DNA of 64,000 nt from Burkholderiaceae bacterium. GTDB taxonomy: Bacteria > Pseudomonadota > Gammaproteobacteria > Burkholderiales > Burkholderiaceae_A. Under the pieces are notes generated by a model, which was given only the letters and a program-made list of their open reading frames with translations, made no database searches and was not told where the DNA came from. A program made the translations under genes and the position numbers. This document shows, piece after piece, positions 1 to 64,000 of this stretch. Position 1 is the stretch's first letter. Each line of letters begins with the position of its first letter. The DNA lies in assembly GCA_004214155.1 (NCBI GenBank), contig SGYQ01000002.1:81429-145428 (forward strand), in the 5' to 3' direction.

Positions 1-295
1 TAACGGGTCCGATCGTGACCTGCATATCGGGAAAGAGTGATTTCGCCGCATATGCTAACAAATGAGCAGTTGAATGGCGAATCACTTCTAGCCCTTCGGG
101 ATCTTTTTCAGTAATAATCTGCAACGAACAATTACCCCTAATCGAGGTATCGAGGTCCACAAACTCATCATTATTTAGTCGAGCACAAACTGCAGATTTT
201 GCAAGGCCTGAACTAATAGACCTGGCAACCTCAAAGGGAGTTGTTGGGGCTTCAAAACTAAGTTTAGACTTGTCCGGTAGTAAAATTTCAAACAT
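1..295 (-). CDS. thrS: Threonyl-tRNA synthetase, N-terminal part (cut by window edge)
   Basis: Charges tRNA-Thr with threonine in the cytoplasm. Only the first ~98 codons are in the window; the gene runs off the left edge. The visible part begins [11 protein letters not shown] and is a TGS domain (about residues 1-60) followed by the start of the second additional domain, with the family motif [19 protein letters not shown], which contains the HxxxH-type zinc/editing segment. The ATG at 293-295 gives the usual ThrRS N-terminus. A tRNA-Val gene lies just upstream on the same strand. I see no T-box-like leader. Identification is firm from the TGS plus HSTAHLL motif; the catalytic core is not visible. 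Confidence 0.9.
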
Positions 296-311
296 AACTT
301 TTTAATAGTTG

Positions 312-388
312 GTAGGCGCGATTGGATTCGAACCAACGACCCCCACCATGTCAAGGTGATGCTCTAACCAACTGAGCTACGCGCCTAT
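312..388 (-). tRNA. tRNA-Val (anticodon GAC)
   Basis: A full cloverleaf reads on the minus strand. The acceptor stem AGGCGCG pairs with CGCGCCU, the D arm is GCUC/GAGC, the anticodon stem UCACC/GGUGG encloses UUGACAU (anticodon GAC), and the T arm is GUUGG-UUCGAAU-CCAAU. The 3' CCA is encoded. It lies between ppx and thrS and closely resembles enterobacterial tRNA-Val(GAC). Confidence 0.97.
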
Positions 389-524
389 ACAGTTATTTTA
401 CCACCGACTTATCAACTTTGCGGATATATTACTCACCATTATTTAAAACTTGAATACTGATTAACTTAATATTTTTTATGTTTTGTTCTTGATTTATTAG
501 TTTTCGAACACTACAGATACATTC

Positions 525-2102
525 TTATAATATTCCAATTTCAGAGTTGACTGATTGAGATTCCAGAAGATAACAACTCAAAGAAAACTTTATTCCAACT
601 TTTCTCCATTCCCTCATCTCCTGTTTTAGAGTAAAGGCTGTCAAAGGATGAGAATCTATCCAATCCTTGTGCATTTCGAGAACATAAGCCTCGTTGTCGA
701 TTTCATAACGTAAGAACATCTCAGGGAGATTTAAATCTACTCTACTTCTAGTGAATATCCCAGCGAGCCTCAAACATACCAACAGTGCTTTAAATTTTTC
801 ATGATTTAAAATGTGTGAAATCTTGGGTAATTTGCCAGTATGGCCTAAAATGAGCGAAGCCATCACAGTCTGCTCGCGTTTTGTAAATCCAGGCATGTCA
901 GAATTCGCAATAATATACGAAGAGTGTCGATGATAAGCATTATGAGACAAAGTTTGGCCAATCTCTAAAAGAAGAGACGTCCAATGAAGAATTTTTTTTA
1001 ATTCTTTGTTGTCCGTAGTTGAAACATCGAACAATTGTCTAAGAAGATTTATTGCTAAGTGGCTAACCCTACTAGCATGCAACCTATCAACCTCATATTG
1101 TTCCATCAGGTGCTTAACTGTTCGATCTCTTTGGTCAGGCTGCGAACCTCGTCCAGCAACTTCATAAAGTACGCCGGTCCTCAATGCAGCCGTGGAAAAC
1201 TCCATGTTAGTTATTTTTAACTCATGAAAAATTGCCTTGAGAATTGCGACCCCTCCTGGAAAGGATGATGCCCTATCGACTTTTAAGCCAGGTAAGCAAT
1301 TCTCTTTCAAATTTTTTAATTTGCAAGCCAGATGTATTATTTCATCAAGTGATTCTAAACTTAGCTTCGATTCTCCTAAACCGTTGGCCCTACAAACTTC
1401 ATTAATAGATTTTATCGTGCCGCTACACCCGTATGCTATATCCCAACCAACTTTTCGGAAATTTTTTGTAATAACTTGTATCTCTTTTCGAGCCGACAAA
1501 ACAGCATTGTTAAAATTCTCAATGGCTAATAAGTTACTTGAAAAGAAATCGCGCCTAATCCTCGATGTTCCAACATAAACGCTTTCTAATAAGTCGGGAT
1601 CAAGGCCGGTACCAACTATAAATTCAGTTGACCCACCTCCGATATCAATGACCAGTTTTTTCTTCCCGTCTGAATCAAGAGAATTGCAGACCCCTTTATA
1701 AATGAGCCTTGCCTCTTCAACACCACTGATAACGTTAATCGGAAATCCTAAAGCTTTTTCAAATTTTGGCAAAAATACACCAATGTTTTTGGCAACTCTA
1801 AAAGTATTTGTCCCCACAACCCTCACACTTTCCGGAGAAAACGATCTTAGCCTTTCCGAAAAACGGGTTAAACACCGAATTGCTTTAAGTAGGTACGGTT
1901 CCGTCAACTCCTTGTAGCCGTCTAATCCGTCAGCAAGTTTTACCTGCTCCTTAACAGAGTCGATTTTTTTTAATATGAAATCGTTGTCCCTTAAAACAAC
2001 TCTCGCTACCATAAGATGGAAACTGTTTGAGCCCAAATCAACTGCGGCAATCAATTTTTCACCATCCACCGGACTCTTTTCGTTTTTATTGACAACAAAC
2101 AT
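525..2102 (-). CDS. ppx: Exopolyphosphatase / Ppx-GppA phosphatase
   Basis: Releases orthophosphate from the ends of polyphosphate, or hydrolyses pppGpp if it acts as GppA. The protein is 525 aa, usual for full-length Ppx. The N-terminal actin-like ATPase fold carries DLGSNSFHLMVARV (about residues 22-35) and the second phosphate motif VIDIGGGSTEFIVG (about 148-161). The C-terminal half is the HD-like domain, with HASRVSHLAINLL and the signature AYHRHSSYIIANSD. It is divergent from ppk1 with 90 bases between them, so one region probably controls both polyphosphate synthesis and breakdown. Ppx and GppA cannot be separated by eye; the ppk1 neighbour favours Ppx. Confidence 0.93.
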   Translation of the reverse strand: MFVVNKNEKSPVDGEKLIAAVDLGSNSFHLMVARVVLRDNDFILKKIDSVKEQVKLADGLDGYKELTEPYLLKAIRCLTRFSERLRSFSPESVRVVGTNTFRVAKNIGVFLPKFEKALGFPINVISGVEEARLIYKGVCNSLDSDGKKKLVIDIGGGSTEFIVGTGLDPDLLESVYVGTSRIRRDFFSSNLLAIENFNNAVLSARKEIQVITKNFRKVGWDIAYGCSGTIKSINEVCRANGLGESKLSLESLDEIIHLACKLKNLKENCLPGLKVDRASSFPGGVAILKAIFHELKITNMEFSTAALRTGVLYEVAGRGSQPDQRDRTVKHLMEQYEVDRLHASRVSHLAINLLRQLFDVSTTDNKELKKILHWTSLLLEIGQTLSHNAYHRHSSYIIANSDMPGFTKREQTVMASLILGHTGKLPKISHILNHEKFKALLVCLRLAGIFTRSRVDLNLPEMFLRYEIDNEAYVLEMHKDWIDSHPLTAFTLKQEMREWRKVGIKFSLSCYLLESQSVNSEIGIL

Positions 2103-2112
2103 AATGGTTTTT

Positions 2113-2155
2113 CCTAATTTACAACAAAAGTTTACAACATGTTTTGTAAATTAGG
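2113..2155. promoter_or_regulatory. Inverted repeat between divergent ppx and ppk1
   Basis: CCTAATTTACA at 2113-2123 is repeated perfectly in inverse at 2145-2155 (TGTAAATTAGG), with a 21-base spacer that itself contains TTTACAAC and GTTTTGTAAA. It fills most of the 90-base divergent intergenic region. It could be an operator for a dimeric regulator or a transcript hairpin in either 5' leader. It does not look like a PhoB box. The function is inferred from position and symmetry only. Confidence 0.45.
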
Positions 2156-2192
2156 TCATCAAAGTAGATAATATATATTTTAATTTTCTAAC

Positions 2193-4343
2193 TTGGTCGT
2201 GGCGAGAAAAGAACAATTTATCGAATCAAAACCTAAGCCCCGAGGTTATCAATCTCACAGATTGTCAAAAACTGAACCACTTCTGCCTCAAAAGTCTTCC
2301 GGGATATATATAAACCGAGAGCTTTCATTAATTTCATTTAATGAGAGAGTACTCTCGTTGGGTCAAGACCGATCTATACCAATTTTGGAGAGGCTAAAAT
2401 ACCTTTGTATAGTTGCTAACAATTTAGATGAACTTTTTGAGATTCGCGTAGCAGGACTCAAAGCAAGATCACACGAAAAACTTGGTCATTCGCAATTGCC
2501 GGATGGTTTGACTATCGAAGAAACCTTAACGATCTTAGGTAAGCGCACCCAAGCACTTGTCCAACTGCAGTATGAAATATTAAATAAATCTGTAATCCCA
2601 GAATTAAAAAAGGAAAGAATAAATTTACTGAACTTTCACGAGCTAGACAACCAGCAAAAAAGATGGGCATCAGCATATTTTAGAAATAATGTGCTCCCAA
2701 TCTTAACACCGTTGGGCCTAGACCCTTTGCATCCTTTCCCAAAGGTCTTGAATAAAAGTTTAAATTTTATTATTGAAATGCAGGGCAAAGACTCCTATGG
2801 CAGGAAGGGTCGCGTCGCAATTGTGCAAGCACCTAGGCTATTATCGCGAATAATAGAAATCCCAAAAAGAAATAAGGTAACTGAGATAACGTTCATTAAC
2901 CTGTCTTCTTTGATTGAAGCTCATGCCACCTCTATTTTTCCCGGTATGGAGATTCTGGGAATTTTTCAATTTAGAGTTACTCGTAACAGTGATTTGTATG
3001 TTGATGACGAAGAAGTTACAGATCTTCGACAGGCTCTAAAAGGAGAGCTTTCCCAAAGAAATTACGGTGATGCGGTGCGCATTGAGACGGACAAGGCAAT
3101 ATCTAGTTTTTGCTTGAACTACCTGCTAACAGAATTCAAATTGGAAACAAAAGATTGTTACCTTGTCGATGGCCCAGTCAATTTAGGTAGGCTTATAACA
3201 CTACCAGACTGCGTTGCTACACCAAACCTCAAGTTCAAGTTTTTTTCGCCGAAATATCCAGAATATCTCAAGGAAGGAGAATTATTATTTGATTATCTTA
3301 AACGAGAAGATGTCCTCTTACATCACCCTTATGAATGCTTTGATGTGGTGGCTGAGTTTATAAATAATGCCGCAGAAGATAAAAATGTTGTTGCAATATT
3401 CCAGACAATTTATAGAACTGGAAGTACATCTGGATTGATGCGTTCTTTAATTAATGCCGTTAATAAGGGCAAGGAAGTGACAGTGATTCTTGAATTAATG
3501 GCACGTTTTGATGAAGAAACAAATATTAATTGGGCTTCAAAATTAGAAGAAATAGGCGCACATGTGGTCTTTGGTGTTGTAGGAAATAAGACTCACGCAA
3601 AAATGTGTCTTATTGTTAGACAGGAAGGCAAAAAGTTAGTCAGATACTGCCATCTAGGAACGGGAAACTATCACCCTAAGACCGCCAAACTTTATACTGA
3701 CTTTAGTCTATTAACTAGCAACAAACCCATTACCGCTGAAATTCATGAAATTTTTCAGAGGCTAACTGGTTTGGGAAAAGCAAAGTCACTACGCCATATA
3801 TGGCAGTCCCCATTTAGGCTTCACAAAAATGTAATTCGCGCTATAAAAAATGAAATGGCGATAACTAAAGCGGGTGGAAAAGGCAAAATTGTCGCAAGAA
3901 TGAATTCGTTAGTCGAAACACAGGTAATTGATGCTCTCTATGAAGCTAGTAAATGTGGCGTATCTATTGAACTTTTAGTTAGAGGAGTTTGTATGCTCAG
4001 ACCTGGTGTTTCCGGTCTTTCAGACAATATCACTGTTAGGTCTACTGTAGGTCGCTTTTTAGAACATAGTAGGATTTTCTTTTTCAGAAATAATGGAAAA
4101 AATGACTTATTTTTGTCTAGTGCAGACTGGATGGATAGAAATTTTTTTAGAAGAGTAGAAATAGCATTTCCAATATTCAACGAGACACTAAAAAAGAGGG
4201 TATTTGATGAAGGGTTACGGATGCACTTCGCAGAAAATGCAATTAATTGGAGAATGAGTAGTGATGGGTCCTATCAACTACGAAAAAGCTCATCAAATCA
4301 AATAATTTCATGCCAGGACGGGTTGCTGAAAAAATATTCATAA
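2193..4343 (+). CDS. ppk1: Polyphosphate kinase 1
   Basis: Reversibly polymerises the ATP gamma-phosphate into polyphosphate. The protein is 716 aa, usual for PPK1. The N-terminal domain has INRELSLISFNERVL (about 35-50) and NNLDELFEIRVAGLK (about 75-90). The catalytic C-terminal PLD-like domains show THAKMCLIVR (about 465-474), holding the histidine expected to be autophosphorylated, and CHLGTGNYHPKTAKLYTD (about 486-503). There is no ATG near the family N-terminus: the frame opens with TTG at 2193 and GTG at 2199, neither with a good ribosome binding site, so the exact start is uncertain. It ends eight bases before the convergent fbpB-like gene. Confidence 0.95.
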   Translation: MVVARKEQFIESKPKPRGYQSHRLSKTEPLLPQKSSGIYINRELSLISFNERVLSLGQDRSIPILERLKYLCIVANNLDELFEIRVAGLKARSHEKLGHSQLPDGLTIEETLTILGKRTQALVQLQYEILNKSVIPELKKERINLLNFHELDNQQKRWASAYFRNNVLPILTPLGLDPLHPFPKVLNKSLNFIIEMQGKDSYGRKGRVAIVQAPRLLSRIIEIPKRNKVTEITFINLSSLIEAHATSIFPGMEILGIFQFRVTRNSDLYVDDEEVTDLRQALKGELSQRNYGDAVRIETDKAISSFCLNYLLTEFKLETKDCYLVDGPVNLGRLITLPDCVATPNLKFKFFSPKYPEYLKEGELLFDYLKREDVLLHHPYECFDVVAEFINNAAEDKNVVAIFQTIYRTGSTSGLMRSLINAVNKGKEVTVILELMARFDEETNINWASKLEEIGAHVVFGVVGNKTHAKMCLIVRQEGKKLVRYCHLGTGNYHPKTAKLYTDFSLLTSNKPITAEIHEIFQRLTGLGKAKSLRHIWQSPFRLHKNVIRAIKNEMAITKAGGKGKIVARMNSLVETQVIDALYEASKCGVSIELLVRGVCMLRPGVSGLSDNITVRSTVGRFLEHSRIFFFRNNGKNDLFLSSADWMDRNFFRRVEIAFPIFNETLKKRVFDEGLRMHFAENAINWRMSSDGSYQLRKSSSNQIISCQDGLLKKYS

Positions 4344-4351
4344 CTACCTTG

Positions 4352-6016
4352 TCATCCATTTGAGTACAATTGCTTTCGTAAAAATAACACTATGGGGACA
4401 ACGATAGCAACCATTGCAAGCGAAGGAATAGCTGCGAGTCCTAGCTCTTCATCTGTGGCAAAAGAATAGGCACTAATGGCTAATGTTTCAATATCCAAAG
4501 GACGGAGTACTAAGGTAGCGGGCAATTCTTTCACGATATCAAGAAAAATTAGCGTTCCCGCAATTATGATTGAAGGTTTCAATAAGGGAATATGGAGCCT
4601 AAAAAAGGTATTCACTGGATTTAATCCAAGAGTACTAGAGGAGTAATCAATATTTTTCGTTATGGACTTAAAACTCGCATCTAAGGTACTATGTCCTACT
4701 GCAAAATACCGACTTAAATAAGCTACAAAAAGCAAGATCATTGGTAACAAAAATGCAACCTTTTCTCCGATCAGAGCATATCCCGGTAATATTTTTGTTA
4801 TGTAACCTGCAAGAGTCAATAATGCTAATGCCGATACTAAACCAGCAACAGCATAATTCGAGGTGAGAATCTGTGCGAAGCTATCTGCGATTTTATTGCT
4901 GCTGTTCCTTATTACATAAACAGTAACAAGACTTGTTATCAGAATTATCATTGTTGCAGTTGTAGCCAAAATTATTGTCGTAGTAAACGATTTAATCAAC
5001 GAATGGAAACCAAACAACTCAAAGGAAATAAAGTTGAATTCCTCTATCGATCTTTTCAAAAGAAAAATTAATGGTACGAGAAACCCAAACAGACCACTCA
5101 TAGACAAGAAAATAACTAATAAGAAACTTTTTACACCCACAACCTGGACTTCATCAGATTTGCTTCTATTCAAGGTTATTCGATAGTATTCAGGCTTTAA
5201 AAATCGATCTCCTAAGGCAAGAGAAATAGCAATCATAAATATAAATATTGCAAGTAAAGAGGTCATTGTCATATCACCGTAGCCGAGCCAAGCTTTATAA
5301 AGACCAGTCGACAATGTCTGAATGGAAAAATAGTAAACTGTTCCGAAGTCCGATAAGCACTCCATAGCCACCAACAATGAGGCTGCCAATATAGCAGGTC
5401 TAGTAAGCGGAAGTATGATACTAAAAAAAATAGTTTTAGAAGTCGCACCCATGGTTTTGGCAGCATCTATAAGTGACAGATAGTTTCCTTGAAATGCTCT
5501 TCTTGTGATCAGTACTAAATATGGAGAAAATGACATTGCTAATAAAAAAGAAGCAAAGTAAATGGACCTTATTTCCGGCCAAATGTATTTTGTATCTCTA
5601 ACGTCATTGAAAAGACCTAGATGTACTAAATATTCACTTATTAAAGTAGCGACCCAACCGGAATAATCAAGAGCATCGGTGTAAGCGTATGCGAGTATAT
5701 AAGCTGGCATTGCCATCGGTAAAATGACAAGAATCTCTATTAACCATTTCCCTCTAAAACTATAAAAAGCTAAACACCAGGCAACGGGAATACTGTAGGA
5801 TACCGACAACAGTGCCGTGCTGATACAGAGGATTACAGTGTTCTTTAGATATATCAATAGCTGTGAAACCGCAACTTCTCCTTGAAGACTCAGTAAAATA
5901 TCTTCCCCAGAAGACAATGTAATTACAAATATTCCGATGGTAGGAGTTGATATTAAAAGTCCTAATAGTACAAAGCTAGTAGTTGCAAAAGAATGTTTGC
6001 GTCTGGTAGCATTCAA
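4352..6016 (-). CDS. fbpB: ABC transporter permease, iron(III)/FbpB type (two fused permease domains)
   Basis: Inner-membrane channel of a Fbp/Sfu-type importer for ferric iron or a similar small ligand. The protein is 554 aa with about 12 hydrophobic segments and two BPD_transp_1 halves. The EAA-type loops are DAAKTMGATSKTIFFSIILP (first half) and DASFKSITKNIDYSSSTLGL (second half), each before a Leu/Pro-rich stretch. The ATPase gene is divergent, 50 bases away. No periplasmic binding protein (FbpA) is present in the window. I see no Fur box in the divergent region, so iron as substrate rests on family resemblance only. Confidence 0.85.
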   Translation of the reverse strand: MNATRRKHSFATTSFVLLGLLISTPTIGIFVITLSSGEDILLSLQGEVAVSQLLIYLKNTVILCISTALLSVSYSIPVAWCLAFYSFRGKWLIEILVILPMAMPAYILAYAYTDALDYSGWVATLISEYLVHLGLFNDVRDTKYIWPEIRSIYFASFLLAMSFSPYLVLITRRAFQGNYLSLIDAAKTMGATSKTIFFSIILPLTRPAILAASLLVAMECLSDFGTVYYFSIQTLSTGLYKAWLGYGDMTMTSLLAIFIFMIAISLALGDRFLKPEYYRITLNRSKSDEVQVVGVKSFLLVIFLSMSGLFGFLVPLIFLLKRSIEEFNFISFELFGFHSLIKSFTTTIILATTATMIILITSLVTVYVIRNSSNKIADSFAQILTSNYAVAGLVSALALLTLAGYITKILPGYALIGEKVAFLLPMILLFVAYLSRYFAVGHSTLDASFKSITKNIDYSSSTLGLNPVNTFFRLHIPLLKPSIIIAGTLIFLDIVKELPATLVLRPLDIETLAISAYSFATDEELGLAAIPSLAMVAIVVPIVLFLRKQLYSNG

Positions 6017-6066
6017 TTCTGTTCCTTGACTTTCATAGAAAAATATAGCTTGATTATAGTTTATAC

Positions 6067-7176
6067 ATGAGAAACACGCTTAAACTTGAAAAAATTTCCT
6101 TCGGTTACCTAAATAAAAAGAATTCATCTGTTAACCCTGTCTTGGATAACTTTGAGCTGACCTTAAAAGAGGGAGAAATTGGGATCGTACTCGGACCATC
6201 TGGTGGTGGCAAGACAACAATTTTGAGAGCTATTGCGGGATTTTTAGATCCAATTCAAGGTACGATTAAGATAGACGGTCGTGATGTTTTTAATTCCCAG
6301 AATAAATCTAGCTATATACCTTCAGAGCAACGAAATGTGGGAATGGTGTTTCAAGATTTTGCCCTATTCCCGCATTTAAATGTAAAAGAAAACATAATAT
6401 TTGCCTTGACAAAAGGTAGATTACGGTTTGTTACTGAGGAAAATATAGATCGTGTAGAAAAAATGCTATCACTGACTGGCATGACAAATTTTGCAGAAAG
6501 TAGTATCCAGAATTTATCTGGGGGTCAAAAACAACGTGTCGCGTTAGCACGTGCATTAGCGCCTTCTCCAAAGCTTATTTTGTTTGATGAACCGTTTTCA
6601 AATCTAGATCCTGCTCTAAGACAGGCACTAGTTAAAGATGTTAGAGAAATGCTAAAGGCAACAAGCACAACAGCCTTGTTTGTTACACATGATCAGTTGG
6701 AAGCATTTAGCCTTGGCGACAGGGTTGGAATTTTAAAAGATGGGCAACTTCAGCAATGGGATTCACCGTATCGTATTTACCATGAACCAAAAAATATAGA
6801 TATTGCAAAATTTATCGGGCAGGGAGCGCTGATAAATGGATTTCAGGATGGAGATACTGTGACTACGGCTTTGGGTAAGTTGACATTGAAAAATAATTTT
6901 ATGTCTACTCGGAAACTTTCTGAAAAACAAGTTAAAGTTTTAATTAGACCAGATGACATCATCCACGATGATGAAAGCAACATGTCTGCCACGGTCGTTA
7001 AGAAAATATTTCGAGGCGCAGATTTTCTTTACACCCTAAAGCTTCCAACTGAGGAAGAAGTTTTGTCATTTGTTCCTAGCCATCATGACCATCCACTTCA
7101 CAAACCTATTGGAATAAGACTCGAGGTTGATCATGTTGTTACATTCGATTCAACCGAACCGAGTTTTACCTTTTAA
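6067..7176 (+). CDS. fbpC: ABC transporter ATP-binding protein, FbpC type
   Basis: Cytoplasmic ATPase expected to drive the adjacent FbpB-like permease. Of 369 aa, the nucleotide-binding domain is residues 1-240: Walker A GPSGGGKTT (about 43-51), Q-loop in VFQDFALFPH, signature LSGGQKQR, Walker B LILFDEPFSNLD and H-loop FVTHDQLEAF. The C-terminal ~120 residues are a TOBE-like regulatory domain (KVLIRPDDI). Its last four bases overlap the end of the convergent fdhD. Iron is the likely substrate, but other anions or cations are handled by the same CUT/Fbp ATPase families. Confidence 0.88.
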   Translation: MRNTLKLEKISFGYLNKKNSSVNPVLDNFELTLKEGEIGIVLGPSGGGKTTILRAIAGFLDPIQGTIKIDGRDVFNSQNKSSYIPSEQRNVGMVFQDFALFPHLNVKENIIFALTKGRLRFVTEENIDRVEKMLSLTGMTNFAESSIQNLSGGQKQRVALARALAPSPKLILFDEPFSNLDPALRQALVKDVREMLKATSTTALFVTHDQLEAFSLGDRVGILKDGQLQQWDSPYRIYHEPKNIDIAKFIGQGALINGFQDGDTVTTALGKLTLKNNFMSTRKLSEKQVKVLIRPDDIIHDDESNMSATVVKKIFRGADFLYTLKLPTEEEVLSFVPSHHDHPLHKPIGIRLEVDHVVTFDSTEPSFTF

Positions 7177-7967
7177 CCAATACAATCAAAAATAAGCCTT
7201 TTGGACCCATTGTAAATATAGAAATGTTTTCCAGAACATCTTCCTAATAATGTCATATCAACGCTTCTCGCCATTTCTACACCCATTTGAGTAACTCCTG
7301 AACGAGATAACAAAATTGGAATATGCATTTGTGCTCCTTTTATAACCATTTCTGATGTTAATCTACCGGTCGTGTAGAACACTAGATCTTTTCCATCCAG
7401 TTGGTGCTCCCACATTTTGCCAGCTATCGCATCAACAGCGTTATGTCGGCCAACATCTTCACAGTAGAAAAGCATTTTTGAACCCTTAAAGAGAGAACAT
7501 CCATGAACGGATCCAGCCTGTTTATAAATTGAGTTGAAACGTCTTACCTCATCAATAATCATCAACAGCACTGACTGTTTGATTTTCAAACCAGAATCTA
7601 ACTTGAACTTTTCTATATCTGCCGTCAAATTACCAAACATAGTACCTTGGCCACACCCGCTAGTTATTGTTACCTTTTCCGTTAACCTATCAAGACTAGA
7701 AGCAGAACTTTTTAGTTTAATGGCAGCAGCACTTACATCCCAATCTATTTGAATAGACTCTATATCATCTAATGAGCTTACTAATTGTTGATTCCTGAGA
7801 TAACCAATTATCAAAGACTTTGTATTCATACCTAAAGTCATCACAGTCAGTAACTCTTTATTGTTAAGGTACAAAGTAATTGGTCTTTCAGCCGGAATAT
7901 ATAGTTGCTTTTTCCGGTTTTTCTCATCGATTACCTCAACCTCATAGGTAATTTCTTGATCTTTCAA
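7173..7967 (-). CDS. fdhD: Formate dehydrogenase accessory sulfurtransferase FdhD
   Basis: Carries sulfur from a cysteine desulfurase to the molybdenum/tungsten bis-MGD cofactor before it is inserted into formate dehydrogenase. The protein is 264 aa, typical. It shows the active-site loop TSGCGQGTMFG (about 103-113), SVHGCSLF, CEDVGRHNAVDAIAGK and the C-terminal FYTTGRLTSEMV. The active-site loop has one Cys: the second Cys of the CxxC pair described for E. coli FdhD is Gly here. mobA follows on the same strand 87 bases on, fitting a molybdenum-cofactor role. No formate dehydrogenase is in the window. Confidence 0.92.
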   Translation of the reverse strand: MKDQEITYEVEVIDEKNRKKQLYIPAERPITLYLNNKELLTVMTLGMNTKSLIIGYLRNQQLVSSLDDIESIQIDWDVSAAAIKLKSSASSLDRLTEKVTITSGCGQGTMFGNLTADIEKFKLDSGLKIKQSVLLMIIDEVRRFNSIYKQAGSVHGCSLFKGSKMLFYCEDVGRHNAVDAIAGKMWEHQLDGKDLVFYTTGRLTSEMVIKGAQMHIPILLSRSGVTQMGVEMARSVDMTLLGRCSGKHFYIYNGSKRLIFDCIG

Positions 7968-8054
7968 TGACTAACCTCATCATAACCTCTAAATTGGTAC
8001 GTAATGGGAATATCTGTATAAACTGAAATCCAAAACATAAGAAATGTACGTAAA

Positions 8055-8645
8055 TTAGTTTTTTTCATTTTTTAAATCATCTAAGGTATTAAAGTTTTCA
8101 AAATGTTTCTCGTTATCAAAAAAAACTTCACGAAAGCTTTCTGCATCAGTCCAAAGTTTGATTTTCCTCCCTCCATTATTTAAATAATCCGCTAAACTTT
8201 TTCTTAATTCTGTACGCAATAACATCACTGTTGGATGAAATAGCTTCTTCTCATTGAGCGATTTTGTATATGGAATAGCTCCGTTGCAATTTGTCTCGTA
8301 TACAGAATTCATCAGGTTTGTAGTCAAATTATCTGGTAAGAATGGCGTATCGCAGGGAATACTAATTAAGTATTCCGTTTTACAATTTAGTAAACCCGAA
8401 TATATACCTGCGAGAGGGCCCAATCCTCCGGTTATTTCATCCTTAATTACTTTGTAACCAAACTTCTGATATTGCGAGACACTACGGTTAGCACTGATCA
8501 TAACCTCATCAACGTGTGGAACAACAGCATTGATTGCATAGCTAACTAACGGGTTATTATCAAAAGGAACCAAGCCTTTATCTAACCCTCCCATCCTACT
8601 TCCATGACCACCTGCTAGAATTATAGCTGTAAGATTACTGTACAT
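8055..8645 (-). CDS. mobA: Molybdenum cofactor guanylyltransferase MobA
   Basis: Transfers GMP from GTP to molybdopterin-Mo to give Mo-MGD, the cofactor form used by DMSO-reductase-family enzymes such as formate dehydrogenase. The protein is 196 aa, normal length. The nucleotidyltransferase signature LAGGHGSRMGGLDKGL (about 10-25) is intact, followed by GGLGPLAGIYSGL and the metal-binding ISIPCDTPFLP. It is cotranscribable with fdhD, matching the shared substrate. An N-terminal ATG at 8643-8645 gives the usual short leader before the signature. Confidence 0.92.
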   Translation of the reverse strand: MYSNLTAIILAGGHGSRMGGLDKGLVPFDNNPLVSYAINAVVPHVDEVMISANRSVSQYQKFGYKVIKDEITGGLGPLAGIYSGLLNCKTEYLISIPCDTPFLPDNLTTNLMNSVYETNCNGAIPYTKSLNEKKLFHPTVMLLRTELRKSLADYLNNGGRKIKLWTDAESFREVFFDNEKHFENFNTLDDLKNEKN

Positions 8646-8667
8646 TTAATGGTTTTTCGTTAGTGCA

Positions 8668-9447
8668 TCAAGATTTGATCATTTTTTTAAACACTTGAGC
8701 TACCTTGCTTGAATCTTCAGATACTAGCAATCGCATTAACACAACCTTATCATCGTATGTACTTGAGTTGTCCAACATACTTACATCAATTTTCGGTTTT
8801 TTCGGTTTAAGCTTTGCTTTCATGTCAGCTAGTGACTTGCCCTCCTCTAACGCTATTTCTCCATCAGGCAGTGGTTCGTCAGGTTCTTGCTTAATTTCTT
8901 CCACCACTTTTTTAGGTGCATCTATGCGGCCATCTGGATAAATAATTGTTCCGTCAGCCTTGATTAACTTACCATCGGGATAGCGTATGCTACCATCCGG
9001 GTATTCGATTCGACCATCAGGATGAACAATAGCCCCATCTGGCCTCTTTACTGGGCCACTACTCGCAGACGGTATAGCCCTTCCAGTCTCATCGAATTCC
9101 ATAACCTTACCGTCAGGCTGTGGACCACCAATACCCGGTGGAGGCCCCACTACAATTGCGGGCGCCTTAATTCTTTTAGCACGATCAGTAATCATTTTTC
9201 TTCTTAATTGATCAGCATTAAGTTTTAAAGGCTTCCTCTCCTTTCTTGGCTGGGGAAATAAGCTCAATACTTTTGATCGAAGGTAAATTAATGCGAAGCC
9301 AAGAACAACCATGCCCATGAATCCTGCAAAATCAGGAGCTAAAAAAACATCTGGATATTGGAGGGCAAAGGCAAAGTACCCCGTCATAACAAGGTAAAAC
9401 GCAAAATTAAAAATTAATCGATAAATTTGATGCTTAAACAGGTACAC
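8668..9447 (-). CDS. Unrecognised membrane-anchored protein with tandem PDG heptads
   Basis: I do not recognise a named family. The 259-aa protein opens with two hydrophobic helices (about residues 10-29 and 33-53), then a basic linker. A proline/glycine-rich stretch at about 96-160 contains six consecutive seven-residue units of the form (Y/H)PDGxIx, for example YPDGSIR, with further PDG copies on either side. The remainder is an acidic linker and a Lys-rich tail (DVSMLDNSSTYDDKVVLMR). Such PDG repeats suggest an exposed beta-strand ladder, as in the TCP10_C/G-box class; that is inference. The start is GTG at 9445-9447, one base after the stop of the upstream gene, so the two are surely cotranscribed. 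Confidence 0.75.
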   Translation of the reverse strand: MYLFKHQIYRLIFNFAFYLVMTGYFAFALQYPDVFLAPDFAGFMGMVVLGFALIYLRSKVLSLFPQPRKERKPLKLNADQLRRKMITDRAKRIKAPAIVVGPPPGIGGPQPDGKVMEFDETGRAIPSASSGPVKRPDGAIVHPDGRIEYPDGSIRYPDGKLIKADGTIIYPDGRIDAPKKVVEEIKQEPDEPLPDGEIALEEGKSLADMKAKLKPKKPKIDVSMLDNSSTYDDKVVLMRLLVSEDSSKVAQVFKKMIKS

Positions 9448-9448
9448 C

Positions 9449-10045
9449 TTAAACCCCAGTTGGTCTCAACCCTTCAGAGTCTTCCGTGGCATTCTCATCC
9501 GTCCCGCCACTTTCAACCCCGCTATTATTTCTTGATTTTATACTATTTTCAATTTGCTGTATTCGATCACAATCTCGAAGAACATCTACTTGTAGCCCAG
9601 AAGCAACCATTCCAGCCTGTGCAGCACACACCGATTTTAGCCTTTCTGTCCACTGATTCATTTCTAAAGCTTTTTCGAATGCCTTAGCGGTTTCAGGATC
9701 TTCTTTGCCTTTAACCAATAACCTCAAAGCTCCGATAGCTAAGTACCGCTCAGGGCTTTCGTTCTTTGCATTTTTTGCTGCATTTTCAACATCTGAAAGA
9801 GCCAATCCATTAGATAAGGCAGATTTAACTGCTTCCAACTCTTTTTCTTTAGCGATTAGTTGTTCTAAACGGATAGGGCTAAGACTCGAATCTGAAGAGG
9901 GGCGTTTTACAGGACCCGTAGCAAGCTTTTCCAACTGTACCTCTAATTCACTAATCTCGGTCATCTGAAGGTAAATAAAAGTTCCAGACCCAACCACCGC
10001 AACGCCCAGAAGAATTTCAATAATTAAACGTATCCATTTTTTCAT
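9449..10045 (-). CDS. Unrecognised bitopic membrane protein, helical periplasmic or cytoplasmic domain
   Basis: 198 aa. One N-terminal transmembrane helix (about residues 6-27, LIIEILLGVAVVGSGTFIYL) is followed by a short coiled-coil-like stretch (TEISELEVQLEKLATG). An alpha-helical region at about 75-160 has TPR/SEL1-like spacing (SPERYLAIGALRLL, DPETAKAFEKALEMNQW). The tail is Ser/Glu/Asn-rich and probably disordered. It lies one base upstream of the PDG-repeat gene and very likely pairs with it. No enzymatic motif is visible. The following ~250 bases (10046-10292) hold no gene that I can support. Confidence 0.7.
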   Translation of the reverse strand: MKKWIRLIIEILLGVAVVGSGTFIYLQMTEISELEVQLEKLATGPVKRPSSDSSLSPIRLEQLIAKEKELEAVKSALSNGLALSDVENAAKNAKNESPERYLAIGALRLLVKGKEDPETAKAFEKALEMNQWTERLKSVCAAQAGMVASGLQVDVLRDCDRIQQIENSIKSRNNSGVESGGTDENATEDSEGLRPTGV

Positions 10046-10292
10046 AATCTTTATATCGACAAAATGTTAAGGCCCTTGAATTTACAAAGTAATTTATTGG
10101 TTTTTGACAGCAAAACGAGGATGATCTCAAACTTAATATTACACAACCGGCAGTTTCTTACCCGATAATTAAGAAACCTGATCTAATCGGAAAGAAATTG
10201 CCTCATGGAGGACGAATCTGAGATAATCCAACACATTACGATATGGTACACCCACATCTCTCTTCCAGCAAAAACTGCACCAAAGCGTAATT

Positions 10293-10796
10293 TTAACTCA
10301 ATCTTAGATCCCCATTAACAAATTGGTTAACTTGCAAAAATTTATATAAAACGATGGCTACGGAATTACTTAAATTTAGACTCCTGCTTTGTCTTACCAT
10401 CGGAATCCTCAACAAGTTTTTTTCGTAAAACATTTTTTTTTTGGTTTCTGACAACCCCTTACTCTCAGAACCAAAAAATAACCACGCCTCGTCTTCGAGT
10501 TTTTTTATCTCGAAAGCTGATCTTTCGGTCTTAGTCGTAAATGCATAGCATTGATCAATTTTAGGACTTTCTTTAGTCCAAAACTCGTTCCAACCAACGT
10601 GTTTTCGTAATGAACAATATTCCTTGTAATCCAGTCCTGCCCTTATCATCTCACGGTCGTCTAAAAAAAAACCCAAAGGGCCAATCAAATGTAGTTCAGT
10701 ACCGGTATTCGCACATAATCTAATAATGTTTCCAGTATTTCCTGGGATTTCAGGTTCCACCATCACTATCTTAATACTAGCCACTATTCTTCCCAT
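10293..10796 (-). CDS. trmL: tRNA (cytidine/uridine-34 2'-O)-methyltransferase TrmL
   Basis: SPOUT methyltransferase that 2'-O-methylates the wobble base of tRNA-Leu isoacceptors. The protein is 167 aa, a minimal SPOUT domain. It has VEPEIPGNTGNIIRLCANTG (about 13-32), the AdoMet-knot motif FGSESKGLS and the C-terminal IPM...SLNLSNSVAIVLYKF. Its start overlaps the end of thiE by 13 bases, so it is translationally coupled to the thiamine operon; I see no functional link between the two. Confidence 0.93.
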   Translation of the reverse strand: MGRIVASIKIVMVEPEIPGNTGNIIRLCANTGTELHLIGPLGFFLDDREMIRAGLDYKEYCSLRKHVGWNEFWTKESPKIDQCYAFTTKTERSAFEIKKLEDEAWLFFGSESKGLSETKKKMFYEKNLLRIPMVRQSRSLNLSNSVAIVLYKFLQVNQFVNGDLRLS

Positions 10797-11752
10797 CGTT
10801 CTTTATATGTGAGAAATGCTTGCTCGGGGGAGGCAGCACGGCTAATTCCATTTATCAGCGAGATAATCTCAACACCTGTTAGTTTTACAGACTCTAAGTT
10901 CTTAAGATTAATCCCACCAATAGCCACAATAGGTTTGGGTAACATTCTAACCCAATAACTCAGGTTTCTTATGCCTTGGGGGGACCATGGCATTTTCTTT
11001 ACACGAGTTTGAAAAATTGGTCCGCAGGCAATATAACTTGGAGAGAGCTGTAATGCACAACTCACCTCCCAAAAACTATGAGTAGATATTCCGAGTCTCA
11101 ACCCACTTGATCGAAGTGATGATAGGTCAGCATATTTAATATCCTCCTGTCCCAGATGAACTCCGAATGCCTCGCTTTCAATCGCAGCTTCCCAATAATC
11201 GTTAATTATCAGTTTTGAGAAACTGTATTCCCTAGAGAGTTCAACAGCTTTCTTAACTAGGGCATAAACATCATTCTGTGATTTGTCTTTTACTCTGAAT
11301 TGAATCAACGAAGCTCCAGTATCGAAAAGTTTTTTTAAATGTTCAAGGTTGTCAACAATAGGATAAATTGTCCGTCCAGAGCAATTCAAAGGCTGGAAAG
11401 CATTATCACATTGATTAAACTTCAAAGTGTCTTTTCTATCTTCTCGAATAACTTGCCTAAATGATGACGAGGTAGGTAGATAATCAGATTTCAAAACAGA
11501 TTCTTCGGGGCTTAAACCATGTTTTCTTCCTCTAGCAATCATCACACTAATAATAGATGAGTCCTCTTCAATGAACCCTTGTTGTTGAGACCACAAAAAA
11601 CCTTTTTTTAAGTCATCGAGATTCAGTTGTTCCTCAGGTTGAATTTCTCCACAGAAAAATTGCCAGTCCGCAAAAAGAGTAAATCTTTCTTCACCGCTTG
11701 TTTTTTCCTTAACGTAAAATTTCCCTCGTTCTGTTTGCGCAATAATTTTCAT
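10784..11752 (-). CDS. thiE: Thiamine-phosphate synthase with extra N-terminal region
   Basis: Joins HMP-diphosphate and thiazole phosphate to form thiamine phosphate. The ThiE TIM barrel occupies roughly residues 127-322: RTIYPIVDNLEHLKKL, GASLIQFRVKDK, LIINDYWEAA, GVHLGQED, ACGPIFQTRVK and PIVAIGGIN are all recognisable. The first ~125 residues are not ThiE and not the HMP-kinase domain known from ThiD-ThiE fusions; they contain a Trp/Phe-rich stretch (LFADWQFFCGEIQPEEQ) and GRKHGLSPEESVL, which I do not recognise. I chose the ATG at 11750-11752. A TTG 24 bases further upstream would overlap thiG. Operon partner of thiG and trmL. Confidence 0.87.
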   Translation of the reverse strand: MKIIAQTERGKFYVKEKTSGEERFTLFADWQFFCGEIQPEEQLNLDDLKKGFLWSQQQGFIEEDSSIISVMIARGRKHGLSPEESVLKSDYLPTSSSFRQVIREDRKDTLKFNQCDNAFQPLNCSGRTIYPIVDNLEHLKKLFDTGASLIQFRVKDKSQNDVYALVKKAVELSREYSFSKLIINDYWEAAIESEAFGVHLGQEDIKYADLSSLRSSGLRLGISTHSFWEVSCALQLSPSYIACGPIFQTRVKKMPWSPQGIRNLSYWVRMLPKPIVAIGGINLKNLESVKLTGVEIISLINGISRAASPEQAFLTYKERWEE

Positions 11753-11768
11753 TGTTACAAAGAATAGG

Positions 11769-12554
11769 TTATTCAAATATATTGGTACTTATATCAGTTG
11801 TAGCTGTTGCCATAGATTGAGACTGAATTAAACCAGCTTCAAATCCTTTTCGACCAGCGTTTACCGCATGAGAAAATGCTAATGCCATCTTTACAGGGTT
11901 GCTTGATTGTGAAACGGCAGAATTTAATAGAACGGCATCATACCCGATCTCCATTGCTTGACATGCATGGGATGGTTTCCCTATACCCGCATCAATAACC
12001 ATAGTTACCTTTGGAAATTTTTCCCGTAGGCGTTTCAACGACTCAATATTTAATAAACCCTGACCTGACCCTATTGGAGACCCCCATGGCATCAGCACTT
12101 TACATCCCTCGCCAACTAATGCCTCCGCGACAACAATATCTTCGGTACAGAACGGGAAGACATTTATTCCTTTTTTAACAAGAATTTTGGTAGCAGCTAA
12201 CAATTCAAATGGATCAGGTTGGAGACTGTAATCATCCCCAACAACTTCTAACTTAATTCGATTTGTTTCAAACAATTCGCACGCTATCTCAGCCACGTTA
12301 ACAGCTTCCCTTGCGGTTTTGCACCCAGCGGTATTCGGTAATATGGGGACACCAGAGCTCAATATTTCGTCGAACCATAAATGACCATGATGCAACGAAT
12401 TTCCTACTATTCGTTTTACCCCCATAGTTACTAAAGAAGCGCCTGATTGCTTTAATGCTCTTTTTAATTCATCTGGCGAACTATATCCGGATGAACCAAG
12501 AAACAGTCGACTAGGCAACTTTAAATCACCTATTTCTAAATAATCCACTACCAA
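11769..12554 (-). CDS. thiG: Thiazole synthase ThiG
   Basis: Forms the thiazole phosphate ring from deoxyxylulose phosphate, dehydroglycine and ThiS thiocarboxylate. The protein is 261 aa, a TIM barrel. Visible motifs are SRLFLGSSGYSS (with LFLG of the N-terminal strand), LPNTAGCKTAREAV, EVVGDDYSLQPD with adjacent KLEV, VLMPWGSPIGSGQGL and VIDAGIGKPSHA. The catalytic Schiff-base lysine is expected in KLEV (about residue 98). Start is TTG (12552-12554) or GTG (12546-12548), both behind AAAGGA. It sits between thiS and thiE as expected for this pathway. Confidence 0.95.
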   Translation of the reverse strand: MVVDYLEIGDLKLPSRLFLGSSGYSSPDELKRALKQSGASLVTMGVKRIVGNSLHHGHLWFDEILSSGVPILPNTAGCKTAREAVNVAEIACELFETNRIKLEVVGDDYSLQPDPFELLAATKILVKKGINVFPFCTEDIVVAEALVGEGCKVLMPWGSPIGSGQGLLNIESLKRLREKFPKVTMVIDAGIGKPSHACQAMEIGYDAVLLNSAVSQSSNPVKMALAFSHAVNAGRKGFEAGLIQSQSMATATTDISTNIFE

Positions 12555-12570
12555 TTAATCCTTTAAACAA

Positions 12571-12780
12571 TTATCCGCCCGTAATTGGGCCAAAAATATT
12601 AATATGATCCTTTTCTTTAAGTATTTTATCTTTTCTTTTACCTTTTAAGATCAAGTCTGCGTTTACCGAAGTGGCTAAGTTTCTTGTATCTATTTTTTGA
12701 TGCTTTAAAAAATCCTCGAGAGTAGTTTTCTCATCTACACTGAGCAGCTTGTCGCCAAATTTTATATTTATTTTTTTCAT
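12571..12780 (-). CDS. thiS: Sulfur carrier protein ThiS
   Basis: Small ubiquitin-like carrier whose C-terminal glycine is adenylated and converted to a thiocarboxylate that supplies sulfur for the thiazole. 69 aa from the ATG at 12778-12780, which overlaps the thiO stop in a TAATG arrangement. It ends FGPITGG, the obligatory Gly-Gly tail. The beta-grasp pattern (KINIKFGDKLLSVDEKTTL) is normal. The frame is open further upstream inside thiO, but the family length and the stop-start overlap fix the start. Confidence 0.93.
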   Translation of the reverse strand: MKKINIKFGDKLLSVDEKTTLEDFLKHQKIDTRNLATSVNADLILKGKRKDKILKEKDHINIFGPITGG

Positions 12781-13838
12781 TAGACAAAAGCAGGGTCGGA
12801 CAGTGGAATGTTTAAGTTTGAAAATACCTCCAATAACAAAGCAGGAGCGATAAGCCATCCATGTCTAAACAAACCATTGACGTGCACTAAATTTTCCTTG
12901 ATCTGAAAAAAAGGTTGGTTATTAAAAGAGGCAGGTCTCAAATTTACGTCCGTTGATAATATTCTGGCTTCACTTAACTCTGGAAAGACGTACTGAGCAA
13001 CATTTAACAAATCTAAAGCGCTCTGCAACGATATTGGTGAAATATCCTGTGATTCAATTTCAGTGGAGCCGACTAATATTCCCCGATTTTCATGCGGAAC
13101 GATATAGATCTTGAATCGTGGGTGCAAAAAACGAACCGGGTGACTAAGGCAAAAATTGGACGGTGGGTCTAATAATACCACCTCTCCTCTCACCCCCCTA
13201 ATTCCGACGTCAGTCGCTCCAACACCTCGCATATCAAAGACGATGTCATAATTAGTAAACGTTTTTTCAGTTTTTATCCATCCCGGACCAAATTCCTCTA
13301 CCCGTGTGCTAAAGTGCCAAACTGATTTTTCTGAAAGCTTATTGGTTGCAACAACTAATGCATTTAAGGCCTGTAACGGGTGTATCTGACCTTCATCTGG
13401 AACAATCCAACAAGTAAGTTTCTCAGATAGGTTTGGCTCCATTATATTTTTTTCACTTTTAGATAACGGTAATCCTTTGAACCCTATTTTGTTAAAAAAA
13501 CGAACAGCATTATCTACCTCTGCAGGGGAAGAAACAAAAAGATTCCCTTTTAAAAGAAGTCCTAGACCCTCGTCGATAATTTTCTTTATTTTTCTATCAA
13601 GATAACTCCATAAACTTAAAGACCTTGTTCCAAGTTCAAAAATAATTTTCCCACCAGAATCTTTTTCAGAAATTGGACTAAGTAATCCAGCAGAAGTGAA
13701 AGCGGCTGCCCTCAAAATAGATAGGTCTGGGTTTTTAGGTGTCTTTTCATAAACTTCTACTGCGTGCCCAGATTCGGTCAAGATAAATGCTGCCAACCTA
13801 CCCAGAAGGCCTCCACCTACAATCCCAATTCTCTTCAT
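12780..13838 (-). CDS. thiO: Glycine oxidase ThiO
   Basis: FAD-dependent oxidase that makes dehydroglycine for ThiG, the oxygen-requiring alternative to ThiH. The protein is 352 aa, a DAO family flavoprotein. It has an N-terminal dinucleotide-binding GIVGGGLLGRLAA (about 4-16), ending in EVYEK, a mid-protein GRGVRGEVVLLDP-like segment (GVRGVRGEVVLLDP) and the C-terminal HVNGLFRHGWLIAPAL. Its presence implies aerobic thiamine synthesis. It lies between thiC and thiS, separated by seven bases and overlapping by one. Confidence 0.92.
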   Translation of the reverse strand: MKRIGIVGGGLLGRLAAFILTESGHAVEVYEKTPKNPDLSILRAAAFTSAGLLSPISEKDSGGKIIFELGTRSLSLWSYLDRKIKKIIDEGLGLLLKGNLFVSSPAEVDNAVRFFNKIGFKGLPLSKSEKNIMEPNLSEKLTCWIVPDEGQIHPLQALNALVVATNKLSEKSVWHFSTRVEEFGPGWIKTEKTFTNYDIVFDMRGVGATDVGIRGVRGEVVLLDPPSNFCLSHPVRFLHPRFKIYIVPHENRGILVGSTEIESQDISPISLQSALDLLNVAQYVFPELSEARILSTDVNLRPASFNNQPFFQIKENLVHVNGLFRHGWLIAPALLLEVFSNLNIPLSDPAFV

Positions 13839-13845
13839 GCGAATC

Positions 13846-16661
<2,816 letters not shown>

Positions 16662-16682
16662 ATTACTTCGCTAAGCTAAGAG

Positions 16683-16713
16683 AACCTTTACGTTAGCATA
16701 ACCCTAATCAGAT
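16683..16713 (-). promoter_or_regulatory. Degenerate TPP-riboswitch-like element (3' half)
   Basis: On the minus strand, 16711-16685 reads CTGATTAGGG then TTATGCTAACGTAAAGG. This follows the conserved 3' half of the TPP aptamer (CUGAUCUGGAUAAUGCCAGCGUA). The P4/P5 helix is kept by compensatory change: UUAG pairs with CUAA where the consensus has CUGG/CCAG. It lies 24-50 bases before thiD, the correct place. I could not find the 5' half (GGGG..P3..CUGAGA..ACCC), so the element may be highly divergent, decayed or a coincidence. Confidence 0.45.
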
Positions 16714-16774
16714 CCTAAGCGATTGCCTGTGTTTAATAAACTAATGAAATTCAGCGGATTTACTTTTATACAAA

Positions 16775-17140
16775 TCAATTCTCAAATTTATAGAACTTTT
16801 GATTAAGATATTTCGAAACGTCACTGATCTCCTCTTCAAACCAGGCTAACCCATTATTAGTTGCACAAAACTCAACCATCGAATATAAAGCCTTAGAAGA
16901 TTTAATTTTCCTCAAATCTTCATCGTAGATATCGTCACCTGTTCCATTAGGGAACATAGAATCGTGACAGCTACGGCAATTTTCACCATGTAAAACGTTC
17001 CCATTTTTTTTGTTTCCATCATCAAAGGGGCCAGCCAAGCTTGCAGAACTTATAGTAAAAACAGTAAAGAGAAAAACCGCTTGTAAAAAATACTGTCCGG
17101 TATAAAAACGACCTAAGACTCGGTTAATTGATACAGCCAT
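16775..17140 (-). CDS. Small periplasmic cytochrome c (single heme)
   Basis: 121 aa with a signal peptide (hydrophobic about 18-36, cleavage near SLAGP) and one heme site CRSCH (about residues 55-59). The rest, with SMFPNGTGDDIYDED, MVEFCATNNGLAWFEEE and the C-terminal FYKFEN, is a monoheme class I-type cytochrome seen in sulfur oxidisers. It is transcribed in line after soxY-soxZ, suggesting it carries electrons released by thiosulfate or sulfide oxidation. It may play a SoxX-like role but is too short to call SoxX, and no SoxA is present. Preceding gene end is 114 bases away. Confidence 0.7.
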   Translation of the reverse strand: MAVSINRVLGRFYTGQYFLQAVFLFTVFTISSASLAGPFDDGNKKNGNVLHGENCRSCHDSMFPNGTGDDIYDEDLRKIKSSKALYSMVEFCATNNGLAWFEEEISDVSKYLNQKFYKFEN

Positions 17141-17253
17141 CTCAGTAACCCCTCAAATCAAAAAATGTATTATCAGCCATCAAATTTAGAAGCACATAGC
17201 CATTTAACAGTTAAAAATTTTGTTAGAAACAATAGTAATACACCCCAGAACTA

Positions 17254-17565
17254 TTAGGCCTTTACCAAATCTTCATCAACCCTTTTAACACCCCGATTAT
17301 CAACCCATGAAACCTTAACAGTATCACCAGCTTTTCCCTCAAAGTTGCATTTAAAGTACGGGTTTTTAGATACAGTTGGGCCAATAAATCCAACAAGAAC
17401 AGCCTCATTATTTAAGAAAACACGAAACTCTTTAATAAACCATGCTGGTACCATTTCGCCAGTCTTATCTTTTCTAAGACCCGACTCCATTTCATGACGC
17501 ATAAGCATCCGAAAATCCACAATTCCATCGACAGCCTTAGCTCGGATTTTCGTTGGCTTAGTCAT
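17254..17565 (-). CDS. soxZ: Sulfur oxidation carrier subunit SoxZ
   Basis: Forms the periplasmic SoxYZ carrier on which sulfur intermediates are bound and oxidised. 103 aa, normal length, no signal peptide of its own, consistent with piggyback Tat export with SoxY. Family features are KIRAKAVDGIVDFRMLMRHE, the GLRKDKTGEMVPAWFIKEF segment and the C-terminal KVSWVDNRGVKRVDE. It lies three bases after soxY. Only soxYZ are here; soxXA, soxB and soxCD are absent from the window. Confidence 0.96.
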   Translation of the reverse strand: MTKPTKIRAKAVDGIVDFRMLMRHEMESGLRKDKTGEMVPAWFIKEFRVFLNNEAVLVGFIGPTVSKNPYFKCNFEGKAGDTVKVSWVDNRGVKRVDEDLVKA

Positions 17566-17568
17566 ATC

Positions 17569-18063
17569 TCAACTTCCACAACCACCTAACACTACTTTAA
17601 CATGCCTAGTATTCATAAAATAATTATTACCTGCCTTGACGAGGGCGACCAACTCTGATGTTTCCGCCATCTTAATTTTTGTTGCAAACTTTAGCTCGCC
17701 TGACTTCTTTGTTTCGAAATAACCGGCTAAAACGCTTGGATTTTTATCAACAAGAAATGCAATGGCAGTTATATTAGGAATTAAGCTTTTAACACTTATG
17801 CCAACATAAGCACCGTTTTCCGCTGTGTCTGGAGCTTGAACAACAACCCTTTCATCCACGCTGGGTTCGCCAACCCCCAATGCTGCGAAAGTTTCCTTTA
17901 TGCTTTTCCCATTCTCAAACCAACTTTGCTGCCAGGATTTTGCAGTCCCAAAAGCCGAACCATCAGCAGGAAAAAATCCTAACCCGAGGAGAGTTAACAC
18001 TGTTGTACTGTTAATCAAAAAAACTCTTCTATCGCATTCCACCCGCACCCCCCTGAGCTTCAT
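17569..18063 (-). CDS. soxY: Sulfur oxidation carrier subunit SoxY
   Basis: Holds sulfur substrates covalently on a C-terminal cysteine. 164 aa. The twin-arginine signal DRRVFLINS (about 11-19) and following hydrophobic stretch mark Tat export. The C-terminus is VVLGGCGS: the swinging-arm Cys is present, with the usual GGCGG altered to GGCGS. The tail is still at the extreme end, as needed for function. The order soxY-soxZ-cytochrome c, followed upstream by fba, links sulfur oxidation to carbon fixation. Confidence 0.95.
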   Translation of the reverse strand: MKLRGVRVECDRRVFLINSTTVLTLLGLGFFPADGSAFGTAKSWQQSWFENGKSIKETFAALGVGEPSVDERVVVQAPDTAENGAYVGISVKSLIPNITAIAFLVDKNPSVLAGYFETKKSGELKFATKIKMAETSELVALVKAGNNYFMNTRHVKVVLGGCGS

Positions 18064-18088
18064 GATGCTGTGACTGACAAATAAAAAT

Positions 18089-19153
18089 TTAGTTCACGAC
18101 AGATTTTAATTGACCCTTTTGGTATTTCTCTGACATTAAATCTAAAGAAATAACTTTGATTTTTTGTGCTTGCCCAGCTGCACCAAAAGCTTCCAATCGG
18201 GCTTTGCATATATCGTAAGCAGCTTCCCGGGCAACTTTCAGATAACCCCTGGGATCAAATTCGGCAGGTTTTTCAAATAAGAACTGCCGGATTGCTCCAG
18301 TCATTGCAAGCCTTATATCCGTATCAATATTTACTTTTCTAACTCCGTTTTTTATTCCTTCCACAATTTCCTCAACGGGCACCCCGTACGTCTCTTTGAT
18401 ATCACCACCGAATTCCCTAATCAGTTTTAATAATTCTTGCGGAACGCTAGATGAACCGTGCATAACTAAATGCGTATTTGGAATTCGTTGATTAATCTGA
18501 CGTACCCTTTCAATTGCCAGAATGTCACCCGTAGGTGGTCTAGAAAACTTATAAGCTCCATGGCTGGTTCCAATAGCAATTGCAAGAGCATCCACGTTAG
18601 TGGCTTTGACAAAATTTGCAGCCTCCTCAGGATCAGTAAGCAACTGCTTTTCGTTCAAAATACCCTCTGCTCCGACTCCATCCTCCTCACCAGCTTCTCC
18701 AGTTTCGAGCGAACCGAGACAACCTAGCTCACCCTCAACTGAGACCCCTACAGGATGTGCTAACTCGACGACTTTCCTGGTCATTTCTACATTGTATTCG
18801 TAGGATGCAGGGGTCTTCCCATCCTCTTGTAAAGAGCCATCCATCATCACACTACTAAAACCGCTACGTATTGACTTCATACAAACATCTGGAGACACAC
18901 CGTGGTCCTGATGCATACAAACAGGAATATCAGGAGATTGCTCAATAGCAGCTTCAATGAGTTTTCTTAGAAAAGGCTCTCCGGCGTATTTTCTTGCGCC
19001 AGCACTTGCTTGCAATATTACCGGACTGGAGCAATCACCTGCAGCCTGCATAATAGCTTGAATTTGCTCCAAATTATTAACATTGAAAGCCGGCACCCCA
19101 TAATCATTTTCTGCAGCATGATCAAGCAGCTGTCGTAGTGCGATTAGTGCCAT
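18089..19153 (-). CDS. fba: Fructose-bisphosphate aldolase, class II (CbbA type)
   Basis: Zinc-dependent aldolase condensing dihydroxyacetone phosphate with glyceraldehyde 3-phosphate (and often erythrose 4-phosphate) in the Calvin cycle. 354 aa. Metal and substrate motifs: PVCMHQDHG (about 76-84), [21 protein letters not shown] (Glu metal ligand), [24 protein letters not shown] and [13 protein letters not shown]. The acidic insertion [15 protein letters not shown] is typical of the Calvin-cycle subtype. It is followed upstream by prk and fbp, making a three-gene Calvin block. Confidence 0.96.
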
Positions 19154-19202
19154 AAAATTTCCCAGTAAGTTTAAATAAAATTACTTAAATGATACTGCAA
19201 AT

Positions 19203-20072
19203 TTAGCTCTTCTTGCTATCCATCATTCTCAAAACCATTGGTGTAAAAATGAGCTGCATGGAAAGACCCATCTTTCCGCCAGGAACTGCGAGTACATTAG
19301 GTCGTGTCATTGATGAGCCGGATAACATCGAAAGGAGATAAGGAAAATCTATACCCTTTGGGTCAGAAAAACGAATAATAACAATTGACTCATCGGCGGA
19401 AGGAATATCTCTTGCTACGAACGGGTTTGATGTATCAACCAAAGGCACTCGTTGAAAATTTACATGAGTCCTCGAAAATTGGGGAATTATATGATTCACA
19501 TAGTCTGGCATTCTCCTCAAAATTGTATCGACAATCGCATCCTGAGAGTATCCGCGGGTAGTCTTATCTCTATGAAGCTTTTGAATCCACTCAAGGTTGA
19601 TAATTGGTACTACGCCGACAAGCAAGTCAACATGTCTCGCTATATCGATATCACTGTGAGCATAACCACCATGCAAACCTTCATAAAACAAAAGGTCCGT
19701 GTCATCCGTTATCTCTTCCCATGGTGTAAATGTACCCTCAGCTTGTTTATAAAATGCAGCTTCATCAGAGTTATGTAAATAGCGCCTAAATTTACCAGTG
19801 CCTGTTTTAGCGTAGCTTTGGAAAAGACTTTCAAGTTCGTCTAAAAGGTTAGCAGCAGGCCCGAAATGACTGAAGTTTTTGTTACCTCTTTTTTCAGCAG
19901 CCCGCATGGCCTGATTCATCTCATCCCTGGTAAATCTATGAAAAGAATCACCATGTATTATTTGCACCCTAATTTTTTCCCTTCTGAATATATGCCTAAA
20001 ACTGTGTAATACAGTTGATGTGCCAGCGCCAGAGGAGCCTGTAATTGCAACTATTGGATGCTTCTTTGACAT
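19203..20072 (-). CDS. prk: Phosphoribulokinase
   Basis: Makes ribulose-1,5-bisphosphate, the CO2 acceptor of RuBisCO, and is diagnostic of the Calvin cycle. 289 aa, the proteobacterial octameric type. P-loop GSSGAGTSTVLHSF (about 12-25), IIHGDSFHRFTRDEM (about 39-53), FYEGLHGGY and LEWIQKLHRDKTTRGYS (Lys/Arg substrate site). Its start overlaps the fbp stop by one base. RuBisCO itself lies outside the window. Confidence 0.97.
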   Translation of the reverse strand: MSKKHPIVAITGSSGAGTSTVLHSFRHIFRREKIRVQIIHGDSFHRFTRDEMNQAMRAAEKRGNKNFSHFGPAANLLDELESLFQSYAKTGTGKFRRYLHNSDEAAFYKQAEGTFTPWEEITDDTDLLFYEGLHGGYAHSDIDIARHVDLLVGVVPIINLEWIQKLHRDKTTRGYSQDAIVDTILRRMPDYVNHIIPQFSRTHVNFQRVPLVDTSNPFVARDIPSADESIVIIRFSDPKGIDFPYLLSMLSGSSMTRPNVLAVPGGKMGLSMQLIFTPMVLRMMDSKKS

Positions 20073-21124
20073 TACTTACGGTCCACGAAAAGTGAACGCT
20101 CTCTAAACAGAGGCGAGTCAAACTCTAATTCTCCAGAGTCAAATTTTTCGTAGTATCCGATTATTCTCTCAACCTCAGCTGCAGCACCCATAATAACCGG
20201 AGTCCTTTGATGATAATCATCAGGGCGAATTTTTAATATTCTTTCTCTTCCCGTCGAGGCTAACCCACCGGCCCTTTCGATGAGCAGTGCCATAGGATTG
20301 GCCTCATACATTAATCGTAACCTGCCAGCCTTTTGAGGTAATTTATTATCTTTTGGGTACATAAAAATTCCACCTCGCATTAAAATCCTATGGACATCGG
20401 CTACCATGCTTCCGCACCATCGCATATTAAAGTTCTTTTCCCTTTGTCCTTCCGAACCTTCATTACACTCCTTGATGTACTTTTGCACGGGTGGTTCCCA
20501 AAATCTATGATTGCTCGAATTGATAGCATATTCAGACGATTCCCGAGTGATACGCAGGTTTGGGTGAGTAAGTAAAAACTCATTTGAATTCTCGTCTAAC
20601 GTAAACGCATTAACTCCATTGGTAACTGTCATGACAAGCATAGTAGAGGGGCCGTATGTACTATAACCAGCAGCAATCTGTTCGAAGCCCGAGCTTAACA
20701 AATCTAGTTCATTTTCTGAACGTCTCTTTCTTTTATATACTGAAAAAATTGACCCAATTATTCCATTCACATCTATATTAGAAGAACCATCCAACGGGTC
20801 AAAAAAAATAACATATCCTTCCTCACGATTTTCCTCTATAAGTATTGGAAATTCATTTTCTTCTGAGACCAAAGCAATGATTGAATCAATTTTTGATAAA
20901 TACTCGATAAAAATTTCATTAGACCTTACATCAAGTTTTTTTTGAACCTCTCCTTGTATATTTTGCGTGTCCATGTTTCCCAAATGCCCACCTATAGCAC
21001 CTTGGTGAGTTGCCCTAGCAATGTCGGCAATGCAGCTAGCCAATGCAGTGAGCACCACTTTTAAATCCATTGATTCTGAAGTAGTGGCGACTTCATCTTT
21101 TATGAAGACTGAGAATTTTTCCAA
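20072..21124 (-). CDS. fbp: Fructose-1,6-bisphosphatase, class I
   Basis: Hydrolyses fructose-1,6-bisphosphate in the regenerative Calvin phase and gluconeogenesis. 350 aa. Metal motifs SEENEFP (about 94-100) and FFDPLDGSSNIDVNG (about 110-124) are intact, with YSTYGPSTMLVMT and the C-terminal AGRLRLMYEANPMALLIERAGG. It heads the fbp-prk-fba-soxY-soxZ run. Chemoautotrophs of the SUP05 type are reported to lack Fbp and use PPi-dependent phosphofructokinase instead, so this gene argues for a different lineage. Confidence 0.96.
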   Translation of the reverse strand: MEKFSVFIKDEVATTSESMDLKVVLTALASCIADIARATHQGAIGGHLGNMDTQNIQGEVQKKLDVRSNEIFIEYLSKIDSIIALVSEENEFPILIEENREEGYVIFFDPLDGSSNIDVNGIIGSIFSVYKRKRRSENELDLLSSGFEQIAAGYSTYGPSTMLVMTVTNGVNAFTLDENSNEFLLTHPNLRITRESSEYAINSSNHRFWEPPVQKYIKECNEGSEGQREKNFNMRWCGSMVADVHRILMRGGIFMYPKDNKLPQKAGRLRLMYEANPMALLIERAGGLASTGRERILKIRPDDYHQRTPVIMGAAAEVERIIGYYEKFDSGELEFDSPLFRERSLFVDRK

Positions 21125-21230
21125 ACAAACCTCTTTCTAAAAAATCTAATAATTTAAGCTATTAATCAACATGCAAAATATATGCTATTTATGTATACTC
21201 ATGACTATTATTCCGTATGAAAGTCGATCT

Positions 21231-21593
21231 ATGCAACTTTATTGGTTAAGCGATACCATAGGAGTGTCTGATCAGATATACCCAGAAGACGTGTTGGAGC
21301 TTTCGAGCTTAGGTGTAAAAAGTATTATATGCAATAGACCAGATAGGGAAAGCGGGTCCGAACAACCAGATGCTGAGTCAATAATGCAAGCTGGCAAAAA
21401 ATTGGGAATAAAATTTGCGTTTCATCCTGTTGAGAGTAACTTTCAAACAGAACAGGATGCATCTAAAATGGCAAAGCATTTATGCGAGCTACCAAAGCCG
21501 ATCGTTGCATACTGTCGTTCCGGAGGAAGGTCAACCGCACTGATTGGGTTAGCCGAGCAATTACAATTTATCAATCTGCAAGAACTTGAATAA
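21231..21593 (+). CDS. DUF442 / TIGR01244-type sulfur-linked phosphatase
   Basis: Cytoplasmic protein with a protein-tyrosine-phosphatase-like fold and the active-site loop AYCRSGGRSTAL (Cys-x5-Arg). The family is often found with sulfide metabolism genes or fused to persulfide dioxygenase-like beta-lactamases (Blh), so sulfur handling is plausible. About 120 aa from the ATG at 21231 (MQLYWLSDTIGVSDQI), which matches the family N-terminus; the open frame extends 60 bases further upstream without support. The first plus-strand gene after the Calvin block. Confidence 0.8.
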   Translation: MQLYWLSDTIGVSDQIYPEDVLELSSLGVKSIICNRPDRESGSEQPDAESIMQAGKKLGIKFAFHPVESNFQTEQDASKMAKHLCELPKPIVAYCRSGGRSTALIGLAEQLQFINLQELE

Positions 21594-21603
21594 AATTTTA
21601 GGC

Positions 21604-21969
21604 ATGAATAAAAGGCGTTCTCTATTGTTTGCCATCTCGGGACTATTCGCTACGTTATGTGGACAGGTACATGGCGTTAAAAGGTTTGGCACGAAAAAAC
21701 AAATACTTTTCCTATCATATGAGGGGCAAAAATATAAAATTCCGGCCCGCAAAAAAATAGTTTTTATTGATTTGCCGCCAAATAAATATTTCGAAATAGA
21801 AGCAATAGATTTGGATAATGCATCAGTTCAATCAAAAAGTAGCTATTCATTTCGAGTTCCCTGTGTTCCAACTAAGCCCTTGCATTTTGGGCTAAATGAG
21901 ACGAATACTGTATTTATAATTTATCCAAAAGGAATTCCATGGCTGAACAGGCAACCGAAGACTACATGA
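21604..21969 (+). CDS. Unrecognised small exported protein
   Basis: 121 aa from the ATG at 21604. The N-terminus MNKRRSLLFAISGLFATLCGQ is a signal peptide with a basic n-region and a possible lipobox-like LCG. The mature part is a likely beta-rich domain with two Cys-free halves, ending in a conserved-looking FGLNETNTVFIIYPKG. No family recognised. It overlaps the next gene by 31 bases, so expression of the two is probably coupled. Confidence 0.6.
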   Translation: MNKRRSLLFAISGLFATLCGQVHGVKRFGTKKQILFLSYEGQKYKIPARKKIVFIDLPPNKYFEIEAIDLDNASVQSKSSYSFRVPCVPTKPLHFGLNETNTVFIIYPKGIPWLNRQPKTT

Positions 21970-22886
21970 TTCATAATAATGGCAGGACCTCTAAACCGCG
22001 AAAGGTTGGTTTCATTGGGTTAGGTAAGATGGGCTCTGCTATGGCTGGACACTTAGCAAGGTTTGGTCACATCGTACATGTCTTTAATAGAAGCAAAGAA
22101 AAAACAGATAATTGGATAAAGGCATTCGAGAGCTATTCTGTTAGCCATGTAAACTCATTAGACCTAATGGGAGAAGCTTGTGAAGTCATAATTAGTTGTG
22201 TTGGCGATGATGATGACTTGCGAGAAATCACCTATAGTCCAACTGGATGTTTTCAGACTATGCAAAAGAATACTGTTTTTATCGATCACTCAACTACTTC
22301 ATTTGATGTTGCGCAAGAGGTAAATCGCTTTGCTGTTGAAAGAAGTATTTCTTTTTTTGATGCACCAGTATCTGGTGGAACATCTGGAGCGAAAAATGGG
22401 ATCTTATCTATTATGTTCGGAGGTCCAAAAGAACAAACGGAATCGTTCAAAGACATCGTCGGTGCATACTCGAAAACAGCTGAACGAATGGGTGACGTGG
22501 GATCCGGTCAGCTTGCTAAGATGGTTAACCAAATTTGTATCTCAGGATTGATTCAAGGTCTAGCTGAAGGGCTCAAATTTGGTTTAGATTCCGGCCTCGA
22601 TATGAAAACGGTTTTATCTGTCATTTCAAAAGGCGCTGCACAGAGTTGGCAAATGGAAAACAGAGGTTCCACAATGCTGGAAGGAAAATATAATTTTGGA
22701 TTTGCAGTTGACCATATGATCAAAGATCTAACGATCGTTTTAGAACAGGGAAGAAAGCAAAATTCAGACTTAGAAATCACAAAGCATGTCAAAGAATTTT
22801 ATGAAGACCTTAGTAACAAAGGTTATGGCAACCGTGACACCTCAGCACTACTTTTGCGCCTGACGTCAAAAGAATTTACACGCTAG
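21939..22886 (+). CDS. 3-hydroxyisobutyrate dehydrogenase family NAD(P)-dependent oxidoreductase
   Basis: Beta-hydroxyacid dehydrogenase, cytoplasmic; substrates in the family include 3-hydroxyisobutyrate, tartronate semialdehyde and succinic semialdehyde. 315 aa. The Rossmann motif KVGFIGLGKMGSAMAGHL (about 22-39) is followed by FNRSKEK, the substrate-binding DAPVSGGTSGAKNG and the catalytic lysine in GQLAKMVNQICISG. The N-terminal ~20 residues before the Rossmann fold are unusual; an in-frame ATG at 21966 (MIHNNGRTSK) is an alternative start that would remove the overlap with the preceding gene. The exact substrate cannot be told. Confidence 0.85.
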   Translation: MAEQATEDYMIHNNGRTSKPRKVGFIGLGKMGSAMAGHLARFGHIVHVFNRSKEKTDNWIKAFESYSVSHVNSLDLMGEACEVIISCVGDDDDLREITYSPTGCFQTMQKNTVFIDHSTTSFDVAQEVNRFAVERSISFFDAPVSGGTSGAKNGILSIMFGGPKEQTESFKDIVGAYSKTAERMGDVGSGQLAKMVNQICISGLIQGLAEGLKFGLDSGLDMKTVLSVISKGAAQSWQMENRGSTMLEGKYNFGFAVDHMIKDLTIVLEQGRKQNSDLEITKHVKEFYEDLSNKGYGNRDTSALLLRLTSKEFTR

Positions 22887-22895
22887 CTTTAAAAA

Positions 22896-23057
22896 TTATG
22901 GCTTTCTATAAGTAATTCCAGACAACTTACGACAGTCTTGTTTCTTGATCATTCGCGAAATAGTTTTTCGTCTTTCAACCCGCTCGGCTTCCATAATCGC
23001 CTTAACAGACCTAAGCACATTCGGACGCTCGTTGCCATTTAGATTTTTTTCAACCAC
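22896..23057 (-). CDS. Small basic protein (53 aa) of a two-member local family
   Basis: Starts at GTG 23055-23057 behind the good ribosome binding site GAGAGG (six bases spacing). The product is Lys/Arg-rich and helical, with the core VLRSVKAIMEAERVERRKT. The same pattern (V-L-x2-V-K-x-I-M-x2-E-x2-E-R-R-x-T) recurs in the 48-aa frame at 24819-24965. The paralogy and Shine-Dalgarno sequence are the evidence that it is real. It may bind nucleic acid, judged only by charge. Confidence 0.55.
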   Translation of the reverse strand: MVEKNLNGNERPNVLRSVKAIMEAERVERRKTISRMIKKQDCRKLSGITYRKP

Positions 23058-23233
23058 CGTTAGCCTCTCGTATCAATTTCTAACAATACGTTACACTTTT
23101 CCTTCGATGAATCTACATAAATTTTTTATGAATTTTTTCCTTTACAGATTATCCCCACTATATTGTTTATAACTGTGCGTAAACGTGGGGATAAGTCCTC
23201 AACAATCCAATTTTTTAAAAAAATATTTTAGTT

Positions 23234-23593
23234 TTAGGAAACTATCTCCTTTTTTAAAGACTTTGCCTTGTCAATAATTTCGATAATGTCCAGTTCTTCA
23301 ACTTCAAAATCCCTTAACGTCTCTTCTAAAACATCAATAACGTCCTCAAATGAGCGATCAGATATATTAGAATTTTGATGTGCTGCTTCCATGTCCATAC
23401 CTTCATAAAAAGCTGCAGGTTTTCCCATAACAACAGCAATGAATTGGACTTGGTGTCGAATTAGTACTTCCATATCCGTATTGATAAAATAACGAGCTAG
23501 ATTTGGGGTCGCCATGATTCTTTTATAAAACTCCCTCACTAATGGCGTTAAGGTCTCTACCCCTCCATATTTATCAAATAAGGCTTCACTCAT
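23234..23593 (-). CDS. glbN: Truncated hemoglobin, group I type
   Basis: Small heme protein that binds O2/NO, probably for NO detoxification or oxygen handling. 119 aa, the size of group I truncated globins. Features are the N-terminal FDKYGGVETLTPLVREFYKR, YFINTDMEVLIRHQVQFI (E-helix region), the MGKPAAFYEG loop (usually GGP..Y) and the proximal-histidine segment MEAAHQNSNIS. Both flanks are noncoding, so it is probably monocistronic. Confidence 0.88.
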   Translation of the reverse strand: MSEALFDKYGGVETLTPLVREFYKRIMATPNLARYFINTDMEVLIRHQVQFIAVVMGKPAAFYEGMDMEAAHQNSNISDRSFEDVIDVLEETLRDFEVEELDIIEIIDKAKSLKKEIVS

Positions 23594-23739
23594 ATTTTTC
23601 CCTTTTATACGAGTAATTTAGATGCTTTTTGACGAAAATATCAAATGTTACTAATATATTCTCAAGCCTACTAAGCATGTCTTCTCATTTTTTTATTCTA
23701 ATCGTTTGCACAAAAGTGTGGCCGACAAAACCGTTTTTG

Positions 23740-24450
23740 TTAGCTTGTTTTTGGAGAGACCTTCCATCGAGCTCTCAAGTAATTACAATTTTCACACTTT
23801 GAGGAAGCTTCAGGGTATTCGTCCGATTTTAATAAATTCGCCGCAGCAACCACTGATTCCTCAACCCAACTATCATCACATTCTAATTTAACTAAGTGCA
23901 ATTCAAACTTAAGCGTTTGTTCGAACATTGGTTCATTTTTTAGCCCATTAAAATACACGAGGTATGCTTCATTAGCTACATTGAATCCATTTTTTCGAAA
24001 AAGCCACTGATACATTTCAAGCTGCCGTTTATAGGCTTTGGGCCATTCGTTTTTACTCCAGGTGTCTTCCCAGTCAAACACTTTTTTTGAAGTTGCTTTC
24101 ACATCTGAGACTACCAGTTCTCCGTTAGGCTTCACCCACACATCATCTACAGCCCCTCCAAAATTATATCCATGCTCTTCATCACGATAACGAATTCCTT
24201 TGAAGTTCTCCCGCCATTCATCAAGGTTTGGATGTTTAAAAGGAACAGCATCGATACCATGTTCTAAAAAAAGTGGGTGTGGTTGCTCACGCTGTCTGTA
24301 ATAATCAAATTCATTTTTACAAAGGTTATCTACCGCACTATTTAGCGTAAATGGCAGAGAAGGTGGATAGATCTTGTGTTTATAGTACAAAACGAAACAT
24401 CTTTTACAAGACAAAAACTTCTCAACTCCTGATCTACTGAATTTGACCAT
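23740..24450 (-). CDS. PD-(D/E)XK nuclease superfamily protein (Cas4/RecB-like), stand-alone
   Basis: 236 aa. The core GAVDDVWVKPNGELVVSDVKA (split here over two motifs: GAVDDVWV and LVVSDVKATSKK) matches the PDDEXK_1 D...D-x-K arrangement, followed by KAYKRQLEMYQWLF, the downstream QxxxY of RecB-type nucleases. Cys residues at both ends (SCKRCF at about 14-19 and CENCNY near the C-terminus) resemble the Fe-S cluster frame of Cas4/AddB nucleases. There are no cas genes nearby. It could take part in repair or be a phage remnant. Confidence 0.75.
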   Translation of the reverse strand: MVKFSRSGVEKFLSCKRCFVLYYKHKIYPPSLPFTLNSAVDNLCKNEFDYYRQREQPHPLFLEHGIDAVPFKHPNLDEWRENFKGIRYRDEEHGYNFGGAVDDVWVKPNGELVVSDVKATSKKVFDWEDTWSKNEWPKAYKRQLEMYQWLFRKNGFNVANEAYLVYFNGLKNEPMFEQTLKFELHLVKLECDDSWVEESVVAAANLLKSDEYPEASSKCENCNYLRARWKVSPKTS

Positions 24451-25875
24451 AACTTTACATATCCTTAAGAAATTAACCTTATTGCCCGAGAGCTAAGAAC
24501 TCGTGGCGAAAGAAAACCCCCTTGTCTAATTGTTAAAATTGCATCCAACTAAAAACAAAGGTAAAAAAGCGTTTTATTTTTAGAATTTATATTCAATTGC
24601 ACCAATCTACAACTTTCTCAAAAAACTGGTGCTTTGCAACACAAGTTACAACACATAATTCCTGCGACTTATTCACAAATTTTTCCACATAACGTATAAA
24701 ACCAGCTTAACTCCATGGTTTCTGGACAAATCGTTGGGGAAATTTTGCGTAAAGGGAATGGTAAATGGAAAAAATAATAAGTTGTTAACTTAAGAAAGCT
24801 GGTCACAAGAAACCCGAATCATTTTTGCATCTTTTCGCGCAAAATTCTTTCAACCGTAGCTCGTCTTTCCCTGTACTCTTTCATCATAATATTTTTGACC
24901 CTCTCAAGGACAATTAACGCTTTTTCAAAATCCTCTTTTGGAGATCGGTCCTTTTTCAAATTCATATCATTAGTTTAATTCTTTTTAATATATATAATAT
25001 AAAATTTTCCAATTAAATTTCTGTTTATAGTCTTGACATACAGACGCAAAACTAATAACAAAAGTTTTTTTGACAAAAAAAATCACTCTTGCTTATTCCG
25101 ATTTTTAACAAAAATAAAGATGTAAGTTCCTTGAAACCATCCATGGTACTATGTTTCAGCCTATTCAAAAGAAATCGTATTAAAAATGTAGATTCGATCT
25201 TGTCAATCAACTTCTGTAAAAACAAAGTACGTTATTCAAATTAAAACTAGAAAATTTTTACAGAGTTACAGACTCATAACATAACTATTAATATGCATCG
25301 TCTCTAATATTTTTTTACAAAAATCACGCAGTTAGCCATATAGCCTTAAGTTTTTTTTGTTATACACAAACCTAAGTTGCAAAAATACTATTTTTACAAT
25401 GAGTATGACTGCCGGATTATTTGCCTCGTTTTTACAACAAAGAAAGCCAGGTTTGTGATGATCACGTAAAACTTGCAAAGAATCAAATGAATATAAAATG
25501 TATGCAACACAACTAAAAGATATGATGCGTATGACTATTGCATCTGAGGTTTTTTGCGAGTTTGGTCACCCTATGCAAGGAGAACCAAAGGCATGCTTGA
25601 AAGATATCCACATTTTTTTGGTAAAAAATGAAAAATTGTAAGGTTTTTATTAGTGCTTTCTAAGAAAACATTCATTTTAGGCAAAAACTCGAAAAAACAA
25701 TTACGGAAATTTTTCCATTTTGAATCTTGACTAACTAAATTAAAAAAAATATTGGAGTGGGTTATTATGTTGTTATGACAAGGTTATTTGAACTTTCGAC
25801 GCACATAAACTCGTATCAGCAAATTAATTCTATTAGCTTTCTGTTGAGACGACTAACGCTTGCAGAGTAAAATGA
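24451..25875. other. Sparse AT-rich region with DnaA-box-like nonamers
   Basis: About 1.4 kb with only one short gene candidate (24819-24965). It holds TTATTCACA at 24669-24677 and TTATACACA at 25360-25368, both fitting the DnaA-box consensus TTATnCACA in the same orientation, plus poly-A/T tracts. A 47-codon plus-strand frame near 25501 has no supporting signal and I do not call it. I see no repeat array or RNA gene. Confidence 0.5.
24819..24965 (-). CDS. Small basic protein (48 aa), paralogue of the 53-aa gene at 22896
   Basis: Product begins MNLKKDRSPKEDFEKALI and continues with VLERVKNIMMKEYRERRAT, matching the 53-aa protein over about 25 residues (shared V-L-x2-V-K-x-I-M, E-R-R-x-T, R-I/M). 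Mostly helical and strongly charged. The ribosome binding site is weak (AAAGAA). It stands alone in AT-rich DNA, so the shared pattern with its paralogue is the main reason to believe it is a gene. Confidence 0.45.
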   Translation of the reverse strand: MNLKKDRSPKEDFEKALIVLERVKNIMMKEYRERRATVERILREKMQK

Positions 25876-27894
25876 TTAAAGTTCCGAATACTTAGGTAAT
25901 TTAATTTCACCATCTACTACAAAAACCTTCAACAATTGATCAGGAATAGATGCAAAAAACCCTGGAATCGTTTTTGAATCTGCTTTCTCCATTTTACTAC
26001 CTGAATCTTCGATATTTGTAGAAGTTTGTGTTTCAAAGGGAAGTCCACTTTGATCACGAATATTTTCAAAAGATACTCCGGAAGCTGAAGATATCTCTGT
26101 ATAAGAAACTGAAGAATCTACAATTAAATCAATATTTTACGGCAGTAAATTTGATAGAAAACTTGAATTAGCTTGTGTTTCTGAAAACGTTCTTCCTGCG
26201 ATCTCTAAATCCTGAATATCGGGTCCAATGGCAAAATCTCCTAAGTCATATTGGAATATATAACTGCTTGATCGAACACCACCCAGTGTTAGTACATCTG
26301 CATATACTCCGGGCGCTTCAACTTCCTTAATTATACGCACAACTAAAAGGATACCTATTAGGTCATCCATGGTATCTGTCCCAACAAAACCAGAAATACT
26401 AAATCCTCGATAATTTGTAGGATCTTCTGCCCCAAATGTTTTGGAGGCATCATGTATTGTCACCTGTAAAGGTACTCCGTAGATAATTCCATCTCCATTT
26501 TCCCAACTTAATGAATACCCTTCACTACTAATTCCTCTTACCTGAAGACTTCCTTGTGTAATTTGTCGCAGCCCTCCTTCTCTTGAATCATATTCTGGCT
26601 GACCAACCATGCTTACTCCTTCAGGCAAAACACTAAGTAATCGATACCCTATTTCGCCACTGGGAAGTTGCTTTGTTGAATCGTACGTTTTGTTGATATT
26701 GGTCAAACCTTGCAGTCTTATGAAAAGTGGATCAATATCTGCCAATAGTTTTACTGGCGTATTGAACACATAATTTCCTGCATCTGAACCATCCAAATTG
26801 ATACTGGATACGGTAACTGTTTTCTTATCGCCAATAGCAGGATCAGAAAATACCGCATCAATGGAACTAATGCTTACGTTATCTGCTAAAAAAAAAGAAT
26901 TGGTTATAAAAGAAGTATCACTGATGGAAGCCGAAGTTGTTCCATCAAAAATTTTGTCTTCTGCGAGTATGCCTGAAACATCAATTTGGACTGGAGTGAT
27001 AGATGCAGTTCCTGCTCCAGTGATTGCAGAAAGATAATAATTTGCACTATCTGCACCAGAAATTGTCATTCCTGAAGCTGTGACAGATTTGTTCGTGCCT
27101 ACATTTTTATCTACAAAAGTAAGACTTCCTCCGATCTGCACGTGATCACCTGTTAGTACACCAGCAAAACCAACCCCAGAAGTTGCCGTTGCAAGAGTGG
27201 TCCCGTCATAAACTTTGTCGGAAAACGTTGAAGATGACGGTGTAATTGGTGCAGGTGTTACCGTTAATCCTCCTACAACCGTTAAATTATTACTAAAGTT
27301 TGGACTAGTTTGTGTAACCGTTGTTTCTGCCAGGTTATACGCTCCAACCAAGACATTTCCAGAAGAAGATGTTGTAGCGCCATTTGCACCTACTTCAAAC
27401 TGTACTACTCCTCCAAATGGATCTGTGAAGGTGTACTGATTACCGGAAACTACAGGTGGCGCAAGATTGATTAATAGCTTTGAAGAACCGTCACGGTATT
27501 GTGCGCTTACTAAGGACGGAGTTGCTGTTGCTCCATAAGTTACAGTCTTGTTTGCATAACGAACGAGAAGTTCACCTGCAGGCAAAATATCATAGTCTCC
27601 ATTTACACCCGTGATCGTGTAGTTCGTTGCAGTGGTAATTGCTGTTGAAGGCCTCAAAACACCCGTGTAAGAACCGGGCGCATTTATCGAACTATTTGTT
27701 CGTGTAACGGTAATTGGAGCACTTAAAAGAGAGGATCCATCTGCACCTAAGAACCCTGAGTACATCACTCCTGCATACCCTGTAGTTTTTGTGATTCCCA
27801 TAACAGGTTCACGCTCAATATATAATTTCGTAATTAAGCAACCCATCTCCTGGGGCTGGGACATTGAATTTTTCGTTTTTTTCTCCATTTGCAA
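25876..27894 (-). pseudogene. Decayed YDG/MBG-repeat adhesin (filamentous-hemagglutinin-like), 5' truncated and with internal stop
   Basis: The main open part (26137-27894) encodes about 580 residues of tandem MBG and YDG beta-sandwich repeats, e.g. VTYGATATPSLVSAQY, ITPSSSTFSDKVYDGTT and ISGADSANYYLSAITGAG, the kind found near the C-terminus of very large secreted adhesins. It starts in mid-repeat, with no signal peptide or TPS/FhaB N-domain. At 26137-26139 an in-frame TAA follows LSNLLP, yet the same frame stays open for 86 more codons to a stop at 25876-25878, with protein-like sequence (SYTEISSASGVSFENI). A premature stop in a gene remnant is the simplest reading. It lies in AT-rich accessory DNA, and the base composition inside is higher in GC than its flanks. 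Confidence 0.75.
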
Positions 27895-29092
27895 CTTAGA
27901 CAGTGTCTAAAAAATACCTTTAGGATTAAAAAAGAGAAGAAGTTAGCATAAATGCTAGGATGCGCCGCAACAAATGGGAATGTTATCCACAAAACTTTCC
28001 ACACCATGTTTGAATCCGAACGAAGGAGCCGTTGAAATCTTTTCAACAGAAACTGTGTACAACTTTCAACAAAAATTTACTGCTTCTTTTGACTACTTGC
28101 TCTCAGCTTGATTGGTCAATTATTGACCAATTTTGTTTTTTACCTTCCTTATTTCCATAGAATCATACTTAAGAGTAATGCCGTAAAACTCATGCGATCA
28201 TATTTTCTATTTAGAAAGTAAGACGAAAATTCAATAAACAACAAATTCGTAAATTAGTGTTACATTGTGCTGAGTTCAGTGTATCAATCTTAGTTCTTGT
28301 GTGTGGTTTATTTTTACACTTTTTTTTTCATTCTATGGTTGACAAGGATTGCAATAAACTCTAAGAAAATTTTAAAAAAACTTCCCTAGTTGAAAAAAAA
28401 AGTTTTATTCGCGCTTACTCAATAGTTCTATTTATTAAAACTAAAAACCCCTAGAATGGCCACTGGACTGTGTTTACGGCGTCAACAAAAAATTCGTCTA
28501 ACGAAATGTTTTTCATAGTCAAGTATCACTACGAGCAACAAAAAAAAGATTGTGAAATTTCCTCCTCTTACACAAAGAAATTTTCACTACCATCGCATGT
28601 CCGAAAAACCTTTTTACTTACAGCAATTTTTCTCAAATTTTGCGTAGTTTCCTGTACTACTTTTAACCGGGATTTCCGATCAACCAGTCATAATGTCAAC
28701 TCTAAAAAATAGCTTAGAGAACAAAAAAAAATCCAATATTGTTTTTTTTTGCATGCGATATAGATGCCAATCACCTTTGAGGATTGTTTTTAAAAATAAG
28801 GAATACTTTTTTCCTGCGTTCTTAGTCACCCCTTTTTTACTCCTGAAATGCAACGAAAAAAAGCTTCTTTTTTTTCAGAATATTTCTAAATTTTTCCTAC
28901 ATTGCCATTGACAATATTGTCTAAATCAGAGTGTTTTTGTTCAACAATTAAAAGATATCCCCATTTCTGGGCAGATTTTCTAATTATTTAAAATACAATC
29001 TTGTTTACAAACAGATAATTAGCAAATTTATGTATTAATTTCTGCAAAGAATCAAATTTTTATCAAATTTGCCGGCATTTTTCGAGTTATCG
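27895..29092. other. AT-rich stretch without a supportable gene
   Basis: About 1.2 kb with long A and T tracts. It contains TTATCCACA (27983-27991, DnaA-box consensus), a GTTGAAA/TTTCAAC inverted repeat near 28032, and a perfect palindrome at 28111-28131. Short frames here have no ribosome binding sites or recognisable domains. It may be decayed coding DNA upstream of the adhesin remnant. Confidence 0.5.
28111..28131. repeat. Perfect 10-bp palindrome followed by T-run
   Basis: ATTGGTCAAT and its exact inverse ATTGACCAAT are separated by a single T, and TTTGTTTTTT follows on the plus strand. The symmetry fits a dimeric regulator's operator. With an 8-bp stem and 5-base loop it could also be a plus-strand terminator, although no plus-strand gene precedes it. 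Confidence 0.4.
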
Positions 29093-29159
29093 GATAAAAA
29101 AAACCTGTACCTGCCAAGCTGGGAGAGTGAGGGTTCCAAAAATGCTTGACAGGTATAGG
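29093..29159 (-). terminator. Rho-independent terminator of the TonB-dependent receptor
   Basis: On the minus strand a ~16-bp imperfect stem (29144-29159 with 29104-29119, two irregular pairs, 24-base loop) is followed directly by a run of eight T (29096-29103). It lies about 70 bases past the stop of the receptor gene and has its orientation. Confidence 0.75.
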
Positions 29160-29231
29160 CAAAAAACTTTGAATGTATTTTGGTTGATGGAGAATTGGCT
29201 GAACGTTGTACACTCAAAATTTTCTTTTTGA

Positions 29232-31403
29232 TTAAAAGTTCATAACGACTCCTGTTGATACTGTTCTCGGCTTATTTGGACGAGCACCGTCAGGTGAGCG
29301 AGATACAATCTTTTGATCATCAAAAGCGTTTTCAACTTTCAGATACACGCTCGTATTGTCGGCAATTTGATATCGAGAAATTAAATCGAGAATAAATAGT
29401 GAATCTGTCTCGCTAAATGCGCTTCCAGTTCTGTTGAACCCAGTAACATCTCCCATTGAGCCGATGTGTTTCATAACTGCGTAGTTATCCCAACCAGAGG
29501 CATGCTCAATACCTGTTCTTAAGCTAAATATAGTCTCAGGTACATGCGGTAACTTATCTCCATCCTGAAACCCTGAAGCGTTGTTATTTCCAGTAATTTC
29601 AGCTTTAGTGTAAGTGTAAGCAAAAGCTAAAGGTACTTTGTAAGTATCGCCTTCGAACGTATTAACTACCTGAAATTCAAGTCCTGATATTTCCGCTTCT
29701 CCTGTCAAAAATGAACCTGCAGTAGCACCATTACTGCAAGGGCTACCAACAGAACATAATTCTGATTTGTCAGAAAAATCACTGTAAAAATAAATTCCTT
29801 CAACAAAGAGATTTCCGCTTCCGTATCTCAATCCCGCCTCAAAATTAGCGCTTTCCTCAACCTCTTCATCCGAATCGGCACCACCGCCAAGCGGTGCGAA
29901 CCCTTTGTGATATCCAGCTAGAGTTTGCAAGTTGTCATTGATATCATAAGTAACAGATAACCCCGGCAGCAGTATATCTGTCTCGTGGTTCTTAATGCTT
30001 GCGGGGCCATCTGATCTATCAGTTCCGTATTGCTTTCTGCTTGTTTCGTAGTCTTCATATCTCAACACCGCATTTACCAACAATGCATCGTTCACTTGCC
30101 AGGCATCAGAAATGAACATTGTAGTTGCATCAGCTTGCTCAAATCGGTTATTACTACCACTCGGTGTCACAGTACTCTGATACACATAGGCTCCACTTAC
30201 CTGATCATACTTGTCTTGCGGTTGAAACTGATTCATGTTGTCCTCGTGCTTACGAACCCCAATATCGATGTCATGATTGTCAATCATTACATTTAGATTC
30301 GCCTGTACACCCTCAGAATCATAAGCGCGATTATTATGCTTATACGTCAATCCAGCAACATCAGTAATACCGTCCAGGATTCCCTGCTGCGAAGCGTCTC
30401 CGCCATTTACCGCGTCAATATAATTGCCACCTCCTGAAAACTTAAACCAATCTCGCTGGTAATAATTTTTATACGCTGTAACAGTAAAATTCTTACTATC
30501 ATCAATCTCATGCGAGTACGTTAAATTGTACCCCTCATGTTTATTTGTCATTTGGTCAATCGTTGATAATCCATACCGTCTATTTGGATTAGCGTTAAAA
30601 TCCGCATCTGTTAAACCTAAATAGGTCTCGTTAGATGTTTGTTCGGTTCGCGAGGCTTTAAAAAGGAATTTTCCAGCTAATCCAGTATCGACTCCCAGCT
30701 TTACTACATAATCAGAAATCGAATAACCAGAGTCTCTATTGCTTTGGTCTATTCTCTTGAAACCATCACTTTGTCTGCTAACACCTTCAAATAAAAACTT
30801 GAACGCACCACTTCCGTCACCAAAATAAATGTGACTATTCATTTGATTGTTTTCTCCAAAAAAGGTGGAGACTCTTCCGGACAGAGAGGTTGGTATAGGT
30901 GTAGAAATCATATTCAAAACACCTCCTGTTGTTTGTGGCCCATATTTGAGCATGGAAGCCCCTTTTAAGACCTCAATCGACTGCATTCTTAATATCGTAG
31001 GAAAATAGTATGCTGCAGGAGCTGTGTATGGGGCAGGTGCGATCAAAACACCATCTTCCATCAATGTAATTTTTTCAGACCTCTCAGAAGTAGCTCCACG
31101 AATCCCAATATTAGGCCTTAAACCGGCCCCGTCTTCTTCTCGGATATATAAACCAGGAACTGTTTTTAATGTTTGATTGATATCATCGATTGCCTCTATT
31201 TTGAGTTGGTCCTCATCTACAACATAACCAGAACCTGGAAACACTTTCGCGCGGTCTTTTTGTCCAATAATTTCTATATTATCTAATAGGTAGCCGCCTG
31301 TCTCTTCTGCGAATGTATACTTTGAGATGATTATGACACCAAACATGACAACTACTAACTTTTTCATTTTTGAAGTTTTCTGCTTTACTCTTGGTGCATT
31401 CAT
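29232..31403 (-). CDS. TonB-dependent outer membrane receptor, FecA/siderophore type
   Basis: Outer-membrane gated channel for ferric chelates powered by TonB. 723 aa with an N-terminal signal peptide (about 13-32, VVVMFGVIIISKYTFA). The plug domain follows (about 45-160: INQTLKTVPGLYIREEDGAG, NIGIRGATSERSEKITLMED, SIEVLKGASMLKYGPQTTGG), then a 22-strand barrel ending in VSTGVVMNF, with the terminal aromatic required for outer-membrane insertion. Similarity to FecA-like receptors is visible in the plug (RGATSERSE, GPQTTGGVLN). Two Fur boxes precede it and a terminator follows, so it is a self-contained iron-regulated unit. The ligand cannot be told. Confidence 0.92.
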   Translation of the reverse strand: MNAPRVKQKTSKMKKLVVVMFGVIIISKYTFAEETGGYLLDNIEIIGQKDRAKVFPGSGYVVDEDQLKIEAIDDINQTLKTVPGLYIREEDGAGLRPNIGIRGATSERSEKITLMEDGVLIAPAPYTAPAAYYFPTILRMQSIEVLKGASMLKYGPQTTGGVLNMISTPIPTSLSGRVSTFFGENNQMNSHIYFGDGSGAFKFLFEGVSRQSDGFKRIDQSNRDSGYSISDYVVKLGVDTGLAGKFLFKASRTEQTSNETYLGLTDADFNANPNRRYGLSTIDQMTNKHEGYNLTYSHEIDDSKNFTVTAYKNYYQRDWFKFSGGGNYIDAVNGGDASQQGILDGITDVAGLTYKHNNRAYDSEGVQANLNVMIDNHDIDIGVRKHEDNMNQFQPQDKYDQVSGAYVYQSTVTPSGSNNRFEQADATTMFISDAWQVNDALLVNAVLRYEDYETSRKQYGTDRSDGPASIKNHETDILLPGLSVTYDINDNLQTLAGYHKGFAPLGGGADSDEEVEESANFEAGLRYGSGNLFVEGIYFYSDFSDKSELCSVGSPCSNGATAGSFLTGEAEISGLEFQVVNTFEGDTYKVPLAFAYTYTKAEITGNNNASGFQDGDKLPHVPETIFSLRTGIEHASGWDNYAVMKHIGSMGDVTGFNRTGSAFSETDSLFILDLISRYQIADNTSVYLKVENAFDDQKIVSRSPDGARPNKPRTVSTGVVMNF

Positions 31404-31419
31404 AAATATTTTACCTTAT

Positions 31420-31434
31420 TGAGAATAATTCTCA
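31420..31434 (-). promoter_or_regulatory. Fur box 1
   Basis: TGAGAATAATTCTCA is a perfect palindrome matching the Fur 7-1-7 consensus TGATAATNATTATCA except at position 4 of each arm. It begins 17 bases upstream of the receptor start codon, so bound Fur would block transcription in iron-replete cells. Confidence 0.88.
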
Positions 31435-31454
31435 CTCTCTATAGATGATAGTAA

Positions 31455-31469
31455 TGAGAATGATTGTCA
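31455..31469 (-). promoter_or_regulatory. Fur box 2
   Basis: TGAGAATGATTGTCA, a second near-palindromic Fur-type 15-mer 20 bases upstream of the first. Two boxes in tandem support tight iron regulation of the receptor. It is also about 100 bases upstream of the divergent rhodanese gene, which it could influence. Confidence 0.8.
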
Positions 31470-31572
31470 ATTACAAGTATTTTTTAAAATTTTTCAAAAT
31501 ATAAAAGGTGCGCAATCAAAAATGAATGGATAAGATATCAAAAGAGTAGATAATTTTTTTAAAGGATTAGTT

Positions 31573-31947
31573 ATGAAAACAGCAAAATCTTCGCTAGAGG
31601 CTGCAAACCAGGTTGTTCCAAAAATAGATGTAAACGAGGCTATTCAAAAACATGCGCAAGGCAATTCAGTTTTTATCGATGTTCGAGACGGAATAGATAT
31701 TGCCGAAACAGGTACTATAGAAGGCGCTTTGAAAATTCCCAGAGGGTTTATTGAGTTTGCAGCTGACCCCGAGACACCGTTTCATAACAAGGCCTTAGAA
31801 AAAGATGCTGAAATTATTCTTGTTTGTGCTGCGGGGGGAATGGCTGCTTTAACCGGTCACACACTCGTGGAAATGGGATACGCAAAAGTTTTAAATGTTG
31901 GCGGATTTTCCGATTGGAAAGATGCAAACGGTCCCGTTGAATCTTAG
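31573..31947 (+). CDS. Rhodanese-domain sulfurtransferase
   Basis: Single-domain rhodanese, cytoplasmic, 124 aa. The active-site loop is VCAAGGMAALTG with the persulfide-forming cysteine (about residue 91). The flanking FIDVRDGIDIAETGTIEGAL and VGGFSDWKDANGPV are the CH2A/CH2B-like family signatures. It carries sulfane sulfur, fitting the sulfur-oxidising context. It has a good ribosome binding site (AAAGGA) before the ATG and is divergent from the TonB receptor. Confidence 0.93.
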   Translation: MKTAKSSLEAANQVVPKIDVNEAIQKHAQGNSVFIDVRDGIDIAETGTIEGALKIPRGFIEFAADPETPFHNKALEKDAEIILVCAAGGMAALTGHTLVEMGYAKVLNVGGFSDWKDANGPVES

Positions 31948-32015
31948 TAAGTAAACATGAAATTGATTTTTCTGCAGTAACTTAACAACTTAACTGACTT
32001 ACTTCTATTCTTGAT

Positions 32016-33404
32016 TTAAGGCGTTAAATCTAGGCTTTTGGTCCTGTCAGATATTTTTTGTACTCGGTATTTCAGTGCAGCCAGTAAGGCCTCCTGATTA
32101 TGGTCCTTGTTGTTTAGCGCATCTATCACAGCATCATCAATTGAGTCTCTAACAGTTAAATGATGAATCATCACTTTATTTTTTTGACCATGACGATGTA
32201 ATCGTGCATTTGCCTGTTGGTAGTACTCTAATGAATAGGTCAGTGTATACCAGACAATTGTTGAGCCCCCAAATTGCAGATTTAACCCATGCCCTGCACT
32301 CGCTGGATGAGCTAGCAATATTGGAATTTCGGATTCGTTCCAGCGCTCAATGTCTTTTTCATCTTTTAATCTCACTGCTTGTGGAAATCTTTCTTGTAAA
32401 CGCGCAAACTCATGTTGAAAATGGTAGTAAACCAAGATGGGATTGCCATACATAACTTCAACAATGTCTTCAAGAGCATCAAGCTTATGGGAATTGATAA
32501 TTTGAAAACCGCCCTGGTCGTCGTAACAAGCACCGCCAGTCATTTGTAATAACTTAGTTGTAACCGCTGCTGCAGAACCTGCCTCGATATCTGCGTTTAG
32601 AAATGGAACTAACCGTTCCCTCTCAAATTGGTCATATACGGACCACGAAGCATCGTCTAACTCAACATTTATTCGATTGTAAAGAATATCTGGCAAATCC
32701 AACCAGTCTTCACTTTTCATGGAAATACAAACATCTTGTACTTTTTGTTGAATAACTCTTAATGAACCCGGTCTGGGTTTCCAAGAGTAAATGATTTCTT
32801 TATTTCGTTGATCCGGGTCAAAATATGCCTCCCTATATTTTGAAAAACTTTTCCCAAGGGATTCTCCCTGATCTAACAACCAAACTTGTGCCCAGAGATC
32901 GAGCAAGCCATTGGCTATTGGCGTACCAGTCAGACCTACTACCTTTTTAAGGCTAGACCGAACTTTGCGAATCGCCTTCCACCGTTTTGTTGTTCTGTTC
33001 TTAAAACTAGTTAATTCATCGATGACAACCATGTCAAAAAACCAATCCTTACCGAGATACTCGACAAGCCATGGGACATTTTCTCTATTGATGATATAAA
33101 TATCTGCATTTTTATTAGCTAATTTTTTCTTTCGTTGTGGGGCCGAACCTAAAACTTTACATAAAACCAATTTATGCAAATGATCCCATTTCCTCCATTC
33201 ATCTGTCCATGTTGTCTTAGCAACTCGCAAGGGAGCAATCACTAACACCTTTTTAATAGTCTCCTCAATGTTTATTAAGTGATTAATCGCAGTCAAAGTG
33301 CAACTAGTCTTTCCTAGACCCATACCAAGAAATAACCCAACACCGTCCTGGTTGAGAATTTTATCAATTGCTTTTTGTTGATATATTTTTGCCTGATACT
33401 TCAT
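32016..33404 (-). CDS. SNF2-family DNA helicase/translocase, phage type
   Basis: 462 aa superfamily II ATPase consisting of only the two RecA-like domains. Motif I GLGMGLGKTSCTLTA (about 23-37), Walker B-like VIDELTSFKN (DEAD variant DELT), motif III GLTGTPIANG, motifs V-VI HGLNLQFGGSTIVWYT and QQANARLHRHGQ. Small SNF2 proteins of this type are typical of tailed phages and their remnants. It stands alone, next to the tRNA-Leu-associated repeat, with no other phage structural or replication genes nearby. Confidence 0.88.
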   Translation of the reverse strand: MKYQAKIYQQKAIDKILNQDGVGLFLGMGLGKTSCTLTAINHLINIEETIKKVLVIAPLRVAKTTWTDEWRKWDHLHKLVLCKVLGSAPQRKKKLANKNADIYIINRENVPWLVEYLGKDWFFDMVVIDELTSFKNRTTKRWKAIRKVRSSLKKVVGLTGTPIANGLLDLWAQVWLLDQGESLGKSFSKYREAYFDPDQRNKEIIYSWKPRPGSLRVIQQKVQDVCISMKSEDWLDLPDILYNRINVELDDASWSVYDQFERERLVPFLNADIEAGSAAAVTTKLLQMTGGACYDDQGGFQIINSHKLDALEDIVEVMYGNPILVYYHFQHEFARLQERFPQAVRLKDEKDIERWNESEIPILLAHPASAGHGLNLQFGGSTIVWYTLTYSLEYYQQANARLHRHGQKNKVMIHHLTVRDSIDDAVIDALNNKDHNQEALLAALKYRVQKISDRTKSLDLTP

Positions 33405-33945
33405 CCAAAAAACTTAAATCCTTTTTTTTAAATCAACTAGAACCATTTTTTCCTTTTAAAGCCAATACAGGGCAAAACTAAAAAAGGGGCATTTGGTGCC
33501 CAAACCTTTTTCCCTTGCGTTCCCGTAAGTATTTGGTTTCTTGAAAATACCTAATAAATACAGTAACCCATCTTCGTACTCGAGGGAATAGATAGGTTTG
33601 TTCGGAAAGGTGCAGAAAATTTCCAAAAAAGCTGTAGGCATGTGTTTTTACAGCTCTTTCACGAAAGGTTAGTGTCAGTGGGAGGGAACGGAACATTTCT
33701 ATAAAAAATCAGTCGTTTAGATTTTCGCTAACGGTTTTTTATATTTTTAAAATAAACGTGTTAAAAATTATTTGTTCCAACCTAACTCAGCTAAGCCCCC
33801 AGGTACGTTAAGCAATGTCCAGCAAATAAATCGGGAAGTTAGGCCAGTTTAAACTTAATTTCCACATCTTCTAAAAATTTTTCGGCAACTTTCCCCGGAA
33901 ACTTTACACTATATTTTACAGAGAAAAATCGGTGTTGATTAGAGA
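33405..33945. other. Intergenic region holding a tRNA-Leu 3'-end copy
   Basis: Apart from the repeat at 33664-33687 and a 7-bp inverted repeat (AGCTGTA at 33630-33636, TACAGCT at 33649-33655) just beside it, I see no gene in these 541 bases. Short minus-strand frames lack ribosome binding sites and domains. Confidence 0.5.
33664..33687 (-). repeat. Candidate left attachment site (tRNA-Leu 3'-end copy)
   Basis: AAAGGTTAGTGTCAGTGGGA plus GGGA matches the 3' end of tRNA-Leu(UAA) at 36675-36698 with two mismatches in 24 bases, in the same orientation. It covers the CCA position, the acceptor stem and the start of the T arm. Integrases of tRNA-targeting elements leave exactly such a duplicated tRNA 3' end at the far boundary. 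Confidence 0.7.
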
Positions 33946-34386
33946 TTATGGTTTATTCTCTCTTAATTCTTCAAAAAAGATTTGGTCACAATGACGTTTT
34001 ATAGATCTAGTTAGTAAGATAATTCTTTTCGATCGCTTAGAAGCTGAAAGGGTTTTCTCTATTAATTTTTGAGATTCAAGAACTTCCAGATGAGTTAGAA
34101 AGGTCCCCTTGGAAACAATATTATCAGCCATGACTCTAGATATCACTTTATACAGATCATCAACACCGAGATCTTCAACAGTAAACGGTAAAATCATTTC
34201 CACTGGCAATTGTTTTAAAGTTTTCCCGTAAAGTATTAAAAGTAATGGAATCCCCCAGTGTTTACAACTGAAAGGATGTAATTTTTCAGACCCCATTAAT
34301 TCATGCATTACGGAATACATATAGATAAAGCTATTCTTTTTATTACTAAAAGTAGATGACAATTCTATCTCTCTCCATTCGAACAA
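33946..34386 (-). CDS. Winged-helix (MarR-like) DNA-binding protein
   Basis: Up to 146 aa. The C-terminal half has a winged-helix pattern: MADNIVSKGTFLTHLEVLES (recognition region) then QKLIEKTLSASKRSKRIILL (wing), as in MarR-type regulators. The N-terminal half is helical with ELMGSEKLHPFSCKHWG. The start is uncertain: TTG at 34384-34386, a TTG at 34360-34362 behind GGAGAG, or ATG near 34320. It is the only intact-looking gene inside the putative tRNA-Leu element and may be that element's regulator. Confidence 0.55.
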   Translation of the reverse strand: MFEWREIELSSTFSNKKNSFIYMYSVMHELMGSEKLHPFSCKHWGIPLLLILYGKTLKQLPVEMILPFTVEDLGVDDLYKVISRVMADNIVSKGTFLTHLEVLESQKLIEKTLSASKRSKRIILLTRSIKRHCDQIFFEELRENKP

Positions 34387-34829
34387 AACCCCTAATTAGG
34401 AGGGAAAGCCAGTTGCTATCTAAGCACTACCAATAAATAGTTTAATCCCAAGTAATTAAGTGACACGCAAAAACATATACGAAGAGTATCATATAGTCAA
34501 AATCAAAGAAAAAAACCTATATAAAAAGAAAACGCTATATAAGTTAATAATTTATATTTAATGCTCTTATTTTATTTACAAATAAAATATATAAATATCG
34601 CAGGCCTTCTCTGTGCTATCTTAGTGCTAAGTGACCAATTAATGTGCTAATTAAAAAACTTGTCGAAGAAAAGCACAAGTTCTAACTTACTGTTTTTGAC
34701 ATCCCTACCGATGTACAAATCATTCAGATAAAATTTTTATATCTGGTTGATATACCAATAGTATTTTCGATCGCTTCAGTAAAATACAATTTAAAAAAAC
34801 TTGTGAACCGATAGTAATCCGGGGTTTTG
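34387..34829. other. AT-rich gap without a gene
   Basis: 443 bases with A/T tracts and several GTGCTA repeats (TGTGCTATCTTAGTGCTAAG near 34612). I see no coding potential, RNA gene or clear hairpin terminator. Confidence 0.45.
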
Positions 34830-35912
34830 TTACTTAGTCACATACGTACTACGCAAACGTAGTAATAGTAATTCAACGGAGTTATATGATATGCATGCAA
34901 TAAAAAGGGAAATGAAACCGATCGGTACGATCATAATAAAAAAATCAAACCAAAGACCATTAAATATACGTATTGGACCCATGTATTTTGACCAAAGAAA
35001 TATTACTAACCCGTGTAGCAAATACCAGGAATAACTAACTTTACCCAGAAAACAGAAAAAAATCAGATGCATAATTACTAAACGAAAATTTTGAGCTTAA
35101 ATAAACCAGTAAGAACTGTGCCCAAATTATAGCCTCTAGACTTGGCCAAAAAATCCAAAAAAATTCTGATTAGTTAGAAGAAAGGTAACTTGAAAAGTTT
35201 GTTAATATTCCAACAAAAAAAACCACTACAAAAAAAGATATTAGTAAGGTAAATAGCGATGAGTTTATTTTATCTCGATAACCCAGGAACAAAAATGCGC
35301 CCATCATTCCAAAAAGGAACTGGTCAAATCGACCGAGTAGAGTAGAGTACATTACATACTTGAAATTATGAGCCAAATAGAATGAGGACAACTTAAATAC
35401 GATAAGTAAAAATATAAGCCCTATAATACGGCCAAACGGTTTTTCCGAAAAAGCCTTATACAAAAAAGGAAAAGATAAATAAAATATAAATTCGATACTG
35501 ATTGTCCAGGTAGCTCCTGATAAGAAATAGTTTGATGTTGGAGCATTACCTAAATTGTTAAATAGAATATACAAAATGTCAGTCGGTGAAAAATTGTCTC
35601 GATTTATAGATATAGATACAAAAAAACAATCAAGAAAAGAGGGAAAATTCGCAAAAATCGGTTCCTTATAAATAAACCATAATTTATGGAACTCGTTTGC
35701 AAAGCAATGTAAGTAAAAATAAAACCAGATAGAACAAAAAAAAGACCTATGCCAACATGGCCTTCAACAATTAAACCAAAATAATGTGCAGATGGAAATG
35801 GCTGCCACTAATGAAAAAAAGAATGGAAAACATGAAACAAAAATAAAAGACTTGCGGCTAATCCACGAAGATGATTTAATTTGGGAAGGTAGTCGACGTT
35901 GACTGCTTGCAC
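34830..35912 (-). pseudogene. Broken acyltransferase-3 (OafA/YrhL type) membrane O-acyltransferase
   Basis: The product would transfer acetyl or acyl groups to surface sugars across the inner membrane. Reading from about 35912, the frame gives the family signature LNHLRGLAASLLFLFHVFHS, then an in-frame TAG, then GHVGIGLFFVLSGFIF and FIRNRFLRIFP. A frame change near 35,600 is followed by TWTISIEFIFYLSFPFLYKA, a further break near 35,100-35,170, and the C-terminal VSYSWYLLHGLVIFLW. One stop and at least two frameshifts show that it is dead. It lies inside the tRNA-Leu-bounded segment. Confidence 0.85.
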
Positions 35913-36088
35913 AACGAGATTATTGAAAATTTATTATTAATGGAGAGATATTCATTGCGGCATTTTTTGAGTTGTAAGCTGGTGTTCTAGAATGAATTCT
36001 CTAATAATCTACTTTGTTCCTTTGACATACCGCTCATAAAAACTCTATTTGTATGATTAGTTTTCTAAACTCTTAGTCCGTACATACT

Positions 36089-36280
36089 TTACGCATCCGG
36101 TAACCAGATACCGTTTTCGATTTGAGAACCTACTAGGGTCACATTCTCTGGAGACTCCGAAAACCCAATGAGCGCTGCCTGCTTATCCATCGCCCCCGTA
36201 TCAAACTGATCCTTATACCAATCCACCTCAGCTGTCGAAGCATCCCTAGATAACACATTCAAATACAACGCATTAAGTAT
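36089..36280 (-). pseudogene. DUF4214-domain C-terminal remnant
   Basis: A 60-codon fragment with the C-terminal half of a DUF4214 domain: LNALYLNVLSRDAST, AEVDWYKDQFDTGAM, AALIGFSESPENVT and the end ENGIWLPDA. DUF4214 repeats end many large secreted, RTX-like surface proteins. Homology stops abruptly at about 36,280, where the frame runs into AT-rich DNA without a start. Its higher GC content compared with the flanks points to an imported and truncated gene. Confidence 0.75.
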
Positions 36281-36680
36281 GGGGAATTTGTATATAATTA
36301 TAATACACTTTTTTTATTCTTAATTTTCAAGAATTTCTACCCTCTTTTGTCTACCAACGGGCACTGACTTTTACCCACACAAATTTTTCGATGTATCTAA
36401 AGAGTTAATCGAAGCCTAATTTTGGTAACAGGTGGTAACAGATTGGTAACAGATGTAACTGATTTCATCGGTTCAAGTCCCATAATTAGACTTGACCTGT
36501 TACTTCCGGTACCCGAAGCTAATTTTTAGAAAAATAAGAATTTGAAAAAACTGAGTGAATACAGTAACATAGAGATGCGTGGGGATCACTTGAAGTGATT
36601 AGTGTTGAAATACCATGCGACTGAAATTAGAGTGTAAGTATATGGATTTATTCACTTTTACGATCATATCCCCAAAAGGT
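36281..36680. other. Gap with GGTAACAG direct repeats and a tRNA T-arm-like sequence
   Basis: GGTAACAG occurs at 36424-36431, 36434-36441 and 36445-36452, followed by GTAACT, with an inverse-type copy (CTGTTACT) at 36498-36505. Immediately after the repeats, CGGTTCAAGTCCCAT (36469-36483, plus strand) has the T-arm consensus and 12 bases identical to tRNA-Leu's T arm in opposite orientation. Closely spaced repeats beside a tRNA-like core resemble integrase arm and core sites. No integrase gene is left. Confidence 0.45.
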
Positions 36681-36698
36681 TGGTGTCAGTGGGGGGAC
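36675..36698 (-). repeat. Candidate right attachment site within tRNA-Leu
   Basis: Intact copy of the 24-base repeat found at 33664-33687. It covers the 3' end of tRNA-Leu(UAA) including the encoded CCA. The 3.0 kb between the copies would be the integrated element. Confidence 0.7.
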
Positions 36699-36768
36699 TT
36701 GAACCCCCAAGCCTTAAATAGGCGACAGATTTTAAGTCTGTTGTGTATACCGATTCCACCACACTGAC
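36681..36768 (-). tRNA. tRNA-Leu (anticodon UAA)
   Basis: A class II tRNA of 88 bases on the minus strand. Acceptor GUCAGUG pairs with CACUGAC, the anticodon loop ACUUAAAAU gives UAA, and a long variable arm UCGCCUAUUUAAGGCUUGG and T arm GGGGGUUCAAGUCCCCC follow. CCA is encoded. In E. coli and Pseudomonas this isoacceptor directly follows pgsA-tRNA-Gly-tRNA-Cys; here it is 5.4 kb away. Confidence 0.96.
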
Positions 36769-36775
36769 GAATATT

Positions 36776-37069
36776 ATGCTTGAATTGACTGTTCTCACTA
36801 AGGCTATATTAGAGTTTGTTTTGTTAACATATGCTGGCAGGGCTATTTTATATCTATTTGCTTTCGGAAAACATCATGACAACGTAATTTATCGAGTGTT
36901 TTCGCTAGTAACTCAACTACCGGAGCGCCTGGTATCCTATATTACAATAAAATCCATCCCTCAGAAACATTTGCCTTATTTTACGTTTATTTTTTGTCTT
37001 TCGCTGTGGATTGTCATGCTCGTTGTAAAGGTAATAATCGGTGGGCCCGCCAGTTTTAATATACAATAG
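36776..37069 (+). CDS. Unrecognised small membrane protein
   Basis: 97 aa from the ATG at 36776 (a start further upstream would lie inside tRNA-Leu). There are two strong hydrophobic segments, about residues 8-28 (AILEFVLLTYAGRAILYLFAF) and 68-90 near the C-terminus (FTFIFCLSLWIVMLVVKVII), joined by a basic loop with LVTQLPERLVSYITIKS. It ends five bases before the TPR gene, so both are probably one operon with the transporter genes. No function recognised. Confidence 0.6.
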   Translation: MLELTVLTKAILEFVLLTYAGRAILYLFAFGKHHDNVIYRVFSLVTQLPERLVSYITIKSIPQKHLPYFTFIFCLSLWIVMLVVKVIIGGPASFNIQ

Positions 37070-37074
37070 CGAAT

Positions 37075-37626
37075 ATGTTGACAAGATTACTGACGATCGT
37101 AGCAGATATTTTTGAAATTTTTGGCCAAACAAAACTTGCTGAACGTTGTTGGCGTAAAATTACAATCGTTCGTCCAGATGCGGAGAACTTAACCACAGCA
37201 GGTTTTATCTGCTTTAAAAACGGAAATTCTGAAAATGCTGAACAATTCTTTTTAGAAGCTTTAGATAAATGCCCTACTTATTATCAAGCACTTTTTAACC
37301 TAGGATTTCTCAGACAAAATGAAAATCTTCACCACGAAGCAATAGGCTTTTTTTCACAGGCTATCGCAATCAATGAAAAATGTGATGTTGCTTATTATGG
37401 TAGAGCACAGTCTTTCCTACAAAATGGGTTAACAGACAAAGCGATAGTGGATTTAAAACGAACAATTGAAATTCAGCCCTTCGCTCCTCATGCTTACTAC
37501 AAACTTGCTCACGCGTACGCGAAGACGAACAATTTGGAAAAATCAAAGCACATTATTCAGCGACTTTTAACATTTGAGCCACAGGTTGGTAACCAACTCA
37601 AAAAAGAGCTTAAATTGAAAACTTAG
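37075..37626 (+). CDS. Tetratricopeptide-repeat protein
   Basis: 183 aa, cytoplasmic, with about four TPR units. The consensus is clear in YYQALFNLGFLRQNENLHHEA, CDVAYYGRAQSFLQNGLTDKA and PHAYYKLAHAYAKTNNLEKS, each ending in a proline-containing helix turn. The N-terminal ~30 residues (MLTRLLTIVADIFEIFGQTK) are amphipathic. Such proteins scaffold complexes. Its position between a membrane protein and a symporter pair suggests a role near the membrane, but no partner is evident. Confidence 0.8.
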   Translation: MLTRLLTIVADIFEIFGQTKLAERCWRKITIVRPDAENLTTAGFICFKNGNSENAEQFFLEALDKCPTYYQALFNLGFLRQNENLHHEAIGFFSQAIAINEKCDVAYYGRAQSFLQNGLTDKAIVDLKRTIEIQPFAPHAYYKLAHAYAKTNNLEKSKHIIQRLLTFEPQVGNQLKKELKLKT

Positions 37627-37630
37627 TGTT

Positions 37631-37903
37631 ATGAAAGAGAATAATCCTATCAAACATAAATATTGGAGCAAGTTAAAAACAATAACTGTAGTTTTAATCG
37701 TTTTGTGGTTTATTCCAACATTTGTAATTTCGTTTTTTGCAAACGAGCTCACCTTTGATTTTTTTGGATGGCCGTTTTCTTTTTGGGTGGCCGCCCAGGG
37801 GTCGCAGTTAATTTACCTGCTCATTGTTTGGATTTATGCATCATTCGTGAATAAACTGGATAAAACTTATTTGAATGAGTTACAGGCGCCTGAGAGAAAT
37901 TAA
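37631..37903 (+). CDS. DUF4212 small subunit of a sodium:solute symporter
   Basis: 90 aa with two transmembrane helices (about 17-37 and 52-75) and the family pattern FDFFGWPFSFWVAAQGSQ. DUF4212 genes lie directly before SSS-family symporters of the VC_2705 type and are thought to be a partner subunit. The stop overlaps the symporter start (TAATG), giving coupled 1:1 synthesis. Confidence 0.9.
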   Translation: MKENNPIKHKYWSKLKTITVVLIVLWFIPTFVISFFANELTFDFFGWPFSFWVAAQGSQLIYLLIVWIYASFVNKLDKTYLNELQAPERN

Positions 37904-39879
37904 TGGTCAAACTATTTAATCCTGAACTTCCCCAGAGTTCTTTTGCAAGCAGGTTAAAAAAGGTTTATGGCTTATACACGCTCGGCTTTATAAGTTTTTG
38001 TGTGGTGCTCGCTGTTTTAGAACAGTTAGGTCTACCCCAGGAATTCATTGGCTACACATTTCTATTCGCTACCATTTTTTTATATGCAGGAATTGGCTTT
38101 CTCAGTAAAACTAACGAACCTGACAATTACTATGTAGCTGGTAGAAGGGTCCCAGCGTTATTTAATGGAATGGCTACCGGCGCCGACTGGATGTCGGCTG
38201 CCTCATTCATAGGAATGGCCGGCGGTCTGTATGTCGGAGGTTATAAAGCTCTTGCTTTTATAATGGGGTGGACAGGTGGATATGTCTTTGTCGCGCTCCT
38301 TTTAGCACCATTCTTGAGGAGATTCGGCCAATACACGATTCCTGATTTTTTAGGAACAAGATATGGTGGTTCCCTTCCACGTCTGATTGGAATTTTTGTA
38401 GCAGTTCTGTGCTCGTTTACGTACGTTGTCGCACAAATCAAGGGAGTTGGTGTTATCACAACAAGGCTTACTGGTGTTGAATTCGAGGTTGGTGTTTTTT
38501 TGGGGCTTGCCGGAATTTTAGTTTGCTCCTTTCTAGGAGGGATGAGGGCTGTTACTTGGACACAAGTTTCCCAATATATCGTTTTAATAATTGCTTATTT
38601 AATACCTGTTGTGTGGCTTTCTGTAACACAAACCGGGAACCCAATCCCTCAGATATCCTTTGGCCAACAGTTGCAAAAAGTATCTGCCCTGGAAGATAAG
38701 ATTAATTCAGACCCAGCTGAAGTTGAAGTTATGAAAATGGTTGCGGACGCAAAACAAAAACTTTTAGATGACCAAAATAATAATGGGGAAAAGCTTAACG
38801 AAGATCAGAAAAAAGAACTTAAAGTAATTGCTAAAGGGGCATCAGCCTCTCCTAGACCACATGCAGATCCTTTTATTGGAGAGACTCAAGAAGATATCAA
38901 TTTAGAAAAGAAGAATTTCTTCGCACTTATCATTTGCTTAACTTTAGGGACTGCTTCCCTACCGCACATATTAATGAGGTACTATACGACTCCATCTGTG
39001 AGTGAGGCTCGAACCTCGGTCACTTGGTCCTTGTTATTTATTCTTCTGCTGTATCTAACGGCACCTGCTCTTGCTGTACTGGTTAAATTCGTAATTTACA
39101 ATGATATTGTTGGGTCTTCGTTTGCAAGTTTACCCATGTGGGTAGAAAAATGGATGGCTGTTGATGCCAGCTTACTTTCCATATCAGACATAAACATGGA
39201 CGGAATCATACAACTGGCCGAAATTTCGATTCATAAAGATATAGTTGTTCTAGCAACACCCGAAATCGGAGGGTTACCATTTGTAATATCTGGGATGGTG
39301 GCCGCCGGGGGCCTAGCTGCTGCCCTTTCAACTTCTGACGGTCTATTGCTAGCCATGGCTAATGGGCTCTCGCATGACCTTTACTATAAGATGATTGACC
39401 CAAAAGCCTCTGTGAATAAGAGGGTTAGAATCTCCAAAACTGTGTTGTTAATAGTAGCCGTTTTAGCGGCTTTGGTTGCTCAACAAAACCCGGCGGATAT
39501 TTTGTTTTTGGTATCTGCTGCTTTCTCATTTGCTGCTTCAGGGTTTTTCCCGGCACTGATATTGGGAATTTTTTGGAAACGCACTACCAACGCGGGAGTA
39601 TCTTTTGGGATGTTAACGGGAATCTTTGTTACCTTTTATTACATGGCCATAAATCAACCATGGCTTCGTGAGCTTATTTTTAATATTCCAAAAGAGGCCC
39701 CTATCACTGACATATGGTTCGGGATTGATCCAATATCAGCAGGAATTTTTGGAGTCCCTGCTGGTTTCCTGATAACGATCCTAGTTTCTTTGGTCACAAA
39801 GGTACCACCGAAAGAGAACATTGATCTCCTTGAGAATGTTAGGTACCCTGAATTAAAGGAGAAGAGCACACAAAGCTGA
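37903..39879 (+). CDS. Sodium:solute symporter, VC_2705-type (SSS family)
   Basis: Inner-membrane secondary transporter for a small organic solute, often a carboxylate such as acetate. 658 aa with about 13 hydrophobic helices. SSS signatures: YYVAGRRVPALFNGMATGADWMS broken as YYVAGRRVPALFNG and ATGADWMSAASF (about 85-107), GGMRAVTWTQVSQY and STSDGLLLAMANGLSHDLYY. There are two hydrophilic inserts: a Lys/Glu-rich loop (about 255-335) and an EF-hand-like segment DINMDGIIQLAE at 429-440. It is translated from an ATG overlapping the DUF4212 stop. Confidence 0.9.
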   Translation: MVKLFNPELPQSSFASRLKKVYGLYTLGFISFCVVLAVLEQLGLPQEFIGYTFLFATIFLYAGIGFLSKTNEPDNYYVAGRRVPALFNGMATGADWMSAASFIGMAGGLYVGGYKALAFIMGWTGGYVFVALLLAPFLRRFGQYTIPDFLGTRYGGSLPRLIGIFVAVLCSFTYVVAQIKGVGVITTRLTGVEFEVGVFLGLAGILVCSFLGGMRAVTWTQVSQYIVLIIAYLIPVVWLSVTQTGNPIPQISFGQQLQKVSALEDKINSDPAEVEVMKMVADAKQKLLDDQNNNGEKLNEDQKKELKVIAKGASASPRPHADPFIGETQEDINLEKKNFFALIICLTLGTASLPHILMRYYTTPSVSEARTSVTWSLLFILLLYLTAPALAVLVKFVIYNDIVGSSFASLPMWVEKWMAVDASLLSISDINMDGIIQLAEISIHKDIVVLATPEIGGLPFVISGMVAAGGLAAALSTSDGLLLAMANGLSHDLYYKMIDPKASVNKRVRISKTVLLIVAVLAALVAQQNPADILFLVSAAFSFAASGFFPALILGIFWKRTTNAGVSFGMLTGIFVTFYYMAINQPWLRELIFNIPKEAPITDIWFGIDPISAGIFGVPAGFLITILVSLVTKVPPKENIDLLENVRYPELKEKSTQS

Positions 39880-39896
39880 CTTACAGAATTTTCAAG

Positions 39897-40475
39897 TTAT
39901 GACTTGGTATTATCAGATTTTTTTGTATCCATCATTTCCAGCGTATCCTTTAAATCTTTAAATTTTTGTGCAATATCTGGTGGGATTGTTGCCATAAGAT
40001 CATCCACCTCCTGAGAGTTCTGACTCCTAATGGATTTATTATTCTTTCGCTCAGTCTCCTTTTCCACTTTAGACAAAGAATCGGAAAATCTTTGTGAGGA
40101 GTTGTCTTCTCGTTTATCCAAAACAACTGGGTTGTCGACATTGTTTAAATCATCTATGTCTATAGCCATTTTGCCTTTAGAACTCAAATCTTTTAGAGGG
40201 AATTGAACATTGTTAAAACGCAATGTAAGAAAAAAAACTAAACTCAACAAAAACGTAAAAACAAACCAAATACAGATAAATGACGTGCTAGAGACCATAT
40301 CACCTAAAGCAATATCTATAAGTGCATTGAAAGTTGACAACCATGAGAAATTCAAGAACCAACTAATTCCGCCTGATGCTTCAGTCTTAATAACAAAAAC
40401 TATTAAAAACAAAGAGAGATTTATGCCAACCAATATTTTTGATATACTCGGTAGTAATCTTTTAACGTGGTTCAT
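39897..40475 (-). CDS. Unrecognised membrane protein with long charged tail
   Basis: 192 aa from the ATG at 40473-40475; the frame is open 87 bases further but would overlap the divergent gene. Two or three hydrophobic segments lie at about 10-32 and 52-85 (FICIWFVFTFLLSLVFFLT). A ~100-residue hydrophilic tail follows, rich in Ser, Asp and Lys, with a final helix FKDLKDTLEMMDTKKS. It forms a compact group with the coiled-coil gene and the ParA-type gene. No family recognised. Confidence 0.6.
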   Translation of the reverse strand: MNHVKRLLPSISKILVGINLSLFLIVFVIKTEASGGISWFLNFSWLSTFNALIDIALGDMVSSTSFICIWFVFTFLLSLVFFLTLRFNNVQFPLKDLSSKGKMAIDIDDLNNVDNPVVLDKREDNSSQRFSDSLSKVEKETERKNNKSIRSQNSQEVDDLMATIPPDIAQKFKDLKDTLEMMDTKKSDNTKS

Positions 40476-40487
40476 AATTTTACCAAA

Positions 40488-41015
40488 ATGAGTGACTCGC
40501 TTGAGCTTCCAAAAAAAGGGGTGAAAATTTATTCCCCGAACGATGGTTGGACCCACGATCAAAATGCTACTTTGAGTGATGACACCGTTCCTACGGATAA
40601 TGAGTCTACCAACGTTTCCACTGAAAATGCAACTGATAATTCTGTAGACAGTAAGAAAAATGACTCTGTCAGCGAGCCCTTAGACGAAAACATTAAACAT
40701 TTAGCAGTTGGTGACGCACTAGAACAGTTATTTGAAACGTTAAATAAAACAACCAGCTTTTCATCCTCTTCCGATATGCCTACGTGGAAAGAGGTTGCTG
40801 AACTCAGCAGACAGATGGAGGAGAAGTTAGATTTAAGAAGAGAAGTGTTAGAAAAGCTGTCGTTATTAGATGAAGATATACAGGATACCCGGAAATCATT
40901 GTTAAAAACGCTAAAAGCCCTTGGCAAAACAGAAAATGATAAACTTTCTGCTGCCACAGTAAGGGCAAGTGTAAGTGCGATGGCTATCGATGTATTAGCA
41001 AAAAAATTGACCTAA
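40488..41015 (+). CDS. Unrecognised coiled-coil protein, candidate ParA partner
   Basis: 175 aa from the ATG at 40488. The N-terminal ~65 residues are Asp/Ser/Thr/Asn-rich and probably disordered, after MSDSLELPKKGVKIY. The C-terminal part is helical, with a coiled coil at about 100-140 (LSRQMEEKLDLRREVLEKLS) ending in SAMAIDVLAKKLT. It ends base-to-base against the convergent ParA-type gene and starts 12 bases from the divergent membrane protein. A short basic N-terminus plus disordered linker plus coiled coil is the layout of adaptor proteins that stimulate ParA-type ATPases; this is inference. Confidence 0.6.
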   Translation: MSDSLELPKKGVKIYSPNDGWTHDQNATLSDDTVPTDNESTNVSTENATDNSVDSKKNDSVSEPLDENIKHLAVGDALEQLFETLNKTTSFSSSSDMPTWKEVAELSRQMEEKLDLRREVLEKLSLLDEDIQDTRKSLLKTLKALGKTENDKLSAATVRASVSAMAIDVLAKKLT

Positions 41016-42083
41016 TTACTTCGTAGAATTCTCTTTACGAAGAAACTTCGGAGGCTTGCCCAAAACCTTTCTTGAAATAGATAAGATTGGTTGTGGCTCT
41101 TTTCTTACCAGCTTTTGTTTTCCATACGTGCCCTCAGCATAATTCTCATCCTGCGCAAGAGTTTTGTTATCAAAAAAATTCGATTCCTGAAATAATCCTA
41201 AATGTGGTTCAGATACTTCCTGAATATTTTGTGATTCTCGGCTAGTTATTCTGCTACCCGTTGATATCCTCAATAAATTCTGCTTAGCTTGTTCCTCTAA
41301 ATTTGTTACAGAATTTTTTTGCTTATTCAAAGTCCTAATTGCATCAGTCTTCTTGATATTGTAGCTAAGCGATGACGCAAGTTTCGCTCTTGAAGGTTGA
41401 GACGGGATATTGTTATTTTTAATCTTACTAAAATGAATCCTAGCAACCTGTTCAATAGATTCACAAAAAACTCTAAAGGAATTCGAGAGTTTGTGATTCT
41501 TTAAATCTAGTAAAAATTTAACGCCAAAGTTTTTTTTTGCCTCCATCGAGTCAATAATTGGTGGAGTTAAAAGGAACCCGAAAGGAAACCGTTCCGTGTT
41601 GTGTTTGAACTTCAATGCCTGGTCTCCTCGCACCCTACTGGGGACGATAACAAGGGATGGACTCTGGAAAGATTGGAAAACCCACTCATGGCGAGCGGCA
41701 AACTCCATGGTAGCAATTAATTCAACCTCTGAGATGGCCGTGGGTAAAACAACAATATCAAAATCTAGCATCATCTCCGAATCAAAAACATCAAACCAAG
41801 TTAAATCAGCAATAACAATTTCAGATCTCCCATAAACCCCTTGTACGATCTTTCTAGATTCTATTAATATTCTGTTAGCCCCTCCTGACAAGGGTAGGGT
41901 TCCCTTAAAGACTGTAATTCTCTGTGGTTTAATCGACCGAACCCATTTGCTGGACGAAGCCTGTGTGTCAAAATCTACTAGCGTCGTCCGTTTATTTAAG
42001 GTTGATGCGAAATAGTGTGCTAGGTTAGCAGATATTGTACTCTTGCCAACACCACCTTTTTGGTTTGTGATTAAAATTCTCAA
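41016..42083 (-). CDS. ParA/MinD-family ATPase
   Basis: 355 aa. The deviant Walker A motif TNQKGGVGKSTISANLAHY (about residues 6-24) has the signature lysine of ParA/MinD proteins; Walker A' is LVDFDTQASSSKWV and Walker B is VIADLTWFDVFD. The ATPase core ends at about 235; a ~120-residue Lys/Gln/Ser-rich C-terminal extension (VLGKPPKFLRKENSTK at the end) is not usual. Start is TTG 42081-42083 behind AGGAAG at six bases, which beats a TTG 18 bases upstream. No parB or parS is visible and the chromosomal parA neighbours (gidB, parB) are absent, so it probably positions something other than the chromosome. Confidence 0.82.
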   Translation of the reverse strand: MRILITNQKGGVGKSTISANLAHYFASTLNKRTTLVDFDTQASSSKWVRSIKPQRITVFKGTLPLSGGANRILIESRKIVQGVYGRSEIVIADLTWFDVFDSEMMLDFDIVVLPTAISEVELIATMEFAARHEWVFQSFQSPSLVIVPSRVRGDQALKFKHNTERFPFGFLLTPPIIDSMEAKKNFGVKFLLDLKNHKLSNSFRVFCESIEQVARIHFSKIKNNNIPSQPSRAKLASSLSYNIKKTDAIRTLNKQKNSVTNLEEQAKQNLLRISTGSRITSRESQNIQEVSEPHLGLFQESNFFDNKTLAQDENYAEGTYGKQKLVRKEPQPILSISRKVLGKPPKFLRKENSTK

Positions 42084-42174
42084 AAAAAACTTCCTAAACA
42101 AAACTCGTCAATAAACTTGGAGTGACGACACCCTCTATGTTAAATCGTCACAAGTGAACGAAACTTAATACAAA

Positions 42175-42245
42175 AGGCGGGAGCCGGAATTGAACCGGCG
42201 TTCACGGCTTTGCAGGCCGCTGCATTACCACTCTGCCATCCCGCC
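42175..42245 (-). tRNA. tRNA-Cys (anticodon GCA)
   Basis: Acceptor GGCGGGA pairs with UCCCGCC, discriminator U as required by CysRS, anticodon loop CUGCAAA with GCA, T arm GCCGGUUCAAUUCCGGC. CCA is not encoded. It lies 29 bases after tRNA-Gly on the same strand. Confidence 0.95.
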
Positions 42246-42274
42246 ACCGTACTGTGCGAACCACACGATCAGAT

Positions 42275-42350
<76 letters not shown>

Positions 42351-42387
42351 ATTCCCTTAATTGTACATGTAAAAAAAAAAGAGATGG

Positions 42388-42963
42388 TTAAAATTCGTCT
42401 TTCATGTTTCTATCATTCATAGCGATAATTATATAGTTGAAAAATGATATTACTGTAAGAATTGCAGCAAAACCTACTAACCATGTGCCAATTATCCGGC
42501 AGTCAATTTCCGGTATTAAAAGATTGGAATTGTAAAGTAGACATGGCAAAGCAACCATTTGTGAGCATGTCTTTAATTTCCCTAGCATATCAACCCGCAA
42601 ACCCTTTTTTGAGCCCAGTTTAAGCATCCATTCTCTTAGAGCTGACACTGCGATTTCTCGTCCCACGATTATAATTCCTAGGATAGGGTCTACCCGTTCA
42701 AGATCCACAAGAATGATCAATACTGTACAAATCATTAGTTTATCTGCTACTGGATCCAGAAAGGCTCCAAAAGAAGAAATCTGATTCAACCTCCTTGCTA
42801 ACCAACCATCTAACCAATCTGTAAGACTTGCAATTACAAAAACAATTGTTGCCAATATATTTTTTGTCGTTTCTACCATTTCAAAAGGACCGTAAATGAT
42901 CAACAACAATACGGGAATTGCAAAAATTCGAGTAAATGTTATCACGGTTGGTAAGGTAAACAT
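42388..42963 (-). CDS. pgsA: Phosphatidylglycerophosphate synthase
   Basis: Inner-membrane enzyme joining CDP-diacylglycerol and glycerol-3-phosphate, the first committed step to phosphatidylglycerol and cardiolipin. 191 aa from the ATG at 42961-42963. The CDP-alcohol phosphotransferase signature DG-x2-AR-x8-G-x3-D-x3-D is visible as DWLDGWLARRLNQISSFGA followed by FLDPVADKL (about 40-68). About five hydrophobic helices. It lies after uvrC and before tRNA-Gly. Confidence 0.95.
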   Translation of the reverse strand: MFTLPTVITFTRIFAIPVLLLIIYGPFEMVETTKNILATIVFVIASLTDWLDGWLARRLNQISSFGAFLDPVADKLMICTVLIILVDLERVDPILGIIIVGREIAVSALREWMLKLGSKKGLRVDMLGKLKTCSQMVALPCLLYNSNLLIPEIDCRIIGTWLVGFAAILTVISFFNYIIIAMNDRNMKDEF

Positions 42964-42975
42964 AAGCAATTTAAA

Positions 42976-44814
42976 TTATTGATGAATATATGCGTAAATC
43001 TTACCAGCAAGCTCCATGGAAACTCCATTAACGCTGCAAAGTTCGTCGACAGATGCCTTCTCAATCTCCCTCAAACCACCAAATCTTGCCAACAATCTTT
43101 TTTTTCTAACAGCCCCTATTCCTTCAATTTCATCAAGAATAGATCTTTTGGATGTTTTTATTTTATTATTTCTCATCCCCAAAATTGCATATCGGTGGGC
43201 TTCATCCCTAAAATAGGCGAGAAACATAAGTGCGTTTTGATCTGGCTGACCTAGACCCTTGTTTTTCTTATCAAAAAAAACTGTCTCCAAACCAACCTTT
43301 CTACCCTCCCCTTTTGCAATACCTACAGTTATAACACCCAAAATACCGTTATCATCCAAAACCTCCTCCGCTATTGCTAACTGTCCTTTGCCTCCATCGA
43401 TTATTAGCAAATCAGGGATTTCTTGAGCTTCCTTAAATCGCCTGTTTAGAGCCTCTTTTAATGAACCGTAGTCGTCGTTCGCCCTGGCAGTCTTGATCTT
43501 ATATTTTCTGTACTTAGATGGTTGCAAAGTGCAATTTTGAAATACTATGCAAGAACAGTAGGTTGCTTCACCGGAGAGATGGCTCACATCGAAACATTCT
43601 ATCCTAAATCTTGATACTTGCTCATGGTTTAAACTAAGACCAAGAAAACTTATTAGGTACTGCAGTCTATCCTTAAGACTATCAGCTTCCAACGCTTTTC
43701 TTACTAACGCTTGATTCAAGTTTTGTTTAGCTAGCTCCGCCAAATTAGCCTGTGCTGACCTTGGGGAGAATATAAGCTTGGGTTTTTTTTCAATCCTTAA
43801 ACCTCTTGGAGAGAAATCTAACCATTTATTAAAATTGTCGATAGCCGACTTATCATTGACAACAATTACCGGCGGAAACGTTTTTTTTTCGTAGTACTGA
43901 ATTAAAAAATAAGTTAATGCTTCAGTTAAAATCTCTTGGGAATTAAGCCCCATTCTCTCTGAATTTTGAGCAAAGGAAATTCTATCGCCCAAATACCGCC
44001 CCCCCTTTACCGTAGCGGTATTTATCGCTACAAAAATACCGTTACTTGCAACCACAAAAATATCACAGTCTTGATCATTGGATGACTCCATATTATTTTT
44101 TTGAATAATTTTTGACAAAGCGGTGATTTGATCTCGGTACTCTTTAGCCTTTTCAAACTTTAGGGATTTTGAAGCTTTCTCCATAAGAATTTTTAACTCA
44201 CCGAAAATTTCAGAAAAATTCCCATTTAGGAATGAGATTGATCTTGTCACGTCTTCTGCATAATCAGTCTCTGATATCAATCCAACACAAGGCGCACTGC
44301 ACCGATTTATTTGGTGTTGTATACATGGTCTGGACCTATTAGAAAATATAGAATCCCTACAATCCCTGAGCTTAAAAATTCTTTGGAGTATCTGTATACT
44401 CTCCTTGACCGCCCAGGCATTTGGGTACGGGCCAAAAAATTTATCTGAAGTTTCCGTGTTGCCTCTAAAAAAAGAAATGCGTGGGAATTTATGGTTGCTT
44501 ATTTTGAGTAAAGGGTATGATTTATCATCTCGAAATAAGATGTTATAGCGAGGCATAAGTGTTTTTATCAAATTATTCTCAAGAAGCAATGCTTCTGACT
44601 CTGACCTAACCTCGGAAAATTCTATACTTGCAAGCTTTGAAAGCATGTGTGAAGTACGTGGACCGTGACTTCCTTTAGAGAAGTAGCTAGACACTCTCTT
44701 TTTTAAATTTTTCGCCTTGCCAATATACAAGATCTCTTTGTCACTTCCGAAAAACTTATATACACCGGGTGTTTTCGGAAGAATTTTAATCACATCAGAA
44801 AATTTTTGGCTCAT
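42976..44814 (-). CDS. uvrC: UvrABC excinuclease subunit C
   Basis: Makes the dual incisions in nucleotide excision repair. 612 aa, full length. The N-terminal GIY-YIG nuclease domain has PGVYKFFGSDKEILYIGKAK (about 15-34). A UVR motif KSLKFEKAKEYRDQI lies near residue 205, followed by the UvrC homology/RNaseH-like endonuclease (IECFDVSHLSGEATYCSCIV, DLLIIDGGKGQL) and a C-terminal HhH (IEGIGAVRKKRLLARFGG). Cysteines around 154-175 are intact. Confidence 0.97.
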   Translation of the reverse strand: MSQKFSDVIKILPKTPGVYKFFGSDKEILYIGKAKNLKKRVSSYFSKGSHGPRTSHMLSKLASIEFSEVRSESEALLLENNLIKTLMPRYNILFRDDKSYPLLKISNHKFPRISFFRGNTETSDKFFGPYPNAWAVKESIQILQRIFKLRDCRDSIFSNRSRPCIQHQINRCSAPCVGLISETDYAEDVTRSISFLNGNFSEIFGELKILMEKASKSLKFEKAKEYRDQITALSKIIQKNNMESSNDQDCDIFVVASNGIFVAINTATVKGGRYLGDRISFAQNSERMGLNSQEILTEALTYFLIQYYEKKTFPPVIVVNDKSAIDNFNKWLDFSPRGLRIEKKPKLIFSPRSAQANLAELAKQNLNQALVRKALEADSLKDRLQYLISFLGLSLNHEQVSRFRIECFDVSHLSGEATYCSCIVFQNCTLQPSKYRKYKIKTARANDDYGSLKEALNRRFKEAQEIPDLLIIDGGKGQLAIAEEVLDDNGILGVITVGIAKGEGRKVGLETVFFDKKNKGLGQPDQNALMFLAYFRDEAHRYAILGMRNNKIKTSKRSILDEIEGIGAVRKKRLLARFGGLREIEKASVDELCSVNGVSMELAGKIYAYIHQ

Positions 44815-44825
44815 ACGGTATTTTA

Positions 44826-45446
44826 TTACGCCGGTATAACTTTCTCAATTTCTTTGATTATTTTCTTTAAGATTATTATAAACATTTCTGGTGTAAGTCT
44901 TTTTGTTGATATATTTCTTTTACTTGGGTGATAGCTATCAAAAATAATTCTTTGACCAATCCTAAATGAATTTCCATGTTGAAACTTTACAATAATATCT
45001 TCTTTACAAGCTCTCACCACGGAATTATGTGCAACCGCTCCCAGACACAGTATAAAGTTAGGCTGGATAACAGAAATTTCTTTCTTTAAATATCTTAAAC
45101 AATTATTTATTTCAGACTGTAGCGGACGATTTTCTGGCGGAAAACACTTTACTGCGTTCGTAATGCAATAGTTGATTGCTCCTGACTTTCTCTCTCTATG
45201 TAATCTAAAACCATTTTCCTCGAGACATTGCTTTAAAAATCTACCTGCAAAATCTCCATCAAAGGGTAACCCAGTCGCATTGGCACCATGTAATCCTGGC
45301 GCAAGACCTACTATTAAAAAGTTTGTTTTTTCATAGCCATCGGAAAGCACTGGTCTATTGTAATAGGTGGGGAATTTTATAGAGTTTTCTTTTCTTACAG
45401 TTACTAGTCTTTCGCAATCCACGCAATCATTATCTGAAACTTCCAT
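44826..45446 (-). CDS. Uracil-DNA glycosylase, family 5 (UdgB type)
   Basis: Removes uracil and related deaminated bases from DNA. 206 aa. N-terminal CVDCERLV and mid-protein Cys residues fit the Fe-S cluster of family 4/5. Motif 1 is LAPGLHGANATGLPFDGDFAG (split as LAPGLHGANATG and PFDGDFAG), with the family-5 Ala in place of the catalytic acid, and motif 2 is SYHPSKRN. It lies between uvrC and nagZ, adding a base-excision enzyme to a repair neighbourhood. Confidence 0.88.
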   Translation of the reverse strand: MEVSDNDCVDCERLVTVRKENSIKFPTYYNRPVLSDGYEKTNFLIVGLAPGLHGANATGLPFDGDFAGRFLKQCLEENGFRLHRERKSGAINYCITNAVKCFPPENRPLQSEINNCLRYLKKEISVIQPNFILCLGAVAHNSVVRACKEDIIVKFQHGNSFRIGQRIIFDSYHPSKRNISTKRLTPEMFIIILKKIIKEIEKVIPA

Positions 45447-45459
45447 ACATTTGTACTCT

Positions 45460-46434
45460 TTATAACCCTCTTTTTAAAGTTGAAATACTTCTGACGCCGA
45501 TTGGCACTGATGAAACAGGATAACTGTTTAATATCCTTAAAACTCCGTCCCTATCGTTGCAGATAATAAGTGAGTCACAGCCTGATACAAAAGCAACATC
45601 TACCAAATCCAATAATCCGAATTTAATTTTTGCGCCTTGCATTGATAAATCATCACAGAATACCACTCCACCAAAATTAAGTTTTGACCTTAAGATGTCT
45701 GTAAGCCAAAATTTAGATAAGCTGGCTGGATTATTATCACACCTTTCGTAGATAACATGAGATGCCATAACGGAAGAAACAACATTCAGTTCACCAATAA
45801 GATATTCATAAGGAAAAATGTCATTTTTATAGATTTCTTGAAACTCTCGATTGTCCATAGCACAGAAATCGTGAGAATCCTCTTTTGCCCAACCATGGCC
45901 AGGAAAATGCTTTACACAGTTTTTAAAGCCAAAACTTTTCAATCCATTGATTATACTTAAACATAGGATAGCAACTAGTTTAGGATCAGATGATATAGCA
46001 CGGTTGCCTATTACCTCACTTTTTCCCCAATCAATATCCAGGCATGGCACAAAACTGAGATCAACACCGACAGCTGCTAACTCATTTGCTATTGTTGCCC
46101 CATGTGAATAAGCCTTCTTTGTTGCTTCTAATAATGTTGTTTTCGCAAATCCTCTCTCATTAATTATATTACCAATTATTCCAGGAGCTTCTAGAGAGGA
46201 AAAACCTTCTCTAAAACGTTGTACTCTGCCACCTTCCTGATCAACAGTTATTAATAGTTCTTTACCTTGAGTAGTATTGTGAATATCCCTAATCAACAAA
46301 GCAACCTGATCTTTTGATAAAAAATTTTTTGAGAACAATATAACACCACCCACGAGTGGATGATTCAAAACCTCCTTATCATCCCCTGTTAATTCATATC
46401 CATGTATATCAACTATCAGGGGACCAAGTTTCAC
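45460..46434 (-). CDS. nagZ: Beta-N-acetylhexosaminidase NagZ
   Basis: Cytoplasmic glycosidase in peptidoglycan recycling; releases GlcNAc from GlcNAc-anhydroMurNAc peptides. 324 aa, glycoside hydrolase family 3. Motifs: VDQEGGRVQRFREGF (about 62-76), CVKHFPGHGWAKEDSH (about 175-190, with the His/Asp general-acid dyad) and the nucleophile region FCDDLSMQGAKI (about 252-263). Confidence 0.95.
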   Translation of the reverse strand: MKLGPLIVDIHGYELTGDDKEVLNHPLVGGVILFSKNFLSKDQVALLIRDIHNTTQGKELLITVDQEGGRVQRFREGFSSLEAPGIIGNIINERGFAKTTLLEATKKAYSHGATIANELAAVGVDLSFVPCLDIDWGKSEVIGNRAISSDPKLVAILCLSIINGLKSFGFKNCVKHFPGHGWAKEDSHDFCAMDNREFQEIYKNDIFPYEYLIGELNVVSSVMASHVIYERCDNNPASLSKFWLTDILRSKLNFGGVVFCDDLSMQGAKIKFGLLDLVDVAFVSGCDSLIICNDRDGVLRILNSYPVSSVPIGVRSISTLKRGL

Positions 46435-46438
46435 GATA

Positions 46439-46837
46439 CTACCCTTCTAAAATTACAATCGCTTGAGCAAAATTATTCTCATAAGTCAACGAGATATGAA
46501 TTTTTTTAAAATATGGGAACGTAGTTTTATCTTTTAAAGGAGAAAGAACTACGTGTGGTTTCCCTAACTTATCATTTATAACTTCAATTGCCTTGAAAGA
46601 TACTTGACCTCTCAAACCTGTACCAAAAGCCTTCGAAACGGCCTCTTTCGCAGCGAATCTTTTCGCTATGAATCTATTAGCCCTCTCTTTCGACCTCAAA
46701 CCTGAAAACAAAATTTTTTCATAGGTGCCAAATTCTCTCTTTCCGAGGACTCGTTTAGCGAATTGATTAGGATATTTCTCTAAAATCTTATTTATTCGGA
46801 AAATGTCAACAAGATCAATACCGATTCCTAAAATCAT
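46439..46837 (-). CDS. acpS: Holo-[acyl-carrier-protein] synthase
   Basis: Attaches the 4'-phosphopantetheine arm from CoA to apo-ACP, a partner of the acpP gene at 57586. 132 aa, normal. Motifs: GIGIDLVDIFRI (Mg-binding Asp about residue 8) and RFAAKEAVSKAFGTG (about 62-76). The start overlaps the pdxJ stop by one base. Confidence 0.95.
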   Translation of the reverse strand: MILGIGIDLVDIFRINKILEKYPNQFAKRVLGKREFGTYEKILFSGLRSKERANRFIAKRFAAKEAVSKAFGTGLRGQVSFKAIEVINDKLGKPHVVLSPLKDKTTFPYFKKIHISLTYENNFAQAIVILEG

Positions 46838-47580
46838 TATTTTGCTTCCCTCAATAACATCTTCATATCTCTAACAGCCTCTCTCATCCCAACAAACATC
46901 GATCTTGAAATAATTGCATGACCTATGTGTAATTCACTCAACCCTTGAATACCGGCAACATGGCGAACATTAAAGTAATTTAATGCATGACCAGCATTAA
47001 ACCTCATGCCAAACTTTTGAATTTCTTCACCTGCATCCTTAATTTTACCTAGCTCTGTTTGCACCTCTGAGGATGATTTATCCCTTCCCTGGCTATGAAA
47101 AACATGCGCGTAAGGCCCGGTATGGATCTCACAAACTTGAACTCCAATATTTTTGGCGGCCTTTATTTGTTCCTTATCTGCATCTATAAAAACACTTACC
47201 ATGATATCTCTTTGCAACAATTTCTGAATCATTTGTTCTAGATGTTTCTCATGCCTTATTACATTCAGTCCTCCTTCAGTAGTGATTTCATTCCTCCCCT
47301 CAGGCACAAACATTACCATTTCGGGTGTTATATTTAAGGAAAATTCTAATAGTTCCTCAGTGGGAGCCATTTCTAAATTCAGTTTTATTTGTGTATGAGT
47401 CCTCAGTCTTTTCACATCAGCATCTTGAATATGCCTCCTGTCCTCCCGTAAATGGACCGTAATACCATCTGCTCCGCCTAAATGAGCTTCAACGGCAGCC
47501 CATATAGGATCTGGCTCAAAAGTTTTTCGGGCCTCTCGAAGAGTTGCTACATGATCAATGTTTACCCCTAGCTCTACCAC
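46837..47580 (-). CDS. pdxJ: Pyridoxine 5'-phosphate synthase
   Basis: Closes the vitamin B6 ring from deoxyxylulose phosphate and 3-amino-2-oxopropyl phosphate. 247 aa TIM barrel. Motifs: LGVNIDHVATLREARKT (about 4-20), GADGITVHLREDRRHI, NLEMAPTEEL, EIHTGPYA and LHIGHAIISRSMFVGM. It shares the substrate DXP with thiG. The order recO-pdxJ-acpS is the standard gammaproteobacterial one. Confidence 0.97.
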   Translation of the reverse strand: MVELGVNIDHVATLREARKTFEPDPIWAAVEAHLGGADGITVHLREDRRHIQDADVKRLRTHTQIKLNLEMAPTEELLEFSLNITPEMVMFVPEGRNEITTEGGLNVIRHEKHLEQMIQKLLQRDIMVSVFIDADKEQIKAAKNIGVQVCEIHTGPYAHVFHSQGRDKSSSEVQTELGKIKDAGEEIQKFGMRFNAGHALNYFNVRHVAGIQGLSELHIGHAIISRSMFVGMREAVRDMKMLLREAK

Positions 47581-47588
47581 TCTATTAA

Positions 47589-48341
47589 TTATTCCCGTGA
47601 AAATTGATTAATTTCTTTCATTATACGCCTAGACTTCAACTCTATAGAATTTAGCTGGCCATTCAATAGAAATCTCAACAACCTCTTTACTTTTAACCAG
47701 TATTTTTTATCTTGATATACCTTATTCCATCCATAAGTTTCCGAATTCAATTTTGTCAATACTTGTAACAGCATAGGCTCTATGAGAAAAAAATCTTCCC
47801 GTACATTTAAAGTAAGATTAGTAATATCGTCTTCGTAAAAAATCCCCCGTTCAGGACTAAGATATACTGGATTATTATCCGTACCAACGTAATCGGAAAA
47901 ATCTGGCATTACTCCAATTTCCTTTAAAATAGCGAACTCAAATCTACGAAGATGCACTTCTTGCATTTCAGGGAATGATACTAGATTTTTTAATGTCGAA
48001 TCATAGTCAGAAAATAACATTTTGCACGATTCACTCTTCTGCACAAATTTTAATATAAGCTCATTAATATAAAATCCCATAAATAGTTGTTTTCCACCTA
48101 ACTGCTTTTTTCCTCTTTCATCCCATTCTGCCGATATTAGCGATCTCAGATCCCCTTTTTTACTATATCTAATTAAAAGCCTATTGAAAGGCACTAAAAG
48201 CCCTCTTAATTTTGACGTGCTCCTTCGAGCACCTTTTGCAACGGTGGGCACCCTTCCCTCATTTTCAGTTAAGAATTCAACTATCAAACTTGACTCTCGC
48301 CAGGGATAGGTGTGCAATACAAATGCTGAACGTAAAATCAA
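47589..48341 (-). CDS. recO: DNA repair protein RecO
   Basis: Mediates RecA loading with RecR in the RecFOR pathway. 250 aa. N-terminal OB fold with SAFVLHTYPWRESSLIVEFL and GRVPTVAKGARRSTSKL (about 31-47), and a helical C-terminal domain. Cysteines of the zinc site are mostly missing, as is common in gammaproteobacteria. It starts directly after the era stop. Confidence 0.93.
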   Translation of the reverse strand: MILRSAFVLHTYPWRESSLIVEFLTENEGRVPTVAKGARRSTSKLRGLLVPFNRLLIRYSKKGDLRSLISAEWDERGKKQLGGKQLFMGFYINELILKFVQKSESCKMLFSDYDSTLKNLVSFPEMQEVHLRRFEFAILKEIGVMPDFSDYVGTDNNPVYLSPERGIFYEDDITNLTLNVREDFFLIEPMLLQVLTKLNSETYGWNKVYQDKKYWLKVKRLLRFLLNGQLNSIELKSRRIMKEINQFSRE

Positions 48342-49253
48342 CTATGAAATACCCATATTATCAAACAGTGCAGAGTTTTTATTCCAACAGCTCACGAGTT
48401 TTACCCAGAGAGATAAGTGGATATCGCCCTGAAAAATATTTTTTAGTTCTCTTAACGATCGTAACCTTATAATTTTTAACTTCCTCCCACCTTCTCCTAT
48501 TAGGATAGGTTTATGACTAGATTTGCTTGTATAAATAGTTGCTTCTATCCTCGTTAAAGAAGATCGATCCAGATCTTCCTTTATATTTGTAACCTCAACC
48601 GCAAAATGGTAGTGGAGCTCATCACCAACACAATTTATGATATTTTTTCTTATTATTTCAGAAGCTCTAAATTTAAGACCTCTGTCTGAAATTAATGCTT
48701 TCTCAAACAAAGGTTCTCCAACAGGGAGATTTTGTTTGATTTTCTCTAAAAGAATATCAATTTGATATTTTTTTTTAACTGAAATTGGAATAATTTCAAG
48801 TGGTTTGAATTTTTCAAGATTCGTAACCATTTTATACATCTCACCCTTTTGAACAGGAGTTTTAATCTTGTCGACTTTATTAAGCACAATTATCAGCGGA
48901 ATATCGTCTGGCATATTTTGTAAAATTTTACGGTCGTCCGCCAAAAATTTAGTAGCCTCAAGTATTACAATATTTATGTTGGTTTGGGCTACATTAGAAA
49001 ATGCTATTTTCTTTAACCGTTTATTCAAAGGTAACGAATTTTTAAAATCTATTCCTGGGTTGTCTAAAAATGCAATTTGACAATCTGGAGAAGAAAAAAC
49101 ACCTAAAACTGGGCTTCTTGTTGTTTGTTTCCTTTTAGTGACGATACTCACTTGTGTTCCGATGGCCTGATTCATTAAGCTGGACTTTCCAACATTCGGA
49201 CGACCCGCCAGCCCAACGTATCCTATCGAAAAATTAATATTTTTACTTACCAT
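48342..49253 (-). CDS. era: GTPase Era
   Basis: Ribosome-assembly GTPase that binds the 3' end of 16S rRNA. 303 aa. G1 GLAGRPNVGKSSLMNQ (about 14-29), G2/switch TTRSPVLGV, G3 DNPG, G4 NKVD, and the C-terminal KH domain with ILIGEGGRKLKIIRLRSLRE. The G3 is DNPG where most Era proteins have DTPG; still D-x-x-G. It follows rnc, the enzyme that processes pre-16S rRNA. Confidence 0.96.
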   Translation of the reverse strand: MVSKNINFSIGYVGLAGRPNVGKSSLMNQAIGTQVSIVTKRKQTTRSPVLGVFSSPDCQIAFLDNPGIDFKNSLPLNKRLKKIAFSNVAQTNINIVILEATKFLADDRKILQNMPDDIPLIIVLNKVDKIKTPVQKGEMYKMVTNLEKFKPLEIIPISVKKKYQIDILLEKIKQNLPVGEPLFEKALISDRGLKFRASEIIRKNIINCVGDELHYHFAVEVTNIKEDLDRSSLTRIEATIYTSKSSHKPILIGEGGRKLKIIRLRSLRELKNIFQGDIHLSLWVKLVSCWNKNSALFDNMGIS

Positions 49254-49260
49254 TTTAAAA

Positions 49261-50004
49261 TCAGAAACTTTTCTTAAAATCTAAAAAACGTAACTTCTCC
49301 AAAAGAAATTTCGCAGCAGATTGCTCCGCACATTTAATTGAACTTCCGTCCCCTCTGCAAACAATTTTTTTACGTTCCATCGCAGGCTCATTATAAATGC
49401 TTACACTAGACTCAACCTTATAGATCGGCGCATGTTCTGGCCCACTTACCTCAAGTACCGAATACACTGGAAGCGCTAGTCCACATCCCTGCATCAACTC
49501 TTGTAATTCTCCTTTCGGATCACGTAAGTCTATTTGCTGCAAGCTTATATCTTTCAATAAAACAGTTTTATACAAATCTACAATAACCTCATTAGCCCTA
49601 CTTCCTCCTCCATCTAGACAAACAGCACCAAAAATAGCTTCGAGGGAATCCGCTACAATCGAATCTTTTACGCACCCGTTTTTTGGCTTCAGGGCAATCC
49701 CAACATAAAGATGCTTGTCAAGGGCAATGAAACGGGCAACCTTTATCAAGGTGTTCTGGTTGACTAAGTTGGACCTAATTCTTGATAACTGACCCTCATC
49801 GAGGTCCTTCTCTTCTGAAAAAATAAACCTACTAATCGAGAAATTGAGGATACTATCACCCAAAAATTCCAGTTTCTCGTTATGATTTTTAGAAAAGCTT
49901 TTGTGAGTCAGAGCTTTCCTTAAAAGTGAACGTGCATTAAATTTGTAGTTAATCTTTCTTTCCAAATCCAACAGATTTTTATCAACCATAGAAAACGCAA
50001 ACAC
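49261..50004 (-). CDS. rnc: Ribonuclease III
   Basis: Cleaves double-stranded RNA, maturing rRNA and some mRNAs. 247 aa. The RNase III signature KLEFLGDSILNFSIS (about 44-58) has both acidic metal ligands; the second motif is DSLEAIFGAV. A C-terminal dsRNA-binding domain starts near residue 165 (DPKGELQELMQG, GDGSSIKCAEQSAAKFLL). It is one base before lepB in the lepA-lepB-rnc-era operon. Confidence 0.96.
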   Translation of the reverse strand: MFAFSMVDKNLLDLERKINYKFNARSLLRKALTHKSFSKNHNEKLEFLGDSILNFSISRFIFSEEKDLDEGQLSRIRSNLVNQNTLIKVARFIALDKHLYVGIALKPKNGCVKDSIVADSLEAIFGAVCLDGGGSRANEVIVDLYKTVLLKDISLQQIDLRDPKGELQELMQGCGLALPVYSVLEVSGPEHAPIYKVESSVSIYNEPAMERKKIVCRGDGSSIKCAEQSAAKFLLEKLRFLDFKKSF

Positions 50005-50005
50005 T

Positions 50006-50803
50006 TTAATTTATTGAACCCAATCGGCTAAATTGACCATCTAAAATGTCATAAATATTAAACCATATTAGAACAGCCTTTCCCACAAGATTGCCTTCGG
50101 GCACAAAGCCCCAATACCTACTGTCACTACTATTGTCTCTATTATCGCCTAGTACGAAATAATGTTTTTCAGGAACAACGCAGGAAATACCGTTAACTAT
50201 TTTATTACAGTGGTTTTTGAAAATTTTTTCATCGAAATAAAAGTCGACAGCTCCTATATCGTTTAGTACTGTATATCTGGTGTCTTGAAAACTTTCTTCA
50301 AATTGTTGTGAAATTTTAAACGTAGAGGGATCAAGATAGTCCTCTGTTCGTAATTTTGTAACAACCACATCATTTACTTTCAACTGTTTTTCTTTGTATT
50401 GGATAACATCACCCGGCAAACCAACAATTCGCTTAATATAGTCTAAAGATTCATCCCTAGGCCATCGAAAAACAGCCACATCTCCACGTGTTGGATTATT
50501 GATTGATACTAACTCATAATCAATGATTGGCAACTTGACTCCATATTCAAACTTATTGACTAGGATCAAATCCCCAATTCTAAGCGTCGGAATCATAGAC
50601 CCAGATGGAATGTTAAAAGGCTCAAATAGAAATGATCGAATAATAAAAACTATTAAAATAATCGGGAAAAACCCAGCAGTATACTCAAGAAAGGCAGGTC
50701 TGTCTTCACCTTCCTCTCTAAATTTGCGAAAGTAAAGTCTATCGCAAATCCAGAATACACCTGCCACAACTAAAAGAACAAATAACACAACTTCGAAGTT
50801 CAT
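50006..50803 (-). CDS. lepB: Signal peptidase I
   Basis: Membrane protease that removes signal peptides of exported proteins. 265 aa. Two N-terminal transmembrane helices, the catalytic serine in FNIPSGSMIPTLRIGD (about 69-84) and the catalytic lysine in YIKRIVGLPGDVI (about 120-132); the box E motif GDNRDNSSDSRYWGFVP follows. Cotranscribed with lepA and rnc. Confidence 0.96.
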   Translation of the reverse strand: MNFEVVLFVLLVVAGVFWICDRLYFRKFREEGEDRPAFLEYTAGFFPIILIVFIIRSFLFEPFNIPSGSMIPTLRIGDLILVNKFEYGVKLPIIDYELVSINNPTRGDVAVFRWPRDESLDYIKRIVGLPGDVIQYKEKQLKVNDVVVTKLRTEDYLDPSTFKISQQFEESFQDTRYTVLNDIGAVDFYFDEKIFKNHCNKIVNGISCVVPEKHYFVLGDNRDNSSDSRYWGFVPEGNLVGKAVLIWFNIYDILDGQFSRLGSIN

Positions 50804-50805
50804 TT

Positions 50806-52599
50806 TTATTTTCCTTCAGACTTTAAAATTGCTAAAAATGCCTCTTGCGGTACTTCGACTGAGCCTACCTGTTTCATTCTTTTTTTTCCTTGTTTTTGTT
50901 TCTCTAATAACTTTCTTTTACGTGTGACATCACCTCCGTAACATTTAGCAAGAACATTTTTCCGCAAAGCTTTAATGTTTTCCCTCGCAATAATACTAGA
51001 GCCAATTGCAGCTTGAACGGCTACATCAAACATTTGTCTTGGAATGAGATCTTTGAGTTTTGATGCAAGCTGCCTTCCTCGATAAACGGAATTAGCTCTA
51101 TGAACAATTGCTGACAATGTGTCCACTTTTTCCCCATTTATTAGTATATCTAATTTGACCACATCCGACGGGTCATACCTAACTAACTCATATTCCATCG
51201 AAGCATAACCACGTGATATTGACTTCAATTTGTCAAAAAAATCAACGACTACCTCATTCATAGGGACCTCATATTCTATATTTACTTGTCTACCAAGATA
51301 GTTCAAATTTTTTTGCGTACCCCTTCTTGAGATGCATAGTGTTATTACCGCACCAAGGTACTCCTGTGGAACCAAAATGTTTAAATTTACGATGGGCTCC
51401 CTTATCTCAGAGATTCTTCCTTGATCAGGCATGTCCGATGGATTATCAATTTGAATTTCATTCCCATTTTGATCAATAACCTTATAAACGACAGTTGGTG
51501 CCGTTGTAATCAACTCAATGCTATACTCTCGCTCCAATCGTTCTTGTACAATTTCCATATGTAAAAGGCCTAAGAAGCCGCACCTGAATCCGAACCCTAA
51601 CGCCTGTGATACCTCTGGTTCAAACTGAAGGGAACTATCGTTCAAGGAAAGTTTTTCTAAGGCAACTCTAAGCGATTCGTAGTCTTTACTAATTACTGGA
51701 TATAAACCTGCGTAAACCTGAGGTTTAACCGCCTTAAATCCTGGCAGCGGTTCCTTCGCAGGTTTTTCAACAGACGTTATAGTATCTCCCACTGGTGCGC
51801 CAGAAATTTCCTTAATGCCAGCAATAATAAAACCAACTTCTCCGGCTTGTAAATCCTTCTTCGCATGCACTTTTGGTGAAAAAATACCTAGCTTGTCAAC
51901 AACGTGTTGTTTTCCACTACCCATTAAAATTATCCTTGATTTTTCACAGAGAGTTCCACTGAACAGCCGAACCAACATTACAACCCCAACATAACTATCA
52001 AACCAAGAGTCTACTATCTGTGCCTGCAAAGGACCGTCTTTTTTTCCAGAAGGAGGAGGAATTTTGTCGACTATCGCTTCAAGAAGTTCTTGTATCCCCA
52101 ACCCTGTCTTTGCACTAACGGATACCGCTGCACTACTATCTATTCCTATAGCTTCCTCAATTTCCTCTAATACGAGATCCTTGTTAGCTGAAGGAAGATC
52201 AATCTTGTTCAATACTGGAAAAACTTCTAAGCCCAATTCCAGAGCCGTATAACAGTTCGCTACAGTCTGTGCTTCAACACCCTGAGACGCATCAACAACA
52301 AGTAAAGCCCCCTCACAAGCCGCTAACGACCTACTCACTTCGTAAGAGAAATCCACATGCCCAGGGGTATCAATAAGATTTAACGTGTAGGATTCCCCAT
52401 TTTTTGATTTAAATGATAGTGTAGCGGTCTGAGCCTTTATAGTGATTCCTCTTTCCCTTTCAAGAGACATAGAATCCAATACCTGCTCACTCATATCTCG
52501 GTCATCGAGGCCGCCACAGTACTGAATTAGCCGGTCAGCTAACGTACTTTTGCCATGATCAATGTGTGCTATTATTGAAAAATTTCTTATTTTTTCCAA
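50806..52599 (-). CDS. lepA: Elongation factor 4 (LepA)
   Basis: Ribosome-associated GTPase that affects initiation and back-translocation. 597 aa, full length. G1 [16 protein letters not shown] (about 8-23), G2 [12 protein letters not shown]3 [12 protein letters not shown]4 NKIDLP, and the LepA-specific C-terminal domain ([19 protein letters not shown]). The order lepA-lepB-rnc matches the gammaproteobacterial norm. Confidence 0.97.
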
Positions 52600-52606
52600 A
52601 TGGTAT

Positions 52607-54073
52607 TTATGGCTTCACCGGTACAAACATTGCCTCAGCGCCCCGTCTCACTAGGAAAACCAACACTTTTCCTTTTTTCGTTCTGTTGATCGCAGTTCGA
52701 AATTGAGATACTGAAATAACATTTTTATTATTAACTGAGGTAATTACGTCTCCGGTAAGTAAACCTGCTCCCCTAGAAACTCCTTCTGAGGAAGATATCA
52801 CAACTCCTCCGTCAATGCTAAGCTTTTGCGCTATTTCTTGCGGCAACTCAGCTACACTCAAGCCGAGCCAACTAAACGCTGTGGACTTTGGTTTCTTCTC
52901 GGGGGGAGGCGTTCTATTGTTGAAAGCCGTTGTTGTTGTCGATGGAAGTTCCTCAACTATCACTGTGAGGTTCTTTTCTTTTCCCGACCTCCAAATTTTT
53001 ACAGTTGCCCTAGTTCCCGGCTTAGTACTCCCTACAGTTCGAGGCAAGTCTGAAACCCTGCCAATCTCTTTCCCATCAAAATCTATTACAATGTCCCCCG
53101 GCTTTATACCAGCTTTTGCAGATGGTCCCTCAGGGTCCACACTTCTAACCAAAGCTCCGCCAGATGCTGGAAAGCCTAAGGCATCTGCAACGTCTTTGCT
53201 AACCTCGCCGATCATAACACCTATTCTTCCCCTGACAACTTTACCAGATCTTTTCAGCTGCGCCGCTATTAACTTAGCCTCATCGATTGGGATGGCAAAC
53301 GAGATACCCATAAACCCTCCGGTGCGGCTGTATATCTGCGAATTGATTCCTATAACCTCACCGTTTAAATTAATCAGTGGACCACCAGAATTCCCTGGGT
53401 TTACGGCAACATCGGTCTGTATGAAAGGTAAATAATCGCCCGTATCTCTGCCCAGCGCGCTTACTATACCAGCCGTAACAGTGTTGGCAAGACCGAAAGG
53501 CGACCCTATAGCAAGTACCCATTCACCGACCTCCAAGTTTCCGGGGTTCCCCAGTTTTAAAAAAGGCAGCTTTTTTCCTTCAATTTTAAGTAGAGCAACA
53601 TCTGTCCTTTGATCAGAGCCAATAATATCAGCATAAAATTCTTTTCTATCAGCCATAGTCACTATAACCTTGTCGGCACCAGCAACAACGTGGTGATTAG
53701 ATAGTACAAAACCATCGGGAGAAATAATAAATCCGCTTCCCACCCCTCTGGGTTGTGCACCACCGGGAGGCCCCTGTCTACCTGGAGGTCTTCTTTGTTG
53801 ATTATCTCCTGGCGGAAAAAATCTTTTGAAAAATTCATACATAGGATCGTTTTCATCCAACTGAGGCACGCCGGGTATACCTGGCCCAAAATTACCACCG
53901 CTGCTGGAACTTGTTGTTCTGATGTTCACAACTGCTGGGCTTGACTTTTTAACAAGTTCAGTGAAATCAGGTAAACCCCGAGCAAAACCTTTATGAGAAA
54001 AAGCGAATCCACAAGCTAAAGTTATTAAAAAGATTAGAACCGATTTGTTAACGTTAAAACTGAGAACCTTCAT
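52607..54073 (-). CDS. mucD: Periplasmic serine protease MucD/DegP
   Basis: Heat-shock protease/chaperone that degrades misfolded envelope proteins. 488 aa with a signal peptide (about 1-31, ending HKGFA). The catalytic triad is visible: His in [11 protein letters not shown], Asp in [12 protein letters not shown], Ser in [11 protein letters not shown]. Two PDZ domains follow (about 280-370 and 400-488). A Pro/Gly/Arg-rich loop [19 protein letters not shown] lies before the protease core. It closes the sigma-E operon. Confidence 0.96.
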
Positions 54074-54090
54074 AACAAACTCCTACTTAT

Positions 54091-55149
54091 CTAACGAGCA
54101 ACAGAGTTATTGAAAAAAACCTGAACAGTTTCCTTCGGAACGCATCCAAAACTAATTACCGACCTATTTGAAACAAATCCGCTTTTAAATGACGAACAAC
54201 CTTTCGTCCAATTTCCAACCCTGAAATATAGATTGGATTCCCGCTCATAAAATGCAACTAACGAAACGTGAGCCACCCCATCTGAAAACAAACAATGACT
54301 TTGATCGTAATCTGGACCTGAAGACACCTTTCCTGACCGATAGAATTTTGAGTCAAAACACTTGACAAGCCTAAACCCCTCCACCGGCTCTTCATAAAAC
54401 ACACTATCTTTCTCGTTTTTATAACGCGAAACAAAGAATTTTCGCCATGTTTTTCCGCTTGCTATTGTACTATCCCCATCGATATCTGAAATGCCGATAT
54501 TCAAACTTGTAAATGACTCTCGTTTGATAACCGACCCATCTCTGTCAATATACTCTACGGAAATAGGCAAGGCCGAATCAATATCAATCCATAACCGCAA
54601 TTTCCACCTCAATCGGTCTTTGGGGACTATTTCATACGCCCGAGTTTGTTTTTTCGCGATTAGAGAGTCCAGTTCAGTTTTTCGAAAGAAATCATAATAG
54701 TTGCTTATATGAGATGGATCACCGGAAAAAATGTTGGGGAATCCCGCCCTACTAACTTTACTGATCATAACCACTTTTTTAGCAGGGAAATACTGTTCCA
54801 AGGTGTTGTTGGAGAAAATCTCAACCACATGCCTCTTCGACATCGAGATAACTTTCCGCTTAATTTCACCACCAATTTTGCCCTGCGAGATATTACTCAT
54901 TCTTCTAGCAGCTCCCGAGGTTTCGAATAATGCAGTCCCGGTGAAAGTATTGTTTAACCCAGCAACCTGTATCTTTTTTATTAATCGAAGGACTTCAGAT
55001 TTTGGCAGTAACTGCCTATCTTCAGCTAAAACGTTAGATATACCAAAACACACAATATAAACAACTGAGGTAATGCTAAACATTTTGGGTAAACGTAAAA
55101 TTTGAGCTCCCTTTTTAAAATATGATGAAGGATACGACAAAATATGCAT
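54091..55149 (-). CDS. rseB: Sigma-E regulatory protein RseB/MucB
   Basis: Periplasmic protein that binds RseA and protects it from DegS cleavage, sensing lipoproteins or LPS. 352 aa with an N-terminal hydrophobic signal (about 24-42). The MucB/RseB N-domain is recognisable (NTFTGTALFETSGAARRMSN, FSNNTLEQYFPAKKVVMIS) followed by the C-domain (FRLVKCFDSKFYRS, SLVAFYERES). It lies between rseA and mucD as in Pseudomonas. Confidence 0.88.
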   Translation of the reverse strand: MHILSYPSSYFKKGAQILRLPKMFSITSVVYIVCFGISNVLAEDRQLLPKSEVLRLIKKIQVAGLNNTFTGTALFETSGAARRMSNISQGKIGGEIKRKVISMSKRHVVEIFSNNTLEQYFPAKKVVMISKVSRAGFPNIFSGDPSHISNYYDFFRKTELDSLIAKKQTRAYEIVPKDRLRWKLRLWIDIDSALPISVEYIDRDGSVIKRESFTSLNIGISDIDGDSTIASGKTWRKFFVSRYKNEKDSVFYEEPVEGFRLVKCFDSKFYRSGKVSSGPDYDQSHCLFSDGVAHVSLVAFYERESNLYFRVGNWTKGCSSFKSGFVSNRSVISFGCVPKETVQVFFNNSVAR

Positions 55150-55152
55150 TAC

Positions 55153-55701
55153 CTAGCAAAGGTCAGAAGATCCAGAAAGCCTCTCATGGTGCATAATTAG
55201 CTCGTCAATGAAAATCTCAGAAATATCGCAGTCCGACTCAATTTGATCAGACGGATTTAAAATTGCAACAGACTTCACACCACTTTCCACATAAAACTTT
55301 TCTACGCTTTCGCCGTTGAAATTGTTCATTATATTATTCGAAGAAAACCCTAACGCGAAAACTATAGCAACACTGGCAAACTGATAGCCTCCCGTCTTGG
55401 GAAACTGAAAAACACTTCGTAAAAAACCAAAAAGTGTGCCGCCGAATATACCTGCCAAAAATCCTTTCTTAATTGACTCATTTGAAGTATCTTCCAGGCT
55501 GCGCCTCACCTCATCTGAGATATCCCTAGATAAATGGTGGGGACCGTCTCGCAATGAATCCCCGATTATAGAGTAAATTCTCCAATTTTCTCTGTCTATT
55601 TCACTGGGAGCATTTCCACCTAATTCGCCATCAAACAAACGCGATAGTCTTTCATTGTCATTTTCGTTAATCATCTCTATTTCTTTCAAAAATACGGTCA
55701 T
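55153..55701 (-). CDS. rseA: Anti-sigma-E factor RseA/MucA
   Basis: Single-pass inner-membrane protein whose cytoplasmic N-domain holds sigma-E. About 182 aa from the ATG at 55699-55701, behind AGAGGTGG; a GTG at 55716 and an ATG at 55674 are alternatives. The N-domain has ERLSRLFDGELGG and NWRIYSIIGDSLRDGP (as in RseA N-domains), then a hydrophobic helix (about 105-122, FASVAIVFALGFSS) and a periplasmic tail of about 60 residues. It overlaps or abuts rpoE, giving balanced synthesis. Confidence 0.88.
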   Translation of the reverse strand: MTVFLKEIEMINENDNERLSRLFDGELGGNAPSEIDRENWRIYSIIGDSLRDGPHHLSRDISDEVRRSLEDTSNESIKKGFLAGIFGGTLFGFLRSVFQFPKTGGYQFASVAIVFALGFSSNNIMNNFNGESVEKFYVESGVKSVAILNPSDQIESDCDISEIFIDELIMHHERLSGSSDLC

Positions 55702-55709
55702 ATTAATTT

Positions 55710-56309
55710 TTACCACCTCTTATTACCCTGAGTGCTTAAGAGGGGTCGAAGTTCCTGAGCAATTGCTTCTCTAGCTCTAAAAATTCTAGACCTCACAGTT
55801 CCTATAGGACAATTCATTACTTCGGCTATCTCTTCGTAGCTCAAACCGTCCATTTCCCGCAAAATAACTGCTGTACTCAGTTCTTCAGGGAGCTTGTTAA
55901 CAGCATTATTTACGGCCTCAGCTATTTGCAAGCCAGCCAAATTGCCCTCAGGACTTTCATTAGAGACAGCGTCAATTGCATCGTATGATTCCGAATCCTC
56001 ATTTTTAGCCAATTCACTCAGAGTAATTGGCCTTTTCCCCTTAGAAAAAAGATGGTTTTTAGCAGTATTTACCGCAATTCTGTACAACCATGTATAAAAA
56101 GCACTGTCACCTCTAAACTGTTGTATTGCTCTGAATGCCTTTATAAAGGTTTCTTGTGCGACATCTTCAACCTCAGATGTATTTTTAATCAATCTTGAAA
56201 TCAACCGGAAAACTCGCCTCTGATATTTGAGCACTAGCATATCAAAAGCACGCAAGTCACCTTGTTTAGCCCTCTCGACTAACTCTTTGTCGGAATCGGA
56301 CGCCGTCAC
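55710..56309 (-). CDS. rpoE: RNA polymerase sigma factor RpoE (sigma-E/AlgU)
   Basis: Extracytoplasmic-function sigma factor for envelope stress. 199 aa. Region 2: ELVERAKQGDLRAFDMLVLK then DVAQETFIKAFRAIQQFRGDS and FYTWLYRIAVNTAKNHL; region 4: LPEELSTAVILREMDGLSYEEIAEVMNCP, here noted by its ends, with GTVRSRIFRAREAIA. Start GTG (56307-56309) overlaps the fabF stop in GTGA. No separate promoter gap is present, so it is probably cotranscribed with fabF. Confidence 0.96.
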   Translation of the reverse strand: MTASDSDKELVERAKQGDLRAFDMLVLKYQRRVFRLISRLIKNTSEVEDVAQETFIKAFRAIQQFRGDSAFYTWLYRIAVNTAKNHLFSKGKRPITLSELAKNEDSESYDAIDAVSNESPEGNLAGLQIAEAVNNAVNKLPEELSTAVILREMDGLSYEEIAEVMNCPIGTVRSRIFRAREAIAQELRPLLSTQGNKRW

Positions 56310-57544
56310 AAATCAACACCGATTTTTTTAAAAATTAATGAGCCGTTAGTTCCTCCAAAACCAAAATTATTTTTAAGAGCGAAATTGATTTTTTTATCTC
56401 TAGCCTCATTAGCACAATAATCCAGGTTGCATTCCTCGTCTGGAAAATCTAAGTTTATAGTTGGTGGGACAACATCATTAAAAACACTCAAAACAGTAAA
56501 TACTGACTCCAAACCTCCTGCACCGCCTAATAAATGACCAGTCATTGACTTTGTTGAACTTATCAATAAGTCGCTTAGACTCGCATTAAACGTGTAACTT
56601 ATGGCAACTGTCTCATTCTTGTCACCAACTGGCGTTGAAGTCCCATGTGCGTTTATATAACCAACATCCGAAGCATTGATTTTCGCATCGGTCAGTGCAG
56701 CCTGCATACATCTCTTAGCACCATCGCTATCTGGGGCAGTCATGTGGAATGCATCACCACTCATTCCGAAACCAACAATCTCTGCATAGACTCTCGCATT
56801 TCTTTTGACAGCACTTTCATAAGATTCTAAAAACAAAATTCCTGCGCCCTCACCTAAAACAAAACCATCTCTAAGCTTGTCGAAGGGTCTCGAAGCATTC
56901 TCAGGCTCACATTCCCGGGTTGAAAGAGCCCTAGCCGCAGCAAATCCGCCAATTCCAAGAGGGGAAACAGTGGATTCCGAACCACCCGCTAACATAGCAT
57001 CAGCATCCCCGGTCTGAATAAGGCGATAAGCTAGACCTATCGCGTGCAGACCAGATGTGCATGCTGTTACGGTCGCAAGATTTGGTCCTTTCAATCCATA
57101 CTTAATGCTTAAATGTCCAGAAATCATATTTATGATCGAACCCGGAACAAAAAAGGGAGAAATCCTCCTCGCTCCCTTTTTAGAAAGCGTCTCATGCGTT
57201 TTTTCTATAAGTGGCAAACCGCCAATACCAGACCCAATCATTGTCCCAACTCTGAACTGAGTTTTTTCACAAATTTCAAATCCAGAATCCATAAAAGCCT
57301 CCGACCCAGCAGCAAGTCCAAAGTGAATAAAAGTATCCATATTTCGACTTTCTTTGTGTGAAAATAAACTACCTAAATCGAAGTCGGTAACCTCCCCCGC
57401 AATTTGTACAGGATAACTGCTCGCGTCAAATTTTGCTATGCGCCTTATCCCTGATTGGCCTGAAACCGCCGCCTGCCAGGCACTTTTTACATTGTTTCCA
57501 ATAGGAGAAACAATACCAAGCCCCGTCACAACAACTCGCCTCAT
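56306..57544 (-). CDS. fabF: Beta-ketoacyl-ACP synthase II
   Basis: Elongates acyl-ACP with malonyl-ACP, including the step to cis-vaccenate. 412 aa from the ATG at 57542-57544 (MRRVVVTGLGIVSPIG). Catalytic Cys in TACTSGLHAIG (about 163), His in INAHGTSTPVGD (about 303) and His in KSMTGHLLGGAG (about 340). In most gammaproteobacteria pabC-mltG-tmk-holB follow fabF; here rpoE overlaps it instead. Confidence 0.97.
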   Translation of the reverse strand: MRRVVVTGLGIVSPIGNNVKSAWQAAVSGQSGIRRIAKFDASSYPVQIAGEVTDFDLGSLFSHKESRNMDTFIHFGLAAGSEAFMDSGFEICEKTQFRVGTMIGSGIGGLPLIEKTHETLSKKGARRISPFFVPGSIINMISGHLSIKYGLKGPNLATVTACTSGLHAIGLAYRLIQTGDADAMLAGGSESTVSPLGIGGFAAARALSTRECEPENASRPFDKLRDGFVLGEGAGILFLESYESAVKRNARVYAEIVGFGMSGDAFHMTAPDSDGAKRCMQAALTDAKINASDVGYINAHGTSTPVGDKNETVAISYTFNASLSDLLISSTKSMTGHLLGGAGGLESVFTVLSVFNDVVPPTINLDFPDEECNLDYCANEARDKKINFALKNNFGFGGTNGSLIFKKIGVDL

Positions 57545-57585
57545 GCTAATCAACCATATAGAAGATAAACAGAATACAGCACACC

Positions 57586-57822
57586 TTACTTACTATTAGC
57601 CTCAATGTACTCTATCGCTTCTTTGACAGTAGTAATTTTTTCGGCCTCTTCGTCTGGGATTTCACACTCAAATGCATCTTCCAATGCCATCACTAATTCA
57701 ACAGTGTCTAGGGAATCCGCCCCCAGATCATCCACGAATTTTGATTCATTTTTTATGTCCTCGAACTTAATACCCAGCTGCTCAGACACAATGTTCTTAA
57801 CGCGCTTTTCAATCTCTTCCAT
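57586..57822 (-). CDS. acpP: Acyl carrier protein
   Basis: Carries growing fatty acyl chains on a phosphopantetheine. 78 aa, strongly acidic. The attachment serine is in [18 protein letters not shown] (Ser about residue 37). A typical position between fabG and fabF. Confidence 0.98.
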
Positions 57823-57858
57823 AATACTCCTTAAAAAAATTTTTATAGTTATATTGTA

Positions 57859-58596
57859 TCAGGACATTAGCATTCCACCATTCACATTCAGAACAGTTCC
57901 TGTAATATAATTAGCATTTTCAGACGACAAAAAGAAAACTGCTTCAGCCACATCCTGAGGGGAACCAAATCTACTCATAGGGATAGACTCAGCTAATTTT
58001 TCTTTTACTTCAATAGGAAGATTATCTGTCATCTCAGTGCTAATAAATCCAGGGGCAACACAATTGACGGTAATACCTCGGTGCGAAACCTCTCTTGCAA
58101 TCGATTTACACATGGCCTCAATTCCCGCTTTCGAGGCGCTGTAATTAACCTGCCCAGCATTGCCTGAGGCAGCAACGACAGAGCTCAAAAAGATGATTTT
58201 CCCTTTTCTCGCCTTAATCATGTGTCGAATAAAAGCCTTAGTAATTCGAAAGGTTCCTTTCAAATTTGTGTCTATGACATTATCCCATTGGGATTCACGC
58301 ATTCTGAGAATTAATGCATCGTCGGTAACGCCCGCGTTATTTATCAATATTGAGGGCGCTCCATACTGTGAAAGGAAATTTTTAACAAAATCATCTATCC
58401 CCTCGTCTAGCATATTAAAAACTAAGCCAGCGCCTATAACGCTATATTTCTCCAAAACTTGATCAATTTTCTTTTTTCCAGAAATACTTGTAGCTGTGCT
58501 ATAAACCGCATACCCACCAGCCTTCGCATATTTCTCAACGATGGATTTTCCAATTCCCCTAGAGCCTCCCGTAACTAATACGACCTCCTCACTCAC
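57859..58596 (-). CDS. fabG: 3-oxoacyl-ACP reductase
   Basis: NADPH-dependent reduction of 3-ketoacyl-ACP. 245 aa SDR. NADPH site TGGSRGIGKSIVEKYA (about 9-24), NNAGVTDD, catalytic Ser/Tyr/Lys in FLSSVVAASGNAGQVNYSASK (given in two parts: FLSSVVAASG and VNYSASKAG), and the C-terminal YITGTVLNVNGGMLMS. The GTG start overlaps the fabD stop (GTGA). Confidence 0.97.
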   Translation of the reverse strand: MSEEVVLVTGGSRGIGKSIVEKYAKAGGYAVYSTATSISGKKKIDQVLEKYSVIGAGLVFNMLDEGIDDFVKNFLSQYGAPSILINNAGVTDDALILRMRESQWDNVIDTNLKGTFRITKAFIRHMIKARKGKIIFLSSVVAASGNAGQVNYSASKAGIEAMCKSIAREVSHRGITVNCVAPGFISTEMTDNLPIEVKEKLAESIPMSRFGSPQDVAEAVFFLSSENANYITGTVLNVNGGMLMS

Positions 58597-59615
58597 TTTG
58601 TCTCCATTTCCTTTACTTTCCCTAAGTACTCCAGAGTCTCAGAAAATGAATCATAATCTCGCAAACTCAAAACTTTTACCCTCCTGTTTATTTGCCTAAT
58701 AAGACTGCTCAATACTTTACCAGGCCCGCATTCTATAAAAACACTTACTCCTAATCGCAACATTTTATCTATTGATGCCTTCCATTGCACAACAGAATAA
58801 GCTTGTTTAGGCAATATACTTCTAATTTCTTCAACCGACTCATAAACCTTTGCATGATAGTTTCCTAAAGTAGGTATCTGAGGTTTTTGGATGTTAAGTA
58901 ATTCAAGTTTTTTCGCTAATAACCCCTCAATTGGCATCAAGATCGAGGAGTGAAATGGAGCTGAAACTGGAAGCTGAACAATTCGCACATTTCCCCCTAA
59001 TTTTTTGAGCTTCTCAATCGTCGCATCTAGAGCTTCTTGGGCCCCTGACAAAACTATCTGCTTATCGGAATTGATATTGGCAACCTCGACAATTTTGGGA
59101 AACTCCTGTTTTGCCTTGTTCAACAAAACCCTCCCGTTAACTTCCTTACAGATATCTTGTATCAATTCTAAATTTAATCCTATTACTGCGGCCATCCCGC
59201 AATCACCCGGAGACGTTATCGATTGCATGATGTCCGCTCTGTATCGAACTAATCCAACTGCTTCAGTCAAGGTAAAGGTGTTAGCGGCAGTAAGGGCTGA
59301 GTACTCCCCAAGACTGTGACCTGCAAAATAACCGGGTATACAGCTCGGGAACTTCGATAAAAATAATTTCCATATGGCAAAGGAGCAAACAAGCATTACT
59401 GGTTGGGTGTTTGTCGTCAAATTTAACTTTTCTTCGGGTCCGTTATCAATCAATTTGAAAAGGTTTTCATTCAACGTGTCGCTACTTTCCTCAATTACCT
59501 CGTTCACGATTGGTAATTTTCGAAAGCTATTCATCATACCTATCGACTGCGAACCCTGACCAGGAAAAACAAATGCGATTTGGTCTTTCACAGATCCATT
59601 AATATTGAACCCCAT
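58593..59615 (-). CDS. fabD: Malonyl-CoA:ACP transacylase
   Basis: Loads malonate from CoA to ACP. 340 aa, slightly longer than the usual ~310. The N-terminal FVFPGQGSQSIGMM (about 15-28), catalytic Ser in AGHSLGEYSAL (about 98-108), catalytic His in PVSAPFHSSIL, and ECGPGKVLSSLIRQI near the end. Its start lies 28 bases inside the fabH 3' end. Confidence 0.96.
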   Translation of the reverse strand: MGFNINGSVKDQIAFVFPGQGSQSIGMMNSFRKLPIVNEVIEESSDTLNENLFKLIDNGPEEKLNLTTNTQPVMLVCSFAIWKLFLSKFPSCIPGYFAGHSLGEYSALTAANTFTLTEAVGLVRYRADIMQSITSPGDCGMAAVIGLNLELIQDICKEVNGRVLLNKAKQEFPKIVEVANINSDKQIVLSGAQEALDATIEKLKKLGGNVRIVQLPVSAPFHSSILMPIEGLLAKKLELLNIQKPQIPTLGNYHAKVYESVEEIRSILPKQAYSVVQWKASIDKMLRLGVSVFIECGPGKVLSSLIRQINRRVKVLSLRDYDSFSETLEYLGKVKEMETK

Positions 59616-60571
59616 GTCAAACCTCCCCCAACTCCCTGTAGTAACAACCTATCGCCGAAATGTATCTTTCCATCAGAAATACCCTCATGTAAGGCTAGCG
59701 GAATAGATGCTGCTGAAGTATTCGCATGTTTATGAACACACTTTATAACTTTTGAATCAGGTATATTAAGCTTCTCAGCAACCTTGTTTATAATACGGAT
59801 ATTCGCTTGATGTGGTATGAACCAATCAATTGATTCGACGTCCACAGCACATGTGCCTAATAGCTTCACCCCACTTTCGGATAGGGATTCCACCGCCTTT
59901 CTGAAAACTTCTTGTCCCTGCATTTCAGCATACCCAGTTCCCTCAAGCACCCCATTTTTTGGGATACCGGTTGCTCGGAGAATATCACAAAACTTCCCAG
60001 AGGAAGAAATATCGCTAGCAATGATGCCACGCACACTACTCTTCCCAAGTACTACAGCACCTGCTCCATCACCGAATAATACGCATGTACTTCGATCCCT
60101 CCAATTTAAAATCGTACTCAAGCGTTCTGCCCCTATAACCAACGCATTATTTTTCATTCCGGTTTTCAAAAATAAGTCAGCCACAGTAAGAGCATAAACA
60201 AACCCGCTACAGACCGCTTGGATGTCAAAGGACGTGCACCTCTCAAGCCCTAAATCTTTTTCAATATGACACGCTACAGAGGGGAAAATTAAATCCGGAG
60301 TGGTTGTAGCAACGATTATTAAATCTATGGAAGTTACGTCGATACTCGCAGCTTCAATTGCTTGCTTGGCAGCCATATAGCCCAAATCTCGTGTAGACAT
60401 TTCTCCACAAAAATATCTACTGGTTATCCCAGATCTTTCTTTTATCCATTCATCCGAAGTTTCAACATCGAGTTTCCTAAGCCTATTAACCAAGTCCTGA
60501 TTAGTGACAGGTTTCCCTGGAAGATAACTTCCCGTACCTAGGACACGAGAGAAAGATTTTTTTTTCTGCAA
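59588..60571 (-). CDS. fabH: Beta-ketoacyl-ACP synthase III
   Basis: Starts fatty acid synthesis by condensing acetyl-CoA with malonyl-ACP. 327 aa. Catalytic Cys in DIQAVCSGFVYAL (about 117), His in FIPHQANIRI and Asn in KHANTSAASIPLAL. Start is TTG 60569-60571 behind the ribosome binding site GGAGAG, inside the end of plsX; the family N-terminus (SRVLGTGSYLPGK) fits this start. Confidence 0.97.
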   Translation of the reverse strand: MQKKKSFSRVLGTGSYLPGKPVTNQDLVNRLRKLDVETSDEWIKERSGITSRYFCGEMSTRDLGYMAAKQAIEAASIDVTSIDLIIVATTTPDLIFPSVACHIEKDLGLERCTSFDIQAVCSGFVYALTVADLFLKTGMKNNALVIGAERLSTILNWRDRSTCVLFGDGAGAVVLGKSSVRGIIASDISSSGKFCDILRATGIPKNGVLEGTGYAEMQGQEVFRKAVESLSESGVKLLGTCAVDVESIDWFIPHQANIRIINKVAEKLNIPDSKVIKCVHKHANTSAASIPLALHEGISDGKIHFGDRLLLQGVGGGLTWGSILMDL

Positions 60572-61617
60572 GACTGCTCTCCAATAACGGCTGTCCTAAT
60601 TTTACCATTTAAATCATTTTGAATTGCGTGTGCAGCTCGTTTTATAGCGCACGTAAATGCGAATTCGTCAGCGGAACCATGACTTTTAAAAACGACTCCA
60701 TCTAGACCAACGAGCGCCGCCCCGTTATATGTTCTATGGTCAAGAATATTTGAAATACGTTTAAAGATAGGTAAACTAATTATCGAGGCGATCTTGCCAT
60801 AGAGACTTCTGCTGAACTCTGCTTTAAGATGATGTCTTATTAATTGGGCGAGCCCTTCCGATGACTTTAATGCAACATTACCCGTCAAACCGTCACATAC
60901 AACTACGTCTACTTTCCCGTAAAATATATCATTCCCTTCGACGTTGCCGATGAAATTTATTGGGCTTTCTGTTAACAACTTTCCGGCCTGCCGCAACACA
61001 CCGTCGCCTTTGCTTGCCTCTGTTCCAACATTAAGCAACCCCACAGATGGACTCGTTATATTTTCCACTGCTGCCGAAAAAGCCGTGCCCATAATCGCAA
61101 ATTGCAACAATTGCTCAGCATCGCAGGAAATATTGGCACCAAGATCTAATACAGTTGTTCCCACCCCGCTAACATTTGGAAGTGAAGATGCAATGGCTGG
61201 TCGATATATGCCAGAAATAGTTTTTACGATGTGCCTTGAAAGCGCCATTAGCGCGCCCGTGTTTCCAGCACTAACTGCACCGTCCGAATCACCATTTTTT
61301 ACTTCATCTAAGCAAATCCAGAGAGAGGAATCTTTTCCATGTTTTAATGCATTTGCAGGCGCCTGGTCCATTTTTATTTCCAACTCAGTATGCCTAACTG
61401 TTAATCGCCCACCTCTAGGATTACATACTTCATCAACCAAACTATTTCCGATTTTTCGCCGTTGCTTGTAAATATCAAATTCCTTCTGAATAATGGTACG
61501 GTCACCAACCAGAAGTATAGACGCGTTGGGCGTACTGACCAAAAAATCGACACACGCAGGTACAGTTATACTAGGGCCGTAATCGCCCCCCATCGCATCA
61601 ACTGCTAATTTGTACAT
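60538..61617 (-). CDS. plsX: Phosphate acyltransferase PlsX
   Basis: Makes acyl-phosphate from acyl-ACP for phospholipid synthesis. About 359 aa from the ATG at 61615-61617 (MYKLAVDAMGGDYGP), behind TTGGAG; a frame extending upstream is unsupported. Motifs DAMGGDYGPSITVPA, SAGNTGALMALS, NVGTEASKGDGVLRQA and the C-terminal HGSADEFAFTCAI. It overlaps fabH by 34 bases. Confidence 0.96.
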   Translation of the reverse strand: MYKLAVDAMGGDYGPSITVPACVDFLVSTPNASILLVGDRTIIQKEFDIYKQRRKIGNSLVDEVCNPRGGRLTVRHTELEIKMDQAPANALKHGKDSSLWICLDEVKNGDSDGAVSAGNTGALMALSRHIVKTISGIYRPAIASSLPNVSGVGTTVLDLGANISCDAEQLLQFAIMGTAFSAAVENITSPSVGLLNVGTEASKGDGVLRQAGKLLTESPINFIGNVEGNDIFYGKVDVVVCDGLTGNVALKSSEGLAQLIRHHLKAEFSRSLYGKIASIISLPIFKRISNILDHRTYNGAALVGLDGVVFKSHGSADEFAFTCAIKRAAHAIQNDLNGKIRTAVIGEQSCRKKNLSLVS

Positions 61618-61664
61618 CGTTAAACTCCAAGCTAGAGGAATGTAGCTACGCAAATTTACGTTTC

Positions 61665-61862
61665 TTAACCATCTTCCTGTTCGTCCGGTACCTTTTTTTC
61701 GATTACCTGACTCCCCTTATAAAACCCAGACGGACTTATATGATGCCTTAAATGAACTTCTCCCGTGGTCGATTCTATCGCCACCGAAGGTTTTTTTAAA
61801 GCCCCATGCGATCTATGCATACCACGTTTAGAAGGAGATTTTTTGTTCTGCTGAACAGCCAT
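61665..61862 (-). CDS. rpmF: 50S ribosomal protein L32
   Basis: 65 aa from the ATG at 61860-61862 behind GAGGAG. The family N-terminus [20 protein letters not shown] is exact in pattern, followed by [15 protein letters not shown]. It lies between yceD and plsX, the conserved order. Confidence 0.97.
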
Positions 61863-61904
61863 GATAAGGCTCCTCGAAAAAAATAGAATTGTACCATACA
61901 TTAT

Positions 61905-62363
61905 TTACTTATTCATTAGTTCACCCAATACTTCGAAGGGTCGATATGCACTAGCCTTTTCCTTGTTTTTTTTATGCAAAAACTTTTTGTTCTTATACGC
62001 ACGAAAACGACAAACGTGATTATCCACTATGCAGTAATTATCAAGAATCAATTCATCTTCCAATAAATCAAGAAACGAACTATCCCTTTCAGCTGAAATT
62101 ATCTCGATATTTGAGTTAAAAAAATCATAATGTTTCCTCACCTCCTTTTCTGAACTCAGAATTTTAAATCTGCTATCTACAGAGAACTCCGTAACGAATT
62201 TTTCGTTACACTGTCGGCATTGAATTCTAATTTTTCCGCTACCTGTAAAGTTAAGTATAGAATCAGAGTACCTCACTACCCAATCAGATTGGCCGCAAAT
62301 GGCCGCTTGTTCATCCCCAAATCTTCTGAACTGACATGGAGAGAGGCGCACGAAACAATCCAC
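61905..62363 (-). CDS. yceD: YceD family protein (DUF177)
   Basis: Needed for normal 23S rRNA accumulation in E. coli. 152 aa. The zinc-like CRQCNEKF motif (about 49-56) and the acidic LLEDELILDNY segment are typical of the family. The start is probably GTG 62361-62363, but its ribosome binding site is too close (AAAGG, two bases), so a shorter start is possible. It is divergent from maf. Confidence 0.85.
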   Translation of the reverse strand: MDCFVRLSPCQFRRFGDEQAAICGQSDWVVRYSDSILNFTGSGKIRIQCRQCNEKFVTEFSVDSRFKILSSEKEVRKHYDFFNSNIEIISAERDSSFLDLLEDELILDNYCIVDNHVCRFRAYKNKKFLHKKNKEKASAYRPFEVLGELMNK

Positions 62364-62485
62364 AGCCTTTGCGCTGTAAAAAAGGTCGCTGACTGAAGTT
62401 TTAGCGTTAAAAACAATAATTAAACCAGCCTTTTTTTAATAATTGATCTAGTATGTAGTTTAACACTTTTTTTTTTCATAATTTA

Positions 62486-63076
62486 ATGAGACTTATCCTC
62501 GCTTCGAGCAGTAAAACACGTAAAACGCTTTTACATCGAATATTTGGAAACTCGTTCGAAATATTACCTCCAGTAATTGATGAAACTCCACTTAGTTTAG
62601 AAGGCCCAAAACATCTGTCCGAAAGGCTCTCGTTGGAAAAAGCACTTAAAATTTCAAAATTAAATCGAGATGCAGTTGTTATTGGTAGTGACCAGGTAGC
62701 ATTTTGTGACGGCAAAATTCTTGAAAAAAGTAATAGCTTGGAAGATGCATTCGAACAAATTTCCTGGCAGGTTGGAAAACAAACAACATTTTTCACCGGT
62801 CTAGCACTGGCAAGAAATGGAGGGAAAGAAGTACAAAGTGGTACGATAACAAGCCAAGTGTTTTATCGTGACTCAAACTTCATTTCCCAAAAACTTGTAA
62901 GAAATTATGTTAACAAAGAGAAACCCTTAAATTGCGCAGGTTCAACAAAATTCGAAAGTTTAGGTATTTGTTTTATAAAGCGAGTGGAAACGGAGGATCC
63001 GAGTGCGCTAATGGGATTACCATTAATTAAGTTATGTAGTTTTCTTAAAAAATGGAATGTTCAACCGTTTGCATAA
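62486..63076 (+). CDS. maf: Maf/YceF-type nucleotide pyrophosphatase
   Basis: House-cleaning enzyme hydrolysing modified nucleoside triphosphates (m7GTP in YceF). 196 aa. Motifs: LILASSSKTRKTLL (about 3-16), DETPLSLEGP, AVVIGSDQVAFCDGKILEK (about 63-81) and the C-terminal SLGICFIKRVETEDPSALMGLP. Its 3' end overlaps sppA's 3' end by 32 bases. Confidence 0.94.
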   Translation: MRLILASSSKTRKTLLHRIFGNSFEILPPVIDETPLSLEGPKHLSERLSLEKALKISKLNRDAVVIGSDQVAFCDGKILEKSNSLEDAFEQISWQVGKQTTFFTGLALARNGGKEVQSGTITSQVFYRDSNFISQKLVRNYVNKEKPLNCAGSTKFESLGICFIKRVETEDPSALMGLPLIKLCSFLKKWNVQPFA

Positions 63077-64000
63077 GAAAGAAATTCTTCAAAGTAACGA
63101 CCAATCTAATAATAAAATTTTCAGTCAATTTGTCAAAAAGATTTTCCTCTCCGTGATAATCGATTAAAAATGGTTGACCAAAAACCTCATCAGCTACAGA
63201 GCTTACCGAACCAAAGCCGTCACTTAAACCCAAGGTAACACTCTCTTCTCCGGTAAAAACCCTTCCGGAGAATATTTCTGGATCATCGATCAGAAGAGAA
63301 CCACGGCCAACTTTTACTGCGTCGATAAAGTGACGGTGTAAGTCCTCCATCATTTCCTGAATTATGAATTCTTCTGTTTCCTCTCTCGGTAAAAATGGGT
63401 CTAGCATACTTTTTTTCTCGCCAGATACCAAAAGTCTCCTCTCTACACCGATTTTTTTTAGCAACTCTACAAAACCGAATCCATTAAAGACTACTCCTAT
63501 GGACCCGACAATACTGGATTTATTGACAAAAATCTTATCCGCCGCGGACGCAATAAAGTAACCCCCTGAGGCAGCTACATCTTCTACGACAGCAATTACT
63601 TTTTTTTCAGGATACTCTTTCTTAAGCCGTCTAATTTCGTCATAAATTAACGCTGACTGGACTGGACTTCCTCCCGGAGAATTGATTCTTAAAATTAAAC
63701 CTACAGAATTAACATTTTCAAAAGCTGTTTTTAATATTTTGTTGACCGCAAGCGCATTTATATCGCCATCGTTTTCCACTGTACCGGTTAAGCTTAAGAC
63801 GGCAGTGTGTTCCGAAACTTCAGCACTGATAGGATATTTTTTGTCTCCACCTAAAAGAAGCGATAAAAATGTCAGAAAAAGAAACGACGAGACTAATACC
63901 CACCGTATCATAGACCAACGACGATTTGCCGACCTTTCTCGGACATAATCGTGAAGAATTGTCGCGAAAAGATTGTCCTTAACGTGCTCATGATGACCTT
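63045..64000 (-). CDS. sppA: Signal peptide peptidase SppA-type S49 protease (cut by window edge)
   Basis: Membrane serine protease degrading leftover signal peptides. 318 codons are visible and the frame is still open at the right edge. An internal ATG at 63911 would be too late: the in-frame upstream part reads KDNLFATILHDYVRERSANRRW, a typical SppA cytoplasmic start. One transmembrane helix follows (WVLVSSFLFLTFLSLLLG). The catalytic Lys/Ser region is seen in EDVAASGGYFIASAADKI and SSIVGSIGVVFNG. The order sppA-maf-yceD-rpmF-plsX matches Pseudomonas. Confidence 0.92.
   Translation of the reverse strand, partial: GHHEHVKDNLFATILHDYVRERSANRRWSMIRWVLVSSFLFLTFLSLLLGGDKKYPISAEVSEHTAVLSLTGTVENDGDINALAVNKILKTAFENVNSVGLILRINSPGGSPVQSALIYDEIRRLKKEYPEKKVIAVVEDVAASGGYFIASAADKIFVNKSSIVGSIGVVFNGFGFVELLKKIGVERRLLVSGEKKSMLDPFLPREETEEFIIQEMMEDLHRHFIDAVKVGRGSLLIDDPEIFSGRVFTGEESVTLGLSDGFGSVSSVADEVFGQPFLIDYHGEENLFDKLTENFIIRLVVTLKNFFLMQTVEHSIF

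Follow-up and report, generated by a model that had tools for sequence, protein, structure and literature searches.

A gene pair outside the flagellar clusters

The window, i.e. the whole stretch of 64,000 nucleotides analysed during this work, carries on its minus strand two adjacent genes of the open reading frame list, which we call B (9449..10045; 198 aa, ATG start) and A (8668..9447; 259 aa, GTG start). Base 9448 is the sole base lying between them, in agreement with an earlier note on this DNA, and both the pair and its gene order, with B directly upstream of A, are constant in the seven congeners in which A is kept. From N- to C-terminus, A consists of a membrane hairpin of two helices, a basic stretch, a run of PDG heptads, an acidic linker and a tail resembling that of the flagellar protein FliF. 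The locus is found outside any flagellar cluster and is surrounded by thiamine and molybdenum-cofactor genes. Reading of the frames between positions 7173 and 18063 of the window places the pair among genes resembling mobA, fdhD and soxYZ and a run of thiamine synthesis genes. The names of the groups compared (TMED82, TMED41, AG-913-B20, AH-736-P17, AH-287-N17) point to uncultured marine Betaproteobacteria. Since most of their genomes are draft or single-cell assemblies, the absences reported below are only as reliable as genome completeness.

Hydropathy analysis of B indicates one N-terminal membrane helix; the remaining, mostly helical part, which we infer to be periplasmic, contains two invariant cysteines. 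Its AlphaFold model is helical and of low confidence (mean pLDDT 57); no Pfam family was found for B and no significant fold match was obtained for this model. The bitopic character attributed to B in the earlier note holds and its helical character is predicted; for the TPR-like nature suggested there, no significant TPR match was obtained.

Membrane hairpin and PDG heptads of A

The two membrane helices of A (9259..9417, minus strand; approximately residues 11-63) are supported jointly by hydropathy and by the AlphaFold helices 2-30 and 40-63, as anticipated. The six DG-centred heptads that follow (8920..9045, minus strand; residues 135-176) read, in order, RPDGAIV, HPDGRIE, YPDGSIR, YPDGKLI, KADGTII and YPDGRID. 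They are consecutive, as initially described, but not uniformly of the (Y/H)PDG form, since one of the six has ADG in place of PDG and the first residues are R, H, Y, Y, K and Y. None of 100,000 shuffled versions of A gave a run of six DG at a period of seven, the longest run reaching three, and the units share a mean nucleotide identity of only 54%, which implies that the repeat is kept at the protein level and does not result from a recent DNA tandem. The number of heptads, their flanks and the gene order are the same in all seven congeners holding A, with no sign of the random variation in repeat number that had been envisaged.

AlphaFold predicts one short beta strand in each heptad (pLDDT of about 78-88) within a model of A whose overall confidence is low (mean pLDDT 62). 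The closest Pfam family is Tcp10_C (PF07202), with 18.4 bits and an E-value of 0.0017, and the second Foldseek match is the SAS-4 TCP domain (4by2; E 0.06, probability 0.82), which is not significant. The TCP10_C/G-box domains of CPAP/SAS-4 share with A regular DG-centred repeats and predicted short strands; however, they belong to centriole proteins, a context that A lacks. The heptad segment may therefore be G-box-like in fold, and the beta ladder proposed earlier is plausible, although membership in TCP10_C is rejected with a score well under the gathering cut-off of 36 bits. From sequence comparison with other members of the family (see below), the heptads are best read as a linker or spacer peculiar to one genus.

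A FliF-like tail at the C-terminus of A

When A was used as a query against related genomes, its orthologues were retrieved together with the C-terminus of a protein of ~710 aa, found in the same genome and in its relatives. This protein is FliF, the gene following it being fliG. The part common to both proteins corresponds to their last ~58 residues, which end in ...YDDKVVLMRLLVSEDSSKVAQVFKKMIKS in A and in ...YDDKVVLMRLLVQEDEGKVALVLKNMMKTS in FliF. In A, it spans positions 8671..8844 on the minus strand (residues 202-259), matches the same profile as the FliF of its own genome and is presumed to be a FliG_N-binding element. Identity between A and this FliF reaches 66% in the tail alignment and 54% over residues 174-258 in pairwise comparison (E 4.9e-21), and the tail profile also matches the C-terminal ends of canonical FliF proteins across the class, with E-values from 1e-6 to 1e-4. 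AlphaFold places two helices in the tail of A (231-242 and 246-258) with modest confidence. Structure work cited in PMC10655999 describes the FliG N-terminal domain as folding around two helices near the FliF C-terminus. A comparison of the tail profile with solved FliF-FliG structures at the sequence level gave no match. Judged by these similarities, the tail of A is homologous to the C-terminal tail through which the MS-ring protein FliF binds FliG. Both proteins are anchored in the membrane and have their tail on the cytoplasmic side, but FliF is a protein of ~710 aa with YscJ/FliF ring domains, whereas A has 259 aa and coexists with a full FliF; indeed, Pfam finds none of the ring domains (PF01514, PF08345) in A up to an E-value of 10.

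The tail is also the best conserved region of A, with 84-96% identity among congeners, compared with values falling to 53-55% in the PDG region and to 22% in the acidic linker. Its dN is about 0.1 or less, with a dS that is saturated in wider comparisons, a substitution pattern that places it under strong purifying selection. This selection, the lack of a ring domain and the constant architecture led us to reject the view of A as a FliF fragment or a pseudogene. The earlier note, whose observations on the membrane helices and PDG repeats are confirmed, had missed this C-terminus.

Among 369 genomes across the class, the tail profile matched only FliF outside this family. An apparent separate tail protein of 244 aa in G357 was rejected, as it is a FliF interrupted by unreadable bases. 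A keyword search of the literature, of partial coverage, returned no report of a protein other than FliF with a FliF tail.

Tail proteins of the sister genus

The family also includes a sister genus, in which this tail is carried by differently built membrane proteins, all devoid of PDG heptads. Their frames are of ~255-260 aa (L132), 312 aa (L133) and 408 aa (L131), or longer, from 418 to 443 aa (L013-L015, L135), and the one of G016 is frameshifted in the assembly. Homologues of B are present in the sister-genus genomes having tail proteins, at ~1.5-7 kb from the tail gene in G010, G014, G016, G018 and G023. Since these tail proteins do without heptads, the PDG run appears as one spacer among several, the common element being the tail together with B.

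At five of these loci (L131, L132, L133, L134, L135), the gene immediately preceding that of the tail protein encodes a small secreted protein; both of those tested belong to Pfam Adhesin_E, and some loci encode another small secreted protein after the tail protein. The FliF proteins of the sister genus (L008, L009, L010) contain GPDGxP repeats in the linker from the second membrane helix to the tail, which recall the PDG spacer of A.

Co-occurrence with one type of FliF

The genomes of the family possess one of two unrelated types of FliF, or none that could be detected. A tail protein, frameshifted in one case, is found in all ten genomes with the matching type (G000, G001, G003, G004, G007, G010, G014, G016, G018, G023) and in none of the five with the unrelated type (G008, G012, G013, G015, G020). 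The contrast holds within the sister genus alone (5/5 vs 0/3), and the distribution of B follows the same pattern. Neither the tail protein nor B was found in G009 and G011, two nearly complete genomes with no detectable FliF. A also occurs in two congeners of 70% and 85% completeness in which no FliF was detected. When the tail of the unrelated FliF was searched for in the five genomes concerned, it was found in FliF only in four of them and nowhere in G020, where FliF has yet another tail.

Each family genome having FliG contains one FliG gene, and a second FliG as the target of A is rejected, none having been found. Within a genus, FliF and the tail protein have core residues in common, namely VVLM in one genus and VAL[I/L]RF in the other. 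Over 34 core columns, tail similarity is 0.69 within the own genus vs 0.63 and 0.54 across genera, a modest difference resting on few diagnostic columns.

The unrelated FliF with its different tail occurs in close relatives (G008, G012, G013, G015, G020; L114-L118), even within one genus, and FliG, where found in these genomes, has diverged. This suggests that the flagellar system has been replaced in these relatives.

A candidate late promoter

At 10054..10079 on the minus strand, the B-A pair has a candidate FliA (sigma-28) promoter with the sequence TCAAG-N14-GTCGATA. Upstream of B, TCAAG-N14-TGTCGAT is preserved in the seven congeners amid diverging surroundings, and fliA is present. In three congeners, a giant flagellin gene is preceded at ~99-105 bases by a similar TCAAG-N14-GACGAT; in the same genome as the pair, the distance of such a site to a giant flagellin gene is ~99 bases. 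These features suggest a late flagellar expression of the pair through FliA. In a genome-wide survey, the motif showed no enrichment relative to its reversed control, and the promoter assignment therefore draws on position and conservation only. In addition, the site nearly abuts the start codon of B, which would leave almost no leader, and no such motif was seen upstream of B in the sister genus.

A probable flagellar motor accessory and its alternatives

The contact between FliF and FliG is treated as exclusive, with one ring protein, one tail and one rotor subunit. We consider it likely, on the grounds of sequence, that A and B form an accessory of the flagellar motor, binding FliG in the manner of FliF near the MS/C-ring junction; this accessory would probably be a previously undescribed one. 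A flagellar role can thus be proposed for a gene pair to which the earlier note could assign none. The homology of the tail, its purifying selection, the pairing of A with B, the co-occurrence with one FliF type, the single FliG and the promoter-like site all support this accessory. In such a complex, the hairpin would anchor A in the inner membrane and the PDG heptads would act as a stiff cytoplasmic spacer, while the two-helix tail would take the site of the FliF tail on the FliG N-terminal domain. Anchored beside A, B might mechanically link the assembly to the periplasmic side. The two proteins would join late in assembly and provide extra anchoring or bracing of FliG, presumably near the MS/C-ring junction, and this bracing could strengthen or widen the rotor of motors driving giant-flagellin filaments.

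Two-helix membrane accessories at the MS/C-ring junction do exist, as exemplified by FlgV, the nearest known analogue of A, which is found in Campylobacterota and is likewise a two-helix membrane protein. In the high-torque motor of Helicobacter pylori, FlgV is reported to form a ring at this junction, level with FliG_N, and to act on FliF through its membrane helices, with a GFFxG motif in the first one (PMC10655999). This motif is absent by eye from the hairpin of A. FlgV is reported to have few conserved residues and, as it is described in PMC10655999, is not known to carry a FliF-like tail, which sets it apart from A.

The main rival explanation is that A is a FliG decoy limiting flagellar number: once filament production has begun, it would prevent further C rings from forming by keeping free FliG bound to the membrane. 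It fits most of the same data, since the same tail, the same single FliG and a possible late expression through FliA are expected equally well, and A indeed lacks the domains needed to build a ring. However, a decoy could do without a conserved spacer and a conserved periplasmic partner, whereas B is kept with the tail protein in both genera, and we regard this explanation as unlikely. Less probable still is a placement or docking factor, in which A and B would recruit FliG, and with it the nascent rotor, to a particular place in the membrane, for instance the pole. FipA and FlhF play such a part for FliF: they too work at the membrane on the flagellar base at an early stage, but their targets are FlhF/FliF, and neither is known to carry a FliF tail. 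A membrane anchor combined with a FliG-type ligand would suit such a factor, and the polar placement factor FipA is known in other bacteria (PMC11620751); but a late FliA-type promoter would act after placement has occurred, and our searches revealed no similarity of A or B to any placement family.

We find it highly improbable that A is a non-flagellar membrane protein whose FliF tail was copied for another purpose or is a by-product of duplication. Its location outside flagellar clusters would agree with this origin, and partial duplications of the fliF tail do occur. Indeed, G281 (contig C131, L027/L033) encodes between fliF and fliG a one-helix protein of 158 aa with a FliF-type tail. No intact counterpart of this protein is found elsewhere in the genus, where G691 retains only a decayed copy of the tail immediately downstream of fliF, so that the 158-aa protein looks like a sporadic partial duplication of fliF. 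By contrast, the tail of A is under strong purifying selection, and the tail proteins co-occur with one FliF type only and are absent from the nearly complete, FliF-less G009 and G011.

If the proposed accessory role is true, a second class of membrane proteins, retained along with the flagellum and a partner gene, carries the FliF tail and FliG would have other clients, with a bearing on how C rings vary in size and torque between species. More speculatively, and in our view doubtfully, the FliG ring of this lineage of marine betaproteobacteria would be partly held by separate FliF-tail membrane proteins and not by FliF, which would free C-ring size from FliF number; the anchors (PDG ladder, coiled, multi-helix) would then be interchangeable and only the tail kept. 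Besides, a FliF tail in the absence of a FliF ring offers a simple sequence handle to find similar accessories elsewhere.

Finally, the accessory role, if true, bears on the bracing of motors that turn filaments made of giant flagellins, which, by analogy, could demand more torque. The thick filaments of two marine gammaproteobacteria are built of giant flagellins (PMC6248924). Contig C29 of G000 (L136, L144, L151) contains four giant flagellin frames of 1131-1883 aa plus one of ordinary size, and similar flagellin gene sets are found in its congeners.
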